DNA from: Herbidospora cretacea
Lineage (GTDB): Bacteria; Actinomycetota; Actinomycetes; Streptosporangiales; Streptosporangiaceae
DNA: 64,000 nucleotides
Direction of reading: 5' to 3'
NCBI RefSeq assembly: GCF_001570605.1
Contig: NZ_BBXG01000020.1
Coordinates: forward strand, 62,001-126,000
Position 1 is the first letter of the stretch. Each line of letters starts with the position of its first letter. A program made the position numbers and the translations under genes. The notes under the pieces were generated by a model. It was not told where the DNA came from. It ran no database searches and saw only the letters and a list, made by a program, of their open reading frames with translations. This document shows positions 1 through 64,000 of the stretch, one piece after another.

Positions 1-1
1 C

Positions 2-1063
2 GACCAGGCCGCCGCCCACGACATGGTCACCGTCATCGACCTGCACCAGGACGCCTGGGGCCGGGGCGTCGTCGCCCCGATGGGCACCACCTGCCCGATC
101 GGCACCACCCCGCTGACCGGCGGGGACGGCGCGCCCGGCTGGGCCACCCCGTTCGACGGCAGCAGGCGCTGCGCGTTCCTGCGCAGGGAGCTGGCCCCGG
201 TGGTCAGCCGGGCCTTCACCGACTTCTACGCCGACCGCGACGGCGTCCAGTCGCGGCTGGTCGCGACCTGGGGACGGCTGGCCCGCGAGTTCGCCACCTC
301 GACCGCGGTCGCCGGGTTCGAGCTCTTGAACGACCCCAGTCTCGGCGAGACCCCGCCGCTGACCTCCTCGGCCGCCCTCGGCCGTTTCTACGCCCGCGCC
401 GTCGCGTCCATCCGGGCCGCCGAACGGGCGGCGGGCGGCCACCGCCACCTGATCTTCTTCGAGCCGGCCGACCTGTGGTCGCCCTGGCCCGGCTTCGCCC
501 GCGATCCCGCCCTGGTGCTGACCGTCAAGACAGACAACCTGCCGATCGACCCGGCCCGCGCGGTCGCCCTCGCCGCCCGGATGGCCGAGCGCTACGGCAC
601 CCCGCTGTGGACCAACGCGTGGGGCGAGGGGCGGCTGGAGGCGTACGCGAAAGCGGAGGACGACGCCCTGATCGGCGGCGCGTTCTGGGTGTGGAAGCGG
701 GCCTGCGGCGACCCCGAGCTGTTCGGCGCCGGCGCGGCGACCGCCGGGAACCTGATGGTCGTCGACTGCGCGACCGGCGCGGAGATCGCCCCGTCACCCT
801 CCGTGACCAAGGTGGTGAGCAGGGCCTACCCGAGGGCGGTGCCGGGCCGCCTCGCCTCGGTGTCGTCGGACCCGGAGCGTCGCCACCTGCGGCTGACCGG
901 AACCGGGGGAACCGGACGGTGCGATCTCGACGTGTGGGCGCCGGGCGCGGCCCGCCCGGCGGTGACGTCGTCGGGGATCTCCGGCGTGAGGTTCCGTGAA
1001 GTGCCCGGCGGCTGGCGGATCTCCGGCTGCCCGGCGGGCGATTTCACGCTGGAACTGCGGTGA
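2..1063 (+). CDS. GH5-like (endoglycoceramidase-type) glycoside hydrolase, 5' truncated, probable catalytic-site loss
   Basis: The frame is open from base 2, so the start lies before the window; the first internal ATG is at 23. The start of the visible protein reads VIDLHQDAWGRG, then GDGAPGWATPFD, and FELLNDPS follows further on; this is the pattern of GH5 endoglycoceramidase/cellulase-fold enzymes, which normally read DGAPEWAT and NEP. The general acid/base Glu of NEP is Asp here (codon 332-334). Where the family has PLW-x-GEWG, the sequence has PLWTNAWG, so the nucleophile Glu position is Ala (codon 617-619). The C-terminal 90 residues look like the small beta-sandwich that follows the barrel. 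No signal peptide can be judged because the N-terminus is missing. The fold call is fairly secure; hydrolase activity is doubtful. Confidence 0.7.
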   Translation, partial: DQAAAHDMVTVIDLHQDAWGRGVVAPMGTTCPIGTTPLTGGDGAPGWATPFDGSRRCAFLRRELAPVVSRAFTDFYADRDGVQSRLVATWGRLAREFATSTAVAGFELLNDPSLGETPPLTSSAALGRFYARAVASIRAAERAAGGHRHLIFFEPADLWSPWPGFARDPALVLTVKTDNLPIDPARAVALAARMAERYGTPLWTNAWGEGRLEAYAKAEDDALIGGAFWVWKRACGDPELFGAGAATAGNLMVVDCATGAEIAPSPSVTKVVSRAYPRAVPGRLASVSSDPERRHLRLTGTGGTGRCDLDVWAPGAARPAVTSSGISGVRFREVPGGWRISGCPAGDFTLELR

Positions 1064-1073
1064 TACGCCCGGA

Positions 1074-1166
1074 TCAGGCGGTCGCGGTGATCAGCCAGGC
1101 GAGGCCCAGCAGGATGACGACCGGGATCAGCCAGACGACGACCTCGATCGCGAACTCCTTGTACAT
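1074..1166 (-). CDS. Small single-pass membrane peptide, 30 aa
   Basis: A 30-codon reading frame starts MYKEFAIEV, continues with a hydrophobic stretch (VVVWLIPVVILLGLAWLI) and ends TATA. An AGGAAGG-type ribosome binding site lies a few bases before the ATG (about 1169-1175 on the opposite strand), which is better than chance for a random frame. It resembles small regulatory or structural membrane peptides in general form only; I do not recognise the family, and it does not match KdpF. It lies alone between the GH5-like gene and panE and faces the first gene tail to tail. It is too short to be certain from sequence. Confidence 0.45.
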   Translation of the reverse strand: MYKEFAIEVVVWLIPVVILLGLAWLITATA

Positions 1167-1247
1167 GAGCCTTCCTTTCCTTGAGGTCCGCAGTTTTCGA
1201 TCCGCAGCATATTGGGTGACCCGAAATCCGCAGTAGTCAGCGTTCCG

Positions 1248-1277
1248 CCGTCACGGTGACGGAACTCTCCGTGACGG
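1248..1277. promoter_or_regulatory. Paired CCGTCACGG / CCGTGACGG palindromes before panE
   Basis: CCGTCACGG lies at 1248-1256 and CCGTGACGG at 1269-1277; each is a 9-bp odd palindrome. The surrounding bases extend the first copy into a near-symmetric TTCCG...CGGAA block. The pair ends 22 bases before the ATG at 1300, so it could be an operator. The same 9-mer recurs four times at 6413-6562. Confidence 0.35.
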
Positions 1278-1299
1278 CGAAGCCGGGCAGAATCGGCGC

Positions 1300-2265
1300 A
1301 TGCGCTACATCATCATCGGAGCCGGCGGCATCGGGGGCACCATCGGCGCCCGCCTCTTCCGGTCCGGCCACGACGTCGTCGTATCCGCCCGAGGGTCTCA
1401 TCTCGCCGCGCTCCGCTCAACCGGACTGCGTTTCGTGACGCCGAACGGCTCGGAAACTCTGCCGATCCCCGCCGTGGGCGGCCCTGCCGACCTGGAGCTG
1501 CGCGAGGGCGACGTGCTGATCGTCGCCACCAAGACGCAGGACACGACCGCGGCGCTGGAGGCGTGGGCGCCCCACGCCGACGGCCTGCCGGTGGTGTGCG
1601 CCCAGAACGCCGTCGAGAACGAACGCCTGGCCCTGCGCCTGTTCTCCGACGTCTACGGGATGCTGGTCTGGATGCCCGCCCTCCACCTGGAGCCCGGCAC
1701 GATCGTCGCCTACGGCACCCCGAAGTCCGGCATGCTCCCCCTCGGACGTTATCCACAGGGTGTGGACAAACTGGCCGAGACGATCGCCGCCGACCTCGAC
1801 CGCAGCGGCTTCGCCTCGTGGGCCGACCCCGCGATCATGCGCTGGAAGTACGGCAAACTCCTCGGCAACCTCGGCAACGCCGTCGAGGCGCTGGCCGGCC
1901 CGGGTCCCGCCGGTCGCGACCTCGCCCGGCGCGCCCGCGAGGAGGGCCTCGCGGCGCTGACCGCCGCCGGCGTCGACGTGACCACCCCGGCGGAGGAGCG
2001 CGACCGGCGAGGCGACCTGGTCGAGCACGGCGAGATCGCGGGCGTCCCCCGGCCGGGCGGCTCGTCGTGGCAGAGCCTGGCCAAGGGCAGCGGCACGATC
2101 GAGGCCGACTACCTCAACGGTGAGATCGTCCTGCTCGGCCGGCTGCACGGCGTCCCGACCCCGGTGAACGCCGTGCTCCAGCGTGAGGCCAACCGGGCCG
2201 CGCGGGAGCGGCGGGCCCCCGGATCGATCGATGCGGCCGCGCTGACTGAACTGGTTCAGTCATGA
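1300..2265 (+). CDS. Ketopantoate reductase (ApbA/PanE) family protein
   Basis: 321 aa. The N-terminus MRYIIIGAGGIGGTIGARL is an NADP-binding Rossmann motif (GxGxxG), followed by the ApbA-type pattern with VCAQNAVENE near residue 105 and a C-terminal helical domain with the conserved RWKYGKLLGNLGNAVEAL segment (Lys-Asn block, about residues 182-200). Family members reduce 2-dehydropantoate to pantoate with NADPH in CoA synthesis, but many genomes carry several paralogues of unknown substrate, and no pan genes are nearby. The ATG at 1300 puts the Rossmann strand right at the N-terminus. A CAGAAT element 6 bases upstream suggests a leaderless transcript. Substrate is not assignable from context. 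Confidence 0.8.
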   Translation: MRYIIIGAGGIGGTIGARLFRSGHDVVVSARGSHLAALRSTGLRFVTPNGSETLPIPAVGGPADLELREGDVLIVATKTQDTTAALEAWAPHADGLPVVCAQNAVENERLALRLFSDVYGMLVWMPALHLEPGTIVAYGTPKSGMLPLGRYPQGVDKLAETIAADLDRSGFASWADPAIMRWKYGKLLGNLGNAVEALAGPGPAGRDLARRAREEGLAALTAAGVDVTTPAEERDRRGDLVEHGEIAGVPRPGGSSWQSLAKGSGTIEADYLNGEIVLLGRLHGVPTPVNAVLQREANRAARERRAPGSIDAAALTELVQS

Positions 2266-2313
2266 AACGTACATAGGTCAGCGCAGGTCAGAGCGTCGGG
2301 CCAGACGGGATTC

Positions 2314-2343
2314 TTGGGCCGCAGGCGAACCGGTTCTTAGCAT
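2314..2343 (+). promoter_or_regulatory. Promoter of the SGNH/CBM2 esterase (leaderless)
   Basis: TTGGGC (2314-2319) and TAGCAT (2338-2343) are separated by 18 bases. The GTG start lies 7 bases after the -10, where transcription would begin, and no Shine-Dalgarno precedes it, so the mRNA is probably leaderless. Confidence 0.45.
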
Positions 2344-2350
2344 CCGGCCC

Positions 2351-3475
2351 GTGAAGACGTCGAAGATGAGCGCCCTCGTGGCGGCTCTGGTGCTGCTCGC
2401 CGCGTTCCTCGTCACGCGGCCCGCCGAGGCGGCCACGGTGCGGATCATGCCGCTGGGCGACTCGATCACCGGCTCTCCCGGCTGCTGGCGCGCCCTGCTG
2501 TGGCAGCGCCTCCAGCAGACCGGCCACACCGACGTCGACATGGTCGGCACACTCGGCCCGCAGGGCTGCGGGTTCGCCTACGACGGCGAGAACGAGGGCC
2601 ACGGCGGCTTCCTCGTGACCAACGTCGCGGCCCAGAACCAGCTCGTCGGCTGGCTGAACGCGACCAGCCCCGACATCGTGATGATGCACTTCGGCACCAA
2701 CGACGTCTGGAGCAACCGCCCCACCCAGCAGATCCTCGACGCCTACTCGACCCTGGTCACCCAGATGCGGGCCAAGAACCCCGCCATGAAGATCCTGGTC
2801 GCCAAGATCATCCCGATGAACCCGCCGACGTGCGGCGAGTGCGCGGCCAGGACCGTCGCCCTCAACAACGCGATCCCGGCCTGGGCGGCGGCCCGCACGA
2901 CGGCCCAGTCCCCGATCGTCGTCGTCGACCAGTGGACCGGCTTCAGCACCGCGACCGACACCTACGACGGCGTCCACCCGAACGCGTCGGGCGACCAGAA
3001 GATGTCCAACGCCTGGTACCCGGCCCTCACCGCCGCCATCAACGGCACCACCCCCTCCCCGTCGCCCACCCCCTCCCCGTCGCCCAGCCCCTCACCGTCG
3101 CCCTCTCCCTCGCCTTCGCCCAGCCCGTCGCCGTCGCCGAGCCCCTCCCCCAGCCCGTCGCCCTCACCCCAGCCGGGTGGCTGCACCGCGGCCTACAAGC
3201 CAGGCACCCAGTGGGGCGGCGGGTTCCAGGCCGAGGTGGTCGTCACGGCCGGGAGCGCGGCGATCAGCGCGTGGACGGTCCGCTGGACCTTCGCGAACGG
3301 CCAGCAGATCACCCAGCTCTGGAACGGCTCCCACACCCAGTCGGGCGGCCAGGTGACGGTGCGGAACGCCGTCTACAACGGCAACCTGGCGGCAGGCGCC
3401 GCCACCACCTTCGGCTTCCTCGCCTCGTGGAACGGCGCCAACCCCGCTCCCACCCTCGCCTGCACCTCTGGGTGA
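2351..3475 (+). CDS. Secreted SGNH/GDSL esterase (CE3-like) with C-terminal CBM2
   Basis: 374 aa. A Sec signal peptide (basic start, hydrophobic core LVAALVLLAAFLV, cleavage after AEA near residue 27) is followed by an SGNH hydrolase domain: block I GDSIT (catalytic Ser), block III HFGTND, and block V DGVHP (Asp/His) near residue 205. A proline-serine linker of about 45 residues (3049-3170) joins a C-terminal CBM2 of about 100 residues with WGGGFQAEV, VRNAVYNGNL and a terminal Cys pair. CE3-like enzymes deacetylate xylan, so an extracellular carbohydrate esterase bound to cellulose is likely. It fits the CBM2-tagged xylanase at 38.6-40.5 kb as part of plant-cell-wall degradation. GTG start chosen from the -10 spacing. 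Confidence 0.85.
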   Translation: MKTSKMSALVAALVLLAAFLVTRPAEAATVRIMPLGDSITGSPGCWRALLWQRLQQTGHTDVDMVGTLGPQGCGFAYDGENEGHGGFLVTNVAAQNQLVGWLNATSPDIVMMHFGTNDVWSNRPTQQILDAYSTLVTQMRAKNPAMKILVAKIIPMNPPTCGECAARTVALNNAIPAWAAARTTAQSPIVVVDQWTGFSTATDTYDGVHPNASGDQKMSNAWYPALTAAINGTTPSPSPTPSPSPSPSPSPSPSPSPSPSPSPSPSPSPSPSPQPGGCTAAYKPGTQWGGGFQAEVVVTAGSAAISAWTVRWTFANGQQITQLWNGSHTQSGGQVTVRNAVYNGNLAAGAATTFGFLASWNGANPAPTLACTSG

Positions 3476-3556
3476 CCCGAGACTCGGCCGATCGCACCAC
3501 CTGACCTAGGCGGTCGGCCGAACCACGCGAGGCCGGCCTGACAGCGGCCCCGCGAA

Positions 3557-3594
3557 CCTTGGAGCCGTGGCCACCCCAGGCCACGGCTCCAAGG
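3557..3594. terminator. Bidirectional terminator hairpin
   Basis: A perfect 16-bp stem (3557-3572 with 3579-3594) and 6-base loop sits between the convergent SGNH esterase and alpha/beta hydrolase genes. No long T tract follows, which is usual in high-GC actinomycetes. Confidence 0.75.
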
Positions 3595-3627
3595 CGTTCC
3601 CGGCCTCGCGATGACGCCCAGCCTCGC

Positions 3628-4458
3628 TCACTCCTCGGCAGGTGCGTCTGTCCGGATGTGTGCCGCGAAGAACCCCATGACCGCGTCGGTCAGTTCGGCC
3701 GGCTTCTTCTCCGGGGCGAAGTGGTCGAGCCCCGGGAAGGTCGCCGTCTCGGCGCGGGGGATCGTCTCCGCCAGCCGGGGCAGGGCGGCGGTCTGCGCGC
3801 TCTGGCCATGCATGATCAGGACCGGGGCCTCGACGGTGCGGTAGTCGGCCAGATGCGGGTCGAGCCTCCCCACCTCGGCGTGTTCGCCGATCGTCTGGGG
3901 CATGAGGGCCAGCTTCCGCGCCCTCTCCGCACGGGGCATCGCGAACCGCAGGATCACCGTGAGGAGCCACCGGGGTACCCGTCCCGTCTGCTCGGGGTTG
4001 ACGCCTCGGATGAAGGTCAGAAACGCCGCCTCGTTCCTCCCTTCGGCCACCTCGCGCCGGGCGCGCTCGATCCAGCCGACCGGGATCGACCCTCCGGCCG
4101 ACACCCCCGGCTCGTAGACGGCGACCGCGTCGTAGGCGGGGTTCCCGCACGCCGCCCGCAGCGCCACCAGCCCGCCGAAGCTGTGCCCGAAGATCAGCCG
4201 CGCCCCCGTCCTCGCCCGCACCGCCTCGACGTCCTCACACTCGCGCGCGATGCCGTAGCGGCCGCCCTGCGGTCCGCTGCGCCCACGGCCGCGCCGCTGC
4301 ACGACGTGCACGGTGTGCCGCCCCGCCAGGAGCGCGGCGAAGGCGGCGAAGTCGTCCGCCACGGCGAGCGCGCCGGGGACGACGATGACGTGGGGCCCGT
4401 GTCCCACGGTCAGATATTCGATCGGCGTGCCATCCGCCGACGTCACCAGTTCAGTCAT
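3628..4458 (-). CDS. Alpha/beta hydrolase
   Basis: 276 aa cytoplasmic protein. The nucleophile elbow reads GHSFGG (about residue 114), the acid lies in the ADYRTVEAPVLIMHGQ region, and the catalytic His in LDHFAPEKKP near the C-terminus; the oxyanion strand is VIVVPGALAVADDF. This is the standard alpha/beta hydrolase triad order. Substrate is unknown. It is transcribed divergently from the GntR-TetR fusion regulator 82 bp away, a layout typical of a regulator that controls its neighbour. ATG at 4458 gives a normal N-terminus. Confidence 0.8.
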   Translation of the reverse strand: MTELVTSADGTPIEYLTVGHGPHVIVVPGALAVADDFAAFAALLAGRHTVHVVQRRGRGRSGPQGGRYGIARECEDVEAVRARTGARLIFGHSFGGLVALRAACGNPAYDAVAVYEPGVSAGGSIPVGWIERARREVAEGRNEAAFLTFIRGVNPEQTGRVPRWLLTVILRFAMPRAERARKLALMPQTIGEHAEVGRLDPHLADYRTVEAPVLIMHGQSAQTAALPRLAETIPRAETATFPGLDHFAPEKKPAELTDAVMGFFAAHIRTDAPAEE

Positions 4459-4499
4459 GCATACAACGTACGCACAACCATCCCGATACGGTCATACAG

Positions 4500-4528
4500 C
4501 TAGTACAGTACGTCGACCGCACTAGTAC
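4500..4528. promoter_or_regulatory. Direct repeat CTAGTAC in divergent promoter
   Basis: CTAGTAC occurs at 4500-4506 and 4522-4528, 22 bp apart, i.e. about two helical turns on the same DNA face, with a GTACAGTAC near-repeat in the first copy. It lies in the AT-richer gap between the hydrolase and regulator genes and is a candidate operator for the regulator encoded at 4541. Confidence 0.4.
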
Positions 4529-4540
4529 ACCTGGAGTCCG

Positions 4541-5433
4541 ATGACCGACCGGCCGCTCTACCTGCGCATCGCCGACGAGATCGCCGCGGACATCCGCTCC
4601 GGACGGCTGCCGGAAGGCCGGCCCGCCCCGTCGACCCGGCAGATCGTCCGGGATCGGGGCGTCGCTATGGCCACCGCGACCAAAGTGATCGGCACCCTCC
4701 GCGACCAGGGCCTGGTCGAGACCGTCCCCGGCCGCGGCACCGTCGTGCGGCGGCGCGGCGCCGCTCCACGCCCGTCACGGTCGAGGCTGTCGGCCGCCGA
4801 GATCGTCGAGGCCGCGGTCGAGATCGCCGACGCCGAGGGACTGGCGCTGGTGACGATGCGGAGGGTGGCCGTCTCGCTGGGGGCGTCCACGATGGCGCTC
4901 TACCGCCATGTCCCCAACCGCAATGACCTCACCCTCCGCATGGCCGACCACGTCTTCACCGGAGCGCGGCTCCCCGACATCCGTCTGGCGGACTGGCGTC
5001 GCCGCCTGGAGGTGGCGGCCCGGCTGTTCTGGGCGGTCTTCTCCCGCCATCCCTGGGCCGCCGAGATCTTCTCGCTGAGCCGCCCCCAGCTCCTGCCCAA
5101 CGTGCTGCCGATCGCCGAGTGGTCGTTCGCCACGCTGCACGCGATGGGGTTCTCCGCCCACGACATGCTGTGCACCCATATCAACCTGTTCGGCCAGGTC
5201 CGCGGCATGGCCCTGGTCCGCCTGGCGGAGGCGCGCGCCGAGGAGGACACGGGGATGTCGGCCGACGACTGGATGCGCGTCCGGGGCGGCGACCTGGGCC
5301 GCTGGGCGAGCGATCATCCGGGCGTGGGCCATGTCGTGCAAGAGGAGTTCGACTTCGACCTCGACACGATCTTCGAGTTCGGCCTCCAGCGCCTCCTCGA
5401 CGGCGTGGCGGCCCATCACCGCGCGCTCGGGCT

Positions 5434-5437
<4 letters not shown>
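4541..5437 (+). CDS. Dual-HTH regulator: GntR winged helix fused to a TetR-type domain
   Basis: 298 aa. Residues 1-70 are a GntR-type winged helix (PLYLRIADEIAADIRSGRL ... PSTRQIVRDRGVAMATATKVI ... VETVPGRGTVV). From about residue 86 a second DNA-binding unit follows, TetR-type: EIVEAAVEIADAEGLALVTM, then RRVAVSLGASTMALYRHVPN. The C-terminal 150 residues are an all-helical TetR ligand and dimer domain. GntR-TetR fusions are known in actinomycetes and usually repress an adjacent enzyme or transporter gene. GGAG lies 8 bases before the ATG. Its stop overlaps the stop of the convergent kdpE-like gene by 4 bases. The ligand is unknown; the divergent alpha/beta hydrolase is the obvious candidate target. 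Confidence 0.85.
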
Positions 5438-6102
<665 letters not shown>

Positions 6103-6175
6103 GAATGCGAGGCTACGCCGGTCTTGGGCAGAGATATCCCGCTAGGGTGCTGATCGCGTATCTGAGGAGGAATTC

Positions 6176-6382
6176 ATGAGCGAATACGCTCCCACCTTCG
6201 CCCTCGTCGACGCCGACGGGGACGGCCTCATCTCGGCCGAAGAGCTGACCCGCCTGGCGGATCTGCTCGGCCAGCCGCTCGGTGAGGCGGGCGCCGCCGC
6301 GGTGATCGCCAAGGTCGACGGCGACGGCGACGGCCGGATCAACCTGACCGAGTTCGGCAACTGGCTGGAGTCGTCCCGCTAG
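6176..6382 (+). CDS. Small EF-hand calcium-binding protein
   Basis: 68 aa with two canonical EF-hand loops: DADGDGLISAEE (about residues 12-23) and DGDGDGRINLTE (about 48-59). Each has Asp/Asn at positions 1, 3 and 5, Gly at 6 and a Glu at 12, so both should bind calcium. Such one-domain calmodulin-like proteins (the CabC type) are common in actinomycetes and act as cytosolic calcium buffers or sensors. A GAGGAGG ribosome binding site lies a few bases before the ATG. It is monocistronic, divergent from the kdpE-like gene. Confidence 0.85.
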   Translation: MSEYAPTFALVDADGDGLISAEELTRLADLLGQPLGEAGAAAVIAKVDGDGDGRINLTEFGNWLESSR

Positions 6383-6412
6383 ACGATCCACGGCCGGGGT
6401 GCGCTCCCCTTT

Positions 6413-6562
6413 CCGTCACGGCCATCTTCCCGTCACGGCGGCACCCCGGCCCGATCTTCTTTCTTCTCCGTCACGGCTCCGCCCACCCCGGCCCCGACCG
6501 CCGTCTCCGGTCCTCTCCGTAACCGGCGCTGACCACCCGCTCCCGGCCGCGCCCCGTCACGG
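6413..6562. repeat. Cluster of CCGTCACGG 9-mers
   Basis: CCGTCACGG occurs exactly at 6413-6421, 6430-6438, 6468-6476 and 6554-6562, with a degenerate CCGTAACCGG between. The stretch 6383-6566 lies between the convergent EF-hand gene and the 126-aa gene and otherwise codes for nothing I can support. Each unit is its own near-palindrome (CCGT-C-ACGG). Confidence 0.55.
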
Positions 6563-6566
6563 CCGG

Positions 6567-6947
6567 CTATCGGCGGTCGAGAACCTCTCCTGTGAACGGG
6601 TCGATCTCGATCGCGGCCTCGGGGTCGACTGCGCAGCCCTGGCCGGTGCACTCCTGGTCTTCCTCGCGGTAGCCCTGGGGGAACGGCGACGTCTCGTCGC
6701 CGAACTCGCCCGCGTCCCCGATGGGACAGCCGCCTTCGCAGGTCAGGTCGACCGAGGGGGCCTCCACGGGAGTCGCGCCCTCCAGCCCTCCCGGGACCCC
6801 TCCGGACATCCCTGAGACCGGGGCCGCCGAGGTCGTCAGGACGGCGGCTGCCGCGAGGGCCATCACGATCTTGCCGAGCGCCGAGGCCTTTCCGGCGAGC
6901 GTGCCGCCTTCGACCTCGATCTCCTCGGCTGTCCCGAATTCACCCAT
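6567..6947 (-). CDS. Hypothetical membrane-anchored or secreted protein, 126 aa
   Basis: An acidic N-terminus (MGEFGTAEEIEVEGG) is followed by one hydrophobic segment (about residues 28-45), then an acidic, Cys-containing tail with CEGGCPIG and CTGQGCAVD, i.e. two CxxxC pairs that could form disulfides outside the cell. The C-terminus is PFTGEVLDRR. No known domain. It starts 13 bp after the stop of the flavoenzyme gene on the same strand and may be co-transcribed. An internal start at the Met of MALAAAAVL would turn the hydrophobic segment into an ordinary signal peptide. I cannot assign a function. Confidence 0.5.
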   Translation of the reverse strand: MGEFGTAEEIEVEGGTLAGKASALGKIVMALAAAAVLTTSAAPVSGMSGGVPGGLEGATPVEAPSVDLTCEGGCPIGDAGEFGDETSPFPQGYREEDQECTGQGCAVDPEAAIEIDPFTGEVLDRR

Positions 6948-6960
6948 GCGGGGCAGTAGA

Positions 6961-8058
6961 TCACGTCTCCCCGCTGGTCCGCAGGCCGCGCACGCTGTCC
7001 CTCGAGTGGAGCCCGAACCGCGGATCGACGGCCGTCTCCCCGGCCAGGACCGAGGTCAGGTAGGTCGCCAGGGCCGGGGCGTGCTTGAAGCCGTGGCCGC
7101 TGTCGCCGCCCAGCACCCAGACGCCCTCCTCGATCTCGGTGATGACCCATTCGGCGTCGGGGGTGACGGCGTACTGGCAGACCTGGGTGAGGCCCAGCGG
7201 CGTCCCGGCCAGCGAGGGGAAGCGCCGGGCCAGGTAGTCGCGGGCCCGGCGTTCGCTGGAGGCGAGGATCCCGTCGCGCGGGGACTCGGGGTCGAACCCG
7301 GGTTCCCCCTCGACGTCGCTGGTGATCTTCATGCCGTGGCCGCCGATGTCGCCGTGGCCGTAGGCGGAGGAGCTGTAGTCGCAGAACGCGGGCACGCCGG
7401 TCCAGCCGGCCGCGAAGTGGGTGGTGTCCTGGCGGGTGACCTCGATGGGCAGGCCCTCGAAGAGGCCGGGCAGCCACGCCCCGCAGGCCCAGACGACCTG
7501 GTCGCCGGTGAGGATCTCGCCGTCGACCAGCACGTTGCGGCCGTCGGGGACGGCGGTCCCGGTGATCAGGGTGACCCCGGCGTCCCGGGCCAGACCTGTG
7601 GTCACCTCGGTCGCCCGCCGGGCCCGGACCACGCCGGCCTCGGGCTCATAGAGGACCGTGGCCAGGTCGTCGTGGCGCATCTCGGGGTAGAACATGGCGG
7701 CTTCGGCGGGGTCGAGCAGCGTACAGGGGATGTCGAGGTCTTTGAGGACCTCGGCGCTGCGGACCTCCCAGCCGTCGGGCTCCCGGCCGAACCACATCAC
7801 GCCCTGCGGGAGGAAGATCTCCTCGCCGACGCGCTCGTTGAGGGCCAGCCAGTCGCGGGTCGCCTGCCAGGCCATCCGGGCGTAGAACTCCGAGGTCCCG
7901 TGGGCCGACCGGACCAGGCGGGTCTCCCCGGCGCTGGCGCGGCGCGGGTCGGCTCCGGCCAGGCGTTCGACGAGGGTCACCCGGCGGCCCGACTCGGCGA
8001 GGCGGAGGGCCAGCGACGCGCCCCAGATGCCGGCGCCCACCACAATCACGTTCTGCAC
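6961..8058 (-). CDS. FAD-dependent oxidoreductase, monomeric sarcosine oxidase/MTOX-like
   Basis: About 365 aa. The N-terminus carries the dinucleotide motif VIVVGAGIWGASLALRL. The C-terminal part has VCQYAVTPD and GDSGHGFKHAP, matching the segment of monomeric sarcosine oxidase in which the Cys binds FAD covalently and the SGHGFK lysine activates oxygen; covalent flavin is therefore likely. The family oxidises N-methyl or other secondary amines. Substrate is unknown. I prefer the GTG at 8058: it gives a two-residue lead-in to the first beta strand and sits 6 bases after GATTAT, so the mRNA would be leaderless. A longer GTG start at 8076 is open and directly abuts the ATG of the divergent iclR gene. 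Confidence 0.8.
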   Translation of the reverse strand: MQNVIVVGAGIWGASLALRLAESGRRVTLVERLAGADPRRASAGETRLVRSAHGTSEFYARMAWQATRDWLALNERVGEEIFLPQGVMWFGREPDGWEVRSAEVLKDLDIPCTLLDPAEAAMFYPEMRHDDLATVLYEPEAGVVRARRATEVTTGLARDAGVTLITGTAVPDGRNVLVDGEILTGDQVVWACGAWLPGLFEGLPIEVTRQDTTHFAAGWTGVPAFCDYSSSAYGHGDIGGHGMKITSDVEGEPGFDPESPRDGILASSERRARDYLARRFPSLAGTPLGLTQVCQYAVTPDAEWVITEIEEGVWVLGGDSGHGFKHAPALATYLTSVLAGETAVDPRFGLHSRDSVRGLRTSGET

Positions 8059-8063
8059 CGTCC

Positions 8064-8070
8064 CATAATC
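8064..8070. promoter_or_regulatory. Shared bidirectional -10 element
   Basis: CATAATC reads as -10 CATAAT (8064-8069) on the plus strand, 7 bases before the IclR ATG at 8077. Its complement reads GATTAT (8070-8065), 6 bases before GTG 8058 of the flavoenzyme. Both spacings fit leaderless transcription from one symmetric element. Confidence 0.5.
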
Positions 8071-8076
8071 GGTCAC

Positions 8077-8712
8077 ATGGCTGTTGAGTCGGCACAGACC
8101 CTTGAGCGGGGATTAAGGCTGCTTCGTCTCCTCGCGGAGACGCCGGGCGGGCTCACGCCGACGGAGCTGGCGGCGGCGCTGGGCGTCAGCAGGCCGGTCG
8201 TCTACCGGCTGGTGGCCTCGCTGCAGAACGAGGGGTTCGCGCGCCGCGACGCGGCCGGACGGGTGCTGCTCGGGTTCGGCGTGGTGAGGCTGGCCCAGGC
8301 GGTGCAGCCGCTGCTGATGGCGGCGGCGGTCCCGGCGCTGCGGCGGCTGGCCGAGGGGTCGGGCGCGACCGCCCACCTGACCGTCGCCGAGGGGTCCGAG
8401 GGGCTGGCCGTCGCGGTGGTCGAGCCGTCGTGGACGAATCTTCACGTCGCCTACCGGGCAGGATCCCGTCATCCGCTGTCGAAGGGCGCCGCCGGGCTGG
8501 CGATCCTGTCGCTGCGCGAGGGCAGGCCGCGTATTCAGGCCACCGAGGGGCAGCTCCAGGAGGGAGCCCGGGGCGTGGCCGCGCCGATCACGGGGCTCGG
8601 GTGGCTGGAGGCGTCGGTCGGGATCATCTCGTTCGGCGATCTCGACGTCTCGGTCGCGGGCCCGCTCGTGTCGGAGGCGGCCAAGGAGCTCGGGGAGGCG
8701 CTTGACGTATAG
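8077..8712 (+). CDS. IclR-family transcriptional regulator
   Basis: 211 aa. N-terminal winged helix (TLERGLRLLRLLAE ... LTPTELAAALGVSRPVVYRL, recognition helix about residues 33-45), linker, then the IclR effector domain (AHLTVAEGSEGLAVAVVEP, HPLSKGAAGLAIL). It is shorter than the usual 250 aa, mainly in the effector domain. Position immediately before hmgA suggests it controls homogentisate breakdown, as IclR proteins often do for aromatic pathways; the divergent flavoenzyme shares its promoter region and may also be a target. The ATG is chosen because the family starts just before this helix and the CATAAT lies 7 bases upstream. Confidence 0.85.
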   Translation: MAVESAQTLERGLRLLRLLAETPGGLTPTELAAALGVSRPVVYRLVASLQNEGFARRDAAGRVLLGFGVVRLAQAVQPLLMAAAVPALRRLAEGSGATAHLTVAEGSEGLAVAVVEPSWTNLHVAYRAGSRHPLSKGAAGLAILSLREGRPRIQATEGQLQEGARGVAAPITGLGWLEASVGIISFGDLDVSVAGPLVSEAAKELGEALDV

Positions 8713-8713
8713 T

Positions 8714-8727
8714 GGACGGTAACGTCC
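8714..8727. promoter_or_regulatory. Inverted repeat before hmgA, candidate IclR operator
   Basis: GGACG-GTAA-CGTCC is a perfect 5-bp-arm inverted repeat that begins 2 bases after the iclR stop and lies 23 bases before the hmgA ATG. TTGACG at 8702-8707 precedes it. Position, not any known consensus, suggests an operator. Confidence 0.4.
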
Positions 8728-8750
8728 GGTATGCGTACAGGGAGGCGACG

Positions 8751-9908
8751 ATGCCGCACTATCGCACCGTGGGAGAGGTTCCCCGTAAACGCCATGTCCA
8801 GTTCCGCCGTCCGGACGGCGGCCTCTACGCCGAGGAACTGATGGGCGAGGAGGGGTTCTCCTCCGACGCCTCCCTGCTCTACCACCGCCACGCGCCCACC
8901 GCCATCACCAAGGCCGAGAGCGTCGCCGCGAATCACCACGCCCTGGAGCCCAACCTGCCGCTGTCACCCCGGCACTTCCGGACACAGGACCTCGCCCCCG
9001 ACGGCGACCTCGTCTCGGGCCGGCGGCTGCTCGCGGGCAACGGCGACGTGCGGATCGGCTACGCCGCGACCGACCGTCCGAGCGAGCTCTACCGCGACTC
9101 GATGGGCGACGAGTGCGTCTACATCAAGTCGGGCCGGGCCCGGTTCGAGTCGATGTACGGCGCGCTGGAGGTCGGCGAGGGCGACTACGTGGTGATCCCC
9201 ACGGGGACCATCCACCGCTGGGTGCCGTCGGGGCCCGTGGAGGCCCTCACGATCGAGGCCTCCGGGCACATCCGGCCGCCCAAGCGCTACCTCTCCCAGT
9301 TCGGCCAGTTCCTGGAGCACGCCCCCTACTCCGAGCGCGACCTCCGCGCCCCTGCCGAGCCTCTCGTCGTCGAGGGCGAGGACGTCCCGGTCCTGGTCCG
9401 GACGCGGGGCGGGCTGACCCGGCTGACCTACCGCAACCACCCGTTCGACGTGGTCGGCTGGGACGGGTGCCTCTACCCCTACGTGTTCAACATCAGCGAC
9501 TTCGAGCCGGTGGTGAAGCGGACCCACGCGCCGCCGCCCGTCCACCAGACGTTCGAGGGGCCGGGCTTCGTGATCTGCTCGTTCTGCCCCCGGCCGCTCG
9601 ACTTCCACCCGGACGCGGTGCCGATCCCGTACAACCACCACAACGTCGACTCCGACGAGTTCATGTTCTACGTCGGCGGCGACTACTCGGCGCGGGCCGG
9701 TTCCGGCATCGACGTCGGGTCGGTGTCGCTCCACCCGGCCGGGTTCACCCACGGGCCGCAGCCGGGGGCGGTCGAGGCGGTCATCGCGTCGGGGGCGACC
9801 CACACGTCCGAGCTGGCCGTCATGATCGACACGTTCCGGCCGCTCGACCTCGGGCCGGGGGCGCTGGCCTGCGAAGACGGCGACTACGCCTGGACCTGGG
9901 CGCGATGA
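8751..9908 (+). CDS. hmgA: Homogentisate 1,2-dioxygenase
   Basis: 385 aa. It opens the aromatic ring of homogentisate with O2 to give 4-maleylacetoacetate in tyrosine and phenylalanine breakdown. The sequence shows the HmgA cupin features: YRTVGEVPRKRHVQF at the N-terminus, the GDEC and VIPTGTIHRW cupin strand (about residues 120-160), NHHNVDSDEFMFYVGGDY, and SLHPAGFTHGPQP with the iron-ligand His and Glu residues. GGAGG 5 bases before the ATG at 8751 fixes the start; the longer open frame to 8712 is not needed. First structural gene of an operon, with an ATGA overlap into the next gene. Probably controlled by the IclR protein encoded just upstream. Confidence 0.93.
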   Translation: MPHYRTVGEVPRKRHVQFRRPDGGLYAEELMGEEGFSSDASLLYHRHAPTAITKAESVAANHHALEPNLPLSPRHFRTQDLAPDGDLVSGRRLLAGNGDVRIGYAATDRPSELYRDSMGDECVYIKSGRARFESMYGALEVGEGDYVVIPTGTIHRWVPSGPVEALTIEASGHIRPPKRYLSQFGQFLEHAPYSERDLRAPAEPLVVEGEDVPVLVRTRGGLTRLTYRNHPFDVVGWDGCLYPYVFNISDFEPVVKRTHAPPPVHQTFEGPGFVICSFCPRPLDFHPDAVPIPYNHHNVDSDEFMFYVGGDYSARAGSGIDVGSVSLHPAGFTHGPQPGAVEAVIASGATHTSELAVMIDTFRPLDLGPGALACEDGDYAWTWAR

Positions 9909-10651
9909 ACCCGCTGTTCGCCGCCCTGGTCGACGACGCGGGGCTGTTCCCGCCCACCTCCCTGCCGATGGCCGACGCGCTGGCCCGCCACGAGGCCGAC
10001 CGCGCGGCCGGCAGCAGGGTCCTCACCCACCGGTTCCTCTGCCTGGCCAGCCGCCTGCACGAGATCACCTCGCCCCGGCCCGAGAGGATCGGCGTGATCG
10101 TCGACGACCCCCACGCCGACCTGGGCGACGCCGACCTGATCGAGGTGCGGCTCGGCAAGCCCGTGCCGCACACCGACGCGCGGCTGTTCGTCGAGGTCAC
10201 CGCAGACGAGCTCGACGGAATGGACGCCGTCACCCATCCGGGGCACACGGGCCGCGCCGGGTTCAAGATCAGGTGTGGCGGGCTCACCCGGGAGGCGTTC
10301 CCCTCACCCGAGGAGGTGGCCCGGTTCATCACCTTCTGCGCCCGCAACGCCATCCCGTTCAAGGCGACCGCCGGGCTCCACCACGCCGTCCGCCACTACG
10401 ACACCACGCTCGGCGTCTGGCGGCACGGGTTCCTCAACCTGCTGCTGGCCACCCACGCCGCCCTGCACGACGGCGACCCGCTGCCGATCCTGGCCTCCTC
10501 CGAAGCGGATCGGCTGGCGCGTCTGGCGGTGGCCGTGCCAGAGGAAGAGGCTCTGAGAACCCGGGAGAGCCTGGTCTCCTACGGCTCGTGCAGCACCGCC
10601 CAGCCCATCGCCGACCTGCGAGAACTCGGTCTGATCGGAGAAGACGCGTGA
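9905..10651 (+). CDS. Unknown protein of the homogentisate operon, barrel-like
   Basis: 248 aa, ATGA overlap with hmgA and GTGA overlap with fahA, so translation is coupled to both. Strand-like blocks recur at regular intervals: RIGVIVDDP, LIEVRLGKP, RLFVEVT, GFKIRCGGL (about residues 118-126), IPFKATAGLHHAVRHYD (about 154-170), and a C-terminal ESLVSYGSCS. That pattern suggests a TIM-like beta/alpha barrel with conserved Lys, Cys, Arg and His-His at strand ends. I do not recognise a named family. The operon has dioxygenase and fumarylacetoacetase but no maleylacetoacetate isomerase, the step between them, so this protein is the natural candidate for a thiol-independent isomerase. That is inference from position only. 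Confidence 0.8.
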   Translation: MNPLFAALVDDAGLFPPTSLPMADALARHEADRAAGSRVLTHRFLCLASRLHEITSPRPERIGVIVDDPHADLGDADLIEVRLGKPVPHTDARLFVEVTADELDGMDAVTHPGHTGRAGFKIRCGGLTREAFPSPEEVARFITFCARNAIPFKATAGLHHAVRHYDTTLGVWRHGFLNLLLATHAALHDGDPLPILASSEADRLARLAVAVPEEEALRTRESLVSYGSCSTAQPIADLRELGLIGEDA

Positions 10652-11745
10652 GTTTCGGGCTCGACAACCTCCCCTATGGCGTGTTCTCGGTCGACGGCGG
10701 AAGTCCCCGCGTCGGGGTGCGGCTGGAAGACCAGGTGCTCGACCTGGCGCCCCTCCTGCACGACGACGTGTTCCTGGCGCCGAACCTCAACCCGTTCATG
10801 GCCCGGGGCCGCGCCGCCTGGCGGGCGACCAGGGGCCGCGTCCAGGATCTGCTCGCCGACGACCGCGGCGCCGAGCACCTGATCCCCCTCGATCGGGTAC
10901 GCCTCCACCTGCCCGTCGACGTGGCCGACTACGTCGACTTCTACGCCTCCCTCGAACACGCCTCCAACCTGGGCCGCATCTTCCGCCCCAGCGAGGAGCC
11001 GCTGAAGCCCAACTGGCGGCACCTGCCGGTCGGCTACCACGGCCGGGCCGGCACGGTCGTCGTCTCCGGCACGGAGATCCGCCGCCCCTGCGGCCAGCGC
11101 CCCTCGTTCGGCCCGTCGATGAAGCTCGACATCGAGGCCGAAGTGGGGTTCGTCGTGGGCGCGGGCAGCGGCCTGTGCGAGCAGCCCGGCGCGTTCGAGG
11201 AGCACGTCTTCGGCGTCGTCCTGGTCAACGACTGGAGCGCCCGCGACATCCAGGCCTGGGAGTACGTCCCCCTCGGCCCCTTCCTCGGCAAGTCGTTCGC
11301 CACCTCGATCTCCGCCTGGGTCACCCCGCTCGACGCCCTCGAACACGCCCGCGTCACCGGCCGCACCCAGGACCCCGCGCCCCTCGACTACCTGCGCCGC
11401 AACGCCGAATGGGGCCTCGACCTCGGCATGACGGTCACGCTGAACGGCGAGGCGATCAGCCACCCGAACTACCGGGACATGTACTGGACCCCCGATCAGA
11501 TGCTCGCCCACATGACCGTCAACGGCGCCTCCCTGCGCACCGGCGACCTCTACGCCAGCGGCACCGTCTCCGGCGCCGACGCCCCCGGCTCGCTGATCGA
11601 GATGACGTGGAACGGCGCCCGGCCGCTGAAGAGCGGCCAGTCGTTCCTCGAAGACGGCGACACGGTCACGATCACCGCCACGACCCCGTCAGGGCTCTCC
11701 CTCGGGGAGGTAACCGGCCGTATCCTGCCCGCTACCGTTCGGTAG
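10648..11745 (+). CDS. fahA: Fumarylacetoacetase
   Basis: 365 aa, somewhat shorter than the usual 400-plus. Last step of tyrosine breakdown: fumarylacetoacetate to fumarate and acetoacetate. FAH motifs are clear: DYVDFYASLEHASNLG (catalytic His and metal Asp, about residues 91-106), HLPVGYHGRAG, MKLDIEAEVGFV (metal Glu), VNDWSARDIQAWEYVPLGPF (metal Asp) and GKSFATSISAW. The small N-terminal domain is present but trimmed. GTG at 10648 overlaps the preceding stop as GTGA. Third gene of the hmgA operon; the L,D-transpeptidase gene follows after 7 bp and may be read through. Confidence 0.92.
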   Translation: MSFGLDNLPYGVFSVDGGSPRVGVRLEDQVLDLAPLLHDDVFLAPNLNPFMARGRAAWRATRGRVQDLLADDRGAEHLIPLDRVRLHLPVDVADYVDFYASLEHASNLGRIFRPSEEPLKPNWRHLPVGYHGRAGTVVVSGTEIRRPCGQRPSFGPSMKLDIEAEVGFVVGAGSGLCEQPGAFEEHVFGVVLVNDWSARDIQAWEYVPLGPFLGKSFATSISAWVTPLDALEHARVTGRTQDPAPLDYLRRNAEWGLDLGMTVTLNGEAISHPNYRDMYWTPDQMLAHMTVNGASLRTGDLYASGTVSGADAPGSLIEMTWNGARPLKSGQSFLEDGDTVTITATTPSGLSLGEVTGRILPATVR

Positions 11746-11752
11746 CGTTGGC

Positions 11753-12865
11753 GTGGTGCCGCGCCTCTTCTTCCTGTTCACGGCCCTGATCACCCTCGTC
11801 GGTTGCTCACCGGTGACCGCCCTGACCCCCGTCGGCGTCGCGATCTCCCCCTCCCTGGGCGAGACGCGGGCGGTCCCCGACCGGGGCCTGACGATCAGAG
11901 CCGTCGGCGGCGTCCTGAAGTCGGTCGTGGTGACCGCCGCCGGCCAGAACGTCCCGGGCAGGTTCAACCGGGAGAAGACCGAGTGGCGCTCGTCGTGGAC
12001 GCTGCGCCCCGGCACCGACCACCTCGTCTCCGCCGTCACCTCCGACCGCCGCGTCTCCGGCCGCTTCCGCACCCTGATGGGCACCGCGCCGACCCCGCCG
12101 AAGGTCGACCCCCTCCCCGGCGAGACCGTGGGCGTCGGCATGCCGATCGTGGTCACCTTCCCGGTCCCGGTGCCCGACCGGGCCGCCGTCGAGCGCGCCT
12201 TGGAGGTCGTGCCCGACCGCCCGGTCGAAGGCGGCTGGCACTGGTTCTCCGACACCCAGGTCGTCTGGCGTCCCCGCTACTACTGGCAGCCCGGCACCCG
12301 GGTCCGCTTCACCGCCCACCTGACCGGCCTGCGCTTCGCCCCCAACGTGTACGGCACCACGGATCCCACCGCCACCTTCGTCATCGGCCGCAGCATGACC
12401 AGCCTCATCGACACGCGCACGTTCCGGATGACCGTCCACCGGGACGGGGTGCCGGTCCAGGACATGCCGATCAGCGCCGGCATGGCCACGACCAGGGAAT
12501 ACACCACCACCAGCGGCGTCCACCTGACGATGGAGAAGAAGGAGAAGGTCCGCATGGTCGCGCCGCGCCGCAAACCGGGCGACCCCGAGTACTACGACCT
12601 GATGATCGACCACGCCGTCCGCATCTCCAACAGCGGCGAGTACGTCCACGCCAAGGACAACCTGTGGGCCCAGGGCCGCCTGAACGTCAGCCACGGCTGC
12701 GTCAACGCCCGCCCGGACCAGGCCAAGTGGTTCTTCGACAACTCGCTCCGGGGAGACCCCGTAGTGATCGTCGGCACCGACAGGCCCCTCGAACCGGCCA
12801 ACGGATGGGGTTTCTGGCAACTGGCATGGAACGACTGGAAGGCGGGCAGCACTCTCTCTTCCTGA
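11753..12865 (+). CDS. L,D-transpeptidase lipoprotein (LdtMt2-like)
   Basis: 370 aa. Signal peptide with lipobox LVGC near residue 19 anchors the protein to the outer face of the membrane. Two immunoglobulin-like domains follow (PKVDPLPGETVGVGMPIVVTF; HWFSDTQVVWRPRYYW). The YkuD catalytic domain ends with SHGCVNARP; the Cys near residue 316 is the nucleophile, with the upstream VRISNSGEYVHA block. Such enzymes make 3-3 cross-links in peptidoglycan and are abundant in actinobacteria. It starts 7 bp after fahA, with no clear Shine-Dalgarno, so start choice between tandem GTG codons (11753, 11756) is open. A function in homogentisate breakdown is not suggested; neighbourhood is probably coincidental. 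Confidence 0.9.
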   Translation: MVPRLFFLFTALITLVGCSPVTALTPVGVAISPSLGETRAVPDRGLTIRAVGGVLKSVVVTAAGQNVPGRFNREKTEWRSSWTLRPGTDHLVSAVTSDRRVSGRFRTLMGTAPTPPKVDPLPGETVGVGMPIVVTFPVPVPDRAAVERALEVVPDRPVEGGWHWFSDTQVVWRPRYYWQPGTRVRFTAHLTGLRFAPNVYGTTDPTATFVIGRSMTSLIDTRTFRMTVHRDGVPVQDMPISAGMATTREYTTTSGVHLTMEKKEKVRMVAPRRKPGDPEYYDLMIDHAVRISNSGEYVHAKDNLWAQGRLNVSHGCVNARPDQAKWFFDNSLRGDPVVIVGTDRPLEPANGWGFWQLAWNDWKAGSTLSS

Positions 12866-12892
12866 CATGTAGGTTGATAGAAGGAACCCCCT

Positions 12893-13342
12893 ATGGATAG
12901 GGCGGTGCAAATGGATTCGTGGATCGTGTGGCTGATCCTGGCGGCGGCGCTGGGCGTCGCGGAACTCTTCACGCTGACCGCCGCCATGGGCATCATCTCC
13001 GTCGCGGCCCTGCTCACCGCGGGCGTCGCCGCGGTCGGGCTGCCGGCCGGCCTGCAACTCCTGGTCTTCGTCCTCGCCTCCGGCGGCGGCCTGCTCGGCC
13101 TCCGTCCCCTGGCCATGCGCCACCTGAAGCAGCCGCCCGCCCAGAAGTTCGGCGTCTCGGCCCTGGTCGGCAAACCCGCCTACGTGACCCACGAGGTCAC
13201 CGGCCGAGGCGGCCGGGTCAAGATCGGCGGTGAGGAGTGGTCGGCCCGCGCCTATGACGACACCCTCGTCATCCCCGTGGGCGCCACCGTCGACGTGTTC
13301 GAGATCGAGGGCGCCACCGCCCTTGTTTATCCTCGGGAGTGA
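12893..13342 (+). CDS. NfeD-like membrane protein
   Basis: 149 aa. Three hydrophobic helices (WIVWLILAAALGVAELF; MGIISVAALLTAGVAAVGL; LQLLVFVLASGGGLLGL) precede a soluble OB-fold of about 60 residues (SALVGKPAYVTHEVTGRGG ... GATVDVFEIEGATALVYP), the NfeDC arrangement. NfeD proteins pair with SPFH/stomatin proteins in membrane microdomains, and the next gene, 3 bp on, is such a protein. GAAGGA lies 7 bases before the ATG at 12893; a second ATG at 12911 is possible. Confidence 0.85.
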   Translation: MDRAVQMDSWIVWLILAAALGVAELFTLTAAMGIISVAALLTAGVAAVGLPAGLQLLVFVLASGGGLLGLRPLAMRHLKQPPAQKFGVSALVGKPAYVTHEVTGRGGRVKIGGEEWSARAYDDTLVIPVGATVDVFEIEGATALVYPRE

Positions 13343-13345
13343 CCA

Positions 13346-14413
13346 ATGGAAGTCGCCCTTCTCGTCATCCTGATATTGGTCGCGATGTTCGCGGTCGTCA
13401 CGGTGTTCAGGACGGTCAGGATCGTCCCTCAGGCGCGCGCCGCCAACGTGGAGCGCCTCGGCCGCTACAGCCGCACCCTGGATCCGGGCCTCAACTTCGT
13501 GATCCCGTACATCGACCGGGTCCGGCCGCTGATCGACCTGCGTGAACAGGTCGTCAGCTTCAAGCCCCAGCCGGTCATCACCGAGGACAACCTGGTCGTC
13601 GACATCGACACCGTCCTGTACTTCCAGGTCACCGACCCCCGGGCGGCGGCCTACGAGATCGCCAACTTCATCCAGGGCGTCGAGCAGCTGACCGTGACGA
13701 CGCTGCGTAACGTCGTCGGCGGCATGGACCTGGAGAAGACGCTGACCAGCAGAGACACCATCAACAGCCAGCTGCGCGGGGTGCTCGACGAGGCGACCGG
13801 CAAGTGGGGCATCCGGGTCAACCGGGTGGAGATCAAGGCCATCGACCCGCCCAAGACCATCAAGGAGGCGATGGAGAAGCAGATGCGCGCCGAGCGCGAC
13901 AAGCGCGCGGCCATCCTCACCGCCGAGGGTCTCCGGCAGTCGCAGATCCTCACGGCGGAGGGCGAGAAGCAGAGCGCGATCCTGCGGGCAGAGGGCGAAC
14001 GCACCAGCCAGATCCTCAAGGCCGAAGGCCAGTCCCAGGCGATCGACGAGGTCTTCCAGGCCGTCCACCGCAACGACCCCGACCCGAAGCTGCTGGCCTA
14101 CCAGTACCTCCAGATGCTCCCGGAGCTCGCGAACGGCCCGGGGAACACGTTCTGGGTCATCCCGTCCGAGGTCACGTCGGCGCTCCAGGGCGTGTCGAAG
14201 GCTTTCACCGAGGCGCTGCCGCAGTCGGCGGCGACCCGCGACCAGCCCTCGCGCGACCGCCCGGCGGGGGCGGAGGCCGTCCGTCAGGCGGAGGCCGCGG
14301 CGGCGGAGGCCAAGGCCGAAGCGGACGCCGACTCCCTGCCCCGCTCGATCGAGAAGGGCAACGCGGTCCCGGACCCCCTTCAAGACCTCGACCGATCCAG
14401 AGACCGGGCCTGA
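13346..14413 (+). CDS. SPFH/band 7 (QmcA/stomatin-like) membrane protein
   Basis: 355 aa. One N-terminal membrane helix (about residues 3-21) is followed by the SPFH domain: VPQARAANVERLGRY, LDPGLNFVIPYIDRV, DLREQVVSF, VVDIDTVLYFQV, NRVEIKAIDPPKTI. A long coiled coil rich in Ala-Glu follows (repeated QILTAEGEKQSAILRAEGE units, about residues 185-235), then a basic, Ala-rich tail ending in DRSRDRA. With the NfeD partner it should form membrane-bound oligomers involved in membrane domain organisation or protein quality control. GGGAG lies 7 bases before the ATG. Its stop is 6 bp from the stop of the convergent fic gene. Confidence 0.9.
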   Translation: MEVALLVILILVAMFAVVTVFRTVRIVPQARAANVERLGRYSRTLDPGLNFVIPYIDRVRPLIDLREQVVSFKPQPVITEDNLVVDIDTVLYFQVTDPRAAAYEIANFIQGVEQLTVTTLRNVVGGMDLEKTLTSRDTINSQLRGVLDEATGKWGIRVNRVEIKAIDPPKTIKEAMEKQMRAERDKRAAILTAEGLRQSQILTAEGEKQSAILRAEGERTSQILKAEGQSQAIDEVFQAVHRNDPDPKLLAYQYLQMLPELANGPGNTFWVIPSEVTSALQGVSKAFTEALPQSAATRDQPSRDRPAGAEAVRQAEAAAAEAKAEADADSLPRSIEKGNAVPDPLQDLDRSRDRA

Positions 14414-14419
14414 GGGCAC

Positions 14420-15766
14420 TCAGCCGCTGATGCCGAGGACCTTCCGCAGGTCATGGACCGGAAACCAGGCGAATCCGCGGCCTTCGGGCACTTTGGTGAG
14501 AAGGCCGCGGGCCTCCAGTCCCTGCAGATCCGTCCGGGCCGTCTGCGCTGCGACGTCGTGACTTCTGGAGTGTGACTGCACGGTGTAGCGGGCGTCGCTC
14601 TTCTTGATCGCGTGTTGGATGACCGCGATCTGGCGGTGGTTGAAGTGGTCGGCCAGGTCGGCGACGGCCCGCTGGAGGTCGCGGGTCTGCCGGACCTTCC
14701 GATCGAGGTATTCGTGCAGGTCGGTGATGGCCTGGCTGATGATGCCGAGTTGGGCGGCGATGAAGTAGGTCAGGTCGCCCTCGTCCTGCTCGCAGTGCAG
14801 GAAGCTCCGGGCGTACTGGGCCGGGGCCCGCTTGATCAGGCGGGAGATCGACAGGAACTCGGTCAGCCAGTAGTCCTGGTTGAGCATCGACCAGTAGAAG
14901 AGCACCCGCGCGGTTCGGCCGTTGCCGTCGACGAACGGATGGTCGAAGGACAGCATGAAGTGCACAACGATCGCCCGGACGACCGGCGGCACGTAAGCGG
15001 TGCCCGTCTCCCCGTTGGCGAAGGCGCACAGCGCCTCGATCCGCGCGGGCAGTTCCTCCGCCGGGGGTGGCGCGTGGAGGGTGTTGCCCTCCATGTCCCC
15101 GACGACGACCCGCTCTTCGCCCGGTAGCTGCAGCCGTCCGGCCGTGGAGGGGTCGTCGAGGGTGCCCTCGGTGACGATGCGGTGGATCTCCGCGATCAGT
15201 GCCGGGGTCAGCTTCTCTTTGCGCAGCTCGCCGACCCGGCGCATGGCCTCGTAGTTGTTGAGGATCATCAGCTCGTCGCGGGTGCGCGGGTGACGGCCGG
15301 TGCGCAGCATGTCCTTCGCGACCTTGTACGTCGTCGACGCGCCCTCCAGTTGTGAGGAGGTGATGGCCTCCTCGATGAGGGAGTTGACGACGTACTGATC
15401 CCGGGTCGGCGCGTCGTGGGTGACCGGTTCGGGCACCCCGATCCGGCCGCTGGTCTGCCTGACCACGTTCTCGATGCCCCGGAGCACCTCATCGGGGAGG
15501 GTGTACGAGAAAGGGTGGCCGTTCTCGAATTGCAGTGGCAGGTCACGCCGGACAGCGACCCGGGCCGCCTTCGTCGCGGCCCACCATTCCTCGACCGTGA
15601 AGCCCTCAGGGACCGGGCGACGACGGAATTCGTCCCAGGGGAGGTAGCGCTCACCCGCGATCGACAAGCCGCGTTGCATGACCTCGACGAGGCGTCCGCT
15701 CGGGAGCGAATTGAGGATCTGCGCCCACGATGGCGGCGGCTTAGGGATGCGCACCCGATCCTCCAC
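14420..15766 (-). CDS. Fic-family protein with autoinhibitory helix and C-terminal wHTH
   Basis: 448 aa. The Fic active-site loop reads HPFVDGNGRTARVLFYW, a full match to HPFx(D/E)GNGR, so AMP transfer or a related nucleotidyl/phosphoryl transfer is expected. An inhibitory motif SxxxEG (SSQLEG) lies well before it, the class II arrangement in which the helix Glu blocks ATP binding. An N-terminal DUF4172-like leader precedes it. The C-terminal 90 residues look like a winged helix (DHFNHRQIAVIQHAIKK; SHDVAAQTARTDLQGLEARGLL). Its target is unknown; the DNA-binding tail and the palindrome in its promoter suggest self-regulation. No separate antitoxin gene is visible. Confidence 0.88.
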   Translation of the reverse strand: MEDRVRIPKPPPSWAQILNSLPSGRLVEVMQRGLSIAGERYLPWDEFRRRPVPEGFTVEEWWAATKAARVAVRRDLPLQFENGHPFSYTLPDEVLRGIENVVRQTSGRIGVPEPVTHDAPTRDQYVVNSLIEEAITSSQLEGASTTYKVAKDMLRTGRHPRTRDELMILNNYEAMRRVGELRKEKLTPALIAEIHRIVTEGTLDDPSTAGRLQLPGEERVVVGDMEGNTLHAPPPAEELPARIEALCAFANGETGTAYVPPVVRAIVVHFMLSFDHPFVDGNGRTARVLFYWSMLNQDYWLTEFLSISRLIKRAPAQYARSFLHCEQDEGDLTYFIAAQLGIISQAITDLHEYLDRKVRQTRDLQRAVADLADHFNHRQIAVIQHAIKKSDARYTVQSHSRSHDVAAQTARTDLQGLEARGLLTKVPEGRGFAWFPVHDLRKVLGISG

Positions 15767-15788
15767 TCTAGCTGCTAATTCTGCTCAA

Positions 15789-15812
15789 GTTAACAGCTAA
15801 TTAGCTGTTAAC
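15789..15812. promoter_or_regulatory. Perfect 24-bp palindrome upstream of fic
   Basis: Arms GTTAACAGCTAA and TTAGCTGTTAAC meet with no spacer; the centre lies 34 bp before the fic ATG. Partial copies of the AGCTAA/TTAGCT word flank it (about 15769-15779 and 15825-15834). It is much richer in A and T than its surroundings. Operator is more likely than terminator because no stable GC stem is formed. Confidence 0.6.
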
Positions 15813-15829
15813 AACGCCAGATTCAGCAG

Positions 15830-17416
15830 CTAACTGCGGGCAGTCCTGACCTGGGCGAGGAAGGTGGCGTAGCGGGTCTGTTCGTGGGTGATCGGCGCGA
15901 TGACCATCCGTTCGGCCACCTCGGAGATGTTCTGCTGGAGGACCCTGGCTGACCTGCGGGCCTTCCTGCGGCTGCCGATCCAGGCCAGGGCTCTGGTCAG
16001 GAGGGCCACCGCCACTCCGAGGACGGCCGCGCCCACCAGCAGCGTTGTCGGCCAGGGCACCTCTCCGGCGGTCGGGGTGTAGAGGCCCGGCAGCTGGAGG
16101 AAGCCGATCACGTACAGGACCACGAGCCAGGCCAGACCCGCCAGCAGGGTGACGAACAGCAGCCACTGGAGGGCGTTCACGGCCCGCCACCACAGCGGGC
16201 GGCGCTCCATGCCGAGGTCGCTGCCGGCCACGGCGTGGTCGAGGGCGTCGGCCAGGGCGTCGTGCCTCTCCCTGGCCGAGCGGCGGATCGCGGCGGCCCA
16301 CGGTTCCGGGACGCCGTCGGCGGCCTCCTGGCCGACCGCGCGGACGGCCGAGTCCATCTGGGAGACCTGGATCAGGTGGGCCTGCGGGATGGAGGTCCGG
16401 CCGGTGGTGGGGCGGGCCAGGTGGAGGCGGCGGAGCGGGTCGGGGCGGAAGCGGCGGAGCCAGCGGGTGACCGGCCAGCCCATCGCGGCGACCGCGCGGT
16501 GCCGGTGGGCCTTGGCCACGGCCCTGACCACCAGGGGGACGCCGGCCGCCTCGGCCAGGGCCTCGTCGAGGGCCTCGTGGTCGGGGGTGCGCAGGTCGGA
16601 GGCGGGCAGGCCGCCGGAGGCGGCGATCAGGTGGTCGGCCGCTCCGGCGGTGTCGGCCTCCAGTCTGGACGACCACGCCTGTCTGCGGCCGACCAGTTCG
16701 GCCAGCAGGTCCTTCAGTTCCGGCAGGCCCTGGCCGGTCACCGTCGACACGGGCAGGATCGGCACGTCCCGCAGGCCGTCGGCGGCCAGGAGGCGGCGCA
16801 GGTCGTCCAGGCATCTGCGGACCGCCTTCTCCGGCAGGCGGTCGACCTGGTTGAGCACGACCATGGTCACGTCGGCGTGCCGGGCCAGCGGGCGCAGGTA
16901 GCGCTCGTGGATGGCGGCGTCGGCGTACTTCTGGGGGTCCATGACCCACACGAGCTGGTCGACGACGGCGACCAGGCGGTCGACCTCCAGCCGGTGCGAC
17001 AGCTCGATGCTGTCGTGGTCGGGCAGGTCGAGCAGGATCAGGCCGTGCAGGTCGTCGGAGTCGACGACGTGCCTGGTGGGGACGTCGAGCCAGTCGAGCA
17101 GCGGGCCCGAGCCCTCCGGGGACCACAGCGCGCCCTGGGCCTTCGACGTGGTCGGGCGGGTGACGCCCACGGTGGCGACGGCCGTGCCGGTCAGGGCGTT
17201 GAACAGCGACGACTTGCCGCTGCCGGTCGCGCCGGCCAGGGCGACCGCCGTGTGGTCGACCGAGAGGCCCGCCCGTGCGCCGGCCCGCGCGACCACCGCG
17301 TGGGCGCGTTCGACCGGTTCCCTGGCCACGCGGCCCTCGGCCAGGTCGGCGGCGGCGCCGAGGGCCTTGAGGCGGTCGTCCAGCGAGATGTGGGAGCGGC
17401 GGCGCAGCAGCTTCAC
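15830..17416 (-). CDS. Dynamin-like GTPase with two C-terminal membrane helices
   Basis: 528 aa. GTPase motifs in order: G1 GATGSGKSSL (about residues 63-72), a G2 Thr in VTRPTTSKAQ, G3 LLDLPDHDS, G4 VLNQVDRL. The middle is helical. Two membrane segments (WLLFVTLLAGLAWLVVLYVI; LLVGAAVLGVAVALLTRAL) lie near residues 415-480, followed by a short cytoplasmic tail. It overlaps the partner GTPase gene by 4 bp (ATGA), so the two are co-translated. Paired dynamin-like proteins of this form act at sporulation septa in Streptomyces (DynA/DynB); this pair is a likely counterpart, although I cannot confirm orthology without a search. Confidence 0.85.
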   Translation of the reverse strand: MKLLRRRSHISLDDRLKALGAAADLAEGRVAREPVERAHAVVARAGARAGLSVDHTAVALAGATGSGKSSLFNALTGTAVATVGVTRPTTSKAQGALWSPEGSGPLLDWLDVPTRHVVDSDDLHGLILLDLPDHDSIELSHRLEVDRLVAVVDQLVWVMDPQKYADAAIHERYLRPLARHADVTMVVLNQVDRLPEKAVRRCLDDLRRLLAADGLRDVPILPVSTVTGQGLPELKDLLAELVGRRQAWSSRLEADTAGAADHLIAASGGLPASDLRTPDHEALDEALAEAAGVPLVVRAVAKAHRHRAVAAMGWPVTRWLRRFRPDPLRRLHLARPTTGRTSIPQAHLIQVSQMDSAVRAVGQEAADGVPEPWAAAIRRSARERHDALADALDHAVAGSDLGMERRPLWWRAVNALQWLLFVTLLAGLAWLVVLYVIGFLQLPGLYTPTAGEVPWPTTLLVGAAVLGVAVALLTRALAWIGSRRKARRSARVLQQNISEVAERMVIAPITHEQTRYATFLAQVRTARS

Positions 17417-19131
17417 GCGGCACCGCCGGGGATGTCGCGTTTGCGCTGGTCGACGGCGGCGGCGGCGTCGCGCAGGGCGTGGGTGTCGGTGATCGCCATG
17501 CCTTCCAGGAGGGTGTGGAAGCGCTCGGCCTCCTCGTCGAACAGGTCCCTGACCCGCCGGCGGAGGTTGGCGCGGGCGTCGTCGGTGAGGCGGCGGACGG
17601 CCTGGTCGCCGAAGACCGCCTCCAGGAGCTTCTGGCTGAGGACGGTGGTGCCGCCCGCGACGCCGATCTCGACGCCGGTCAGGCCACCGGTGGAGGCGAA
17701 GACGGTCAGCATGATCAGCAGGCCCATGCCGTTGACGCCGAACGAGGCCGCCCTGGCCATGCTGCGCTTGTCGGCGCCCTCCTCGCGGACGAGGTCCAGC
17801 ACGTACCCCTGCCAGTCGCGGACCGCCTTGGCGGCCTTCTCCGACAGGTCCGGGGAGACCCGGCCGAGCTTGCCGGCGGTTTCGATCCCGGTACGTTCCA
17901 GCAGGTCACGACCCTGAGGAGTGGAGAGCCACGCGTCCACGGAGCGTTCGGCCGAACCGTCGGCGGTGGCCCGGATCAGCGACTCCACGCCGCTCTCCAG
18001 GGCCACCCTCAGCCGCTTGTCGGGGGCCGGACGGCCGGTGAAGGCGGCCACTATGTGGTCGCGCAGCCAGCCGACCCGGGTCTCCAGGGAGCGCATGAGG
18101 TCGCCGGTGCCGACGAAGTCCTGCCAGCGGGCCAGCACCTCACCGCGCAGCAGCGTGCCGTCGCGCATGGCCTCGTCGAAGTCGGCCATGCCGACGTCGT
18201 AGCCCTTGTCGACCAGGCCGCGCAGCTCGTTGACGCCGAGCACCTGCCGGTCGGCGGCCTCGGCCAGCGCCGGGACCCGGACCGAGAGGCTGTCGAGCGC
18301 GCCGCCCAGGGTCCGCCGGACCACGTCGGCGCGGGCCTCGTGGTCGGCGGACAGGCCGTCGAGCCACTTCTTGATCGGACGGACCGCGATCTCGGGCAGC
18401 CGGGCCCGTTCGCTGGGCAGCGGCAGTTCCGGGACCTCGAACAGCGGCGTGCCGCCCAGGCCGTTCTCCTTGAGCAGCCGCCGCAGGTCGGCCGCGACCG
18501 GCCCGCGGGCCTCCTCGGGAACACGCTGGAGGATCACCGCCATGGCGGTGCTGCGCTCGGCGGCGATCCGCAGGAAACCCCAGGGGACCTCGTCGGCGTA
18601 CCGGCTGGCGGTCGTCACGAACAGCCAGAGGTCGGCGGCGGCCAGGAGCTGGGCGGCCAGCTCCCGGTTCTCGGTGACCACCGAGTCGATGTCGGGGGCG
18701 TCGAGCAGGGCCAGGCCCGGCTGGACGAGCGGCGAGGTGACGATCTTGAGGGTGCCCGGCCGGCCGTCGCCGGTCGAGCGCGGCATGCCCGGCAGGACGC
18801 GGGCGGAGGTGAACCACTCGGCGTCCTCGGGGCCGGCCACCAGGGTCGGGGCCAGGGTGGTCGGGCGCAGCACGCCAGGGGCGGTGACGTCGTCCTGGAC
18901 GAGCGAGTTGACCAGGGTGGACTTGCCCGCGCCGGTCGAGCCGCCGACGACGGCCAGCAGCGGCGCGTCGATGGAGGCCAGGCGGGGGATGAGGTAGTCG
19001 TCGAGCTGGCCGGTCAGTTCTTTCTGGGCCTGGCGGTCGGCGTCGACGTTCCCGATGGCGAGCGGGAACAGGTCGCGGCCGAGTTGCGCACGCAGGCTCT
19101 GGAGTGCGGTCGCCAACCCGTCTTCGGACAT
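17413..19131 (-). CDS. Dynamin-like GTPase, first of a pair
   Basis: 572 aa. G1 GGSTGAGKSTLVNSL (about residues 62-76), G2 region RPTTLAPTLV, G3 LLDAPDID, and a degenerate G4 region. The protein is largely helical with a weak hydrophobic segment near residues 475-500 (GMGLLIMLTVFASTGGLTGV). It ends with a charged helix (LRRRVRDLFDEEAERFHTLLEGM). It is the first gene of a two-gene operon with the membrane-spanning GTPase. In bacterial dynamin pairs the two subunits usually form heteromers on the membrane, which fits the overlap and matched length here. Confidence 0.85.
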   Translation of the reverse strand: MSEDGLATALQSLRAQLGRDLFPLAIGNVDADRQAQKELTGQLDDYLIPRLASIDAPLLAVVGGSTGAGKSTLVNSLVQDDVTAPGVLRPTTLAPTLVAGPEDAEWFTSARVLPGMPRSTGDGRPGTLKIVTSPLVQPGLALLDAPDIDSVVTENRELAAQLLAAADLWLFVTTASRYADEVPWGFLRIAAERSTAMAVILQRVPEEARGPVAADLRRLLKENGLGGTPLFEVPELPLPSERARLPEIAVRPIKKWLDGLSADHEARADVVRRTLGGALDSLSVRVPALAEAADRQVLGVNELRGLVDKGYDVGMADFDEAMRDGTLLRGEVLARWQDFVGTGDLMRSLETRVGWLRDHIVAAFTGRPAPDKRLRVALESGVESLIRATADGSAERSVDAWLSTPQGRDLLERTGIETAGKLGRVSPDLSEKAAKAVRDWQGYVLDLVREEGADKRSMARAASFGVNGMGLLIMLTVFASTGGLTGVEIGVAGGTTVLSQKLLEAVFGDQAVRRLTDDARANLRRRVRDLFDEEAERFHTLLEGMAITDTHALRDAAAAVDQRKRDIPGGAA

Positions 19132-19195
19132 ACCGTCCGACTTCCCTCAAAAGAGCGTGCGCAACGTGGCGTGCGGGCCAACTCGGCGCAAAGGT

Positions 19196-19684
19196 CTAGG
19201 ACCGGGGCGGCGCCGAGGGCATGAGCGGCCTGCACTTCTCCAACGCCTTCTTGATCGCCGGGTCGTCGCGATCGACGTCGCGGAAAGTTTTCACCTCCGC
19301 GCCGTTGTCCTTCATGCAGGTACGGAAGGCGTTGAGGGCCGAATCGTCCGGCCTCCCCCGGCCGCCGCCGCAGGCCTGGAAGGCCTCCCGCGTCTTGTCG
19401 TCCATGGAGGGGAAGCCCGACGGCCGCACCCTGGGCTCGCCTGAAGGGCGGTCCGACGGCCGATCGCCGAGCTGGCCACCGTTGCGGTTGGCACCCCATC
19501 CGCCGCCACCCTCGGGCAAGGTGACGCCGTGTTCCTTGAGGCACTCGGCGAGGGCGGTGCGGTCGCCCGGCCGATCCGGCGACGAGGGCGCAGGGGTGGC
19601 GCCGGTCGCCTCGGCGTCGCCGCCGCAGGCGGTCAGGGACAGGAGCAGGGCCGCGGTCAGGGCGGCGAAGACGGTCTTCTGCAC
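19196..19684 (-). CDS. Secreted lipoprotein with Cys-rich K/R-xxG motifs, TCS-linked
   Basis: About 162 aa from the GTG at 19684. The signal peptide VQKTVFAALTAALLLSLTAC ends in lipobox LTAC. The mature part has two similar units, ALAECLKEHGVTLPEG and AFRTCMKDNGAEVKTF, separated by a Gly/Arg/Pro-rich linker, plus FQACGGGRG and KALEKCRPL; the four Cys probably form disulfides. I recognise this as a type of small actinobacterial lipoprotein often found beside two-component systems and ABC efflux genes, not as a named family. It is last in the operon that includes the sensor kinase just upstream (22 bp), so a role as sensor accessory is plausible. A longer start at 19726 is open but would spoil the signal peptide. 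Confidence 0.75.
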   Translation of the reverse strand: MQKTVFAALTAALLLSLTACGGDAEATGATPAPSSPDRPGDRTALAECLKEHGVTLPEGGGGWGANRNGGQLGDRPSDRPSGEPRVRPSGFPSMDDKTREAFQACGGGRGRPDDSALNAFRTCMKDNGAEVKTFRDVDRDDPAIKKALEKCRPLMPSAPPRS

Positions 19685-19706
19685 GCCACAATCGAAGGCT
19701 GCGGGC

Positions 19707-21194
19707 TTATGAACCCGTTGAGTCACTCCTGAGAGGTGCCTGGCAAGTCGGGCCCTCGTCCGATGCGCCGCTCGGGGAATCCGGCAGCTCCACTCGGAAG
19801 ATCGCGCCCTTGGGGCCGTTGGCCGCGCTGATCGTGCCGTCGTGGGCCTCGACCAGGGCCGCCGCGATCGACAGGCCCAGCCCCGCGCCGCCCTCCCGGC
19901 CGCCCCGGCTGCGGGAGGGGTCGTCGCGGTAGAAGCGTTCGAAGACCCGGTCGGGGTCGCGCAGGCCGGGGCCCTCGTCGGCGACCTCGATCACCACGCC
20001 CCGCTCCGAGGTGCCCACCGCGACGGTGAAGCCCGAGCCCTCCGGGGTGTGTTTGAGCACGTTGCCCACCAGGTTGCCGAGGACCTGCCGGAGCCGGGCC
20101 TCGTCGCCGATGATCATCAGGGGGTCCTCGGAGTCGTCGAGTCGTACGAGATCGATCTCGCGCTCCGGAGCCAGGAGACGCGCGTCGAGGACCTCCCCGG
20201 CGGCCAGGCTCAGCACGTCGACCGGTTCGAGTTCGAGCGGGCGCTGCCGGTCGAGGCGGGCCAGCAGGAGCAGGTCGTCGACCAAAACGCCCATGCGGGC
20301 GGCCTCGCCCTCGATGCGGCCCATCAGCTTCTCGGTGTCGGGGTCGGCCTCCTGGCGGTAGAGCTCGGCGAAGCCCCTGATCGAGGTCAGCGGGGTGCGC
20401 AGCTCGTGGGAGGCGTCGGCCACGAAGCGGCGCATCTTCTCCTCCGACCCGCGCGCCTCGGCCGCCGACCTTCTGGCCGCCTTCTCCGACTGCTCGCGGT
20501 CGCGGAAGGCCAGTTCGATCTGGTGCAGCATGCCGTTGATCGCGCCGCCGAGGCGGCCCATCTCGGTGCTGCGGGGCTGTTCGGGCACCCGCTGGGTGAG
20601 GTCGCCCTCGGCGATGGCGGCGGCGGTGTGCTCGATGTGACCGAGGGGGCGCAGGCTGCGGCGTACGAGCCAGTAGCAGGCGAGGCCGAGCGCGAGCAGC
20701 ACGGCCGCGCCGACCCCGGTCACGATGGCGGTCAGCCGGGCGACGGTTCGGTCGATGTCGCCCATGCTGACCGCCACCACGCGGCTGCGCCCATCGGGGG
20801 CGGGCACAGCCACCACCCGCCATTCGGGCCCCTTCCCGCCGACGGACTCGACGGTGAAGGGCCGCCCGGCGAGGTTCTGCACGGCGGTGTGGTCCAGTCC
20901 GACCAGGTGGGGCTGCTCGGCGGTGGTCGAGGTGGCGACCTGGCGGTCCACCCCGCCGTTCGCGTCGAGGAGCAGCACGTGGAACAGGCCAGGCAGGCGC
21001 GCGGCCGGCCTGACCCGTTCGGACGGGGAGAAGTCCCGCAGCGGCGGGCCCGCGGCGGTGAGCTGCTGGTCGATGCGGTCGACCAGGTAGCCGCGCAGCA
21101 GCCGGACCGCGAACACGCCGGTCAGGGTGATCGCCAGCGCGACCAGGACGAGCGTCCCGGCCACGAGCCGCGCCCAGAGGGGGACGCGCCTCAT
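19707..21194 (-). CDS. Sensor histidine kinase (HAMP-HisKA-HATPase)
   Basis: 495 aa. Membrane helix near residues 7-30, an extracytoplasmic sensor domain of about 120 residues, second helix near 150-170, HAMP domain, HisKA with SHELRTPLTSIRGFAELYR (phospho-His near residue 270), then HATPase N (VLGNLVGNVLKHT), G1 (VADEGPGL) and G2 (GGAGLGLSIA) boxes. The start overlaps the response regulator stop by 4 bp (ATGA). A paralogous kinase lies at 27827-29212. The signal is unknown; operon context points to a stimulus relieved by MacAB-type export. Confidence 0.92.
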   Translation of the reverse strand: MRRVPLWARLVAGTLVLVALAITLTGVFAVRLLRGYLVDRIDQQLTAAGPPLRDFSPSERVRPAARLPGLFHVLLLDANGGVDRQVATSTTAEQPHLVGLDHTAVQNLAGRPFTVESVGGKGPEWRVVAVPAPDGRSRVVAVSMGDIDRTVARLTAIVTGVGAAVLLALGLACYWLVRRSLRPLGHIEHTAAAIAEGDLTQRVPEQPRSTEMGRLGGAINGMLHQIELAFRDREQSEKAARRSAAEARGSEEKMRRFVADASHELRTPLTSIRGFAELYRQEADPDTEKLMGRIEGEAARMGVLVDDLLLLARLDRQRPLELEPVDVLSLAAGEVLDARLLAPEREIDLVRLDDSEDPLMIIGDEARLRQVLGNLVGNVLKHTPEGSGFTVAVGTSERGVVIEVADEGPGLRDPDRVFERFYRDDPSRSRGGREGGAGLGLSIAAALVEAHDGTISAANGPKGAIFRVELPDSPSGASDEGPTCQAPLRSDSTGS

Positions 21195-21877
21195 CGGCGG
21201 GGGGCGCGCAGCACGTAACCGACGCCGCGCAGCGTGTGGATCAGTTTGGGGTCGCGGGTGTCGACCTTCTTGCGCAGGTACGACACGTACGACTCCACGA
21301 CGTTCCGGTCGCCGCCGAAGTCGTAACGCCAGACGTGGTCGAGGATCTGCGCCTTCGACAGCACCCGGCCCTGGTTGACCATGAAGTAGTGGAGCAGCTT
21401 GAACTCCGTCGGCGACAGCCGGACCGGTCGGCCCGACCGCCAGACCTGGTGGGCGTCCTCGTCCATCTCCAGGTCGGCCACCCGCAGCCGCGCCGGGGCG
21501 GGATCGGCGGCCCCCGAGCGGCGCAGCACGGCCCTGATCCGGGCCAGCACCTCGTCGAGGGAGAACGGCTTGGTGACGTAGTCGTCGCCGAGGGCCAGGC
21601 CGGCGATCTTGTCGTCGTGTGACTGGCGGGCGGTCAGGAAGACGACCGGAACCCGCCGTCCGGCGGACCGGAGGCGGGCGGCGACGGCCAGGCCGTCCAT
21701 GTCGGGGAGCATGACGTCGAGGACCATCAGGTCGGGTCTGAAGCGTTCGGCCGCCGCGACCGCCTCCTCGCCGTCGGCCGCGGTGATCACCTCGAACCCG
21801 GCGTAGCGGAGACTGGTCGACAGCAGCTCCCTGATGTTCGGTTCGTCGTCGACGACCAGGAGCCTGGCCTCACTCAT
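21191..21877 (-). CDS. OmpR/PhoB-family response regulator
   Basis: 228 aa. Receiver: D10/D11, phosphoacceptor D54 (VLDVMLPD), Lys in YVTKPFS. The usual LGGDDY reads ALGDDY, one Gly shorter. Winged helix: LSPTEFKLLHYF, KAQILDHVWRYDF, VVESYVSYLRKKVD and final GVGYVLRAPRR. Overlaps the kinase gene (ATGA) and the upstream membrane-protein gene (ATGA). Very similar to the regulator at 29214-29912, including LRYAGF and the DNA-binding helix, so the two systems may share or have diverged in target sites. Confidence 0.92.
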   Translation of the reverse strand: MSEARLLVVDDEPNIRELLSTSLRYAGFEVITAADGEEAVAAAERFRPDLMVLDVMLPDMDGLAVAARLRSAGRRVPVVFLTARQSHDDKIAGLALGDDYVTKPFSLDEVLARIRAVLRRSGAADPAPARLRVADLEMDEDAHQVWRSGRPVRLSPTEFKLLHYFMVNQGRVLSKAQILDHVWRYDFGGDRNVVESYVSYLRKKVDTRDPKLIHTLRGVGYVLRAPRR

Positions 21878-22362
21878 TGGTTCGCTCGCATTCTGGGCAG
21901 GCCACCGCCCTCGGTCACGTTGGTGGCCGCCACATTTCCTTCGGCGTCCTTCGCGCCCTGCACGACGACCGTCGCGCCGGGCTTGAGGTCCGCCACCTTG
22001 CCCTCTTTGGAGATCCGCACTTCGGTCGCGTCATCTGTGGTGACGACCGTGGTGGTCCCGTCGGAGCCGGCGACGTAGATTCTGGCGCCGTCGACCAATT
22101 TGACGGTACCCACCGTCCCGGCCTGGCCGGACCCGGCCTGCGCCCCGCCGGCACCGCGGGTGAAGCTCGGGAACGCCGGCGCGGACGGCTCCCCGAACGC
22201 CTTCTGGGCCTGGATGCCGACCAGGATCCCGGCCACCAGGAGCACCCCGGCGGCCAGCGCCACCGTCAGCTTGGGCACTTTCACCCGGGAAGGCCGGGCG
22301 ATGAGCTCGCCGTGGAACGGCGAGGTCTCCAGCAGTTCGTCGGCGGACATGCGCCTGGGCAC
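21874..22362 (-). CDS. Membrane-anchored extracytoplasmic protein (DUF5666-like beta domain)
   Basis: 162 aa. A basic cytoplasmic stub of about 30 residues (RPSRVKVPK) leads into one helix (LTVALAAGVLLVAGILVGI). The exported part ends in a beta-rich domain, TVGTVKLVDGARIYVAG ... KVADLKPGATVVVQG ... NVAATNVTEG, which resembles DUF5666-type single OB-like folds. It lies between the MacB-type permease (10 bp) and the response regulator (ATGA overlap). A role in sensing or in coupling the transporter to the sensor is suggested only by the operon. GTG start at 22362. Confidence 0.7.
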   Translation of the reverse strand: MPRRMSADELLETSPFHGELIARPSRVKVPKLTVALAAGVLLVAGILVGIQAQKAFGEPSAPAFPSFTRGAGGAQAGSGQAGTVGTVKLVDGARIYVAGSDGTTTVVTTDDATEVRISKEGKVADLKPGATVVVQGAKDAEGNVAATNVTEGGGLPRMRANQ

Positions 22363-22372
22363 CGTGACTCCT

Positions 22373-23608
22373 TCACTCGAAGCGCAGGGCTTCGATTGGC
22401 CGCAGCTTGGCGGCGCGGTTGGCGGGATAGCTGCCGAAGAACAGCCCGATGGCCACCGAGACGCCCAGCGCCAGCACGACCGAGCCCGGCACCACGACCG
22501 GGGTGATGCCGGCGATCGTGAACTGCGCGCCCGCCACGGCGATGGCGACGCCCAGCAGCCCGCCGATCAGGCTCAGCAGGGTCGCCTCGACGAGGAACTG
22601 GCCGAGGATCGCGCCGCGCGGCGCGCCGATGGCCTTGCGGATGCCGATCTCCCTGGTCCGCTCGGTGACCGTGACCAGCATGATGTTGGTGATCCCGATC
22701 CCGCCGACCAGCAGGCTGATCGCCGCCACGGCCGCGAGCAGGACGGTGAACGTCGAGGTCGCGGCGCTGACGGTCTCCTGGAGGGTGGCCTGGTTGAGGA
22801 TCTGGTAGTCGGCCGCGACGGCGCCGCCGACGCCGTGCCGCTGGTCGAGCACCGAGGTGATCTCGGCCTGGGCGGCGTCCACCGCGTCGGCCGACTCGGC
22901 CTTCACGAGGATCTGGCTGAGCGGCCCGAACCCGGTGAGGCTCTGCTGCACCGAGGGCAGCGGCGCGATGGCGACGTCGTCGGCGTCCTGGAACCCGCTC
23001 GACGACCCGGCCTCCTTGAGCACCCCCACGACGGTGAACGGCACCCCGGTGATGGTGACCTGCCTGCCGACCGGGTCGACCGGGCCGAACAGGTTCTCCG
23101 CCACGGTCTGCCCGATGACGACGACCTTGCGGGCGGCCAGGACGTCGTCGTTGAAGAAGTAGGCGCCCTTGGCGACGGGCTTGTTGGAGGCCTCGAAGTA
23201 GCTCGGGTAGGTGCCCACGACCTGCTGGATCGCGTGGGAGGCCCCTTCGTACGACGCCGTCTGCGCATTCGCCGACACGACCGGCGACACCGAGGCCACC
23301 GAGGGCGCGGCGGCCCGGTCGGCGAGCGCCCTGGCGTCGTCCACGGTGAGCGGTCTGGCCTGGGTGCGCGGCCCGGTGGCCTCCTGGCCGCGGGAGAACC
23401 CGCCCGAGGTCGACGAGCTCACGGTCAGCGTGTTCGCGCCGAGCTGCGCGATGTTCTTCTGGATCGACTGCGAGGAGCCCTCGCCGACCGCGACCAGCAG
23501 GATCACCGCCGCGACGCCGATCAGGATGCCCAGCGTGGTCAGCGCGGAGCGCATCTTGTTGGCCGCCAGCCCCCGGACGGCGAACCGGACGATCTCGACG
23601 GCGCTCAC
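22373..23608 (-). CDS. MacB/FtsX-type ABC transporter permease
   Basis: 411 aa. N-terminal helix (MRSALTTLGILIGVAAVILLVAVGEG) followed by a large extracytoplasmic domain of about 220 residues, then three C-terminal helices (VLLAAVAAISLLVGGIGI; ATLLSLIGGLLGVAIAVA; GSVVLALGVSVAIGLFFG), the MacB_PCD plus FtsX layout, with the conserved TERTREIGIRKAIGA segment. It has no fused ATPase; the ATPase gene overlaps by 4 bp (GTGA). With the adaptor it should form a MacAB-like or mechanotransmission exporter. Bacteria with one membrane use such systems for peptide, antibiotic or lipoprotein-related export. Confidence 0.9.
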   Translation of the reverse strand: MSAVEIVRFAVRGLAANKMRSALTTLGILIGVAAVILLVAVGEGSSQSIQKNIAQLGANTLTVSSSTSGGFSRGQEATGPRTQARPLTVDDARALADRAAAPSVASVSPVVSANAQTASYEGASHAIQQVVGTYPSYFEASNKPVAKGAYFFNDDVLAARKVVVIGQTVAENLFGPVDPVGRQVTITGVPFTVVGVLKEAGSSSGFQDADDVAIAPLPSVQQSLTGFGPLSQILVKAESADAVDAAQAEITSVLDQRHGVGGAVAADYQILNQATLQETVSAATSTFTVLLAAVAAISLLVGGIGITNIMLVTVTERTREIGIRKAIGAPRGAILGQFLVEATLLSLIGGLLGVAIAVAGAQFTIAGITPVVVPGSVVLALGVSVAIGLFFGSYPANRAAKLRPIEALRFE

Positions 23609-24333
23609 GCGGTCACCTCCCCGAGCCGTGGCGGCAGCCCGTCGACGGGCGCGAGCCGGGTGTCCTCGACCACTTGGCCGTCCCGCAGCCGGATCACCCG
23701 CTTGGCGTGCTCGGCGACGTCGGGTTCGTGGGTGATGACGACGATCGTGCGGCCCGCCGCCGACAGCCGGTCGAAGATGCCCAGCACGTCGAGGGTGGAG
23801 GAGCTGTCGAGCGCGCCGGTCGGCTCGTCGGCGAGCAGCAGGGCCGGTGAGGTGACCAGGGCGCGGGCGATGGCGACCCGCTGCTGCTGGCCGCCGCTCA
23901 GCTCGTTGGGCTGGTGGTTCACCCGGTCGGCCAGGCCGACGAGGTCGAGCGCGGCCAGCGCCCGGCGGCGGCGTTCGGCCGGTCTGACCCCGCCGTAGGC
24001 GAGCGGCAGTTCGACGTTGGTCAGGGCGCTCATGCGCGGGATCAGGTTGAACGACTGGAAGACGAACCCGATCTTGCGGTTGCGGACCACGGCCTGCTGC
24101 CGGTCGTCCAGGCCGCCGACGTCGACGCCGTCGAGGTGGAACTCCCCGGCGGTGGGCACGTCGAGGCAGCCGATGATGTTCATCAGGGTCGACTTGCCGG
24201 AGCCGGAGGCCCCCATGACCGCCACGTAGTCGCCGGGCTCGACCTGGAGCGACACCCCGCGCAGGGCGTGCACCGCCGTCTCCCCCGCGCCGTAGACCTT
24301 CGTGGCGTCCCGTACGTCCAGAACCAGGGTCAC
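23605..24333 (-). CDS. MacB/LolD-type ABC transporter ATPase
   Basis: 242 aa. Walker A GASGSGKST (about residues 42-50), Q-loop VFQSFNLIPRMSA, signature LSGGQQQRVAIARAL, Walker B LLLADEPTGALD and switch His in VVITHEPDV. The LIPRMSA and ADEPTGALD segments are typical of MacB/LolD ATPases. The gene overlaps both neighbours by 4 bp (adaptor upstream, permease downstream), so the complex is made stoichiometrically from one message. Confidence 0.93.
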   Translation of the reverse strand: MTLVLDVRDATKVYGAGETAVHALRGVSLQVEPGDYVAVMGASGSGKSTLMNIIGCLDVPTAGEFHLDGVDVGGLDDRQQAVVRNRKIGFVFQSFNLIPRMSALTNVELPLAYGGVRPAERRRRALAALDLVGLADRVNHQPNELSGGQQQRVAIARALVTSPALLLADEPTGALDSSSTLDVLGIFDRLSAAGRTIVVITHEPDVAEHAKRVIRLRDGQVVEDTRLAPVDGLPPRLGEVTA

Positions 24334-25415
24334 GGTCGTCCGCCCCTCCCGAAACCGCCGCCGGCGGGGCGGATGCCGCCGCCCCCACCGAACCCGGGGA
24401 AGCCGCCCCCGGTCTGGCCGGTCGTGGTGACGGGGCGGACGACCTGGTCCCCCTCGTCGAGCCCCGAGACGATCTCGGTCCCCGAGGTCCCCTTGATGCC
24501 GGTCTCGACGACCTTCACGGTCTGCCTGCCGTTCTCCAGCACGGTGACCGTGCTGCGGCCCCCGGCCGTGGTGATGACCGCCGACGGCAGCGTCAGCACG
24601 TTCTCGGCCCGGTCGATCGTGACGCCGACCGAGGCCGTCTGGCCGAGCCTGACCTGGCCGGGGATGTCGGTCAGGGTGATCGTGGCGGCGTACGACACGA
24701 CGTTGTCCTCCGTCTGCGGCTGCGCCGCGATGAGCGCGACCTCCCCGGCGGCGGTGACGCCCGGGAGGGCGTCGAAGGTGATCTGGGCCGCCTGCCCGAC
24801 CTTGAGCCTGGTCACGTCGGACTCGGTGAAGTTCCCCACGATCTGGAGCTTCCGGGGGTCGACGAGGTCGACGAACCCGCCCTCCTGGACCTGGGAGGGC
24901 CCTCCGACCGTGCCGCCGACCGCCGTGACCGTCCCGGCGAACGGGGCCTTGATGACTGTCCCGGCGAGGGCCCGCTTCGCGGCCTGATAGGCGTTCCTCG
25001 CCTGGACGTACTGCGCATGACCCGAAGCCGTGCCGGTGTCACCGTCCTCGGCCGCGTCGAGACTGGCCTTGGCCGCGTCGACGCCCTCCCGCGCGCTCTC
25101 GTCGTCGAGCCGCGCCAGGACCTGCCCCTTCTTCACCTTCTCGCCCGGCTCGACCGCGATCGAGCCGACGGTCCCCTGGGTGGCGAAGTTCAGCGACCGG
25201 CTGCGCGCGCTCTCCACGGCCCCCGACGCGGTCACCGCCGACTCCACGGTCCCCCGGCCGACGGTCGTGGTCAGCACGTTCCCCGCCGCCGCCCGCTCGC
25301 CCCCGCTCCCGAGCGAGCCCCAAGCCGCCCCGGCCCCGCCGACCAGCAACACCCCCAGCGAGGCGTTCAGGATCAGCGCTCTGCGCTTCGTCGACAACTT
25401 CACAGAGATGGACAC
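24330..25415 (-). CDS. HlyD/MacA-type efflux adaptor
   Basis: 361 aa. One N-terminal helix (ILNASLGVLLVGGAGAAW), then a lipoyl-like half (VEPGEKVKKGQVLARLD, about residues 92-108), a short helical hairpin, the second lipoyl half (VIKAPFAGTVTAVGG), a beta-barrel domain (LKVGQAAQITFDALPG) and a membrane-proximal domain ending in a Gly-rich tail (GGGFPGFGGGGGIRPAGGGFG). It begins the seven-gene operon. The short hairpin fits adaptors of Gram-positive ABC exporters that do not need to reach an outer membrane. Confidence 0.88.
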   Translation of the reverse strand: MSISVKLSTKRRALILNASLGVLLVGGAGAAWGSLGSGGERAAAGNVLTTTVGRGTVESAVTASGAVESARSRSLNFATQGTVGSIAVEPGEKVKKGQVLARLDDESAREGVDAAKASLDAAEDGDTGTASGHAQYVQARNAYQAAKRALAGTVIKAPFAGTVTAVGGTVGGPSQVQEGGFVDLVDPRKLQIVGNFTESDVTRLKVGQAAQITFDALPGVTAAGEVALIAAQPQTEDNVVSYAATITLTDIPGQVRLGQTASVGVTIDRAENVLTLPSAVITTAGGRSTVTVLENGRQTVKVVETGIKGTSGTEIVSGLDEGDQVVRPVTTTGQTGGGFPGFGGGGGIRPAGGGFGRGGRP

Positions 25416-25534
25416 TGCCGGTCCAGGTTGGGAACGCCCTCCGCCGGCCCTGAACGTTTCCTGTCAAGGGTCCACAGGCAACTCGCAGTTCCGCCTCAGC
25501 GGAGCATGACGCGCGCTCCCCAGGATGGCTGTCC

Positions 25535-26950
25535 ATGACCCGTACCCGGCTCCGCGCAGGCGGCCTCGCCCTGGCCGCCGTCGCCCTGGTGACCACCGGC
25601 GCGTTCGTGACCTCGGAGGACGCGCCGCCCCTTCCCGACGTGGAACTCGTCGCCGCCCAGCGCGGCGACGTGACCTCGGTGGCGTCGGCGGCGGGCAACA
25701 CCATCGACGACGGCACCCACGACCTGGCCTTCTCGACGGCGGGCACGGTCAAGAAGGTGTACGTGAGAATCGGCGACCAGGTCCGCAAGGGCGACCTCCT
25801 GGCCCGCGTCGACGATACGATCGCCCGGGAGAACCACGAAGCGGCGAAGGCGTCCCTGGCCGCGGCCGAGGAACAGCTCGCCGAGGTAGCGGGATCAGGC
25901 GCAACGGGCGGCTCCTTCGCGGCCCCGCAACCAAGGGCTCAAACGACTTGCCCGCCCACGACCCCCCGGCCGCAGGGCAAGCCGTCAGCCTCGCCGGCCA
26001 GTTCGCCGTCGCCCTCCCCATCGCCGACCCACAAGGGCATCAGGGCCGCCGCGGTGTCCTTCACCAAGCACCCCACGAGCACCAGGCACCCCACGAGGTC
26101 TCCCTTCCCTTCGCCTTCCGCGACGCCGAGGCCGCAGGGCGACCCGGAGGTCCACCTCGACCCCGCGCCCAGCCCGACCCCGTCGCCCTCCCCCACGCCG
26201 ACCAGCACCCCTCAGCAGCAGCCACAGAACTGCGACCAGGGGCAACAGCCGGAGCAACCGCAGCCACAGCGCCCCCGGGGCGGCGGCACCCGCCCCGCAC
26301 AGGGCGGTGGCGGCCCCCAGACGACCGAGGCCCAGGCCGAAGCGGCCGTCACCAAGGCCAAGAACGACCTGACCGCCGCCGAGGACGCCCTGAAGGGCGT
26401 CGTCATCAAGGCCCCGGCAGCCGGTACGGTCCTCCAGATCAACGGCGTCGCAGGCGACCCCTACACCGAAGGCGCCTTCGTCAGCCTGGGCGACCTGAAC
26501 GACCTCCAGGTCAAGGCCTATTTCACCCAGTCGGACATCGGCTCCCTGAAACCCGGCCAGCAGGCCGCCATCACCCTGAGAACCACCGGGGGAACCCACC
26601 AGGGCAGGGTCTCCCACATCGACCCCATGGCCACCACGACAGACCGCCTCGTCCGATACGGCGTCACGATCTCCTTCGACGCCCAGCCGAAGGGCCTCCT
26701 GCTGGGCCAGACGGCCACCGTCCAGGTCGTGACGGGCGAAGCGCGAGGAGCGGTCTACGTCCCGGCCAGAGCCGTCCAGAACGACACGGTCACCCTGCCC
26801 GGCGGCGCGAAGCGCAAGGTCACCACGGGCGTCCGCAGCGACACCCTGGTAGAGATCAGAAGCGGCCTGACCGAGGGCGAGAAGGTGCGACTCCCCGGAG
26901 CCTCGGCCCTCAACGGCGAGTTCCCCGACAGCACCTTCCCCGGCCTCTAG
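25535..26950 (+). CDS. Second HlyD/MacA-type adaptor with Pro/Ser-rich insert
   Basis: 471 aa. N-terminal helix (LRAGGLALAAVALVTTGAF), first lipoyl half (VYVRIGDQVRKGDLLARVD), start of a helix (RENHEAAKASLAAAEEQLAE), then about 115 residues of low-complexity P/S/T/Q sequence (about 26000-26300) before the second helix (AEAAVTKAKNDLTAAEDAL) and second lipoyl half (VIKAPAAGTVLQINGV), barrel (SLKPGQQAAITLRT) and C-terminal domain. The insert sits exactly at the tip of the coiled-coil hairpin. It is transcribed away from the MacAB operon and has no ATPase of its own, so it may be an alternative adaptor for the same transporter. Ends with a 4-bp convergent overlap with vapC. Confidence 0.85.
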   Translation: MTRTRLRAGGLALAAVALVTTGAFVTSEDAPPLPDVELVAAQRGDVTSVASAAGNTIDDGTHDLAFSTAGTVKKVYVRIGDQVRKGDLLARVDDTIARENHEAAKASLAAAEEQLAEVAGSGATGGSFAAPQPRAQTTCPPTTPRPQGKPSASPASSPSPSPSPTHKGIRAAAVSFTKHPTSTRHPTRSPFPSPSATPRPQGDPEVHLDPAPSPTPSPSPTPTSTPQQQPQNCDQGQQPEQPQPQRPRGGGTRPAQGGGGPQTTEAQAEAAVTKAKNDLTAAEDALKGVVIKAPAAGTVLQINGVAGDPYTEGAFVSLGDLNDLQVKAYFTQSDIGSLKPGQQAAITLRTTGGTHQGRVSHIDPMATTTDRLVRYGVTISFDAQPKGLLLGQTATVQVVTGEARGAVYVPARAVQNDTVTLPGGAKRKVTTGVRSDTLVEIRSGLTEGEKVRLPGASALNGEFPDSTFPGL

Positions 26951-27363
26951 TCAGGGGCGGGGGACGGATACCGCTGGATCTCCGCCCGGTGCCCGGTCGA
27001 CCCGGCGAACTTGGCGTCATCGGTCAGCAGCGGAACCCCGAGATATTCGGCGAGGGCCACATACATGCCGTCGTACGCGGTCAGATTGTCGCGGAGCTCC
27101 AGCACCCGACGCTGGAGCGGCGCCATCGGATGCCGGACGATCCTCAGCTCGGCGAACTGCTCCAGCATCGCGTGGGCCCGGGCCGCGGAGATGCGCACAT
27201 GGGGCTTACTGGTGATCGCATGCCCTCGGACGACCGAGGCGATCTCCGCGTCGATCAGCGCGGGAGCATGGACTCTCCGGCTCAGCCGCTGCTGGAGAAG
27301 ATCGTCGCCTTTGAGGTTCGCCAGCAACCGAAAGACGATCGAAGCATCGACGACCAGGCTCAA
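26947..27363 (-). CDS. vapC: VapC-type PIN-domain toxin
   Basis: 138 aa. PIN-domain acidic residues are in place: D6 (LVVDASIVF), E40 (IDAEIASVV), D98 (AYDGMYVALAE) and D115/D116 (LLTDDAKF). VapC toxins are magnesium-dependent RNases that cut tRNA or rRNA and are held inactive by a cognate VapB. The gene overlaps the antitoxin gene by 4 bp (ATGA) and follows it, the usual order. All catalytic residues are intact, so the module is probably active. Confidence 0.9.
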   Translation of the reverse strand: MSLVVDASIVFRLLANLKGDDLLQQRLSRRVHAPALIDAEIASVVRGHAITSKPHVRISAARAHAMLEQFAELRIVRHPMAPLQRRVLELRDNLTAYDGMYVALAEYLGVPLLTDDAKFAGSTGHRAEIQRYPSPAPD

Positions 27364-27584
27364 CGCCGACCGTCCCGCATCGTCTCGCGGATGAAGTCGG
27401 GGTCGTAGGAGACGGGCTCCTCCGCGGCGATCTTGGCCATTACCTCGTCGACGGTGGGGTTCGCCGCCTCTTCGTTCAGCAGGTCACGGACATACGACGC
27501 GAGAGACTTGCCCGCCCGCTCGGCCCGCGCTTTCAAGGTCAGCTCGGTGGCTTCGGGAACGTCGCGAACTTGGATGATGCCCAC
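27360..27584 (-). CDS. vapB: VapB/FitA-type RHH antitoxin
   Basis: 74 aa. The N-terminal ribbon-helix-helix has the beta strand GIIQVRDVPEATELTLKARA and helices ERAGKSLASYVRDLLNEEA, followed by an acidic tail (TVDEVMAKIAAEEPVSYDPDF) and a final MRDGRR likely to enter the toxin active site. This is FitA-like rather than AbrB-like. ATG at 27584 lies 12 bp from a perfect inverted repeat that probably serves as its autoregulatory operator. Confidence 0.88.
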   Translation of the reverse strand: MGIIQVRDVPEATELTLKARAERAGKSLASYVRDLLNEEAANPTVDEVMAKIAAEEPVSYDPDFIRETMRDGRR

Positions 27585-27596
27585 ACACCCACATTA

Positions 27597-27613
27597 GCAT
27601 GCAGTATGCATGC
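27597..27613. promoter_or_regulatory. VapBC operator, inverted repeat
   Basis: GCATGCA (27597-27603) and TGCATGC (27607-27613) flank GTA: perfect 7-bp arms. It lies 12 bp before the vapB ATG and 12 bp after the stop of the upstream RHH gene. RHH antitoxins commonly bind such short inverted repeats. Confidence 0.6.
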
Positions 27614-27625
27614 AGCCTGCGGGTA

Positions 27626-27826
27626 TCACTCCGGGGCGGCGGCCGGCTCTTCACGGAGATCCCGCTCGATCTGTCGTTCCACAGCGGCCTCCACATAGGC
27701 GGAGAACCCGTCGTCACCAACCCGGTCGCGGACGGCGCGGATGTTCCCCGCGCGCAGCCAGACATTCACTGTGATCGAGGGACCGGTGCCCGGCCCGCTG
27801 TCCTGTTCAGGCACACCCGTAGACAA
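27626..27826 (-). CDS. Small RHH-like protein, orphan antitoxin candidate
   Basis: 66 aa. After a flexible start it reads SITVNVWLRAGNIRAVRDR then GFSAYVEAAVERQIERDL, the strand-helix-helix form of RHH antitoxins, with an acidic Ala/Glu tail. No toxin gene of its own is next to it; vapB and vapC follow on the same strand. The TTG start at 27826 directly abuts the kinase stop codon and has GGAG 6 bases upstream; a GTG at 27814 is the alternative. It could regulate vapBC, neutralise a distant toxin, or be a relic. Confidence 0.6.
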   Translation of the reverse strand: MSTGVPEQDSGPGTGPSITVNVWLRAGNIRAVRDRVGDDGFSAYVEAAVERQIERDLREEPAAAPE

Positions 27827-29212
27827 TCACGGCTCCAGGCGCAGCGTCACGCGGAAGGCCGCGCCCACCCCCGGTGCCGTCTCCACCGTCACCGTCCCCC
27901 TGTGTGCCTTCACCAGGGACGACACGATCGACAGCCCGAGGCCCGTCCCCGACGCCTCGTCGTGGGTGCGGGCCGGGTCGGCGCGGTAGAAGCGTTCGAA
28001 GACGCGGGCGGCCTCGTCGGCCGTCATGCCCGGGCCCTTGTCGGCGACCTCGACGAAGGCCTCGTCGCCGTCCGCTCCCACGGTCACCATCACCGGCACC
28101 CCGTCCGGAGTGTGGGTCAGCGCGTTGGACATCAGGTTCCCGACGACCTGCCGCAGCCGCACCTCGTCGCCCGACACGATCGGCGCCGTCGTCCCCTCCA
28201 CGGCCAAGGAGATCGCCCGGCCGGGGGCGAGGATGCGGGCGTCCTGGACGGCGTCCCCGGCGATGGCCAGGAGGTCGACCGGCTTGGACTGCAGGGGCCG
28301 CTGCTGGTCGAGGCGGGCCAGCAGGAGCAGGTCCTCGACGAGGAGGCTCATGCGTTCGGCCTCGCCCTCGATGCGGCGCATCAGCCGGGTGACGTCCGTG
28401 TGGGGGGCCTGGCGGTGGAATTCGGCGTACCCCCGGATGGAGGTCAGCGGGGTGCGGAGTTCGTGGGAGGCGTCGGCGACGAAGCGGCGCATGCGTTCCT
28501 CCGACTCGCGGGCGGCGGCCTCGGAGCGGGAGCGGTCGTCGAAGGCCGTCTCGATCTGGGCCAGCATGCCGTTGAGCGAGTGGGCCAGGCGGCCGACCTC
28601 GGTGCGCGGGTCCCGGTCGGGGATGCGGCTGCTCATGTTGCCGGCCGCGATCGAACCGGCGGTCCGCTCGATCTCGGCCAGCGGGCGCAGGCTGCGGCGG
28701 ACCAGCAGGACGCCCAGACCGGCCGCCAGGCACAGGACGACCGCGCCGCCCAGGAAGACGATCATCCCGAGGCGGGTGGTGATCTGGGTGACGCCGCCGA
28801 GCGCGATGGCGGTCACCAGGGTGCCGCCGCCGTCGGGCAGGGCGGCCGTCTTGACCCGCCACGACTGGCCGCCGGAGGCGCGGGTGACCGGCTCGCCGGC
28901 CGGTGGGAGGCCGGTCAGCGGAAGTCGGCCGGTCGCCGACTCACCGGCCGCCGTCTCGCCGGGGGTGCCGTCGGGGGCGACGATCTGCAACCGGCTCTCC
29001 GGGGGGAGCCGCTGCATCCAGTAGGTCAGGTCGCCGCCGTGGGAGAGGCGGCCGATCGTCTGGTCGCTGAGTTTGGTCACCTGTTCGTCGACGCGGTCGA
29101 TCAGGTAGCTGCGCAGCAGGGAGACGCTGGCCGCGCCGATCACGAGCAGGGTCCCGGTGACCAGGGCGAGCATCGCGGCGATCAGTTTGGTGCGCAGCGA
29201 CACCCTGCTCAC
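27827..29212 (-). CDS. Sensor histidine kinase (HAMP-HisKA-HATPase), paralogue
   Basis: 461 aa. Membrane helix near residues 10-32, extracytoplasmic domain of about 110 residues, second helix (MIVFLGGAVVLCLAAGLGVLL), HAMP, HisKA with SHELRTPLTSIRGYAEFHR, and HATPase boxes VVGNLMSNALTHT, VADKGPGM and GTGLGLSIV. Clearly paralogous to the kinase at 19707-21194 through the HAMP and catalytic parts; the sensor domains differ. Starts 1 bp after the response regulator stop. Confidence 0.92.
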   Translation of the reverse strand: MSRVSLRTKLIAAMLALVTGTLLVIGAASVSLLRSYLIDRVDEQVTKLSDQTIGRLSHGGDLTYWMQRLPPESRLQIVAPDGTPGETAAGESATGRLPLTGLPPAGEPVTRASGGQSWRVKTAALPDGGGTLVTAIALGGVTQITTRLGMIVFLGGAVVLCLAAGLGVLLVRRSLRPLAEIERTAGSIAAGNMSSRIPDRDPRTEVGRLAHSLNGMLAQIETAFDDRSRSEAAARESEERMRRFVADASHELRTPLTSIRGYAEFHRQAPHTDVTRLMRRIEGEAERMSLLVEDLLLLARLDQQRPLQSKPVDLLAIAGDAVQDARILAPGRAISLAVEGTTAPIVSGDEVRLRQVVGNLMSNALTHTPDGVPVMVTVGADGDEAFVEVADKGPGMTADEAARVFERFYRADPARTHDEASGTGLGLSIVSSLVKAHRGTVTVETAPGVGAAFRVTLRLEP

Positions 29213-29213
29213 G

Positions 29214-29912
29214 TCACACCGACGTTCGCATCACATAGCCGACACCGCGCAAGGTGTGGATGAGCCGGGGGGCCGACCGGCTGTCGATCTTGCGGCGGAG
29301 CACCGACACGTAGGACTCCACGATGCCCGCGTCGCCCCGGAAGTCGTAATCCCATACGTGGTCCAGGATCTGCGCTTTCGACAGCACTCGTCCAGCGTTG
29401 GCCATGAAATAGCGCAGCAGTTTGAACTCGGTCGGCGACAACGGCACCGGGTTGCCGGACCGCCAGACCTCGTGGGACTCCTCGTCGAGTTCGATGTCGG
29501 CGAAGGTCAGCCGGGGCGGCGGCGCGGTCGGGTCGCCCGCGGTGCGGCGCAGCACGGCGCGGATGCGCGCGATGACCTCTTCGAGGGAGAACGGCTTGGT
29601 GACGTAGTCGTCGCCGCCGAGGGTCAGGCCGCGGATCTTGTCCTCGGTCGCGTCGCGCGCGGTGAGGAACAGGACCGGCGTGAACGTGCCGCCGCCGCGC
29701 AGCCTGCGGACGACGTCGAACCCGTCCATGTCGGGCAGCATCACGTCGAGCACGATCAGGTCGGGCCGGTGGCGGGTGGCCGCGGCGACCCCCTCGGTGC
29801 CGCTGGAGGCGGTGCTCACGTCGAAACCGGCATACCGGAGGCTCGCGGCCAGCAGTTCCAGGATGTTCGGTTCGTCTTCGACGATCAGCAGTCGGGCTTC
29901 AGGAGTCACCAT
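29214..29912 (-). CDS. OmpR/PhoB-family response regulator, paralogue
   Basis: 232 aa. Receiver with E12/D13, phosphoacceptor D56 (VLDVMLPD), LGGDDYVTKPFS; winged helix with LSPTEFKLLRYF, KAQILDHVWDYDF, IVESYVSVLRRKID, GVGYVMRTSV. First gene of a regulator-kinase-RHH set. The recognition-helix region is nearly the same as in the regulator at 21191-21877, so overlapping regulons are possible. Confidence 0.92.
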   Translation of the reverse strand: MVTPEARLLIVEDEPNILELLAASLRYAGFDVSTASSGTEGVAAATRHRPDLIVLDVMLPDMDGFDVVRRLRGGGTFTPVLFLTARDATEDKIRGLTLGGDDYVTKPFSLEEVIARIRAVLRRTAGDPTAPPPRLTFADIELDEESHEVWRSGNPVPLSPTEFKLLRYFMANAGRVLSKAQILDHVWDYDFRGDAGIVESYVSVLRRKIDSRSAPRLIHTLRGVGYVMRTSV

Positions 29913-29951
29913 TACGCATCTTCTCGGACGAGGGGGACGTTCCTGAGCACT

Positions 29952-31106
29952 TTATGAAGGATCGCTTAAAGCTACCGTCAAATCCGCCACATGCCGGGCG
30001 ATGGCGAAGCTCGACGTCGCCGCCGGGGAGGGCGCGTTCCGGACGATCAGCACCCGGCCGTGCCGGTCGATGGCGAAGTCGTCGAGCAGCGCGCCGTCCC
30101 GGCCGACGGCCTGGGCACGCACTCCGCTGGCCGCCCTCACCAGGTCGCCCTCGGCCAGCGCGGGGACGTAACGCCGGGCCGCCCGCAGGAACACCGACGG
30201 GCGCAGCGAGCCGTTCAGCTCGCGCAGGCCGGTCAGCCAGTGGCGGCGGGCCATCTTGCGGGTGCCGGGCCAGGCCAGGATCCGGGCCAGTTCCCCCGGC
30301 CGCACGTCACGCCACGAATAACCCTCCAGCGCCAGCGCCATCACCGCGTTGGGGCCGACCAGCACCTCGCCGTCGATCCGTCTGGTCAGGTGCACGCCGA
30401 GGAAGGGCAGCCTCGGATCCGGTACGGGATAGATCAAGCCCCTGACCAGGCCCTTCGCCTGTGGGACGAGCCGGAAGTACTCGCCCCGGAACGGCACGAT
30501 CCGCACGTCGCCCTCGCCCGCCAGGGCGTCGGTGCCCAGTCCGGCGCAGACCACCAGGCGGTCGAAGCGCAGGTCACCCGCCGCCACGCTCGTGGCCGAC
30601 TCGTGGATGGCCGGGACGGGGTGCGAGAGCCGTACATCCAGATTGGCGGCGAGATGCCGGGCGACGGCGGGGAAGTCCGCGACGGCGGTGTGGGGACTGT
30701 GGACGGCGCCGACGCCGACCGCGTGGGGTTCGACGTCGCGCAGGCCGAGGGCGTCGAGCTCGGTGACGCCCGGCACGCCGTTCGCCCGCGCCCGGTCGGC
30801 GAGGGTCCGCAGCCCTGCCCGCTCAGCTTTGGTGGAGGCCACGACGAGCTTGCCCACCTCGTCGTAGGGGAGCCGGTGCTCCTGGCAGTACTCCCGCAGA
30901 AGCGCCATGCCCTCGCGGCACAGCCGCGCCTTCAGGGACCCGGGCCGGTAGTAGATCCCGGCATGGACGACGCCACTGTTGTGCCCGGTCTGGTGGGCGG
31001 CGACGCGGTCCTCCTTCTCCAGCACCGTCACCTCGGCGCCCCGGGAGGTCAGCTCGCGCGCCACCGCGAGCCCGAGGATGCCGGCTCCGACGACCCCGAT
31101 CTTCAT
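29952..31106 (-). CDS. L-2-hydroxyglutarate oxidase (LhgO)-like flavoenzyme
   Basis: About 384 aa from the ATG at 31106. N-terminal FAD motif MKIGVVGAGILGLAVARELT, then HQTGHNSGVVHAGIYYRPGSLKARLCREG, a signature of the LhgO/YgaF group, and PHTAVADFPAVARHLA. The C-terminal FAD-binding segment reads SGVRAQAVGRDG ... PSPAATSSFAIARHV. The family oxidises L-2-hydroxyglutarate to 2-oxoglutarate at the membrane or with oxygen, repairing a side product of the TCA cycle. The longer start (31124) adds MCDNQG with no support. Monocistronic. Confidence 0.88.
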   Translation of the reverse strand: MKIGVVGAGILGLAVARELTSRGAEVTVLEKEDRVAAHQTGHNSGVVHAGIYYRPGSLKARLCREGMALLREYCQEHRLPYDEVGKLVVASTKAERAGLRTLADRARANGVPGVTELDALGLRDVEPHAVGVGAVHSPHTAVADFPAVARHLAANLDVRLSHPVPAIHESATSVAAGDLRFDRLVVCAGLGTDALAGEGDVRIVPFRGEYFRLVPQAKGLVRGLIYPVPDPRLPFLGVHLTRRIDGEVLVGPNAVMALALEGYSWRDVRPGELARILAWPGTRKMARRHWLTGLRELNGSLRPSVFLRAARRYVPALAEGDLVRAASGVRAQAVGRDGALLDDFAIDRHGRVLIVRNAPSPAATSSFAIARHVADLTVALSDPS

Positions 31107-31147
31107 GCCCTGATTGTCACACATTCATGGTCGAACTCACGTTCGGT

Positions 31148-31160
31148 TAGACTGGCTGAC
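31148..31160 (+). promoter_or_regulatory. -10 element of leaderless gene
   Basis: TAGACT (31148-31153) lies 7 bases before the GTG at 31161. No Shine-Dalgarno is present, so transcription probably starts at the GTG. Confidence 0.45.
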
Positions 31161-31556
31161 GTGTACGTTCCACCGGGATGGCCACCCGAAGTACCTCCTC
31201 CGGGCAGCCCCGAATGGCAGACATCGGCGGTCAACTGGCTGCTCGACGCCGTGCCGCCCGACTACCGCGCCTACGGGGTGCTGCGCCGCCACCCGCTGGC
31301 GCTGGCCCGGATGGCCGGCCACACCGTGCGCGCCCAGGTCGAGGGCGCGCGCGCGGGCTACCGCGACGCGGCCGTCGACCTGAAGGAGCACCTGCCGCCC
31401 CACGTGGTCGAGGCGGTCCTGGAGGTCTACCGGCGCGAGGGCCCGCGGCTCGTCGCGCTGGCCGCCTCGATCGCCCTGGTCGAACGCGCGCTGCGGGGAG
31501 AGGAGTTCGTCGAGCGCTTCACCGCAGACCCCGGATCGCCGCGCCGACCCGCTTGA
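31161..31556 (+). CDS. Hypothetical actinobacterial protein, 131 aa
   Basis: Starts VYVPPGWPPEVPPPGSPEWQ, a Pro-rich leader, then a helical body with RRHPLALARMAGHTVRAQ, YRDAAVDLKEHLPPHVVEAVLEVYRR and ALAASIALVERALRGEEF. No membrane helix of clear length; the segment LVALAASIALVERAL is amphipathic. The style is that of a conserved actinobacterial cytoplasmic protein of unknown role; I do not recognise a named family. The final 38 bases overlap the 3' end of the convergent membrane-protein gene. Confidence 0.7.
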   Translation: MYVPPGWPPEVPPPGSPEWQTSAVNWLLDAVPPDYRAYGVLRRHPLALARMAGHTVRAQVEGARAGYRDAAVDLKEHLPPHVVEAVLEVYRREGPRLVALAASIALVERALRGEEFVERFTADPGSPRRPA

Positions 31557-33948
31557 CGTCCCTGATCCGGCTCTCGTACGTCGCCCCGACCAGCAGCAGC
31601 AGGAGTCCGCCCACGGCCATCGGCACCCACCGGGGAATGAGCAGCACCAGATCGACCACCCACGGCGCGATCTCGTGGACGGTCACCGCCGCGAGCGTGA
31701 AACCGCCGAGCACGGCCGGCGCCTGGAGCCGCTTCAGCGCCCCGACGACCAGGACGACCAGCGCCACCACCCCCAGCGCCAGCGGCCTGACCCACCCCTC
31801 GGGCTGGTCGTAGAGCACGAACAGGCTCGGCAGCAGCGTGAACGTCAGCCCCGCGCCGTAGGCCCGCCACGACGACCCGGCCCGCGCCTTCCACCACCCG
31901 AAGCCCAGCAGCACGACGGAGAACGGCGCGGTGTAGGCCTCGACCAGCGTGACGTCGTCGGCGTAGAGCCGCGACCACGAGGCCGCCAGCAGCAGCGCCG
32001 TGGCGAGATAGGCGACGTTCCCGCGCTCCTTCCGCAGCGCCACCCCGGCCGCGATCACCCCGGCGGTCGCGGCGGCGAGGCTGAAAGTCCGCAGATCCGG
32101 TACGACCACCAGCCCCGCCAGCCCGGCCACCCCCGCCCCGATCTCGGTGAGCCGCCGGACGGCGGCCACCGCCGCCACTGCGAGCAGCACGAACGGCAGG
32201 AACCGCGCCTGCTGATCGGCCGCCAGCCAGGCCGCCGCCGCGAACCCGCCGGCGTGGACGACCCCCACGTTGGCCGCCCAGACCCGCAGCTTCTCGTCCC
32301 TGTACGCCACCCACGCCGCGACCGCCGCCAGCGCGCCCAGCACCACGAGCGTGGCCGTCTCGTTGACCAGCCCCCACAGCGTGGCGACCACCGCGATCCC
32401 GAGGGCGAGCCGCGCGTACGCCGCCACCGTCACCCGGGCGGCCCCGATCACCATCGCGATCAGCACCGCGATCATGACCGGGTAGGGCAGGTCGAACACC
32501 GGCGGCACGAACGCGACCGCCACCGCCCCCGCGATCACCGCGAGGATCTTGTACTTGACCCCCAGCGCCAGCCCGGCCGTGACCAGCACGACCAGCACGA
32601 GATCGGCCACCCTCGGGAAGCCCGCCCGGCTCAGGTAGTCGCCCGCCCCGACGCCGAGGCCGCCCGACCACACGCCGTACCCGTTGCCGACCGGCCCGCG
32701 CAGCACGACCCCGACCGGCACCAGCACGACGAGCGAACTCACCGCCCCCACGACCAGCGCCGTCGTCCGGGCCCGCCCGCGCAGCGCCGGCGCGAACGCG
32801 CCCGCGACCGCCGGGGTGACCACGACGATCCACTCATCCGGCACGACCACCAGGAGGGGAAGCTGCACCGCGACCACCCCGGCCAGCACCGCGCCGATGA
32901 TCGGCGCCAGGGCGTGCTTCTCCGTCCGCAGCGCCAGGACCCCGGCCTCGGCGGCGGCGACCGCCAGGATGACGCCCCCTGCGAGCGTCCAGCCCAGGTC
33001 CCCGGCGTGCTCGGTGGCCTGGAAGAACGCGACCAGGCACCCGGCGACCCAGGTCACCCCGAAGGCGGCCAGCGCGACCCTCCGCCTGACGGTGAGCCAG
33101 AGGGCGAGGTCGAACGCGGCGGTGGCGACGAGCGCCCCGGCGGCGTGCGCGGCCGTCTCGTCGGCGACCAGGATGATCAGCGGGAACTGGGCCAGCCCGA
33201 TGGCGACCGGAACCGGCAGCGCCAGCCCGAACCGCCGTCCGAAGAGCGCGAACACCCCCGCGGCGAGCGCGATCAACCCCGCCGTGTACGGCAGCGCGCC
33301 CACACTGGCCTCGAACCAGACCTGGTAGGCGGCGTACCCGTCGAGCAGGAACAGCGCCACACCGAGGATCGCGACCGTCTCGGCCGTCGCCTTGAGCCCC
33401 CGGCCGACCAGCACGACGGGCGCCGCGAAGGTCAGCGCGGTGAACCCGAGCAGGATCGCCGCCCGCCCTCCGATCCCGACCGACCCCCAGCTCACGATCG
33501 TGAACACGAAAGCGGCCACCACGAGCAGCAGCCCACCGAGCCCGAGCAGCAGATTCCGGACCGTGGACGGCGACATCTCCCGGCCGGCCGGACCGGCCGC
33601 CGGCCGGCCCGGCTGGCCGGGCGCTGCCAGGGGGCGGCCCTGGTCGTCCAAGGGCCAGCCTCGGTCGTCCAGGGCCGCCACGGCCGGGCCGCCCGCCGCC
33701 TGGGCTCCCCCGGCCCGGGCGGCGGCGGGCTGGTGCTCTCCGGCGGCGCGGAGCGCGGTGAGGAGCTCCGTCCTCCTGCCGAGCAGCCGGGCCTCGCGCC
33801 CCCGTAGGTCGTTCAGGGCGAGGTCGAGCTGCCAGAGTTCAGCCGCGATCGGGCCGTGCAGCGGAAGCTCGCAGGCCGGACACCGGCGCGGTGACCCGTC
33901 GAGCGGGGCACCGCAGTCGGGGCAGGTGGGAGTGCCGACGGAGTGCAT
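31519..33948 (-). CDS. SCO7613-like multispanning membrane protein with zinc ribbon
   Basis: 809 aa. N-terminal zinc ribbon with CPDCG and CPACE (about residues 9-27), a charged coiled-coil (LWQLDLALNDLRGREARLLGRR), an Ala/Gly/Pro-rich linker, then more than 20 hydrophobic segments to the end, nearly without loops (e.g. LLLGLGGLLLVVAAFVFTIV). This arrangement is the SCO7613 C-terminal-domain membrane family of actinomycetes; function is unknown. The zinc ribbon plus coiled coil at the cytoplasmic end suggests contact with a soluble partner. Confidence 0.8.
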   Translation of the reverse strand: MHSVGTPTCPDCGAPLDGSPRRCPACELPLHGPIAAELWQLDLALNDLRGREARLLGRRTELLTALRAAGEHQPAAARAGGAQAAGGPAVAALDDRGWPLDDQGRPLAAPGQPGRPAAGPAGREMSPSTVRNLLLGLGGLLLVVAAFVFTIVSWGSVGIGGRAAILLGFTALTFAAPVVLVGRGLKATAETVAILGVALFLLDGYAAYQVWFEASVGALPYTAGLIALAAGVFALFGRRFGLALPVPVAIGLAQFPLIILVADETAAHAAGALVATAAFDLALWLTVRRRVALAAFGVTWVAGCLVAFFQATEHAGDLGWTLAGGVILAVAAAEAGVLALRTEKHALAPIIGAVLAGVVAVQLPLLVVVPDEWIVVVTPAVAGAFAPALRGRARTTALVVGAVSSLVVLVPVGVVLRGPVGNGYGVWSGGLGVGAGDYLSRAGFPRVADLVLVVLVTAGLALGVKYKILAVIAGAVAVAFVPPVFDLPYPVMIAVLIAMVIGAARVTVAAYARLALGIAVVATLWGLVNETATLVVLGALAAVAAWVAYRDEKLRVWAANVGVVHAGGFAAAAWLAADQQARFLPFVLLAVAAVAAVRRLTEIGAGVAGLAGLVVVPDLRTFSLAAATAGVIAAGVALRKERGNVAYLATALLLAASWSRLYADDVTLVEAYTAPFSVVLLGFGWWKARAGSSWRAYGAGLTFTLLPSLFVLYDQPEGWVRPLALGVVALVVLVVGALKRLQAPAVLGGFTLAAVTVHEIAPWVVDLVLLIPRWVPMAVGGLLLLLVGATYESRIRDVKRVGAAIRGLR

Positions 33949-34041
33949 ACCGGAACGATCCCGCTTCGCCCCATGTGGGCGCTATGGACCACCTACTCAA
34001 TTCGCGGTGAGTATCCCGGTATGTGACTGCCAAAAACCGGC

Positions 34042-35034
34042 CTAGCGCCCGGCCCATCTGGCGATTCCAACGATGATCGCGACCGCGCAGGCGGCCACTC
34101 CCAGCCACAGCGCGATCATGAGCCCGCCGTCCGGCCCTCCGGACTCCGAGGCCACCGGCTGCGCCGCCGGAGCCGTCTTCGTGGCCTCCGGCGATGGGCT
34201 GGGGAGGGCGGCCTCCGGCAGAGGGACCCGCACGACCGGGCTGCGCTCGCCCTCCGACCCGGTCAGCAGCGACTTCCCGTCGGCGCTGTAGGTGATCGAC
34301 TCGGCCTGGCGCAGGAAGGGCATCGCGACCCCGGAGATCTCGTCGTCGATCTTCCGGTAGAGGGTCGCCGAGAAGTAGGTCCGCACCACGAAGCTCGACC
34401 CGTCGGGCGCGAACGCCGCGTCGGTGGCCATCGTCGGGGCCGACCCCACCCGCTTCAGGACGTTCACCCGGTCGGTCCGCAACTGCTTGGGCGCGGCGTA
34501 GATGCGCCCGTCGAACTCCTTGGTCACCACGTAGAGACGGCCCGTCCGGGGGTCGACCATCAGACCCTCGGCGTTGCGGGCCTGGTCGGCGTACCGGAAC
34601 CGGTATCTGACCGCCTCGACGGTGCCGCTGCGCAGGCGGGTCGGCTCGGTCACCTTGTAGACCGAGATGTCCGGCCACGCGCCGTCGAAGTTGTCCCCGA
34701 TGTCCCCGAAGAACAGCACCCCGCGCCCCGACCGGTCGCGGTAGGCCGCCATGCCCTCCCAGTCGCGGGCCTCGGCGTTCGCGACCGTGTACGCCGCCTT
34801 GGTCCGCCCGGTGGAGGAGTCGACGGCGTAGAAGACGGCCCCGGCGTCGCTGTCGTTGTGGGTGTAGACGATCCCGGGATGCGTCGGCGACACGGCCAGC
34901 CCGCTCGACTCGGTGATCCGCCGATCGGCGAACTCGAACAGTTCCTTGTCGTCACCGGCCTGCGCCGGACCCGCGCACACCAGCCCACCGAGCACGCACA
35001 GCGCCAGCGCCGCCCCCCGGAATGTCCACCCCAT
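34042..35034 (-). CDS. Secreted beta-propeller-like protein with C-terminal anchor
   Basis: 330 aa. Signal peptide (ALALCVLGGLVCAGPAQA, cleavage near residue 27), then repeated strands typical of a propeller: ESSGLAVSPTHPGIVYTHND, DWEGMAAY, NAEGLMVDPRTGRLYVVTK, ATDAAFAPDGSSFVVRTY, QAESITYSADGKSLLTGSEG. The pattern resembles esterase-like/SdiA-regulated propeller proteins. A Pro/Ser/Ala linker and a final helix (LMIALWLGVAACAVAIIVGI) followed by RWAGR anchor it outside-in. Likely a surface-displayed protein; ligand unknown. Confidence 0.75.
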   Translation of the reverse strand: MGWTFRGAALALCVLGGLVCAGPAQAGDDKELFEFADRRITESSGLAVSPTHPGIVYTHNDSDAGAVFYAVDSSTGRTKAAYTVANAEARDWEGMAAYRDRSGRGVLFFGDIGDNFDGAWPDISVYKVTEPTRLRSGTVEAVRYRFRYADQARNAEGLMVDPRTGRLYVVTKEFDGRIYAAPKQLRTDRVNVLKRVGSAPTMATDAAFAPDGSSFVVRTYFSATLYRKIDDEISGVAMPFLRQAESITYSADGKSLLTGSEGERSPVVRVPLPEAALPSPSPEATKTAPAAQPVASESGGPDGGLMIALWLGVAACAVAIIVGIARWAGR

Positions 35035-35047
35035 GGAGCCATCCTGC

Positions 35048-35168
35048 CTTGTCTATGGCCGCGCCTCCGGCGCGGCGGCCGGTGCGCTTGGGCCCGACGC
35101 CTTCCCTCCTCCGCTCTGGTCGCTGCGCTCCCGGCGCTCCGTCAGTCCAGGCGTCGGCGCGCACCGGC
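35048..35168. repeat. Inverted repeat copy A (121 bp)
   Basis: This 121-bp segment is the reverse complement of 36357-36478 with about nine differences and one 1-base gap, about 92 percent identity. Both ends coincide at CTTGTCT on one side and CACCGGC on the other. It contains its own GC-rich inner hairpin (GCGCCTCCGGCGC). The two copies bracket the aldo/keto reductase gene. Confidence 0.85.
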
Positions 35169-35176
35169 GAATCGGG

Positions 35177-35208
35177 CTGGCCTGGAGTCCACTCCAGGTT
35201 TCTATGGT
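35177..35208 (+). promoter_or_regulatory. MerR-type promoter and operator of the aldo/keto reductase
   Basis: CCTGGAGT-CC-ACTCCAGG (35181-35198) is a perfect 8-bp-arm inverted repeat placed between a -35-like CTGGCC (35177-35182) and a -10-like TATGGT (35203-35208), a 20-bp spacer. Long-spacer promoters with a dyad in the spacer are the mark of MerR-family activators. No merR gene is in the window nearby. Confidence 0.5.
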
Positions 35209-35214
35209 GGAAGC

Positions 35215-36186
35215 ATGGACTACGCGCAGCTCGGTCGTACCGGACTCAAGGTCAGCAAGCTCTGCCTGGGCACGATGAACTTCGGCCCGCAGACCACGGA
35301 GGAGGACTCCTTCGCGATCATGGATCGCGCCCATGAGCTGGGAATCAACTTCTTCGACACCGCCAACGTCTATGGCTGGAAGAAGGGCGAGGGCGTCACC
35401 GAACAGATCATCGGCAGGTGGTTCGCGCAGGGCGGCGGCCGTCGTGAGAAGACCGTCATCGCCACCAAGCTCTACGGCTCGATGGGCGACTGGCCCAACG
35501 ACACCTTCCTGTCGGCGCTCAACATCCGCCGCGCCTGCGACGCCTCGCTGAAGCGCATGCAGACCGACTACATCGACATCTACCAGGCCCACCATGTCGA
35601 CCGGAACACCCCGTTCGAGGAGTTCTGGGAGGCCATGGAGGTGCTCCGCCAGCAGGGCAAGATCCTCTATGTGGGCTCGTCCAACTTCGCGGGCTGGCAC
35701 ATCGCCAAGGCCCAGGAGACGGCCAGGCGGCGCAACTTCCTCGGCCTGGTGAGCGAGCAGTCGAAATACCACCTGCTGGAGCGCTCGGTCGAGCTGGAGG
35801 TCCTGCCCGCCTGCCAGGACTACGGCCTGGGCGTCATCCCCTGGAGCCCGCTGGCCGGCGGCCTGCTCGGCGGCGTCCTCCGCAAGATCGACAAGGGCCG
35901 CAGCGCCAACCCCGACCAGGTCGAGGCCCTGGAGAAGGTCCGCCCCCAGATCGAGCAGTGGGAGGCCTTCTGCGACGACCTGGGCGAAGACCCGGCCAAC
36001 GCCGGCCTCGCCTGGCTCCTCCACCAGAAGGCGGTCACCGCCCCGATCATCGGCCCCCGCACCGCCGACCAGCTCAACGGCTCCCTGCGCGCCCTGGAGA
36101 TCAAGTTCGACGACAAGGCCCTGGCCCGCATCGACGAGATCTTCCCTGGCCCCGGCGGCACCGCCCCCGAGGCCTACGCCTGGTAG
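35215..36186 (+). CDS. Aldo/keto reductase (AKR, YajO/Tas-like)
   Basis: 323 aa. N-terminus MDYAQLGRTGLKVSKLCLGTM, then the catalytic tetrad: Asp in INFFDTANVYG with Tyr, Lys in VIATKLYGSMG, His in YQAHHVDRNTP. NADPH-binding block near the C-terminus, APIIGPRTADQLNGSL. This is the AKR11/12-like group that reduces aldehydes or quinones, often induced by electrophiles. The GTAGAAGC-type leader has only a weak ribosome site. It is followed by its own terminator and flanked by 121-bp inverted repeats, so it stands as an isolated unit. Confidence 0.9.
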   Translation: MDYAQLGRTGLKVSKLCLGTMNFGPQTTEEDSFAIMDRAHELGINFFDTANVYGWKKGEGVTEQIIGRWFAQGGGRREKTVIATKLYGSMGDWPNDTFLSALNIRRACDASLKRMQTDYIDIYQAHHVDRNTPFEEFWEAMEVLRQQGKILYVGSSNFAGWHIAKAQETARRRNFLGLVSEQSKYHLLERSVELEVLPACQDYGLGVIPWSPLAGGLLGGVLRKIDKGRSANPDQVEALEKVRPQIEQWEAFCDDLGEDPANAGLAWLLHQKAVTAPIIGPRTADQLNGSLRALEIKFDDKALARIDEIFPGPGGTAPEAYAW

Positions 36187-36196
36187 AAACCCCCGA

Positions 36197-36230
36197 ACGG
36201 AGCGGTGACACGAACACGCCACCGCTCCGT
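36197..36230 (+). terminator. Terminator of the aldo/keto reductase gene
   Basis: Perfect 11-bp stem (36197-36207 with 36220-36230), 12-base loop, followed by TT. It starts 10 bp after the stop codon. Confidence 0.75.
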
Positions 36231-36356
36231 TTGCGTTCCTCCGACCGCACCAGCCACTCGCATCCCCACACGCGCAGCCGCTCCAATCGCGCTCGGCCGG
36301 CTACTCGCATGCCCCTACACGCCGCCGTTCGCTTCTGTTCCACCGGTCACACGCAT

Positions 36357-36478
36357 GCCGGTGCGCGCCGATGCCTGGACTGACGGAGCGCCGGGAGCGC
36401 AGCGACCAGAGCGGAGGAGGGAAGGCGTCGGACCAGAGCGCCCCGGCCGCCGCGCCGGAGGCGCGGCAGTCAGACAAG
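36357..36478. repeat. Inverted repeat copy B (122 bp)
   Basis: Reverse-complement partner of 35048-35168. The interval 36231-36356 before it, after the terminator, holds no gene I can support. Confidence 0.85.
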
Positions 36479-36574
36479 CGCGCCCACGACTACGAGCAGC
36501 ATGAGCAGGCCGAGCACGGTCGGCAGCAGCCAGCGGCGGGGACGGTCCACAGCGTCGAGCCTAGCCAAGCTCAT
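36470..36574 (-). CDS. Small single-pass membrane peptide, 34 aa
   Basis: Reads MSLARLDAVDRPRRW then a helix LLPTVLGLLMLLVVVGALV and stop. The Arg-rich stub before the helix predicts N-in topology. It begins 19 bp after the MFS stop on the same strand, so it may be part of the MarR-MFS operon. The Shine-Dalgarno is poor. Its last nine bases fall inside inverted repeat copy B. Confidence 0.4.
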   Translation of the reverse strand: MSLARLDAVDRPRRWLLPTVLGLLMLLVVVGALV

Positions 36575-36593
36575 GGGGTGCCGCTGACCGTCG

Positions 36594-38003
36594 TCAGACC
36601 GCGACCGTGGCCGGGGCGGGGTTCAGGGCGAGGTTCTTGCGGGCCGCGACCATTCTGGTGACCAGGAGCGCCATGGCCACGCCGGTGAGACTGAGCAGGC
36701 CGGAGACCATGATGCCGACCCGGGGACCGGCCAGTTCGGCGATCCAGCCGATGAGCGGGGCGCCGATCGGGGCCCCGGCGGTGAAGACGAGAACGTAGAT
36801 CCCCATCACCCGGCCGCGCATCTCGCTCGACGCCCCGAGCTGCAGCGTCGAGTTGGCGGTCGTCTGGACGGTGATCATCGCCAGTCCGGCCGGGACCAGC
36901 GCGACCAGGAACGCCCAGTAGCCGGGGCTGAACGCCGCCGCGATCTGGAACAGCCCGAACGCGACGCCCCCGACGATCAGGGTCCGCCGCGACGGGGTCA
37001 CCCGCCGGGCCGCCTGGAGCGCCCCCACGACGGCCCCGATGGCGAACGCGCTGCTCGCGATGCCGAACGCCGAGGCCCCCGACTTGAACACCTCGGTCGA
37101 CATGAGCGCGATCGAGGTGCTGAAACTCTGCGCGAACACGGCCACGAAGGCGACCATGAGCACCGGCAGCAGCAGGTCGGGCTGCCCGAAGACATACCGG
37201 ATGCCCTCCCTGAGCTGCCCCTTGCCGCGTTTGACCGGCTCGGGGGTGCGCAGTTCGGTCTTCCGCATCAGCAGCATGCCGCCGATGGTGAAGGCGAAGG
37301 TGAGGGCGTTGACCAGGAACAGCGGGCCGGTGCCGCCCAGCCAGTTGATCAGGAGCCCGGCGACGGCCGGGCCGACCACGCGGGCCAGGTTGAACGAGGA
37401 GCTGTTCAGCGCGATGGCGTTCGACAGGTCGTCGCGGCCGACCATCTCGACCACGAACGACTGCCGGGTGGGCACCTCGACGCAGGCCAGCAGGCCGAGC
37501 GTGAAGGCCATCACGTAGACGTGCCAGACCTGGGCCTGCCCGGTGACGGTCAGGACGCCCATGGCCAGCGCCAGCGCCGCCATCAGCGACTGCGCGGTCA
37601 TCAGCAGCCGCCGCTTCGGGAACCGGTCGGCCAGGACGCCGCCCCACATCCCGAACAGCATGATCGGCAGGAACTGCAGCGCGACCGTGATGCCGAGCGC
37701 GGCCCCCGACCCGCCGGTCAGGCTCAAGACGAGCCAGTCCTGGGCCGTGCGCTGCATCCACGTGCCGACGTTGGAGACCACCGAGCCGGAGAGGAACAGC
37801 CGGTAGTTGTGGTTCCGCAATGACCGGAACATCCCGGACTTCTCGGATGGATCACCCTCGACCGCCACCTCGGAGCCGAGTTCTCCGGCCGCAGCGGCCT
37901 CGGCCTTCTCACCGGCTCCGTCGATCAGGCTGAGGCCGGGCTCCCGAACCGGCCCAGCACCCGTCCACTTCGCCAGATCGGCCGCGGTCCGCAGTCGTCT
38001 CAC
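36594..38003 (-). CDS. MFS transporter (EntS-like, DHA3/MFS_3 group)
   Basis: 469 aa from the GTG at 38003, which overlaps the marR stop (GTGA). A hydrophilic N-terminal tail of about 58 residues precedes the first helix at FRSLRNHNYRLFLSGSVVSNVG. The MFS_3 features follow: WMQRTAQDWLVL, GGVLADRFPKRRLL (loop 2-3 motif), TRQSFVVEMV, and about 12 helices. Members export siderophores, macrolides or other drugs. With a MarR gene upstream, a drug- or phenolic-inducible exporter is likely. The open frame continues far upstream across marR, but that part is a shadow. Confidence 0.88.
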   Translation of the reverse strand: MRRLRTAADLAKWTGAGPVREPGLSLIDGAGEKAEAAAAGELGSEVAVEGDPSEKSGMFRSLRNHNYRLFLSGSVVSNVGTWMQRTAQDWLVLSLTGGSGAALGITVALQFLPIMLFGMWGGVLADRFPKRRLLMTAQSLMAALALAMGVLTVTGQAQVWHVYVMAFTLGLLACVEVPTRQSFVVEMVGRDDLSNAIALNSSSFNLARVVGPAVAGLLINWLGGTGPLFLVNALTFAFTIGGMLLMRKTELRTPEPVKRGKGQLREGIRYVFGQPDLLLPVLMVAFVAVFAQSFSTSIALMSTEVFKSGASAFGIASSAFAIGAVVGALQAARRVTPSRRTLIVGGVAFGLFQIAAAFSPGYWAFLVALVPAGLAMITVQTTANSTLQLGASSEMRGRVMGIYVLVFTAGAPIGAPLIGWIAELAGPRVGIMVSGLLSLTGVAMALLVTRMVAARKNLALNPAPATVAV

Positions 38004-38461
38004 ATTTGGGAGAGCTTCTCCAGGATGGGGGCGGCCCGGCGCAGGATCGCCTTCTCCTCCGCGGTCAGTTCGCCGAGGCGCTGGGCGAGCCAGGCCTCCT
38101 TGCGGCGGCGCTCCTCTTTCAGCAGCGCCTCGCCCGCCGGGGTGACCGAGAGGGTCACCTGACGCCGGTCCGTGGGGTGGGGCGAGCGGGCCAGCAGGCC
38201 GCGTTCCTCCAGATGGGTGACCACCCTGGTCATCGAGGGAGGCTGCACCTTCTCGTGCTCGGCCAGCTCGCCGGGGGTCATCGTGGTGTGCCGCTCGACG
38301 GCGGCCAGGGCCGCGAGCTGCGTGGGCGTCAGGATGTGGCCCGTGGCCTGCTTGCGCAGCCGACGGGTCAACCGGGCCAGCGACACGCGCAGCGCGGACG
38401 CCAGGCCGGCGTCGCTGCGCAGGTTCGCAGCCGGTTCGGGGTTCTGAGGGTTCGTTAGCAT
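38000..38461 (-). CDS. MarR-family transcriptional regulator
   Basis: 153 aa. Winged helix: LTPTQLAALAAVERH, TPGELAEHEKVQPPSMTRVVTHLEERGLLARSPHPTDRRQVTLSVT, with the DxR wing motif (TDRRQV). Flanking helices make the dimer. It overlaps the MFS gene (GTGA), so it is coupled to the transporter it probably represses. The start ATG is inside one arm of the inverted repeat, giving direct autorepression. Confidence 0.9.
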   Translation of the reverse strand: MLTNPQNPEPAANLRSDAGLASALRVSLARLTRRLRKQATGHILTPTQLAALAAVERHTTMTPGELAEHEKVQPPSMTRVVTHLEERGLLARSPHPTDRRQVTLSVTPAGEALLKEERRRKEAWLAQRLGELTAEEKAILRRAAPILEKLSQM

Positions 38462-38481
38462 AAGTCATTACCTTTGCTAAC
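38454..38481. promoter_or_regulatory. MarR operator overlapping the marR start
   Basis: GTTAGCA (38454-38460) and TGCTAAC (38475-38481) form 7-bp arms 14 bp apart. TATAGT just outside (38483-38488, minus strand) is a plausible -10. One arm covers the marR start codon. Confidence 0.6.
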
Positions 38482-38532
38482 TATATGAGTCTCCTTGGCA
38501 TTCCTCCACCGGGATACCTTCCCCAGAAACGA

Positions 38533-38562
38533 GGGCACGGCCCCCTAGAGGAGGCCGTGCCC
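38533..38562 (-). terminator. Terminator of the xylanase gene
   Basis: GGGCACGGCC (38533-38542) pairs with GGCCGTGCCC (38553-38562), 10-base loop, beginning 11 bp after the xylanase stop. Confidence 0.75.
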
Positions 38563-38573
38563 GGGTCAAGAGA

Positions 38574-40514
38574 TCAGGCGCAGGTGTAACCCGACGCGAG
38601 CGAGGTGTCGCTGCTGGGACGCGCCACCTGGAAGCCGAACGTCGTGCTGGCGCCGGAGCCCAGGTTGCCGTTGTAGGCCGCGTTGCGGGCCGTCACCGTG
38701 TTCCCGGACACCGTGAGGACGGCGTTCCAGGAGCCGACGATGGTGTGGCCGGAGGGCAGCGTGAAGGTGACCGCCCACGAGGTGCGCGAGGAGCTGCCGT
38801 TGGTCACGGTCACCGGCTGGATGACGTAGCCGCCGGCCCACTGGGTCTGCACCGTGGCGGTGGCGGAGCAGCCGCCGGTGCTGCCGCCCGTGGTGGTGAA
38901 GGTCACCGACGCCGAGTTCGACGACAGGTTGCCCGCGCCGTCGCGCGCCCGGACGTAGACCGTGTACGCCGTGGAGGCCGACAGCCCGGTCAGGGCGACC
39001 GAGTTGGTGGTGGAGGTCGCGATCTGCGTACCGGAGGAGTTGTAGACGTTGTAACCGGCCAGCCCCGAGCCGCCCGAGTCTGTCGACGCGGTCCAGCTCA
39101 GCGTGGCGCCCGACGAGGTGATGCTCGACGCGGTGGGGGTGCCCGGCGTGGTGGGGGCGGTGGTGTCGGTGCTGCCGCCCGTGGTGGTGAAGGTGACCGA
39201 CGCCGAGTTCGACGACAGGTTGCCCGCGCCGTCGCGCGCCCGGACGTAGACCGTGTACGCCGTGTTGGCCGACAGGCCCGACAGGGTGACCGAGTTGGTG
39301 GTGGAGGTCGCGATCTGCGTACCGGAGGAGTTGTAGACGTTGTACCCGGCCAGGCCCGAGCCGCCCGAGTCGGTCGACGCGGTCCACGACAGGGTGGCGC
39401 CCGAGGAGGTGACGCCGGACGCGGTCGGGGTGCCCGGTGTCGTAGGTGCCGTCGTGTCGCTCGGGGTGCCGTTGTCGAGGGCGTTGTGGACCGCCGTGTA
39501 CGACGGCTTCTGCGAGTAGTTGTTGTCGTAGATCAGCGCGGAGCCCTCACCCGGGAAGGTGTCCGGGACCCACGAGTACTTGTCGGTGAAGCCCCAGATG
39601 GTCACACCGGCGCAGGCCGTGACGGCGAGACAGGCGTTCACCACGTTGGTGTAGTAGGTCGCCTGCTGGGTGTCCTTGGCCGAGGTGCGCGAACCCTGGA
39701 TGCGGACGTCGAGCTCGGTGATCCTGACCTGGACGCCGAGGTTCGCGAACCGCTGGAGGTTCTGCTGGAGGTCGTTCGGGAAGCCGTACTGGGTGGAGAG
39801 GTGCGTCTGGAACCCGACGCAGTCGACCGGCACGTTCTGCGACCGGAGCTGCGAGACCAGGTTGTACATCGCGGTGCTCTTGGCGTTGATGCCCTCGACG
39901 TTGTAGTCGTTGATGCACAGCCGGGCGTCGGGGTCGGCGGCGCGGGCGGCGCGGAAGGCGTCGGCGATGAAGCTGGAGCCCAGCGTGTTGTACCAGAACG
40001 ACGAGCGGAAGCTGCCGTTCTCCTCGAAGACCTCGTTCACCACGTCCCACGAGGTGACCGTGGGGTTGCTGGCGTAGCGGCCGACGACCGTCGCGATGTG
40101 CTCGTTCATGGCGTTGCGCATGTTGGTGGCCGACAGGCCCTGGACCCAGCCCGGGGTCTGGTTGTGCCAGACGAGGGTGTGGCCGTGCACCTGGGCGTTG
40201 TTCGCGGTGGCGAAGTTGACGATCTGGTCGGCGCCCGAGAACGTGTACTGGTTGTCGTTCGGCTCGGTGTCGCTCCACTTCATCGCGTTCTCGGCGGTGA
40301 TCTGGTTGAACTCGGCGGCCGCGATGTTCCGGTACGCCGTCTCGTTGGCCAGTGGCGAGGTGGCGAGGGCCGTGCCGATGAACTTGCCGCGCGCCTGGGC
40401 GTGCACGCGCAGCGCCGCGTTGGCCGAGGCCGGCGCGGCGACGAGCACTGTCGCGGCGGCCGTGGCGAGGGCGCAGACCGCCGCCGCCAGAGATCGCCAT
40501 TTCATGGAACGCAC
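38574..40514 (-). CDS. Secreted GH10 endo-1,4-beta-xylanase with two FN3 domains and CBM2
   Basis: 646 aa. Signal peptide (AAAVCALATAAATVLVAAPASA), GH10 domain of about 320 residues with acid/base Glu in DVVNEVFEEN and nucleophile Glu in RITELDVRIQ, WHNQTPGW and WGFTDKYSW subsites, two FN3 domains of 97 residues differing at about five positions, and a C-terminal CBM2 (QWAGGYVIQPVTV ... RNAAYNGNLGSGASTTFGFQ). It cuts xylan backbone outside the cell while bound to cellulose or xylan. GTG at 40514 is chosen because GGAG lies 5 bases upstream; ATG 40505 is too far. The promoter and two candidate operators are visible. Confidence 0.93.
   Translation of the reverse strand: MRSMKWRSLAAAVCALATAAATVLVAAPASANAALRVHAQARGKFIGTALATSPLANETAYRNIAAAEFNQITAENAMKWSDTEPNDNQYTFSGADQIVNFATANNAQVHGHTLVWHNQTPGWVQGLSATNMRNAMNEHIATVVGRYASNPTVTSWDVVNEVFEENGSFRSSFWYNTLGSSFIADAFRAARAADPDARLCINDYNVEGINAKSTAMYNLVSQLRSQNVPVDCVGFQTHLSTQYGFPNDLQQNLQRFANLGVQVRITELDVRIQGSRTSAKDTQQATYYTNVVNACLAVTACAGVTIWGFTDKYSWVPDTFPGEGSALIYDNNYSQKPSYTAVHNALDNGTPSDTTAPTTPGTPTASGVTSSGATLSWTASTDSGGSGLAGYNVYNSSGTQIATSTTNSVTLSGLSANTAYTVYVRARDGAGNLSSNSASVTFTTTGGSTDTTAPTTPGTPTASSITSSGATLSWTASTDSGGSGLAGYNVYNSSGTQIATSTTNSVALTGLSASTAYTVYVRARDGAGNLSSNSASVTFTTTGGSTGGCSATATVQTQWAGGYVIQPVTVTNGSSSRTSWAVTFTLPSGHTIVGSWNAVLTVSGNTVTARNAAYNGNLGSGASTTFGFQVARPSSDTSLASGYTCA
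38877..39458 (-). repeat. Tandem 291-bp repeat encoding two FN3 domains
   Basis: Units 38877-39167 and 39168-39458 are nearly identical in DNA, including silent positions, which indicates recent duplication or ongoing gene conversion. Confidence 0.85.
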
Positions 40515-40528
40515 TAGATCTCCTCTTT

Positions 40529-40542
40529 CCGAAACCTTTCGG
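40529..40542. promoter_or_regulatory. Xylanase operator, GAAA-TTTC dyad
   Basis: CCGAAA-CC-TTTCGG lies between the transcription start and the Shine-Dalgarno. Streptomyces xylanase and xyloside genes carry related GAAA-n-TTTC dyads bound by LacI-type repressors. Confidence 0.6.
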
Positions 40543-40562
40543 TAACGCTCGTGTCGCACGGA

Positions 40563-40591
40563 AGGCTAGAATCGGCCGGTAGTGCGGTCAA
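40563..40591 (-). promoter_or_regulatory. Xylanase promoter
   Basis: On the minus strand TTGACC (40591-40586), 17-bp spacer, TAGCCT (40568-40563): a near-consensus vegetative promoter about 50 bp before the GTG. Confidence 0.65.
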
Positions 40592-40638
40592 CGAACCGAC
40601 CGTGCGACAGAGAGAGATCCAGCAATTTATCGGCGTGA

Positions 40639-40655
40639 GTCTGAAAGTTTCAGAC
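40639..40655. promoter_or_regulatory. GTCTGAAA-G-TTTCAGAC dyad
   Basis: Perfect 8-bp arms with 1-bp spacer, overlapping the stop of the purine permease and about 48 bp upstream of the xylanase -35. It shares GAAA/TTTC with the dyad at 40529, so it may be a second, upstream operator; a weak terminator of the permease is the alternative. Confidence 0.5.
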
Positions 40656-42119
40656 CCCAAACAGGATCTTGATCGGGCCGAGCGCGAAGTAGATCGTGAA
40701 CAGCGCGGCGACCAGCCACATCAGCGGGTGCACCTCGCCGGTCTTGCCCTTCACGGCCTTGATCAGCACATACGCGATGAACCCGGCCCCGATGCCGTTG
40801 GCGATCGAGTAGGTGAACGGCATCAGCACGATCGTGAAGAACGCCGGGATGGCGATCTCCAGGTCGGTGAAGTCGATGTCCTTGATCGAGGTCATCATGA
40901 GGAAGCCGACCACCACCAGCGCGGGCGCGGCGGCCTCGTACGGGATGATCTCGACGAGCGGCGCGAGGAACATCGACGCGAGGAACAGCAGACCGGTCAC
41001 CACCGAGGCGAGCCCGGTGCGCGCGCCCTCGCCGACACCCGACGCCGACTCGATGTAGGTCGTGTTCGACGACACCGACGCCGCGCCACCGGCCGCCGCC
41101 GCGATCGAGTCGACCAGCAGGATCTCCCGCGTCTTCGGCAGCGTGCCGTCGGCCTGCACCAGGTCGGCCTGCTTGCCGACGCCCACGATGGTCCCCATCG
41201 TGTCGAAGAAGTCGGTGATCAGCAGGGTGAAGACGAGCAGCACGGCCAGCACGACCGACAGCTTGGTGAACGCCCCGAACAGGCTGAACTGCCCGATCAG
41301 CGAGAAGTCGGGCAGCGCGAAGATCTCACCCAGCGACGGCAGCGCGGGCACGTTCAGGCCCCAGCCCTGCGGGTTCGGCGGCTCGCCGGCCGCGGCGGGG
41401 ATGTTCCCGATCGCCTGCACGATGATCGCGAAGACGGTCGCGCCGACGATGCCGATCAGGATCGCGCCCTTGACCTTGCGGGCCACCAGGAGCGCCGTAC
41501 CGAGCAGGCCGACCACGAACACCAGGATCGGCCAGCTCGTCAGCCCGCCGCCGATGCCCAGTTCCAGCGGCGGGGCCGGGGCGGCCGTCTTGCGCACGAA
41601 CCCGGCGTCCACGAAGCCGATGAGCGCGATGAACAGGCCGATGCCCACCGAGATCGCGGTCTTGAGGCTCGCCGGGATGGCGTGGAAGACGGCCGTCCGG
41701 AACCCGGTCAGCACCAGCACCAGGATGATCAGGCCCTCCAGCACGACCAGGCCCATGGCGTCCTCCCAGGAGACCTGGGAGGCGATGCCGTACGCGACGA
41801 ACGCGTTGAGACCGAGGCCCGCCGCCAGGGCGAAGGGCACGTTGGCCACCACGCCCATCAGGATGGTCAGCAGGCCGGCCACCAGCGCCGTCGCCACGGC
41901 GATCAGCCCCAGGTCGGGGGCGGCCCCGTCGCCGAGGAACTGACCGTCCGCGTCCTGGACGTAGCCCAGGATGATCGGGTTGAGCACGACGATGTACGCC
42001 ATCGTGAAGAACGTGGCGAAACCACCACGAACCTCTGCGCCAACCGACGAGCCCCGACCGGAGATCTTGAAGAACGTGTCGAGGAAACTACTGCTTTGGG
42101 GGGTTTTGACGTCGCTCAC
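40650..42119 (-). CDS. NCS2-family purine permease (AzgA/PbuG-like)
   Basis: 489 aa, 12 or more helices. AzgA-group features: AEVRGGFATFFTMAYIVVLNP at the N-terminus, NVPFALAAGLGLNAFVAYG, GIGLFIALIGFVDAG, and TTYIESASGVGEGARTGLASV in the fourth quarter. These proton symporters import hypoxanthine, guanine or adenine. Ends only 135 bp upstream of the xylanase start on the same strand; function is unrelated to xylan. The divergent neighbour across 148 bp is a DUF2530 gene. Confidence 0.9.
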   Translation of the reverse strand: MSDVKTPQSSSFLDTFFKISGRGSSVGAEVRGGFATFFTMAYIVVLNPIILGYVQDADGQFLGDGAAPDLGLIAVATALVAGLLTILMGVVANVPFALAAGLGLNAFVAYGIASQVSWEDAMGLVVLEGLIILVLVLTGFRTAVFHAIPASLKTAISVGIGLFIALIGFVDAGFVRKTAAPAPPLELGIGGGLTSWPILVFVVGLLGTALLVARKVKGAILIGIVGATVFAIIVQAIGNIPAAAGEPPNPQGWGLNVPALPSLGEIFALPDFSLIGQFSLFGAFTKLSVVLAVLLVFTLLITDFFDTMGTIVGVGKQADLVQADGTLPKTREILLVDSIAAAAGGAASVSSNTTYIESASGVGEGARTGLASVVTGLLFLASMFLAPLVEIIPYEAAAPALVVVGFLMMTSIKDIDFTDLEIAIPAFFTIVLMPFTYSIANGIGAGFIAYVLIKAVKGKTGEVHPLMWLVAALFTIYFALGPIKILFGV

Positions 42120-42267
42120 GTGCGCAGAGTGACACCACGTACATCCTGGGAGAAGACCCAGGTCGCCGCCGTGATTCTTTCGTTGCGCTTTCGTACGCGC
42201 CCCGCGTCGAACCTCACGCGGGTCACTGGTGACCTGCCGGATTTAAGCTGACGTTTAGGGTGGCAGG

Positions 42268-42543
42268 GTGACCCAGCAGCGGCGGCCCGATCCAGAGCCA
42301 CTCAAGACCAACGACACCGCGACGATCATGGTGGGCATCGTCCTGTGGGCGATCGCGCTGATCGTTCTGCTCATCGTCCGGCCCGACCAGAGCTGGTATT
42401 CGTGGACCTGCGTGGCCGGGATCGGCATGGGCTTCTTCGGGCTCTGGTTCGTGAAGCGGCGCGACCGCAAGGCCGGCCGCGAGGTCACGAGGTCCGGCGC
42501 AGCAGCAGAGTCACGAAGCCCAGCACCCCCCGATATCCCTTGA
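42268..42543 (+). CDS. DUF2530 membrane protein
   Basis: 91 aa with two helices (MVGIVLWAIALIVLLIV; WTCVAGIGMGFFGLWFV) and a basic C-terminus (KRRDRKAGREV), the DUF2530 form. TAGGGT (42256-42261) lies 6 bases before the GTG, indicating a leaderless transcript. The last 59 bases overlap the 3' end of the convergent methyltransferase gene. Function unknown. Confidence 0.8.
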   Translation: MTQQRRPDPEPLKTNDTATIMVGIVLWAIALIVLLIVRPDQSWYSWTCVAGIGMGFFGLWFVKRRDRKAGREVTRSGAAAESRSPAPPDIP

Positions 42544-43225
42544 GCCACATGTCGCGGTGTTCCAGCGCGGCCGTCCGCGCCGCTTCGCCGTCGGGGCCGG
42601 GGTGGTCGAGCGCCCAGCGCAGCAGGCTGCCGGTCCACGACCACTCGTAGTCGTCCCATTCGGACAGTTCGCTGGTGTAGGCGTAGACCGTGGCGTATCC
42701 CGCGCTCTCGGCGCGTTCGACGGTGCCGGCGAGGTCGGCGTACTCCCCCGGCTCGGCGCCCAGCGTGATCAGCGTCTCGGCGTTCGGCGGGACCTCCCAG
42801 AAGCCCTCCCCGATCAGCGCCAGGCCGCCCGGCTTGAGGTGCTCCTTGACCGCGTTGGCGGTCTCGACCAGGCCGCCGTAGGCGTGCGTGGCGCCGACGC
42901 ACATGACCAGGTCGTAGAGGCCGTTCTTGTAGTCGGCGGCAGCCGTCTGGTGCAGCGTGAGCTGGTGGTCGAGGCCCTGCCGCTCGGCCATGATCCGGCA
43001 GGACTCCAGGCCCTCGCGCGAGAGGTCGACCGCGTCGGCGGTGGCGTCCTCGTGCATCGCGAGGGCGCGGAGCGTCCACACGCCGTGGCCGCAGCCGAGG
43101 TCGAGGACGCGCGGCTGGCCGCCGAGCTTGGCCCGGCGCAGGATGCGGGTGACCGTCTGGCCGCTCACCGGAGCGGCGATCGGATGGTCGGTGTGCGCGA
43201 TGTGACTGATCAGGTGACGTTCCAC
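42485..43225 (-). CDS. Class I SAM-dependent methyltransferase
   Basis: 246 aa. Motif I VLDLGCGHGVWTL (about residues 40-52), acidic end of strand 2 in ADAVDLSREGL, motif II LYDLVMCVGATHAYG, motif III LKPGGLALIGEGF. Cytosolic. The substrate is unknown; the sequence resembles small-molecule methyltransferases. It begins 39 bp after the sacsin-type ATPase gene and is probably its co-transcribed partner. Confidence 0.85.
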   Translation of the reverse strand: MERHLISHIAHTDHPIAAPVSGQTVTRILRRAKLGGQPRVLDLGCGHGVWTLRALAMHEDATADAVDLSREGLESCRIMAERQGLDHQLTLHQTAAADYKNGLYDLVMCVGATHAYGGLVETANAVKEHLKPGGLALIGEGFWEVPPNAETLITLGAEPGEYADLAGTVERAESAGYATVYAYTSELSEWDDYEWSWTGSLLRWALDHPGPDGEAARTAALEHRDMWLKGYRGVLGFVTLLLRRTS

Positions 43226-43264
43226 CCGACCAGCCTGCCAGTTGTCCGTCGGGATCCGCTTCGC

Positions 43265-46200
43265 TTATCCGTCGAGATCCGCTTCCGCCAGCAGCAGCGG
43301 CACCCTTTCCGGGTCGCGCAGCAGCGCCTCGACCGCGAGCCGGTCGCCCCACTGCCCGGCCGCCCAGGCCAGCCCGCGGGCCAGCCCCTCGACGCCGCTG
43401 GCGTGGACCCGGCCCTCGAAGAACCGCCACGGCACCGGCCTGCCGTCGACGAGCAGCTCCTCATGCCGCGTGTACGAGGTGGGCGCCCCCGGCAGCAGCC
43501 GGTGGACCTGCGGGGGAACCGGCGCGTCGGCGCCCGGGGAGGTCACGTCGCCGGTGACGACCTCGCCGACGAGCGGCAGGTCGAGCACCTCCGACAGCGC
43601 CTCGGCCTGGTCGAACCCGACCAGCACGAGCGGCCGGTCGGCCACCAGCGCGAGCAGGTCGGGGGCCTCCACGACGACCGGCTCCAGCTCGCCGTCGACG
43701 TCGGCGACCACGATCTCGCCGTTGAGCACCGCCCGGACCGCCGACGGCGGGCTCACCCGGTCGGGCGCGACCTCGGCCAGCGCCTTCCACAGAGCCCGGA
43801 GCTGGGCCCGGTCGACGGGCCGCGACGCGTCGGCCATCAGGTCGAGCAGCTCCTCAGGGCCGCCGTGGGAGGCGAGCAGGTCGGCCAGGGTGGAGCGGAC
43901 CCCGATCATCGTGAGGGCGGCCTCGTCGGCGACGGGAGGCGCGTCGGCGTACAGCCCGAAGAGGAGGGGGTCGGCGGAGGCCAGCCGCAAGGTGGTCGGC
44001 TCCCGGCCGTCGATCACCGGGTGATGCGCCAGCCACCAGGCCGTGTAGGACGGGACCTCGTGGACGTCTCCATTGGCGACCACCCGGAGCGGCTGGAGGG
44101 CGGCCCTCAGCGGCGGCCGGGCCAGCAGCGGCAGCGCGGCGGCCCAGTCGGCGACGTATTCGAGGTCGCGGACCGCGGTGAACTCGCGCGCCACGGGCGG
44201 CACGTCGAGCTCGGGCAGCAGGTCGAGGACGGCGTCGAGCCACTCGTCCTCACGGTCGAGGTCGTGGTCGCAGTCGTCGGGGTCGAGCACCACGTCGGCG
44301 TCGTTGACCACGGCGAACCCGTCGAGCACCCCGGCGGCGGCCAGCACCCGCGAGCCGAACTTCTCCACCAGGTCGGGCGCCGCGAACGGGGCCTCCTGGT
44401 CGATCAGCCTGGCCAGGTCGCCGCCTTCGAGCAGCAGGTCGCCGGCGGCGTAGACCTCGCCGTCGGCGCCCCGCAGCGCCAGCGTGGCCAGCCAGGGCGC
44501 CTCACCGGCGGTCAGCCCGGCCGCGTCGACCAGCGCCAGCACGGCCTGGGCCACCGGCTCGGGATCGGCCGACCCGGCCGACTCGGTGACGGCGGCGTGG
44601 GTGAGCGGGTCGTCGAGGACGGTCCGGGGCGTCGCCTCGGCCGCGCCCAGGCGCAGCAGCAGGGGGTGGGCCGCGTCGGGGTGGACGATCCGCAGCCCCA
44701 GCGGCGCGAGCAGCGAGGCGTCGAGCGCCTTGTCGCCGTCGGTCATGACGAGCGTGCCCCGGGCGCCCCGGACCAGCCGCCCGTCGGCCAGCGGCACCGC
44801 CACGGCCCCGACGGCCTCCAGGTCGTCGGCCGGGATGACCGAGTAGAGCGCCCGCCACCAGGCCGGCGTCCGGTCGCGCACGGCGTCGCCGGAGAGCATG
44901 TCGATCACGTCGGCGAGCTCGATGCGGCGGATGTTCAGCCCCGGCAGCGCGTGGTGGCGCACCGGCCAGCCGGAGGGCAGCAGCCCCGGCACCATCTCGG
45001 CCACCATCGTCAGGAACTCACCGGGCCCGGCCACCACCCGGGCGTCGCGCCCGGCGATGACCAGCTCCTCCTCCTCGGCGAGGGAGACCGGCGGCAGCCC
45101 GTCGGCCACCCGCCGGGCGTTGACGACCTCGGCGTAGCGCCCCGTGGGCTCCTCGGGCGCCGAGATCGCCGGCAGCAGCGGCAGGTCGGGCAGCAGCGCG
45201 AGGATCTCACCGCGGATCGCGGCGTCGAGCTCGCCCTTGGCCAGCACCTGAGGCACCAGGTCGAGCAGCCGGGGAGTGCGCGGCAGCGAGCGCAGCAGGT
45301 CGCAGTAGACCTCGGCCGAGCGCCGCACCAGGAAGTCGGTCAGCGGCCCGGCCGCGACGTGACGCCGGTCGGTGGCCAGCGGGAACGTCGCGATCAGCAG
45401 CGCGGGCAGGTCGAGCGGCTCGTCGGAGGGCGTCGGCGCGTGGACCGACGACGGCACGTCCTTCGGCAGCGGCAGCGCCTCACCGGCCCGCCTGGCCTGG
45501 TCGCCCCAGGCCCGCGCCTGGCCGTGGGTCACCGCCCCGGCGATCGGCACCGCCCACCGCACCTGCCAGAACGGACGGGCCCGCTCCTCGGTCGGCCGGT
45601 CGGCGAACAGGTCGCCCACCTGCTCGGGTGTGAACTCGCCCGACGCCTCGACGACGTGCCACCCGGCGGCGGTGACGCTGCGCCAGACCCCGTCGACCTC
45701 GATGTCGATCGCCGACAGGGCGGGCATGACCAGCGGCAGCGCCGGGCTGGTCTCCTCCAGCATCCGCCGCACGGCGTCTTCCGCGGCGGCGTCGCGAAGC
45801 GGGAGGCGGACGATGGAGTCGAAACCCTCGGGCACCGTCAGCTCGGCCGGGAACGGCAGCCGGAGCAGCGGCACATGGCCCTCCCGCCCGGCGAGCTCCC
45901 CCTCCAGCGACGGGATCCCGGCGACGAGCTCGGAGGTGAGCGCCCGCGACCAGCGCACGCCGCCGGTCGCCCGCGAGGCGATGGCCGGTTCGTCGCTGAC
46001 TGAGACGACGGCCGCGAAGCCGACGCCGAACCGCCCGGCCGCGCCGGCCTCGTCGCGCTTGCCGGAGACCCGGAGCGTCGACAGGCCCTCGACCCCGGTG
46101 GCGTCGAGCGCGCCGCCCGTGTTGGCCGCCTCGAGCACGCCGTCGCGCAGCGTCAGCCGCAACCGGCCGGGCACCCCGGCGCGCAGCGCGGCGTCGGCGG

Positions 46201-46357
46201 CGTTCTGGGCCAGCTCGACGATCAGGCGGTCGCGGTAGCCGCCGAGCGCGAAGTCCTCCTCGGCGTTGGCGTCCTCCCGGAACCGGGCGGGCGAGGCCGT
46301 CCAGGCGGCGAGCACGTTCTCACGCAGGCGGGTGGTGCCGAAGAGGTCGTTCATCAC
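43265..46357 (-). CDS. Sacsin N-terminal ATPase-like (GHKL) large protein
   Basis: 1030 aa. The N-terminal 200 residues contain a Bergerat ATP site: N-box RLIVELAQNAADAAL (about residues 44-58), G1-like EAANTGGALD, G2 GRFGVGFAAVVSVSD. This is the Hsp90/sacsin GHKL fold. The rest is a long alpha/beta region rich in Leu/Asp without recognisable domains (e.g. LAEEEELVIAGRDARVV, LVGEVVTGDVTSPG). Proteins of this length are conserved in actinobacteria and remain uncharacterised; chaperone or nucleic-acid roles are both possible. It sits between DUF3027 (35 bp upstream) and a methyltransferase (39 bp downstream). Confidence 0.85.
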   Translation of the reverse strand: MMNDLFGTTRLRENVLAAWTASPARFREDANAEEDFALGGYRDRLIVELAQNAADAALRAGVPGRLRLTLRDGVLEAANTGGALDATGVEGLSTLRVSGKRDEAGAAGRFGVGFAAVVSVSDEPAIASRATGGVRWSRALTSELVAGIPSLEGELAGREGHVPLLRLPFPAELTVPEGFDSIVRLPLRDAAAEDAVRRMLEETSPALPLVMPALSAIDIEVDGVWRSVTAAGWHVVEASGEFTPEQVGDLFADRPTEERARPFWQVRWAVPIAGAVTHGQARAWGDQARRAGEALPLPKDVPSSVHAPTPSDEPLDLPALLIATFPLATDRRHVAAGPLTDFLVRRSAEVYCDLLRSLPRTPRLLDLVPQVLAKGELDAAIRGEILALLPDLPLLPAISAPEEPTGRYAEVVNARRVADGLPPVSLAEEEELVIAGRDARVVAGPGEFLTMVAEMVPGLLPSGWPVRHHALPGLNIRRIELADVIDMLSGDAVRDRTPAWWRALYSVIPADDLEAVGAVAVPLADGRLVRGARGTLVMTDGDKALDASLLAPLGLRIVHPDAAHPLLLRLGAAEATPRTVLDDPLTHAAVTESAGSADPEPVAQAVLALVDAAGLTAGEAPWLATLALRGADGEVYAAGDLLLEGGDLARLIDQEAPFAAPDLVEKFGSRVLAAAGVLDGFAVVNDADVVLDPDDCDHDLDREDEWLDAVLDLLPELDVPPVAREFTAVRDLEYVADWAAALPLLARPPLRAALQPLRVVANGDVHEVPSYTAWWLAHHPVIDGREPTTLRLASADPLLFGLYADAPPVADEAALTMIGVRSTLADLLASHGGPEELLDLMADASRPVDRAQLRALWKALAEVAPDRVSPPSAVRAVLNGEIVVADVDGELEPVVVEAPDLLALVADRPLVLVGFDQAEALSEVLDLPLVGEVVTGDVTSPGADAPVPPQVHRLLPGAPTSYTRHEELLVDGRPVPWRFFEGRVHASGVEGLARGLAWAAGQWGDRLAVEALLRDPERVPLLLAEADLDG

Positions 46358-46392
46358 ACGCTTCCGGATGACGGGGCGAAAGGGAGGTCAGG

Positions 46393-47163
46393 TCAGCCTT
46401 CCGGCATGGGGTCGTAGCCCATGTCGTCGAGGATCGGCTGAGGAGCCTCGCCGCCCGCCGTGGGCGACGGGGTCGCCTCGGAGTGGGCGCCGCAGCCGTG
46501 GTCGGCGGCGACGACCTTACCGTCGTCGGGGGCGAACTCGTTGGCGCACACCCCGAAGCCCAGCCGCAGCGCGCCCGAGAGGGGCCAGTAGAAGCCGCAG
46601 GTCGAGCACTGCGCGGGGGCCGCCGTCGCGAGCGGGGAATCGGGGCCCGACTCGCCGCTGTGCCAGCGGTTGACCGCCAGGTCGCGGCCGATGGCCGACA
46701 GCACCCGCACCCGGCCGAGGCCGTATTCGAAGAGCATCTGGTGGTCGGTGTCGTCGTCGGCGTCGGCGGTGTCGGTCGTGAAGCCGGGCGCGAGCCGGTC
46801 GTCGTCGGCCTCGGCCGGCAGCAGGTCGCCGGGGCCCAGGTCGCCGGGGCGCAGACGGCGGCTCCACGGCACCCACGTGGGTGCGAGCAGGGCGCCCTTG
46901 CCGGGCAGCAGCACGGTCTCACTGACGGTGACGGCCTTGGCACGCGAAGCGCGGGCCACTGTGATCGCCCAGCGCCAGCCCTCGTATGCTCGATCGAGAC
47001 AGGCGAAGTAATGGGTGACGACGCGGTCACCCTCCGCGTCGAACCCCAGGTGGTCGCCGACCTCGCCCGGCCTTGCTACGTGCTCGGCCGCCGAGCGAGC
47101 CAGGTCGACGGCGGCGGCGCAGGCCTGGTCTGCGGCGGGGGTTCTCACGCGGGTACGGCTCAC
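46393..47163 (-). CDS. DUF3027 protein
   Basis: 256 aa. Conserved DUF3027 blocks: THYFACLDRAYEGWRWAITVARA, LLPGKGALLAPTWVPWS, RPGDLGPGDLLP, QMLFEYGLGRVRVLSAIGRD. The C-terminal zinc-binding-like part reads CSTCGFYWPLSGALRLGFGVCANEFAPDDG and HGCGAHSE, with conserved Cys/His. Restricted to actinobacteria, function unknown. First gene of the three-gene operon with the sacsin-type ATPase. It ends with an acidic Pro/Ala tail. Confidence 0.88.
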   Translation of the reverse strand: MSRTRVRTPAADQACAAAVDLARSAAEHVARPGEVGDHLGFDAEGDRVVTHYFACLDRAYEGWRWAITVARASRAKAVTVSETVLLPGKGALLAPTWVPWSRRLRPGDLGPGDLLPAEADDDRLAPGFTTDTADADDDTDHQMLFEYGLGRVRVLSAIGRDLAVNRWHSGESGPDSPLATAAPAQCSTCGFYWPLSGALRLGFGVCANEFAPDDGKVVAADHGCGAHSEATPSPTAGGEAPQPILDDMGYDPMPEG

Positions 47164-47269
47164 ACTTCATTTTCACCTACCTGAGGAGCGATTTTCACCC
47201 TCGCCGAGAGCGGACAGCATCCGACTGCGTCGGTAAGACTGGAAATTCGACACGAGAGGAGCGCATGGG

Positions 47270-48721
47270 GTGGCGGGTGCCTGGGGCAAGGTCCGTGGCG
47301 CGAGCCGTGCGGTGGTGTCCGCGACGGGCCGGACCGGCCGTTCCATCGGCCGTGGCGCGCACGCCTTCGGCGGCGGTGTCGGGCGCGGGGTGCGCGGTGT
47401 CGGCCGGGCCAGCCGGCGGCTGACCCACGCCAAGGGCGCCGACCGGACCGGCCTCGGCCGGCTGATCGAGGTCACCGCGGTCCACAGCGCCGGAGACGCC
47501 TTCATCACGGTCGCGCTGGCGGGGGCGCTGTTCTTCGGCATGCCGGTGGGCCAGGCGCGCGGCCAGGTGGCGCTCTATCTGCTGGTCACGATGGTGCCGT
47601 TCACGGTCGTGGCCCCGTTCGTCGGCCCGGTGCTCGACCGGTTCCGGTCGGGCCGCCGCTACGTCATCGCCGGGACCCTGTTCGCGCGTGGCCTGCTCTG
47701 CTGGGGCATGGCCTCCAGCGTCGTCTACGGCGACACCCTCTCGCTCTTCCCGGCCGCGCTGGCCGTGCTGGTGCTGTCGAAGGCCTACAACGTGTCCCGG
47801 GCGGCGATCATGCCGAGCGTGCTGCCCGCCGACATAGGGCTGGTCACCGCCAACGCCCGGGTGGCGCTGTTCGCGCTGGTCGCGGCAGGTGGCGCGGCGG
47901 GTCTCGGAGCGGGCCTGGTGGCCTGGATCGGGGCCGAATGGGTGCTGCGGATCGCGATGGTGCTGTTCCTGGTCGCCGGGGTGGTGTCGATAAGGCTCCC
48001 CCGCCACGTCGACTCCCCCGAGGAGGACGAGACCGCCAAGCCGCCGGGCGTCCGGGCGCTGCTCAACGTCGGGCCGATCGTGGCCGAATCGATGCGGGCC
48101 AACGCGGCGATCCGGATCCAGGCGGGGTTCCTGGTCTTCTTCCTGCTGTTCCTGGTGCAGGACGAGCACCTGCCGGGGCTGGCCCCGGAGATCACGCTCG
48201 GCCTGCTCGCGGCGGCGGCCGGAGGCGGCGGCCTGTTCGGCGCGGCCGTGGCGTCGTGGGTGAAGTCCTACTCGCCGCAGCTGATCGTCCTGTCGACGCT
48301 GGCGCTGACCACCCTCACCACCGTCGTGGCGGCGTTCTTCTTCAGTCTGTGGACGGCCGTCGCGGTGGCCCTGATCGGCGCGTTCGCGCAGGGGCTGGGC
48401 AAGCTGGCCCTCGACGCGATCATCCAGCGGGAGATCGGCGAGGAGGTCCGGTCGTCGACCTTCGGGGTGGTGGAGGCGCTGCTCCAGATCGCCTGGGTGT
48501 TCGGCGGCCTGATCGGCCTGATGCTGTCGCTGTTCGCGCAGGGCACCGCGGGCCTGGCGGTGATGGCGGCCGTGCTGGTGGTGTCGCTGGGCTGGCTGCT
48601 GGTGACGCGGCGGGGGCGCAAGCGGACGAGTGTGGCGAACGCCGTCACGGTTCCCTTGCGGCCGGTGACTCAGCCACCGGCCGCTACGGGGGATACGAAA
48701 CCGTTGACAAATCCCTTTTGA
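47270..48721 (+). CDS. MFS transporter, actinobacterial
   Basis: 483 aa. A basic, Gly-rich N-terminus of about 60 residues (TGRTGRSIGRGAHAFGGG) precedes 10-12 helices. MFS loop: GPVLDRFRSGRRYVIAG; LSKAYNVSRAAIMPSVLP; C-terminal half VESSIR-like region around helix 10. No substrate can be assigned. Divergent from DUF3027, with TAAGACT as a possible -10 and GAGGAG before the GTG at 47270. Its stop is 6 bp from the convergent cold-shock-domain gene. Confidence 0.8.
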   Translation: MAGAWGKVRGASRAVVSATGRTGRSIGRGAHAFGGGVGRGVRGVGRASRRLTHAKGADRTGLGRLIEVTAVHSAGDAFITVALAGALFFGMPVGQARGQVALYLLVTMVPFTVVAPFVGPVLDRFRSGRRYVIAGTLFARGLLCWGMASSVVYGDTLSLFPAALAVLVLSKAYNVSRAAIMPSVLPADIGLVTANARVALFALVAAGGAAGLGAGLVAWIGAEWVLRIAMVLFLVAGVVSIRLPRHVDSPEEDETAKPPGVRALLNVGPIVAESMRANAAIRIQAGFLVFFLLFLVQDEHLPGLAPEITLGLLAAAAGGGGLFGAAVASWVKSYSPQLIVLSTLALTTLTTVVAAFFFSLWTAVAVALIGAFAQGLGKLALDAIIQREIGEEVRSSTFGVVEALLQIAWVFGGLIGLMLSLFAQGTAGLAVMAAVLVVSLGWLLVTRRGRKRTSVANAVTVPLRPVTQPPAATGDTKPLTNPF

Positions 48722-48727
48722 CCACTT

Positions 48728-49147
48728 TTAGGCGTCGATGTCATCCGCAATTGCGCGAATCACCACGGCGACCTTCTTGGCGGCGACGGGCTCGGGGAGT
48801 TTGCCCTTCTGGTACGACGAGGTCGACAGTTCGTCGAGCAGCTTGATGAGGTCTTCGACGATGACGACCATTTCGTCAGGCTTTTTGCGCTTCCCCTTCG
48901 GCCGGGGCGCCTTGGCCAGGGTCGGGGGCTGCTCCAGCACCCGGACCGACAGCGCCTGCTGACCGCGCCGCCCCTCGGCGACACCGAACTCGACTTTCTG
49001 CCCGGGCTTGAGGGCTTCCACGCCTTTGGGCAGTGCGGATGAATGCACGAAGACCTCACCGCCGTCGTCGCGGGTGAGGAAACCGAAACCTTTGGCTTCG
49101 TCGTACCACTTGACCTTGCCGCTGGGCACAGGAGTGACCTCGTTCAA
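48728..49147 (-). CDS. Cold-shock-domain protein with long C-terminal extension
   Basis: 139 aa. Residues 9-72 are a CSD: GKVKWYDEAKGFGFLTRDDG (RNP1 KGFGF) and EVFVHSSAL (RNP2 VFVH). A basic linker (PRPKGKRKKPDE) joins a helical tail of about 50 residues (MVVIVEDLIKLLDELSTSSYQKG ... VVIRAIADDIDA), absent from ordinary 67-aa Csp. The tail probably forms a dimer or protein contact. It is a single-stranded RNA/DNA binder in the cytoplasm; partner unknown. Confidence 0.88.
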   Translation of the reverse strand: MNEVTPVPSGKVKWYDEAKGFGFLTRDDGGEVFVHSSALPKGVEALKPGQKVEFGVAEGRRGQQALSVRVLEQPPTLAKAPRPKGKRKKPDEMVVIVEDLIKLLDELSTSSYQKGKLPEPVAAKKVAVVIRAIADDIDA

Positions 49148-49219
49148 ACTGTCGTGGAAGGGAATGGATGTAGGTTATGCCCACTAGGGCTCCGGGGTGA
49201 CCGCCGAAAGCCCGTCAAA

Positions 49220-49843
49220 TTACGCGGGAATCGACGTCCGGGACGCGTACCAGGAGACGAACTCCGTGAGGTCCGAGACGACCACGTCGGCGCCCTGCTC
49301 GGCCAGTTGGGCGGGGGTGCAGCCACCCGTCGCGACGGCCACACTGAGCGCCCCGCCCGCGCGGGCGGCCTCGATGTCGGCCACGTGGTCGCCCACGTAG
49401 ACCGCCGCGCCGAAGGCGGCGATGGCGGCGCCCTTGTCGGCCCCGAAGACCGACCCGGCGATCTCGTCGACGTCGAGCCCGAGAGCGTCGACGGTGCGGC
49501 GGGCGTCGCGCGCGTTCTTGCCGGTGACCACGATGATCCGGCCACCGGCCGCGCGGACGGCCGCGAGCGCCTCGTGGGCGCCCGGCATGACGACGGTGGC
49601 GGGCAGCGCGATGACCGGGTAGAGGGAGCGGTAGAGCGTGACGGCGGCCGGGATCTCGTCGGCCGGCAGCCACTGGGCCAGCTCGTTCTCCAGCGGCCAG
49701 CCGATGCGCGAGACCGCGACGGCCACGTCGATGGGGGTGTCGAGCGAGGGCAGCATCGCCTCGTAGACGGCGGCGATCGCGGCGCGGGTGTCCGCGAGCG
49801 TCAGGTCGAGGTCGAAACCGACGGAAGTCCCCATGCTCTGCAC
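49220..49843 (-). CDS. HAD-superfamily hydrolase
   Basis: 207 aa. HAD motif I GFDLDLTLADT (nucleophile and acid Asp), motif II IIVVTGKNA, motif III Lys in ADKGAAIA, motif IV VYVGDHVADIEAA. Cap insertion between residues 15 and 85, phosphoglycolate phosphatase-like. A cytosolic phosphatase of unknown substrate. An ATG three codons in (49834) is an equal start. Divergent from a TetR gene across 73 bp. Confidence 0.85.
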   Translation of the reverse strand: MQSMGTSVGFDLDLTLADTRAAIAAVYEAMLPSLDTPIDVAVAVSRIGWPLENELAQWLPADEIPAAVTLYRSLYPVIALPATVVMPGAHEALAAVRAAGGRIIVVTGKNARDARRTVDALGLDVDEIAGSVFGADKGAAIAAFGAAVYVGDHVADIEAARAGGALSVAVATGGCTPAQLAEQGADVVVSDLTEFVSWYASRTSIPA

Positions 49844-49916
49844 GGTCCAAGAATGCCAAAATGCGCGATCCCCCGCGAACCTGGGCGGTCTACGCTGTCC
49901 CTCGCGGGAGGTTCAG

Positions 49917-50594
49917 ATGAGCACACGGGGTCGCATCATCGAGGAGGCGCTACGGCTGTTCGCCGAGCGCGGCTACAACGCGACCTCGGTGGCCGAGATC
50001 GAGGCCGCGGCCGGGCTGTCCCCCGGCGCCGGGGGTCTCTACCGGCACTTCAAGTCCAAGTACGAGGTCCTCGCCGCCGCCGTCGCCGACCGGGCGTCCC
50101 GGAACGAGATCACGCTCGACGTCGCCCCGACCGACCCGATCGAGGTCCGGCTGGCCGCGATGTGCCACGCGGGGCTGGACAAGATGCGCGAGGAGCGGCA
50201 GCTCGCCCAGGTCTTCTTCCGGGACCTGTCGCAGTTCCCCGACCTGGTCGCGGTGGTCACGGCGGGCCTGCTGCAGCCCATGTTCGACGCGCTCACCGAG
50301 TGGTTCGCCTGCCAGCCCGAGTATCTCGACGCCCAGGTCGACTGGGCCGGGATGGGCTCGGTGCTGGGCGGCGCGATCATCCATTACCGGCTGATCGAGT
50401 ACACCGCCGGCGAGACGCCCGGCCGGGTGGCCACCGACCGGTTCGTGTCGGCCTGGATCAGGCTGGCGCTCGGCCTGCTACCGCCGGGCGTGAGTGGAGA
50501 CGGGTGGATCGAAGAGGCGGTAGAGCAGCCACAGCAGGCCGGCGGCGGTGCCGATGATGAACGCGACGCCGGCGACCTCGTTGAAGCGCGCTAG
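49917..50594 (+). CDS. TetR/AcrR-family regulator with antisense-encoded tail
   Basis: 225 aa. HTH: RIIEEALRLFAERGYNATSV, EIEAAAGLSPGAGGLYRHFKSKYEVLAA. The ligand-binding half is helical, up to LALGLLPPGV near residue 190. The last 38 residues (GDGWIEEAVEQPQQAGGG...) are read from DNA that is the opposite strand of the convergent membrane-protein gene (117-bp overlap) and look non-structural. GGGAGG lies 8 bases before the ATG. It may control the divergent HAD gene or itself. Confidence 0.85.
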   Translation: MSTRGRIIEEALRLFAERGYNATSVAEIEAAAGLSPGAGGLYRHFKSKYEVLAAAVADRASRNEITLDVAPTDPIEVRLAAMCHAGLDKMREERQLAQVFFRDLSQFPDLVAVVTAGLLQPMFDALTEWFACQPEYLDAQVDWAGMGSVLGGAIIHYRLIEYTAGETPGRVATDRFVSAWIRLALGLLPPGVSGDGWIEEAVEQPQQAGGGADDERDAGDLVEAR

Positions 50595-51602
50595 CAGCCC
50601 CTCGACCGAGGAACGCTCCGGCCCGGTGAGCGCGAGGATCCCGCCGCCGAAGATCCACGCCAGCGCGGGCAGCCCCAGACCGGCCAGCCGGTCGGGCATC
50701 CCCCACCCCTGACACGCGAGCGTGACCACCGCCGCGACCGCCCAGACGATGCCCGGCACCGGAAAGATGATCACCGGCGGGAAACTGATCGGCACCAGCA
50801 GGGCGGCCAGCGCCAGCAACCCCATCGCGACGGTCTCCCGGCGATGCCCGTGGAGGATGGACCAGGCGTCAGGAGTGGGCCGCCGCCGCCACCGCGGAAT
50901 ACGCCGCCCCGCCTGACCACCGGCCCACACCCTCCGCCGCGAACTGGACGAGATCGGCGTCGGCAACGCCGGCAGAGGCCGCGTCAGGCCGTCAACCCGC
51001 CCAGAGCCACCCGACCGGACCCCACTCCCCCGTGCCGGTCCACCCTGCTGCCCGGATCCGCCCGGCTGGCCCGATCCGCTTGGCCGCACCGATCCACCTG
51101 GCTGGCCGCTTCCGCTCGGCTGCCCTAACCCGCCGGCATGCTCTGACCCACCGGGCGGAGCTGACCCACCGGGCGGAGCTGACCCACTCGGCCGCGCCGA
51201 TCCGCCAGGCTGCCCTTGACCGCCCAGCCGCCCTGATCCTCCCCACTGGCCCGATCCGCCCTGTCCGGCTTGGCCGCCGAGGCGGCGAAGTTCACTCAAC
51301 CCTCTCAGGCCGCCGGGACCTGCCAGGCCGCCTCCTGGACGCGCTTGTCTTCCGGGGGGTTCCAGGGGTGGTTCCCCGCGTAAGCGGCGGACCTCTCGTT
51401 CGACCATGTCCTGGGGGGTGCCGAACCGGGTCAGGAGGCGGGCGACCGATTTGGGGTTCTCGTCGCCTTTGCGCTCCTGGTCGATGCGTTCGCGGACCCG
51501 CCTGACGTAGTCGAGGCGTTCTTCTGGGCGCATACGGCCGTGGGCGGCGTCGGCCACCCGGCTCACGAAATCCAGCACGAGCTGGTCGGCTCGCTCGATC
51601 AC
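50478..51602 (-). CDS. HAAS-domain membrane protein with Gly/Ser/Pro repeat linker
   Basis: 374 aa. Residues 1-78 form a HAAS-type helical domain (ADQLVLDFVSRVADAAHGRM, EERLDYVRRVRERIDQER, VARLLTRFGTPQDMVEREVRRL). A 120-residue linker of GGSGQPG/GSAPPGG units follows, then four helices (TVAMGLLALAALLVPISF; VIIFPVPGIVWAVAAVVTLAC; LAGLGLPALAWIFGGGILAL; VAGVAFIIGTAAGLLWLLY). HAAS domains are often linked with PadR regulators or sensors; none is near. Starts 53 bp from the divergent helicase-associated gene. Confidence 0.75.
   Translation of the reverse strand: MIERADQLVLDFVSRVADAAHGRMRPEERLDYVRRVRERIDQERKGDENPKSVARLLTRFGTPQDMVEREVRRLRGEPPLEPPGRQARPGGGLAGPGGLRGLSELRRLGGQAGQGGSGQWGGSGRLGGQGQPGGSARPSGSAPPGGSAPPGGSEHAGGLGQPSGSGQPGGSVRPSGSGQPGGSGQQGGPARGSGVRSGGSGRVDGLTRPLPALPTPISSSSRRRVWAGGQAGRRIPRWRRRPTPDAWSILHGHRRETVAMGLLALAALLVPISFPPVIIFPVPGIVWAVAAVVTLACQGWGMPDRLAGLGLPALAWIFGGGILALTGPERSSVEGLLARFNEVAGVAFIIGTAAGLLWLLYRLFDPPVSTHARR
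51024..51260. repeat. Low-complexity coding repeat, includes 18-bp tandem duplication
   Basis: Imperfect 15-24-bp units encode the Gly/Ser/Pro linker of the HAAS protein. An exact 18-bp tandem pair reading TGACCCACCGGGCGGAGC is visible near 51147-51182. Slippage-prone; homologues probably vary in length here. Confidence 0.6.
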
Positions 51603-51655
51603 TCCGTCATAGTGCCCCAGCGTCGCAGTCCATGCATGCTCCTACGATGGAAAGG

Positions 51656-53917
51656 ATGAGCGAGGGGTTCACCGAGTGGCTGCGCAGCCGGAGCGACGAG
51701 CAACTGCGCCTGCTCGCCATGTCCCGACCTGAGCTGATCACCCCCGTTCCGGCGAATGTTCCGGGTTTGGCGGCAAGAGCCGGAACCCCATCCGCCATCG
51801 GCCGCGCCCTCGACCGGCTCGACGGGTTCACCCTCGCCGTGGCCGAGACCCTGGTCGTCTTCCCGCCCGGTGAACTGAAGGCGGCCATCCGCCGGGCCAC
51901 GGGCGCCGCCCCGGGCACCGACGCGGCCCTCACCAGAGCTCTGGCCGTGCTGACCGAGATGGCGCTCGTCGACGACGACCGCCATCTGGCCCCCGGCGTG
52001 AGAGAGGCGCTCGACCCGCCCGCCGGGCTCGGCCAACCGGCCGCCCACGTGTTCCGCCACGACCAGCCGGTGGCCGTGAAGCTGGCCGACCCCGGTGCGG
52101 TGCGGAAGCTGATCGGCCAGGTGGGGCCGCAGGCCAGGGCCGCGCTCGACGAGCTGGCCTGGGGGCCGCCGTCGGGGCGGGTGCCCAACGCCCGGCGGGA
52201 GGTCTCGGTCGAGACCGCCCAGTCGCCGATCGAGCAGCTGCTGGCCCGGGGCCTGATCGGCGCGATCGGCGACGACACCGTCACGCTGCCGCGCGAGGTC
52301 GGGCTCGTGCTCCGCGACGACCGTCTCCACCGCGACCTGTCGCCGGTCCCGCCGCCGCTGGAGGGTTCGGCCCGCCGCGCCGATTTGGCCGCCCGCACCG
52401 CCGCCGGGCAGGCCTTCGGTTTCGTAAGGGCCGTCGAGGAACTCTGCGAGATCTGGAGCGTCGACCCGCCGGGCGTGCTCCGCACGGGTGGCCTGGCGGT
52501 CCGCGACCTGCGCCGCGCGGCCCAGCAACTCGACGTGCCCGAATGGACGGCCGCGCTGGTCATCGAGGTCGCCCACGCCGCCGGGCTGGTCGCGACCGGC
52601 GGCCCGGCCGACGCCGAGTGGCTGCCGACCCCCGCCTACGACGCCTGGCGGGCCCGGCACACCGAAGACCGCTGGGAGACCGTCGCCAGGGCGTGGCTGA
52701 CCCTCGACCGGGTCCCCGGCCTGGCGGGTGGCCGCGACGACCGCGACCGGCTGCTCAACGTGCTCCATCCCGACCTGCGCCGAGGAGCCGCCGCCGAGAT
52801 CCGCCGCCGGGTGCTGTCGGTCGTCGCCGCCACCGACCTCGCACCGTCGCGGGAGTCGGTGCTGGCCCGGCTGACCTGGGAACGACCCCGCCGCAGAGGC
52901 GCCCACCTGGCCACGATGACCGAGTTCGCGCTGCGCGAGGCCGAGGTCGTCGGCCTGACCGGGCTCGGCGTCATGTCGCCCCACGGCCGGGCGCTGCTCG
53001 CGGGCCAGAAGGCGGCCGACCCGCTGGCGCCGCTGCTGCCCGAACCGGTCGACCACGTCGTCCTGCAGGCCGACCTGACCGCCGTCGCCCCCGGGCCGCT
53101 GACCGGCGAGCTCGACCGCTGGCTGGGCCTGGCCGCCGACATCGAGTCGAAGGGCGGCGCGACCGTCTACCGGTTCGCCGAGAGCTCGATCCGGCGGGTG
53201 CTCGACGCCGGGCAGAGCGCCGAGGAGATCCTCGCGATGCTGGCCCGCCACTCGACCACGCCGGTGCCGCAGCCGCTGGCCTACCTGGTGTCCGACGTGG
53301 CCCGGCGGCACGGCCGGCTGCGGGTCGGGACCGCCTCGTCCTACCTGCGCTGCGACGACCCGGCGGTGCTCGACGAGCTGCTGGCCGACCGGCGGGCCGG
53401 GGCGCTGCGGATGCGGCGGCTGGCGCCGACCGTGCTGGTGTCGAAGGCGTCGCGGGCGACCATGCTCGACTCGCTGCGCGCGATGGGCTACGCCCCGGTG
53501 GCCGAGTCGCTCGAAGGCGACGTGCTGATCACCCGGGCCGACGCGCGGCGGGCCGAGGCCCAGCCGATCAGGCAGGTCAACGGGGTGTTCGCGCCCGAGG
53601 CCGAGGTGGTCACGGCGGCGATCCGGGCGCTGCGGGCGGGCGACGCGGCGCTGCTGTCCCGTCCCGCGCCGGTGGGCGAACCGGGCGGCGCCGTCCCCCG
53701 GACTCCGGCGACCGCGACCATCTCGGCGCTCCAGGAGGCCATCCGGCAGGGCTCCCGCGTTTGGATCGGTTACCTAGACTCACAAGGTCAGGCAACCAGC
53801 CGGATTCTCGAACCGGCGAGGATAGAGGGTGGCTACCTGACCGCGTACGACGAGACGAGGGCGGCCATCCACCGCTTCGTCCTCCACCGGATCACCGGCG
53901 TCGCGGACGTCAACTGA
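51656..53917 (+). CDS. Helicase-associated (Helicase_C_3-like) protein, XPB partner
   Basis: 753 aa. N-terminus MSEGFTEWLRSRSDEQLRLLAMSRPEL, repeated winged-helix-like blocks (ALTRALAVLTEMALVDDDRHL; ELLARGLIG-type), then a central domain (DHVVLQADLTAVAPGPLTGEL) of the helicase-associated family PF13625, and a C-terminal WYL-like segment (SRVWIGYLDSQGQATSRILEPARIEGGYLTAYD). It lacks helicase motifs itself. The XPB-like helicase gene follows after 16 bp, so the two probably form a complex. Start at 51656 chosen because TACGAT (51643-51648) lies 7 bases upstream, leaderless; a start at 51647 is possible. Confidence 0.85.
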   Translation: MSEGFTEWLRSRSDEQLRLLAMSRPELITPVPANVPGLAARAGTPSAIGRALDRLDGFTLAVAETLVVFPPGELKAAIRRATGAAPGTDAALTRALAVLTEMALVDDDRHLAPGVREALDPPAGLGQPAAHVFRHDQPVAVKLADPGAVRKLIGQVGPQARAALDELAWGPPSGRVPNARREVSVETAQSPIEQLLARGLIGAIGDDTVTLPREVGLVLRDDRLHRDLSPVPPPLEGSARRADLAARTAAGQAFGFVRAVEELCEIWSVDPPGVLRTGGLAVRDLRRAAQQLDVPEWTAALVIEVAHAAGLVATGGPADAEWLPTPAYDAWRARHTEDRWETVARAWLTLDRVPGLAGGRDDRDRLLNVLHPDLRRGAAAEIRRRVLSVVAATDLAPSRESVLARLTWERPRRRGAHLATMTEFALREAEVVGLTGLGVMSPHGRALLAGQKAADPLAPLLPEPVDHVVLQADLTAVAPGPLTGELDRWLGLAADIESKGGATVYRFAESSIRRVLDAGQSAEEILAMLARHSTTPVPQPLAYLVSDVARRHGRLRVGTASSYLRCDDPAVLDELLADRRAGALRMRRLAPTVLVSKASRATMLDSLRAMGYAPVAESLEGDVLITRADARRAEAQPIRQVNGVFAPEAEVVTAAIRALRAGDAALLSRPAPVGEPGGAVPRTPATATISALQEAIRQGSRVWIGYLDSQGQATSRILEPARIEGGYLTAYDETRAAIHRFVLHRITGVADVN

Positions 53918-53933
53918 TTAGGGGGCTCCACCC

Positions 53934-55574
53934 GTGAACGACGGGCCGCTCATCGTCCAGTCCGACAAGACCCTGCTGCTGGAAGTCGACCACGAGCGCG
54001 CCGACGAGTGCCGTCGGGCCATCGCGCCGTTCGCCGAGCTCGAGCGCGCGCCCGAACACGTCCACACCTACCGCATCACCCCGCTCGCCCTCTGGAACGC
54101 GCGCGCCGCCGGACACGACGCCGAGCAGGTCATCGACGCCCTCATCGGGTTCAGCCGCTACCCCGTGCCCCACGCGCTGCTGGTCGACGTCGCCGAGACG
54201 ATGGCCCGCTACGGGCGGCTGCGGCTGGAGAAGCACCCCGTCCACGGGCTCGTGCTGACCAGCACCGACCGGGCCGTGCTCGAAGAGGTGCTGCGCGCCA
54301 AGAAGGTGCAGCCGATGATCGGCGAGCGCCTCGACGGCGACTCGGTGGCCGTCCACCCGAGTGAGCGCGGCAACATCAAGCAGATGCTCCTGAAGCTCGG
54401 CTGGCCGGCCGAGGACATGGCCGGCTACGTCGACGGCGAGGCCCACCCGATCGCCCTCACGGAGGAGGGCTGGTCGCTGCGGCCCTACCAGAAGGAGGCC
54501 GCCGACGCGTTCTGGCACGGCGGCTCCGGCGTGGTCGTGCTGCCCTGCGGCGCCGGGAAGACGATCGTCGGCGCGGCGGCGATGGCCCACGCCCAGGCGA
54601 CCACGCTGATCCTGGTCACCAACACGGTCAGCGTCCACCAGTGGAAGACCGAGCTCCTCAAGCGCACGTCGCTGACCGAGGACGAGATCGGCGAGTACAC
54701 CGGGACCAAGAAGGAGATCCGCCCGGTCACCATCGCGACCTACCAGGTGATGACCGCCAAGCGCGGCGGCGTCTACCGCCACCTGGAGCTGTTCGACGCC
54801 CGCGACTGGGGTCTGGTCGTGTACGACGAGGTCCACCTCCTGCCCGCCCCCATCTTCCGGATGACGGCCGACCTCCAGGCCCGCCGCCGGGTGGGCCTGA
54901 CGGCCACGCTCGTGCGCGAAGACGGCCGCGAGGGCGACGTGTTCTCCCTCATCGGCCCGAAGCGCTACGACGCGCCCTGGAAGGAGATGGAGAACCAGGG
55001 CTACATCGCCCCGGCCGACTGCGTCGAGGTCCGGGTGACGCTGCGTGACGACGAACGGCTCGCCTACGCGATGGCCGACACCGACGAGCGTTACCGCTTC
55101 GCCGCCACCACCCCGTCAAAGGTGCGCGTCACCGAGGCATTGGTGAAAAAGCACGCGGGCGAACAGGTCCTGGTCATCGGGCAGTACATCGACCAGCTCG
55201 ACGAACTCGGCGAACATCTCGACGCGCCGGTCATCAAGGGCGAAACCAAAGTGAAGGAGCGCGAACGGCTGTTCCAGGCGTTCCGCGACAAAGAACTCCA
55301 GGTCCTCGTCGTGTCGAAGGTGGCGAACTTCTCCATCGACCTTCCCGAGGCCGCGGTGGCCATCCAGGTGTCCGGCACGTTCGGGTCGCGCCAGGAAGAG
55401 GCGCAGCGCCTCGGACGGGTGCTGCGGCCCAAAGCCGACGGCGGTGGCGCCCGGTTCTACTCCATCGTCAGCCGCGACACCGTCGACCAGGACTTCGCCG
55501 CCCACCGCCAGCGCTTCCTGGCCGAGCAGGGCTACGCCTACCAGATCATCGACGCCGACGACGTGCTCACCTGA
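53934..55574 (+). CDS. XPB-like SF2 DNA helicase
   Basis: 546 aa. N-terminal DNA-damage-recognition-like domain (about residues 1-160), then LRPYQKEAADAFW (Q-motif area), Walker A VVVLPCGAGKT, motif Ia TLILVTNTVSVHQWK, motif II VVYDEVHLL (DEVH), motif III with the RED signature TATLVREDGREGDVF, and motifs V-VI QVSGTFGSRQEEAQRLGRVLRP. The XPB RED and DEVH marks are unambiguous. XPB unwinds DNA 3' to 5' in nucleotide excision repair in eukaryotes and archaea; bacterial copies occur in actinobacteria with unclear roles. Operon with the helicase-associated gene. GTG start at 53934. Confidence 0.92.
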   Translation: MNDGPLIVQSDKTLLLEVDHERADECRRAIAPFAELERAPEHVHTYRITPLALWNARAAGHDAEQVIDALIGFSRYPVPHALLVDVAETMARYGRLRLEKHPVHGLVLTSTDRAVLEEVLRAKKVQPMIGERLDGDSVAVHPSERGNIKQMLLKLGWPAEDMAGYVDGEAHPIALTEEGWSLRPYQKEAADAFWHGGSGVVVLPCGAGKTIVGAAAMAHAQATTLILVTNTVSVHQWKTELLKRTSLTEDEIGEYTGTKKEIRPVTIATYQVMTAKRGGVYRHLELFDARDWGLVVYDEVHLLPAPIFRMTADLQARRRVGLTATLVREDGREGDVFSLIGPKRYDAPWKEMENQGYIAPADCVEVRVTLRDDERLAYAMADTDERYRFAATTPSKVRVTEALVKKHAGEQVLVIGQYIDQLDELGEHLDAPVIKGETKVKERERLFQAFRDKELQVLVVSKVANFSIDLPEAAVAIQVSGTFGSRQEEAQRLGRVLRPKADGGGARFYSIVSRDTVDQDFAAHRQRFLAEQGYAYQIIDADDVLT

Positions 55575-55587
55575 CACAAATAAAAGA

Positions 55588-55611
55588 CCCGGCGGGACAA
55601 CTCCCGCCGGG
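55588..55611. terminator. Terminator after the XPB gene
   Basis: CCCGGCGGGA (55588-55597) pairs with TCCCGCCGGG (55602-55611), 4-base loop, preceded by an A-rich run (ACAAATAAAAGA) so it can act in both directions. Confidence 0.8.
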
Positions 55612-55823
55612 CCTACTTAGAAAACATACTTAAGTCCACGAAATTCCGTAGGCCCGAGACAACCTCATCACCCCCTCGCGCCTTGGCCCCCACAGCCAAA
55701 GAGTGGCATCAATGCCCAGGTTCGGGCATACCCCCATTGTCCTGGGCAATCACCTGATTTGCCGCGCTTTTCTTAGGCTTTTCCCATACCGATTGATTAA
55801 GACTTCGGAGGGTATTCGCGAGA
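55612..55823. other. AT-richer non-coding gap
   Basis: Lower GC than neighbours, with runs such as CTTTTCTTAGGCTTTTCCC and a CAGGTTCGGGCAT / CCTGGGCAA near-repeat. I see no gene with a ribosome site and no clear RNA element. Confidence 0.4.
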
Positions 55824-56135
55824 TTACTGCGCGACCAGACCTCCGACGAATAGTACGCCTTCCGCGCCCATCCATGCGGCGATTGCGTACACGAGAAGAC
55901 TGGCGCGCCAAGTCAGCCACGCGCCGATCGTGAGCGCGGTCGCGACGACCGCGAAGAGTGAGGAGACGGCCGTCACGAGCGTCATGCGGCCCGCGCACTC
56001 CTCGGCCGTCACGCCGCCGGAGCAGAACGCCTCCAGACCCCAGCCCGCGTACACGGAAAGACCCCACAGCGCGGCGAGCAGCACCATGACGGCGGCGGGC
56101 AGCGCGGGCGGGATCGGGATCGGGCCACGGAACAC
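55824..56135 (-). CDS. Hypothetical small membrane protein, 103 aa
   Basis: Three helices: ALPAAVMVLLAALWGLSVYAG, MTLVTAVSSLFAVVATALTI, and LLVYAIAAWMGAEGVLFVGG, with a short extracytoplasmic loop containing CSGGVTAEEC, a possible disulfide pair. GTG start. It is divergent from helR across 115 bp. No named family recognised. Confidence 0.65.
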   Translation of the reverse strand: MFRGPIPIPPALPAAVMVLLAALWGLSVYAGWGLEAFCSGGVTAEECAGRMTLVTAVSSLFAVVATALTIGAWLTWRASLLVYAIAAWMGAEGVLFVGGLVAQ

Positions 56136-56185
56136 GTCTGCCGCCCTACCCAGCCACGACGCGACTCAGACGGGCCGTAAACCTT

Positions 56186-56214
56186 TTGGCCTGACCGGCC
56201 CGGCCGACTAGGCT
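56186..56214 (+). promoter_or_regulatory. Promoter of the HelR-like gene
   Basis: TTGGCC (56186-56191), 17 bp, TAGGCT (56209-56214). AGGAGG (56236-56241) precedes the ATG. I do not see the known rifamycin-associated element in the interval. Confidence 0.6.
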
Positions 56215-56250
56215 GGCCGGTTCGCCCAGCTCTTCAGGAGGCACTCCGTC

Positions 56251-58242
56251 ATGCCCCAGCACACCCTGGCCCCCGACATACCTCCGGCCGACGACCTCGG
56301 GAGCGAACGCCGCCATCTCGACGAGTCGCGGGCGGCCCTGCGCGCGATGCGGGAGCACGCGAGCGCGCTGTCGTCCGACATGGCCGGCGACTGGGTCTCC
56401 CGGCAGGTGCTCCAGGGCCTGCTCGACCAGCGCGTCGCAGCCCTCGCCGACCATCCGGACACCCCCCTGTTCTTCGGCCGCCTCGACCGCGCCGCCGACG
56501 ACGATTTGCCGCCGATCCTGTACGTCGGCCGCCGGCACGTCCACGACGGCGGCGGCCGGGCGCTCGTCATCGACTGGCGCGCGCCCGTCTCCCGGGCCTT
56601 CTACCAGGCCAGCCCGGCCAAGCCGATGGGCGTCGACCGGCGCCGCCGGTTCGGCTACCAGGGCGGCCGGCTCACCGCGTTCGAGGACGAGGACCTCGCC
56701 CACGGCGGCGACCTCGGCCCCTCGCGCATCCTGACCGACGAGATCGAGCGCCCGCGCTCCGGCCCGATGCGCGACATCGTGGCCACGATCCAGCCCGACC
56801 AGGACGAGATCGTCCGCGCCGACCTCGGCGTGACCGTCTGCGTGCAGGGCGCGCCGGGCACCGGGAAGACGGCGGTGGGACTCCACCGCGCGGCCTATCT
56901 GCTCTTCACCCATCGCGAGAAATTGTCTCGCGCCGGAGTGATGATCGTGGGCCCGAACCGCGCGTTCCTCTCCTACATCTCCTCGGTCCTGCCCGCGCTC
57001 GGCGAGGTGAAGGTCGACCAGACGACCGTGGCCGGGATCCTGGGGGACCACGCGCACCCCGAGGACCCGGCGGTATCGGCCATCAAGGGTGACGCCCGGA
57101 TGGCCGCCGTGCTGAAGCGGGCGATGTGGCTTCATGTGGTGAAACCGGCCGAAGGGGTGCTGGTCACCAAGGGGGCGAACCGCTACCGGGTGGCCGACTA
57201 CGAGGTGCGCGAGATCGTGGCCTCGCTGCGCGGCACGACCCGCTACAACCCCGGCCGGGCGGCGCTGGCGCAGCGGCTCGCCCACCAGGTGCTGGTGCAG
57301 ATGGAGCGGCGCGGCGAGTCGCCCGACGACCGGGTGCAGGACGCCGTGGCGCGGTCGAAGTCGGTCAAGGGCGTGGTCGACCAGGTCTGGCCGAAGCTGG
57401 TGCCCGAGCAGGTGCTGTTCCGGCTGCTGTCGGACCCCGAGTTCCTGGCGCGGGCCGCCAAGACCGACCTGACCCCCGAGGAGCAGGCGGCGCTGGTGTG
57501 GGCGAAGCCGTACAAATCCCATCGGAGCGCGAAGTGGAGCGGCGCCGACGGGGCCCTGCTCGACGAGCTCGCCGACCTGATGGACCGCACCCCCTCCCAC
57601 GGCCACCTCGTGGTCGACGAGGCGCAGGACCTGTCGGAGATGCAGCTGCGCGCGCTGGGCCGCCGCTGCCGCACCGGCTCGGCGACCATCCTGGGCGACC
57701 TCGCGCAGGGCACCACCCCGTGGTCGGCCCGCTCGTGGACGGACGTGCTCACGCACCTGGGCTTCGCCGAGGGTCTGGTGACGGAACTGACCCTCGGCTT
57801 CCGCGTCCCGCGTGAGGTGCTCGACTACGCCGCCCGCCTGCTCCCCGGCATCGCCCCCGAGCTGGCCGCGCCACGCTCGCTGCGCCCCGGCGCGGGATCG
57901 TTGAGGCTGGTGGAGACCTCCGATGTCCTCGGGGGTGTGCGAGACGCCGTGGACGCGGCTGGCGAGGGTTCGGTGGGCGTCATCGTCCGCGACGCCGACG
58001 CGCAGACCGTCGCGACCGCTCTCGGCGCTCCCGTGCTGGGGCCCGACGGCGACGGCTCGAAGGTCCTCGTCGTCCCGGCGGGCCTGGCCAAGGGTCTGGA
58101 GTACGACCACGTCGTGGTGGTCGAACCGGCCGACATCGCCGAGGCCGAGACCCGGGGCATGGCCCGCCTCTACGTGGTCCTCACCCGAGCCGTCACCACC
58201 CTGACCGTGGTCCATGCCCGCCCCTTGCCGGAGGGCCTGTGA
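56251..58242 (+). CDS. HelD/HelR-type RNA polymerase recycling motor
   Basis: 663 aa SF1 (UvrD-like) NTPase. N-terminal coiled coil (SERRHLDESRAALRAMREHA), VIDWRAPVSRAFYQAS, Walker A VQGAPGTGKTAVGLHR (about residues 195-210), Walker B VVDEAQDLSEMQ, and GLAKGLEYDHVVVVEP with VVLTRAVTTL at the C-terminus. HelD-family proteins pull RNA polymerase off stalled complexes; the actinobacterial HelR form displaces rifamycins and gives resistance. Length and coiled coil fit HelR rather than UvrD. No RAE motif upstream, so constitutive expression is likely. Confidence 0.88.
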   Translation: MPQHTLAPDIPPADDLGSERRHLDESRAALRAMREHASALSSDMAGDWVSRQVLQGLLDQRVAALADHPDTPLFFGRLDRAADDDLPPILYVGRRHVHDGGGRALVIDWRAPVSRAFYQASPAKPMGVDRRRRFGYQGGRLTAFEDEDLAHGGDLGPSRILTDEIERPRSGPMRDIVATIQPDQDEIVRADLGVTVCVQGAPGTGKTAVGLHRAAYLLFTHREKLSRAGVMIVGPNRAFLSYISSVLPALGEVKVDQTTVAGILGDHAHPEDPAVSAIKGDARMAAVLKRAMWLHVVKPAEGVLVTKGANRYRVADYEVREIVASLRGTTRYNPGRAALAQRLAHQVLVQMERRGESPDDRVQDAVARSKSVKGVVDQVWPKLVPEQVLFRLLSDPEFLARAAKTDLTPEEQAALVWAKPYKSHRSAKWSGADGALLDELADLMDRTPSHGHLVVDEAQDLSEMQLRALGRRCRTGSATILGDLAQGTTPWSARSWTDVLTHLGFAEGLVTELTLGFRVPREVLDYAARLLPGIAPELAAPRSLRPGAGSLRLVETSDVLGGVRDAVDAAGEGSVGVIVRDADAQTVATALGAPVLGPDGDGSKVLVVPAGLAKGLEYDHVVVVEPADIAEAETRGMARLYVVLTRAVTTLTVVHARPLPEGL

Positions 58243-58314
58243 CCGGCCGGGAGACGCCCGCAGCCGGTGTCATGGCCTTCCCGCGCGGCCGGGCCTCATG
58301 ATTAGGGTGGTCGC

Positions 58315-58722
58315 ATGATCCGCACTGCCACCCCCTCCGACGTCGACGCACTGCTCGCCTTCTGGCTGGTCGCCGCCGAGAACACCGACCGGCACGACGA
58401 CCCGGCGAAGGTGCGCGCGCTCATCGAGCGCGACCCCGAGGCCCTGCTCGTGTACGAACTCGACGGCGCCATCGCGGGCACGGTCATCGCGGGCTGGGAC
58501 GGCTGGCGCGCCCACCTCTACCGGCTCGCGGTCGCGCCCGAGGCGCGCCGTCAGGGCGTCGCGCGGCAGCTCATCGCCGCGGCGGAGGACCGCTTCAGAG
58601 CGTTCGGCGCCTTCCGCGCCGACGCGATGGTCCTGAACGCCAACACCGACGCCCACCTCGCCTGGACCGCCACCGGCTACAAGGCCCAGGACGACTGCGC
58701 CCGCTGGGTGCGGCCCCTGTAG
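58315..58722 (+). CDS. GNAT-family N-acetyltransferase
   Basis: 135 aa. GNAT motif A RLAVAPEARRQGVARQLIAAAEDRF (acetyl-CoA pyrophosphate loop RRQGVA), motif B region DAMVLNANTDAHLAWTATGYKAQ. One-domain cytosolic acetyltransferase; substrate unknown. It resembles YpeA/RimI-like proteins. Convergent with groEL2, separated by a shared terminator. Confidence 0.85.
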   Translation: MIRTATPSDVDALLAFWLVAAENTDRHDDPAKVRALIERDPEALLVYELDGAIAGTVIAGWDGWRAHLYRLAVAPEARRQGVARQLIAAAEDRFRAFGAFRADAMVLNANTDAHLAWTATGYKAQDDCARWVRPL

Positions 58723-58749
58723 GGGCTCGTACACCCGGAAACAGAAGAA

Positions 58750-58775
58750 GGCGGGCCCCGGGAACGGGGACCGCC
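58750..58775. terminator. Bidirectional terminator between GNAT gene and groEL2
   Basis: 11-bp stem with one mismatch (58750-58760 with 58765-58775), GGAA tetraloop; TTAT follows on the plus strand and CTTCTT on the minus strand. Confidence 0.8.
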
Positions 58776-58797
58776 TTATCTGTGGTGCGGGATGGAC

Positions 58798-60576
<1,779 letters not shown>

Positions 60577-60603
60577 TTAGCACTCTCCCCCGGCGAGTGC
60601 AAG
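60577..60603. promoter_or_regulatory. CIRCE element 2 with overlapping groEL2 promoter
   Basis: TTAGCACTC, 9-bp spacer, GAGTGCAAG, near-consensus. On the minus strand TTGCAC (60602-60597), 17 bp, TAAACA (60579-60574) forms a promoter inside the element, so HrcA binding would block polymerase directly. Confidence 0.88.
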
Positions 60604-60646
60604 CCGACGGCCGGGCGACCGGCCTCCACCAGCGGGGACAGAAGAA

Positions 60647-60677
60647 GAGCCCGGTCCGCAGGCTGCGGACCGGGCTC
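60647..60677 (-). terminator. Terminator of the cold-shock gene
   Basis: Perfect 13-bp stem (60647-60659 with 60665-60677), 5-base loop, followed on the minus strand by TTCTTC. Confidence 0.85.
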
Positions 60678-60720
60678 CACGTCGTTGGGGGTCGTGGGGG
60701 TTGATTACTGCAGATAGGGA

Positions 60721-60921
60721 TCAGACGGTCCGGACAGCCTCCGCCTGCGGGCCCTTCTGTCCCTGGGTGATGTCGAACTCGACACGCTGGCCCTGCTCCA
60801 GGGCCTTGTAGCCGTCCATCATGATTGCCGAGTAATGGACGAAAACGTCCTTACCACCGTCTACCGCGATGAAGCCGTAGCCCTTGTCCGCGTTAAACCA
60901 TTTGACGGTGCCCTGCGCCAC
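60721..60921 (-). CDS. CspA-family cold-shock protein
   Basis: 66 aa: [21 protein letters not shown]1 KGYGFI, RNP2 [19 protein letters not shown], ending AEAVRTV; the standard one-domain RNA chaperone. GTG at 60921 with AGGAG 7 bases upstream is the start; the open frame to 60999 is leader sequence. Own promoter and a leader of about 100 nt, own terminator. Confidence 0.95.
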
Positions 60922-61060
60922 TTTCCGACTCCTCTTGCTGGGCCTGGCGACGGACCCGCCCATTCCACCGCTGGTCCGTGACCTTTCGAGCCGGAACACT
61001 GATGTTCTCCCCGGCTACGTCGATCGTTCTCGACCATACACATGGCAAGGCGTGGGACAA
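60922..61060 (-). promoter_or_regulatory. Promoter and long 5' leader of the cold-shock gene
   Basis: TTGTCC (61060-61055), 16 bp, TATGGT (61038-61033) on the minus strand give a leader of about 105 nt. Long structured leaders control cspA-type mRNAs. Beyond it, 61061-61208 is AT-rich and holds no gene I can support. Confidence 0.45.
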
Positions 61061-61208
61061 CAGAGTCAATCGACCCCTGACTTGTAGTCGTTCGCCCAAA
61101 GCGAGAGGGCTTCTTTTTCGGTTAGAGATTGGTTGGTTGAGAATTGCACCATATGCCATGGCACTCATTAAGCTTCGATAACGATAGAAGTGCAGGTAAA
61201 CATAGAAA

Positions 61209-61237
61209 CACCCACGCACTGTAGGAGTACGTGGGTG
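61209..61237 (-). terminator. Terminator of the thrC-cysO operon
   Basis: CACCCACG (61209-61216) pairs with CGTGGGTG (61230-61237), inner ACT/AGT pairs; TGTTTCT follows on the minus strand. It starts 20 bp after the cysO stop. Confidence 0.75.
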
Positions 61238-61256
61238 CGGGAAAGGCTGCGGAAGG

Positions 61257-61532
61257 TCACCCTCCGGCTACGGCGGGGATCACCGAAATCTGTACTCCGT
61301 CAGGGGTGGGAGTGTCCAAACCTTCGGAGAATCGGACGTCCTCTTCTCCGACGTAGACGTTGACAAAACGCCGGACCTTGCCCGATTCGTCGAGGATCCT
61401 GGCCCCGATCCCCGGGTAGTCGGCGTCGAGTTTGGCGAAGACCTCGCGCAGCGTCGCGCCCTCGCCGACGACCTCCGAGGCACCCCCGGTGTACGTCCGC
61501 AGAATCGTCGGAATGCGCACAGATACACTCAT
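61257..61532 (-). CDS. cysO: CysO-type sulfur-carrier protein (MoaD/ThiS fold)
   Basis: 91 aa ubiquitin-fold carrier. It reads SVRIPTILRTYTGGASEV, RRFVNVYVGEEDVRFSEGL, and ends VIPAVAGG; these blocks match Mycobacterium tuberculosis CysO (which I recall as IPTILRPHTGG ... HRFVNIYVNDEDVRF ... ILPAVAGG) much better than MoaD or ThiS. The C-terminal Gly-Gly is adenylated and thiocarboxylated by a MoeZ-type enzyme, and the thiocarboxylate donates sulfur to a PLP enzyme. In M. tuberculosis the partner is CysM; here the neighbour is the threonine-synthase-like gene, 23 bp upstream. AAGGG 7 bases before the ATG. Confidence 0.85.
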   Translation of the reverse strand: MSVSVRIPTILRTYTGGASEVVGEGATLREVFAKLDADYPGIGARILDESGKVRRFVNVYVGEEDVRFSEGLDTPTPDGVQISVIPAVAGG

Positions 61533-61555
61533 TGTTAACCCTTCTCGACGAACAG

Positions 61556-62800
61556 TTAGTTGGCGAAAGCCGTGCGGAAGGCGTCCAGCGAGGGCCGGAT
61601 GACCGCCGAGGGGCGGGCCTCCGCCTGCACGGCGTCGAGGGTCTTGAGCCCCTCGCCCGTGTTGAGGACCACCGTGGTGGCGTCGGGGTCGATGACCCCG
61701 GCCTCCGTGAGCTTGCGCAGCACGCCCACCGTCACGCCCCCGGCGGTCTCGGCGAACACGCCCTCGGTGCGGGCCAGCAGCCGGATCGCGGCGACGATCT
61801 CGGGGTCGGTGACGTCCTCCACGGCCCCGCCGGTCCGCCGGGCGATGTCGAGCACGTAGGGCCCGTCGGCCGGGTTGCCGATGGCCAGCGACTTGGCGAT
61901 CGTGTCCGGCTTCACCGGGCGGACGACGTCGTGCCCGGCCTTGTAGGCGGCCGACACCGGGGAGCAGCCCTCGGCCTGCGCCCCGAAGATCTTGTAGGGG
62001 GTGTCCTCGACCAGGCCGAGCGCGATGAGCTCCTTGAAGCCCTTGTCGATCTTGGTGAGCTGGGAGCCCGAGGCGATCGGGATGATGATCTGCTCGGGGA
62101 TCCGCCAGCCGAGCTGCTCGGCGATCTCGTAGGCCAGGGTCTTGGAGCCCTCGGCGTAGTAGGGCCGCAGGTTCACGTTGACGAAGCCCCACTTCTCGCC
62201 CAGCGGGTCGCCGATGAGCTCGGAGCAGAAGCGGTTGACCTCGTCGTAGGAGCCCTCGATGCCGACGAGCCTGCCGCCGTACACGCTGGCGACGACGATC
62301 TTGGCCTCTTCGAGGTTCGACGGGATGAACACGCACGAGTCGAGCCCGGCCCGCGCGGCGGCCGCGCCGACGGCGCCGGCCAGGTTCCCGGTCGAGGAGC
62401 AGGAAAGGGTTGTGAACCCGAAGTTACGGGCCGCCTCAACGGCGATCGACACCACGCGGTCCTTGAACGAGTGGGTCGGGTTGCCGGAGTCGTCCTTCAC
62501 GTAGAGCTCGCGGAGGCCGAGCTCGGCGCCGAGGTTCCCGGCGCGGTGGAGCTTGGTCCAGCCGGGCTGGAGGTTGGGCTTGTCGGCGACGTTCGCCGGC
62601 ACGGGCAGCAGGGCCCGGTAACGCCAGATGTTGGCCGGACCGGCGGCGATGTCCTCGCGGCTGACGGTCCCGAAGTCGTACGCCACCTCAAGTGGCCCGA
62701 AACAGTCCTGACAGGCGAAGATCGGACCGAGGTCGTAACGGGCGCCGCACTCCCGGCAGGAGAGGGCGACGGCGGGTCCGAAGTCGTGCTGAAGCGCCAT
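61556..62800 (-). CDS. thrC: Threonine synthase-like PLP enzyme
   Basis: 414 aa. An N-terminal rubredoxin-like zinc ribbon (CRECGARYDLGPIFACQDC) is followed by a fold-type II PLP domain: SGNPTHSFKDRVV with the PLP Lys, SCSSTGNLAGAVGAAAARAG, IPIASGSQLTKIDKG, and AETAGGVTVGVLRKL. Threonine synthase converts O-phosphohomoserine to threonine. The ribbon form is usual in actinobacteria and archaea. Unusual features are the SAM riboswitch in its leader and the CysO gene behind it, which hint at a link with sulfur amino acids. ATG at 62800 preceded by GGGAAAGG. Confidence 0.88.
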   Translation of the reverse strand: MALQHDFGPAVALSCRECGARYDLGPIFACQDCFGPLEVAYDFGTVSREDIAAGPANIWRYRALLPVPANVADKPNLQPGWTKLHRAGNLGAELGLRELYVKDDSGNPTHSFKDRVVSIAVEAARNFGFTTLSCSSTGNLAGAVGAAAARAGLDSCVFIPSNLEEAKIVVASVYGGRLVGIEGSYDEVNRFCSELIGDPLGEKWGFVNVNLRPYYAEGSKTLAYEIAEQLGWRIPEQIIIPIASGSQLTKIDKGFKELIALGLVEDTPYKIFGAQAEGCSPVSAAYKAGHDVVRPVKPDTIAKSLAIGNPADGPYVLDIARRTGGAVEDVTDPEIVAAIRLLARTEGVFAETAGGVTVGVLRKLTEAGVIDPDATTVVLNTGEGLKTLDAVQAEARPSAVIRPSLDAFRTAFAN

Positions 62801-62816
62801 GAAGCGAGGCCTTTCC

Positions 62817-62951
62817 CTCATCTTCGCCTGCGACCGCCTTGATCACAGGCCGGAATTGGCACCTGTTCCGACCGGCCTCGCCCCGTGGCGAGATGAGTCG
62901 GAATGGTTGCCGGGGCTTCGCAGGGCCGGTCCCTCCACCCCTCTGGATGAG
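62817..62951 (-). promoter_or_regulatory. SAM-I (S-box) riboswitch before thrC-cysO
   Basis: Reading the minus strand from 62951: CTCATC (P1 5' strand), CCAGAGGGGTGGAGGGACC, GGCCC, GAAGCCCCGGCAACC, then AGGTGCCAATTCC and the P4 hairpin GCCTG...CAGGC, closing with GATGAG (62822-62817). All hallmark S-box core segments are present in order. The closing P1 strand runs straight into GAGGGAAAGG, the ribosome binding site of thrC, so SAM binding should block translation. Confidence 0.92.
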
Positions 62952-63009
62952 CAATATTCAGTTGTCCACAAAACTGTACCTCGGGTGGCTCAGAGTCCGA
63001 ATCGGCGTC

Positions 63010-63570
63010 TCATCTACCGAGATATCCGTCTCCGAGGGAGGCCTGGATGTGCTTCCTGGCCTGGTGGATGCGGCTCTTGGCGGTGCCGAGCGGGATGCCG
63101 AGCTGCGCGGCGATGTCGGAGTAGTCGAGCTGGACGATGTCGCAGAGCACCAGCGCGCGGGCCAGGTCGGGCTTCTCGGCCTCCAGCGCCTCGATCGCGT
63201 CGAGCAGGTCGAGCCGGGCGCCGGCGATCACGCTGACCCGGTGGGGGTCGGGCCGCTGCTCGGCCAGGTCGTCGCTCGACTGCTCGGCCGAGCGGCGCTT
63301 GAGGGTGCGGTAGGTGGTGCGGGCGCAGTTGGCGGTCACGATGTGGAGCCAGGTGGAGAACCGCGAGCGGCCCTCGAAGCGGCCGATGTTGCGGGCCACC
63401 GCGAGCAGGGTGTCCTGACAGGCCTCTTCGGCGTCCTGGCGGTAGGGAAGCAGGCGTTCGCAGTGGCGCAGCACGTCGGGCTCGACACGGCGCAGCAGCT
63501 CGCCGAGGGCGACGTGGTCGCCGGTCGCGGCGGTGCGGGCCAGTTCCTCGGTGGTCTCGTCAAGCGGCAT
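63010..63570 (-). CDS. ECF-type RNA polymerase sigma factor
   Basis: 186 aa. Sigma-2: LLPYRQDAEEACQDTLLAVARNIGRFEGRSRFSTWLHIVTANCAR (about residues 40-85); sigma-4: ALVLCDIVQLDYSDIAAQLGIPLGTAKSRIHQARKHI (about 140-178) with the HTH. No sigma-3 domain, typical ECF. No anti-sigma gene in the window on the downstream side; the upstream side is the start of otsA in the other direction. Signal and regulon unknown. Confidence 0.93.
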   Translation of the reverse strand: MPLDETTEELARTAATGDHVALGELLRRVEPDVLRHCERLLPYRQDAEEACQDTLLAVARNIGRFEGRSRFSTWLHIVTANCARTTYRTLKRRSAEQSSDDLAEQRPDPHRVSVIAGARLDLLDAIEALEAEKPDLARALVLCDIVQLDYSDIAAQLGIPLGTAKSRIHQARKHIQASLGDGYLGR

Positions 63571-63666
63571 TGACTGCCCCGATTCTTCGGCGGCCGGGGG
63601 TTTCCTGACATCCTATTGTCGACGACGTCTTTTCTTAGTCCTCCGGCCATCTGGGGTGTGCCCACC

Positions 63667-64000
63667 GTGAGTTCAACGCTGATCGCCTCCAATCGCGGCC
63701 CCGTCTCGTTCATCCTCTCGGACGACGGCGCGCTGACGATGCGGAGAGGCGGCGGCGGTCTGGTGTCCGGTTTGTCAGAAGTGGCCGGTGGTGAAGACCA
63801 CCTCTGGGTGTGCGCCGCGCTCACCGACGGCGACCGCAGCGCCGTCCGGGTGGCGCCCGAGGGCCGCATCGACCGCGCGGGTTACGACACCGGGCCGGTA
63901 CGCATGCTCGACATCCCCCCGGCCGTCTTCCACCGGGCCTACAACGCGGTCGCCAACTCCACCCTGTGGTTCGTCGGCCACCTGCTCTACAACACCGCGT
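63667..64000 (+). CDS. otsA: Trehalose-6-phosphate synthase OtsA (GT20), 3' truncated
   Basis: First 111 codons. ASNRGPVSFI and GGGGLVSGLSEVA are the GT20 N-terminal nucleotide-sugar loop; LWFVGHLLYNTA matches the LWP-HYL region of OtsA. It joins UDP- or ADP-glucose and glucose-6-phosphate to trehalose-6-phosphate, an osmolyte and spore reserve pathway. GTG 63667 lies 10 bases after GGGG; a GTG at 63658 in the same frame adds three residues. The gene runs out of the window. Confidence 0.88.
   Translation, partial: MSSTLIASNRGPVSFILSDDGALTMRRGGGGLVSGLSEVAGGEDHLWVCAALTDGDRSAVRVAPEGRIDRAGYDTGPVRMLDIPPAVFHRAYNAVANSTLWFVGHLLYNTA

Follow-up and report, generated by a model that had tools for sequence, protein, structure and literature searches.

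SAM riboswitch, threonine-synthase-like enzyme and sulfur carrier in Herbidospora cretacea: a probable MetM/MetO operon for homocysteine synthesis

A threonine-synthase-like gene of Herbidospora cretacea and the small sulfur-carrier gene that follows it very probably form a SAM-controlled MetM/MetO operon for homocysteine synthesis. Homology and genomic context support the reading of the enzyme as a homocysteine synthase, the proposed chemistry being taken over from a published homologue. The system has already been published in kind and the Herbidospora locus is best regarded as an ordinary member of it. What is added here are class-wide counts and a carrier-less variant of the locus; the variant and the sharing of a carrier by MetM may already have been described. 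The operon lies on the minus strand of the window, by which is meant the whole stretch of 64,000 nucleotides that was analysed (contig NZ_BBXG01000020.1, positions 62,001 to 126,000), and consists of the following features:

62815..62953, minus strand: SAM-I (S-box) riboswitch aptamer, full length (RF00162, 75 bits, model positions 1-108)
62798..62830, minus strand: expression platform, in which the 3' strand of the closing helix P1, GAUGAGGG, leads into the ribosome-binding region (GAAAGG) and the start codon
61556..62800 with the stop codon (from 61559 without it), minus strand: metM-like PLP enzyme of 414 aa, threonine-synthase-like, a proposed O-phosphohomoserine-dependent homocysteine synthase
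61257..61532 with the stop codon (from 61260 without it), minus strand: metO-like sulfur-carrier protein of 91 aa, a CysO paralogue with the C-terminus AVAGG

The aptamer (62953-62815, minus strand) scores well above the RF00162 gathering score of 44.4 bits (E 9e-16); no other Rfam match in the window reaches its gathering score, and the genome as a whole contains no further RF00162 match. The metM-like enzyme matches the Pfam PALP profile with 221 bits and has an intact PLP lysine, K113, in the motif HSFKDR. Its closest solved structures are threonine synthases (2zsj, 1uim and 2d1f), and none of the structures among the 32 sequences matched is named MetM. The metO-like gene starts 23 nt past the stop codon of the metM-like gene and encodes a protein of the ThiS/MoaD or ubiquitin fold (Pfam ThiS, 56 bits), whose best solved relatives are 4n6e and 3dwg, the latter of which we take to be M. 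tuberculosis CysO. Together with a match of the enzyme to the NCBIfam thrC model TIGR00260, these results confirm the combination of SAM riboswitch, threonine-synthase-like enzyme and carrier on which the original prediction was built. The order on the minus strand is riboswitch, metM-like gene, metO-like gene, cold-shock protein and GroEL. The first gene found upstream of it, likewise on the minus strand, encodes an ECF sigma factor (63010-63570).

A matching arrangement is described from Streptomyces, where MetM is a homocysteine synthase that converts O-phosphohomoserine to homocysteine (Hasebe et al. 2024, doi 10.1128/aem.01247-24, via PMC12172450). The available part of the latter source places a SAM riboswitch upstream of S. 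albulus metM and assigns metO to a sulfur-carrier family, so that threonine-synthase-like enzyme, metO carrier gene and upstream SAM riboswitch are common to both organisms. Orthology to S. albulus MetM rests on this shared architecture, the two loci being likened by description; for the S. albulus MetM and MetO sequences PMC12172450 gives the record BHXC01000007. In Streptomyces, metO reportedly lies downstream of metM and its thiocarboxylated product is said to be the sulfur donor. A carrier thiocarboxylate is reportedly also the sulfur donor for homocysteine in Wolinella, with the difference that the Wolinella enzyme is said to be of the MetY type and to use O-acetylhomoserine. Wolinella homocysteine synthesis is named as a protein thiocarboxylate pathway in the part of PMC5764234 that was available.

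In the proposed mechanism the C-terminal glycine of MetO would be converted to a thiocarboxylate, probably by a MoeZ-type ThiF-rhodanese protein encoded elsewhere in the genome. MetM would then use PLP to eliminate phosphate from O-phosphohomoserine and add the carrier sulfur at the gamma carbon, and homocysteine would be freed from the carrier, possibly with the help of a Mec protease; the roles of the activating and releasing proteins are inferred. Homocysteine would be converted to methionine and on to SAM, which in turn would fold the riboswitch, whose closing helix P1 has a 3' strand that continues into the ribosome-binding site, and would switch off translation, while threonine would be supplied by a separate ThrC. 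The synthesis of homocysteine from O-phosphohomoserine and a carrier thiocarboxylate under repression by SAM had been put forward in the original prediction and, being essentially the same as the published MetM/MetO system (PMC12172450, in part), is supported by the present analysis.

The pair is conserved among named relatives, 155 of which were found and the best 80 kept, all of them close (82-99%). Six named Herbidospora genomes carry a metM-like enzyme that is 98-99% identical. All of the best 80 of 155 have the carrier 13-52 nt downstream of the metM-like gene, the carrier ends exactly in AVAGG in 78 of these 80, and the riboswitch RF00162 was present in each of the 15 of them that were scanned. 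This arrangement of riboswitch, enzyme and carrier is conserved beyond chance. The two remaining MetO proteins, at L046 (AVAGGQ) and L066 (AVAGGC), have one extra residue after Gly-Gly, and presumably the Q or C needs to be trimmed before thiocarboxylation. Further downstream in the window, the genes for the cold-shock protein (60721-60999, minus strand) and GroEL (58798-60495, minus strand) have matches beside metM-metO in 79 and 76 of the 80 relatives' loci respectively, several of these loci ending at a contig edge. A plasmid-borne pair was considered and rejected, as only one of 37 matching plasmid records is close and the other 36 are less than 60% identical; the sole close match is an 11.9-Mb record of Nonomuraea gerenzanensis, judged on its size to be a chromosome.

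The association extends throughout the class, which was sampled in 98 genomes that are at least 90% complete and include that of H. cretacea. A MetM-type protein, 59-100% identical, is found in 74 of the 98, the cut having been placed after viewing a gap between E 2.5e-117 and 1.8e-74. RF00162 lies upstream of MetM in all 74, at 14-289 nt from the matched start, a result obtained from two counts, one of them with stricter filters. These sites account for 74 of all 81 RF00162 matches in the 98 genomes, or of the 78 above gathering score; three of the seven matches away from MetM are below it. Four of these seven were read, and two (L238, L240) stand ahead of genes that by eye resemble ABC-transporter ATPases. 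A carrier gene adjoins MetM, at 8-195 nt, in 52 of the 74 genomes. A MetX match is absent or weak in 41 of the 74 MetM genomes compared with 4 of the 24 without MetM (Fisher p ~0.001, relatedness not corrected). The 41 include two weak MetX matches (G017, G046), the strict count being 39 of 74, and a clear MetX is kept in the other 33.

The genome of H. cretacea encodes four carriers of the ThiS fold. The original prediction had called the carrier in the window CysO; it is indeed a ThiS-fold carrier ending in Gly-Gly, but it is a paralogue, 60% identical to CysO proper, which belongs to a mec-cysO-cysM operon located on a different contig (L095; mec and cysM named by eye, cysM also by NCBIfam profile score). 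The other two carriers can be read from context and sequence as ThiS (L096) and MoaD (L098). A ThiF-rhodanese protein of the MoeZ type is encoded elsewhere in the genome (L104). MoeZR sulfurates CysO (PMC3227635, in part), and the MoeZ-type protein may do the same for MetO.

Not every MetM is accompanied by a carrier. There is no adjacent carrier at 22 of the 74 class loci, two of which (G004, G060) have their match at a contig edge, leaving 20 of 72 readable loci (L170, L171, L175, L176, L195, L199, L203-L208, L229-L231 and L233-L237; the SCP loci are L209-L228). A divergent carrier that had been missed was looked for by re-testing the 825-2542 bases downstream of these 20 loci, and this gave neither a carrier match, apart from fragments attributable to chance, with E allowed up to 10, nor a reading frame on the same strand that has 50 or more codons and ends in Gly-Gly. 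The riboswitch is retained at every one of these 20 loci, and each of the 20 genomes encodes CysO within a mec-cysO-cysM operon. The carrier-less state corresponds to three changes on the MetM tree, a quick tree with SH-aLRT support only and some long branches. The simplest reading is that carrier-less MetM may borrow CysO, with free sulfide as a possible alternative.

These loci bear on the question of whether MetO is the sulfur donor at all. MetM could make homocysteine from O-phosphohomoserine with free sulfide, or CysO, in vivo and leave MetO an auxiliary role, and the repeated absence of the carrier from loci that keep their riboswitch, in genomes that all possess mec-cysO-cysM, is what such an explanation would lead one to expect. 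It is nevertheless very unlikely for the locus described here, given that the carrier is directly downstream in 52 of 74 class genomes as well as in every one of the best 80 named relatives, with an almost invariant AVAGG end. A broader proposal is that the carrier is exchangeable. MetM without MetO, in several actinobacterial families, would draw on the CysO of mec-cysO-cysM, so that cysteine and homocysteine would be supplied with sulfur from a single pool of thiocarboxylate. Herbidospora MetM/MetO would stand beside a complete MetX-MetY route and, of the two, would alone be subject to SAM control of the RF00162 type; the chances of this proposal being correct are judged to be slightly below even.

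The relationship of MetM to threonine synthase requires closer attention, as TIGR00260 gives the metM-like enzyme 269 bits against a cut-off of 167. A second thrC, which the original prediction had suggested should be sought, was found at L002 (C10:7721); it scores 309 bits with the same model and is followed by a gene that by eye resembles homoserine kinase. Since both proteins exceed the cut-off, MetM and ThrC cannot be told apart by this model. The presence of a separate ThrC means that the metM-like copy need not serve threonine synthesis, and makes it unlikely, as judged from gene content, that MetM is needed for threonine supply. Orthologues of this ThrC occur in every one of the 74 MetM genomes and in 97 of the 98 class genomes overall. 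A third threonine-synthase-like gene (L003, G000:C9:269356-270333) is 29% identical to MetM, does not reach the cut-off for any of the 10 NCBIfam families that were listed and by eye lies beside a LacI-type regulator.

The two types of enzyme share the sequence family, the PLP lysine motif and probably the substrate, and differ in the SAM switch, the carrier partner and a set of residues; identities of MetM with ThrC are 35-37%. Comparison of the 74 MetM-type proteins with 30 ThrC-type proteins (the best-scoring 30 of 97) revealed 35 positions at which conservation is 95% or higher inside each group but the two groups differ, and 67 that are conserved in both; the PLP lysine is retained in both groups. 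T89, R161 and N189 of the H. cretacea ThrC are replaced by L140, Y215 and S244 in 74 of 74 MetM-type proteins, and the metM-like enzyme thus lacks residues that are invariant in ThrC. In an alignment to 1uim, with the numbering counted by hand, the 35 positions include those of Tth T88, R160 and N188, presumably contacts of the phosphate.

It could still be argued that the metM-like gene encodes a genuine second threonine synthase, with SAM balancing the branch between threonine and methionine and the carrier being a bystander or serving another enzyme. Besides the thrC equivalog score and the closest solved structures, such an argument could draw on Microcystis, where a ThrC that is 51.6% identical to S. 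albulus MetM adjoins a metO-like gene and has threonine synthase and deaminase activity (PMC12172450). The same source, in the part available, describes this locus as being without a riboswitch and gives its authors' conclusion that the protein does not fully act as MetM in the cell. The separate ThrC orthologue in every MetM genome, the consistent replacement of residues invariant in the 30 ThrC proteins compared, the SAM-I switch found at every one of the 74 loci, which fits methionine and not threonine, and the report of the Streptomyces homologue as a homocysteine synthase (PMC12172450, in part) all speak against a true threonine synthase, which is very unlikely indeed.

A mechanistic precedent is the CysM-CysO-Mec system of Mycobacterium, which shares with MetM/MetO a PLP enzyme that takes sulfur from a carrier thiocarboxylate but uses O-phosphoserine to make cysteine (PMC3227635, in part) and has its own operon in H. 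cretacea. The best match between MetM and CysM is 26% over 85 residues, and the metM-like enzyme is not a CysM-type enzyme accompanied by mec. That it is some other phospho-amino-acid sulfur transferase, for example in cysteine or cysteate synthesis, is almost certainly wrong in spite of the CysM/CysO precedent and a slight resemblance to cysteate synthase (43.5 bits, cut-off 325), since the scores are far under the cut-offs of those families, mec-cysO-cysM is encoded elsewhere in the genome and the control is by SAM, not cysteine.

The preferred homocysteine synthase would not act alone in H. cretacea. The genes metX, metY and metB, which had also been proposed as worth looking for, are all represented, the last by a metB-like gene, unlike in a genome where MetM/MetO would be the sole predicted route to homocysteine. 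MetX reaches 489 bits with NF001209 (cut-off 331) but only 448 with TIGR01392 (cut-off 500); MetY, encoded next to it, scores 629 bits with TIGR01326 (cut-off 495) and the cystathionine gamma-synthase 663 with NF005871 (cut-off 513), while no acyltransferase of the MetA type was found in the genome. With these enzymes present there is no gap that demands MetM, and MetM/MetO is predicted to be a second route in Herbidospora; the co-occurrence with MetX, MetY and a metB-like gene is a point of difference from the S. albulus system. No other switch known to Rfam was detected at gathering score at the seven other loci scanned (metX, metY, metB-like, cysO and thrC-like), including the cysO-cysM locus.

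The likely start codon of the metM-like gene is the second ATG (62800) and not the first (62821), because the latter is inside the aptamer, as part of its 3' strand, and among the 15 relatives that were read there are 3 (L026, L061 and L040) in which it is not in frame. The motif AGAUGA, a portion of the P1 3' strand in the window, precedes the MetM start at each of the 74 class loci, with 9-21 nt between it and the first in-frame ATG or GTG that follows. A short AGG, GGA or GAG is found within 8 nt after AGAUGA in 73 of the 74, this pattern being permissive and picked after the sequences had been viewed. With P1 stabilised by SAM, the ribosome site would be masked or crowded, and repression by the riboswitch is therefore inferred to be probably translational, through occlusion of the ribosome-binding site. 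A competing hairpin is also predicted near the start codon in the window.

Curated libraries name this gene threonine synthase, which means that methionine synthesis is easily mis-predicted in the actinobacteria that carry it. Its interpretation as a SAM-controlled homocysteine synthase would fill a gap in the 41 of 74 MetM genomes that are without a clear MetX, and the carrier-less loci provide a direct test of whether the synthesis of cysteine and that of methionine share one sulfur carrier.
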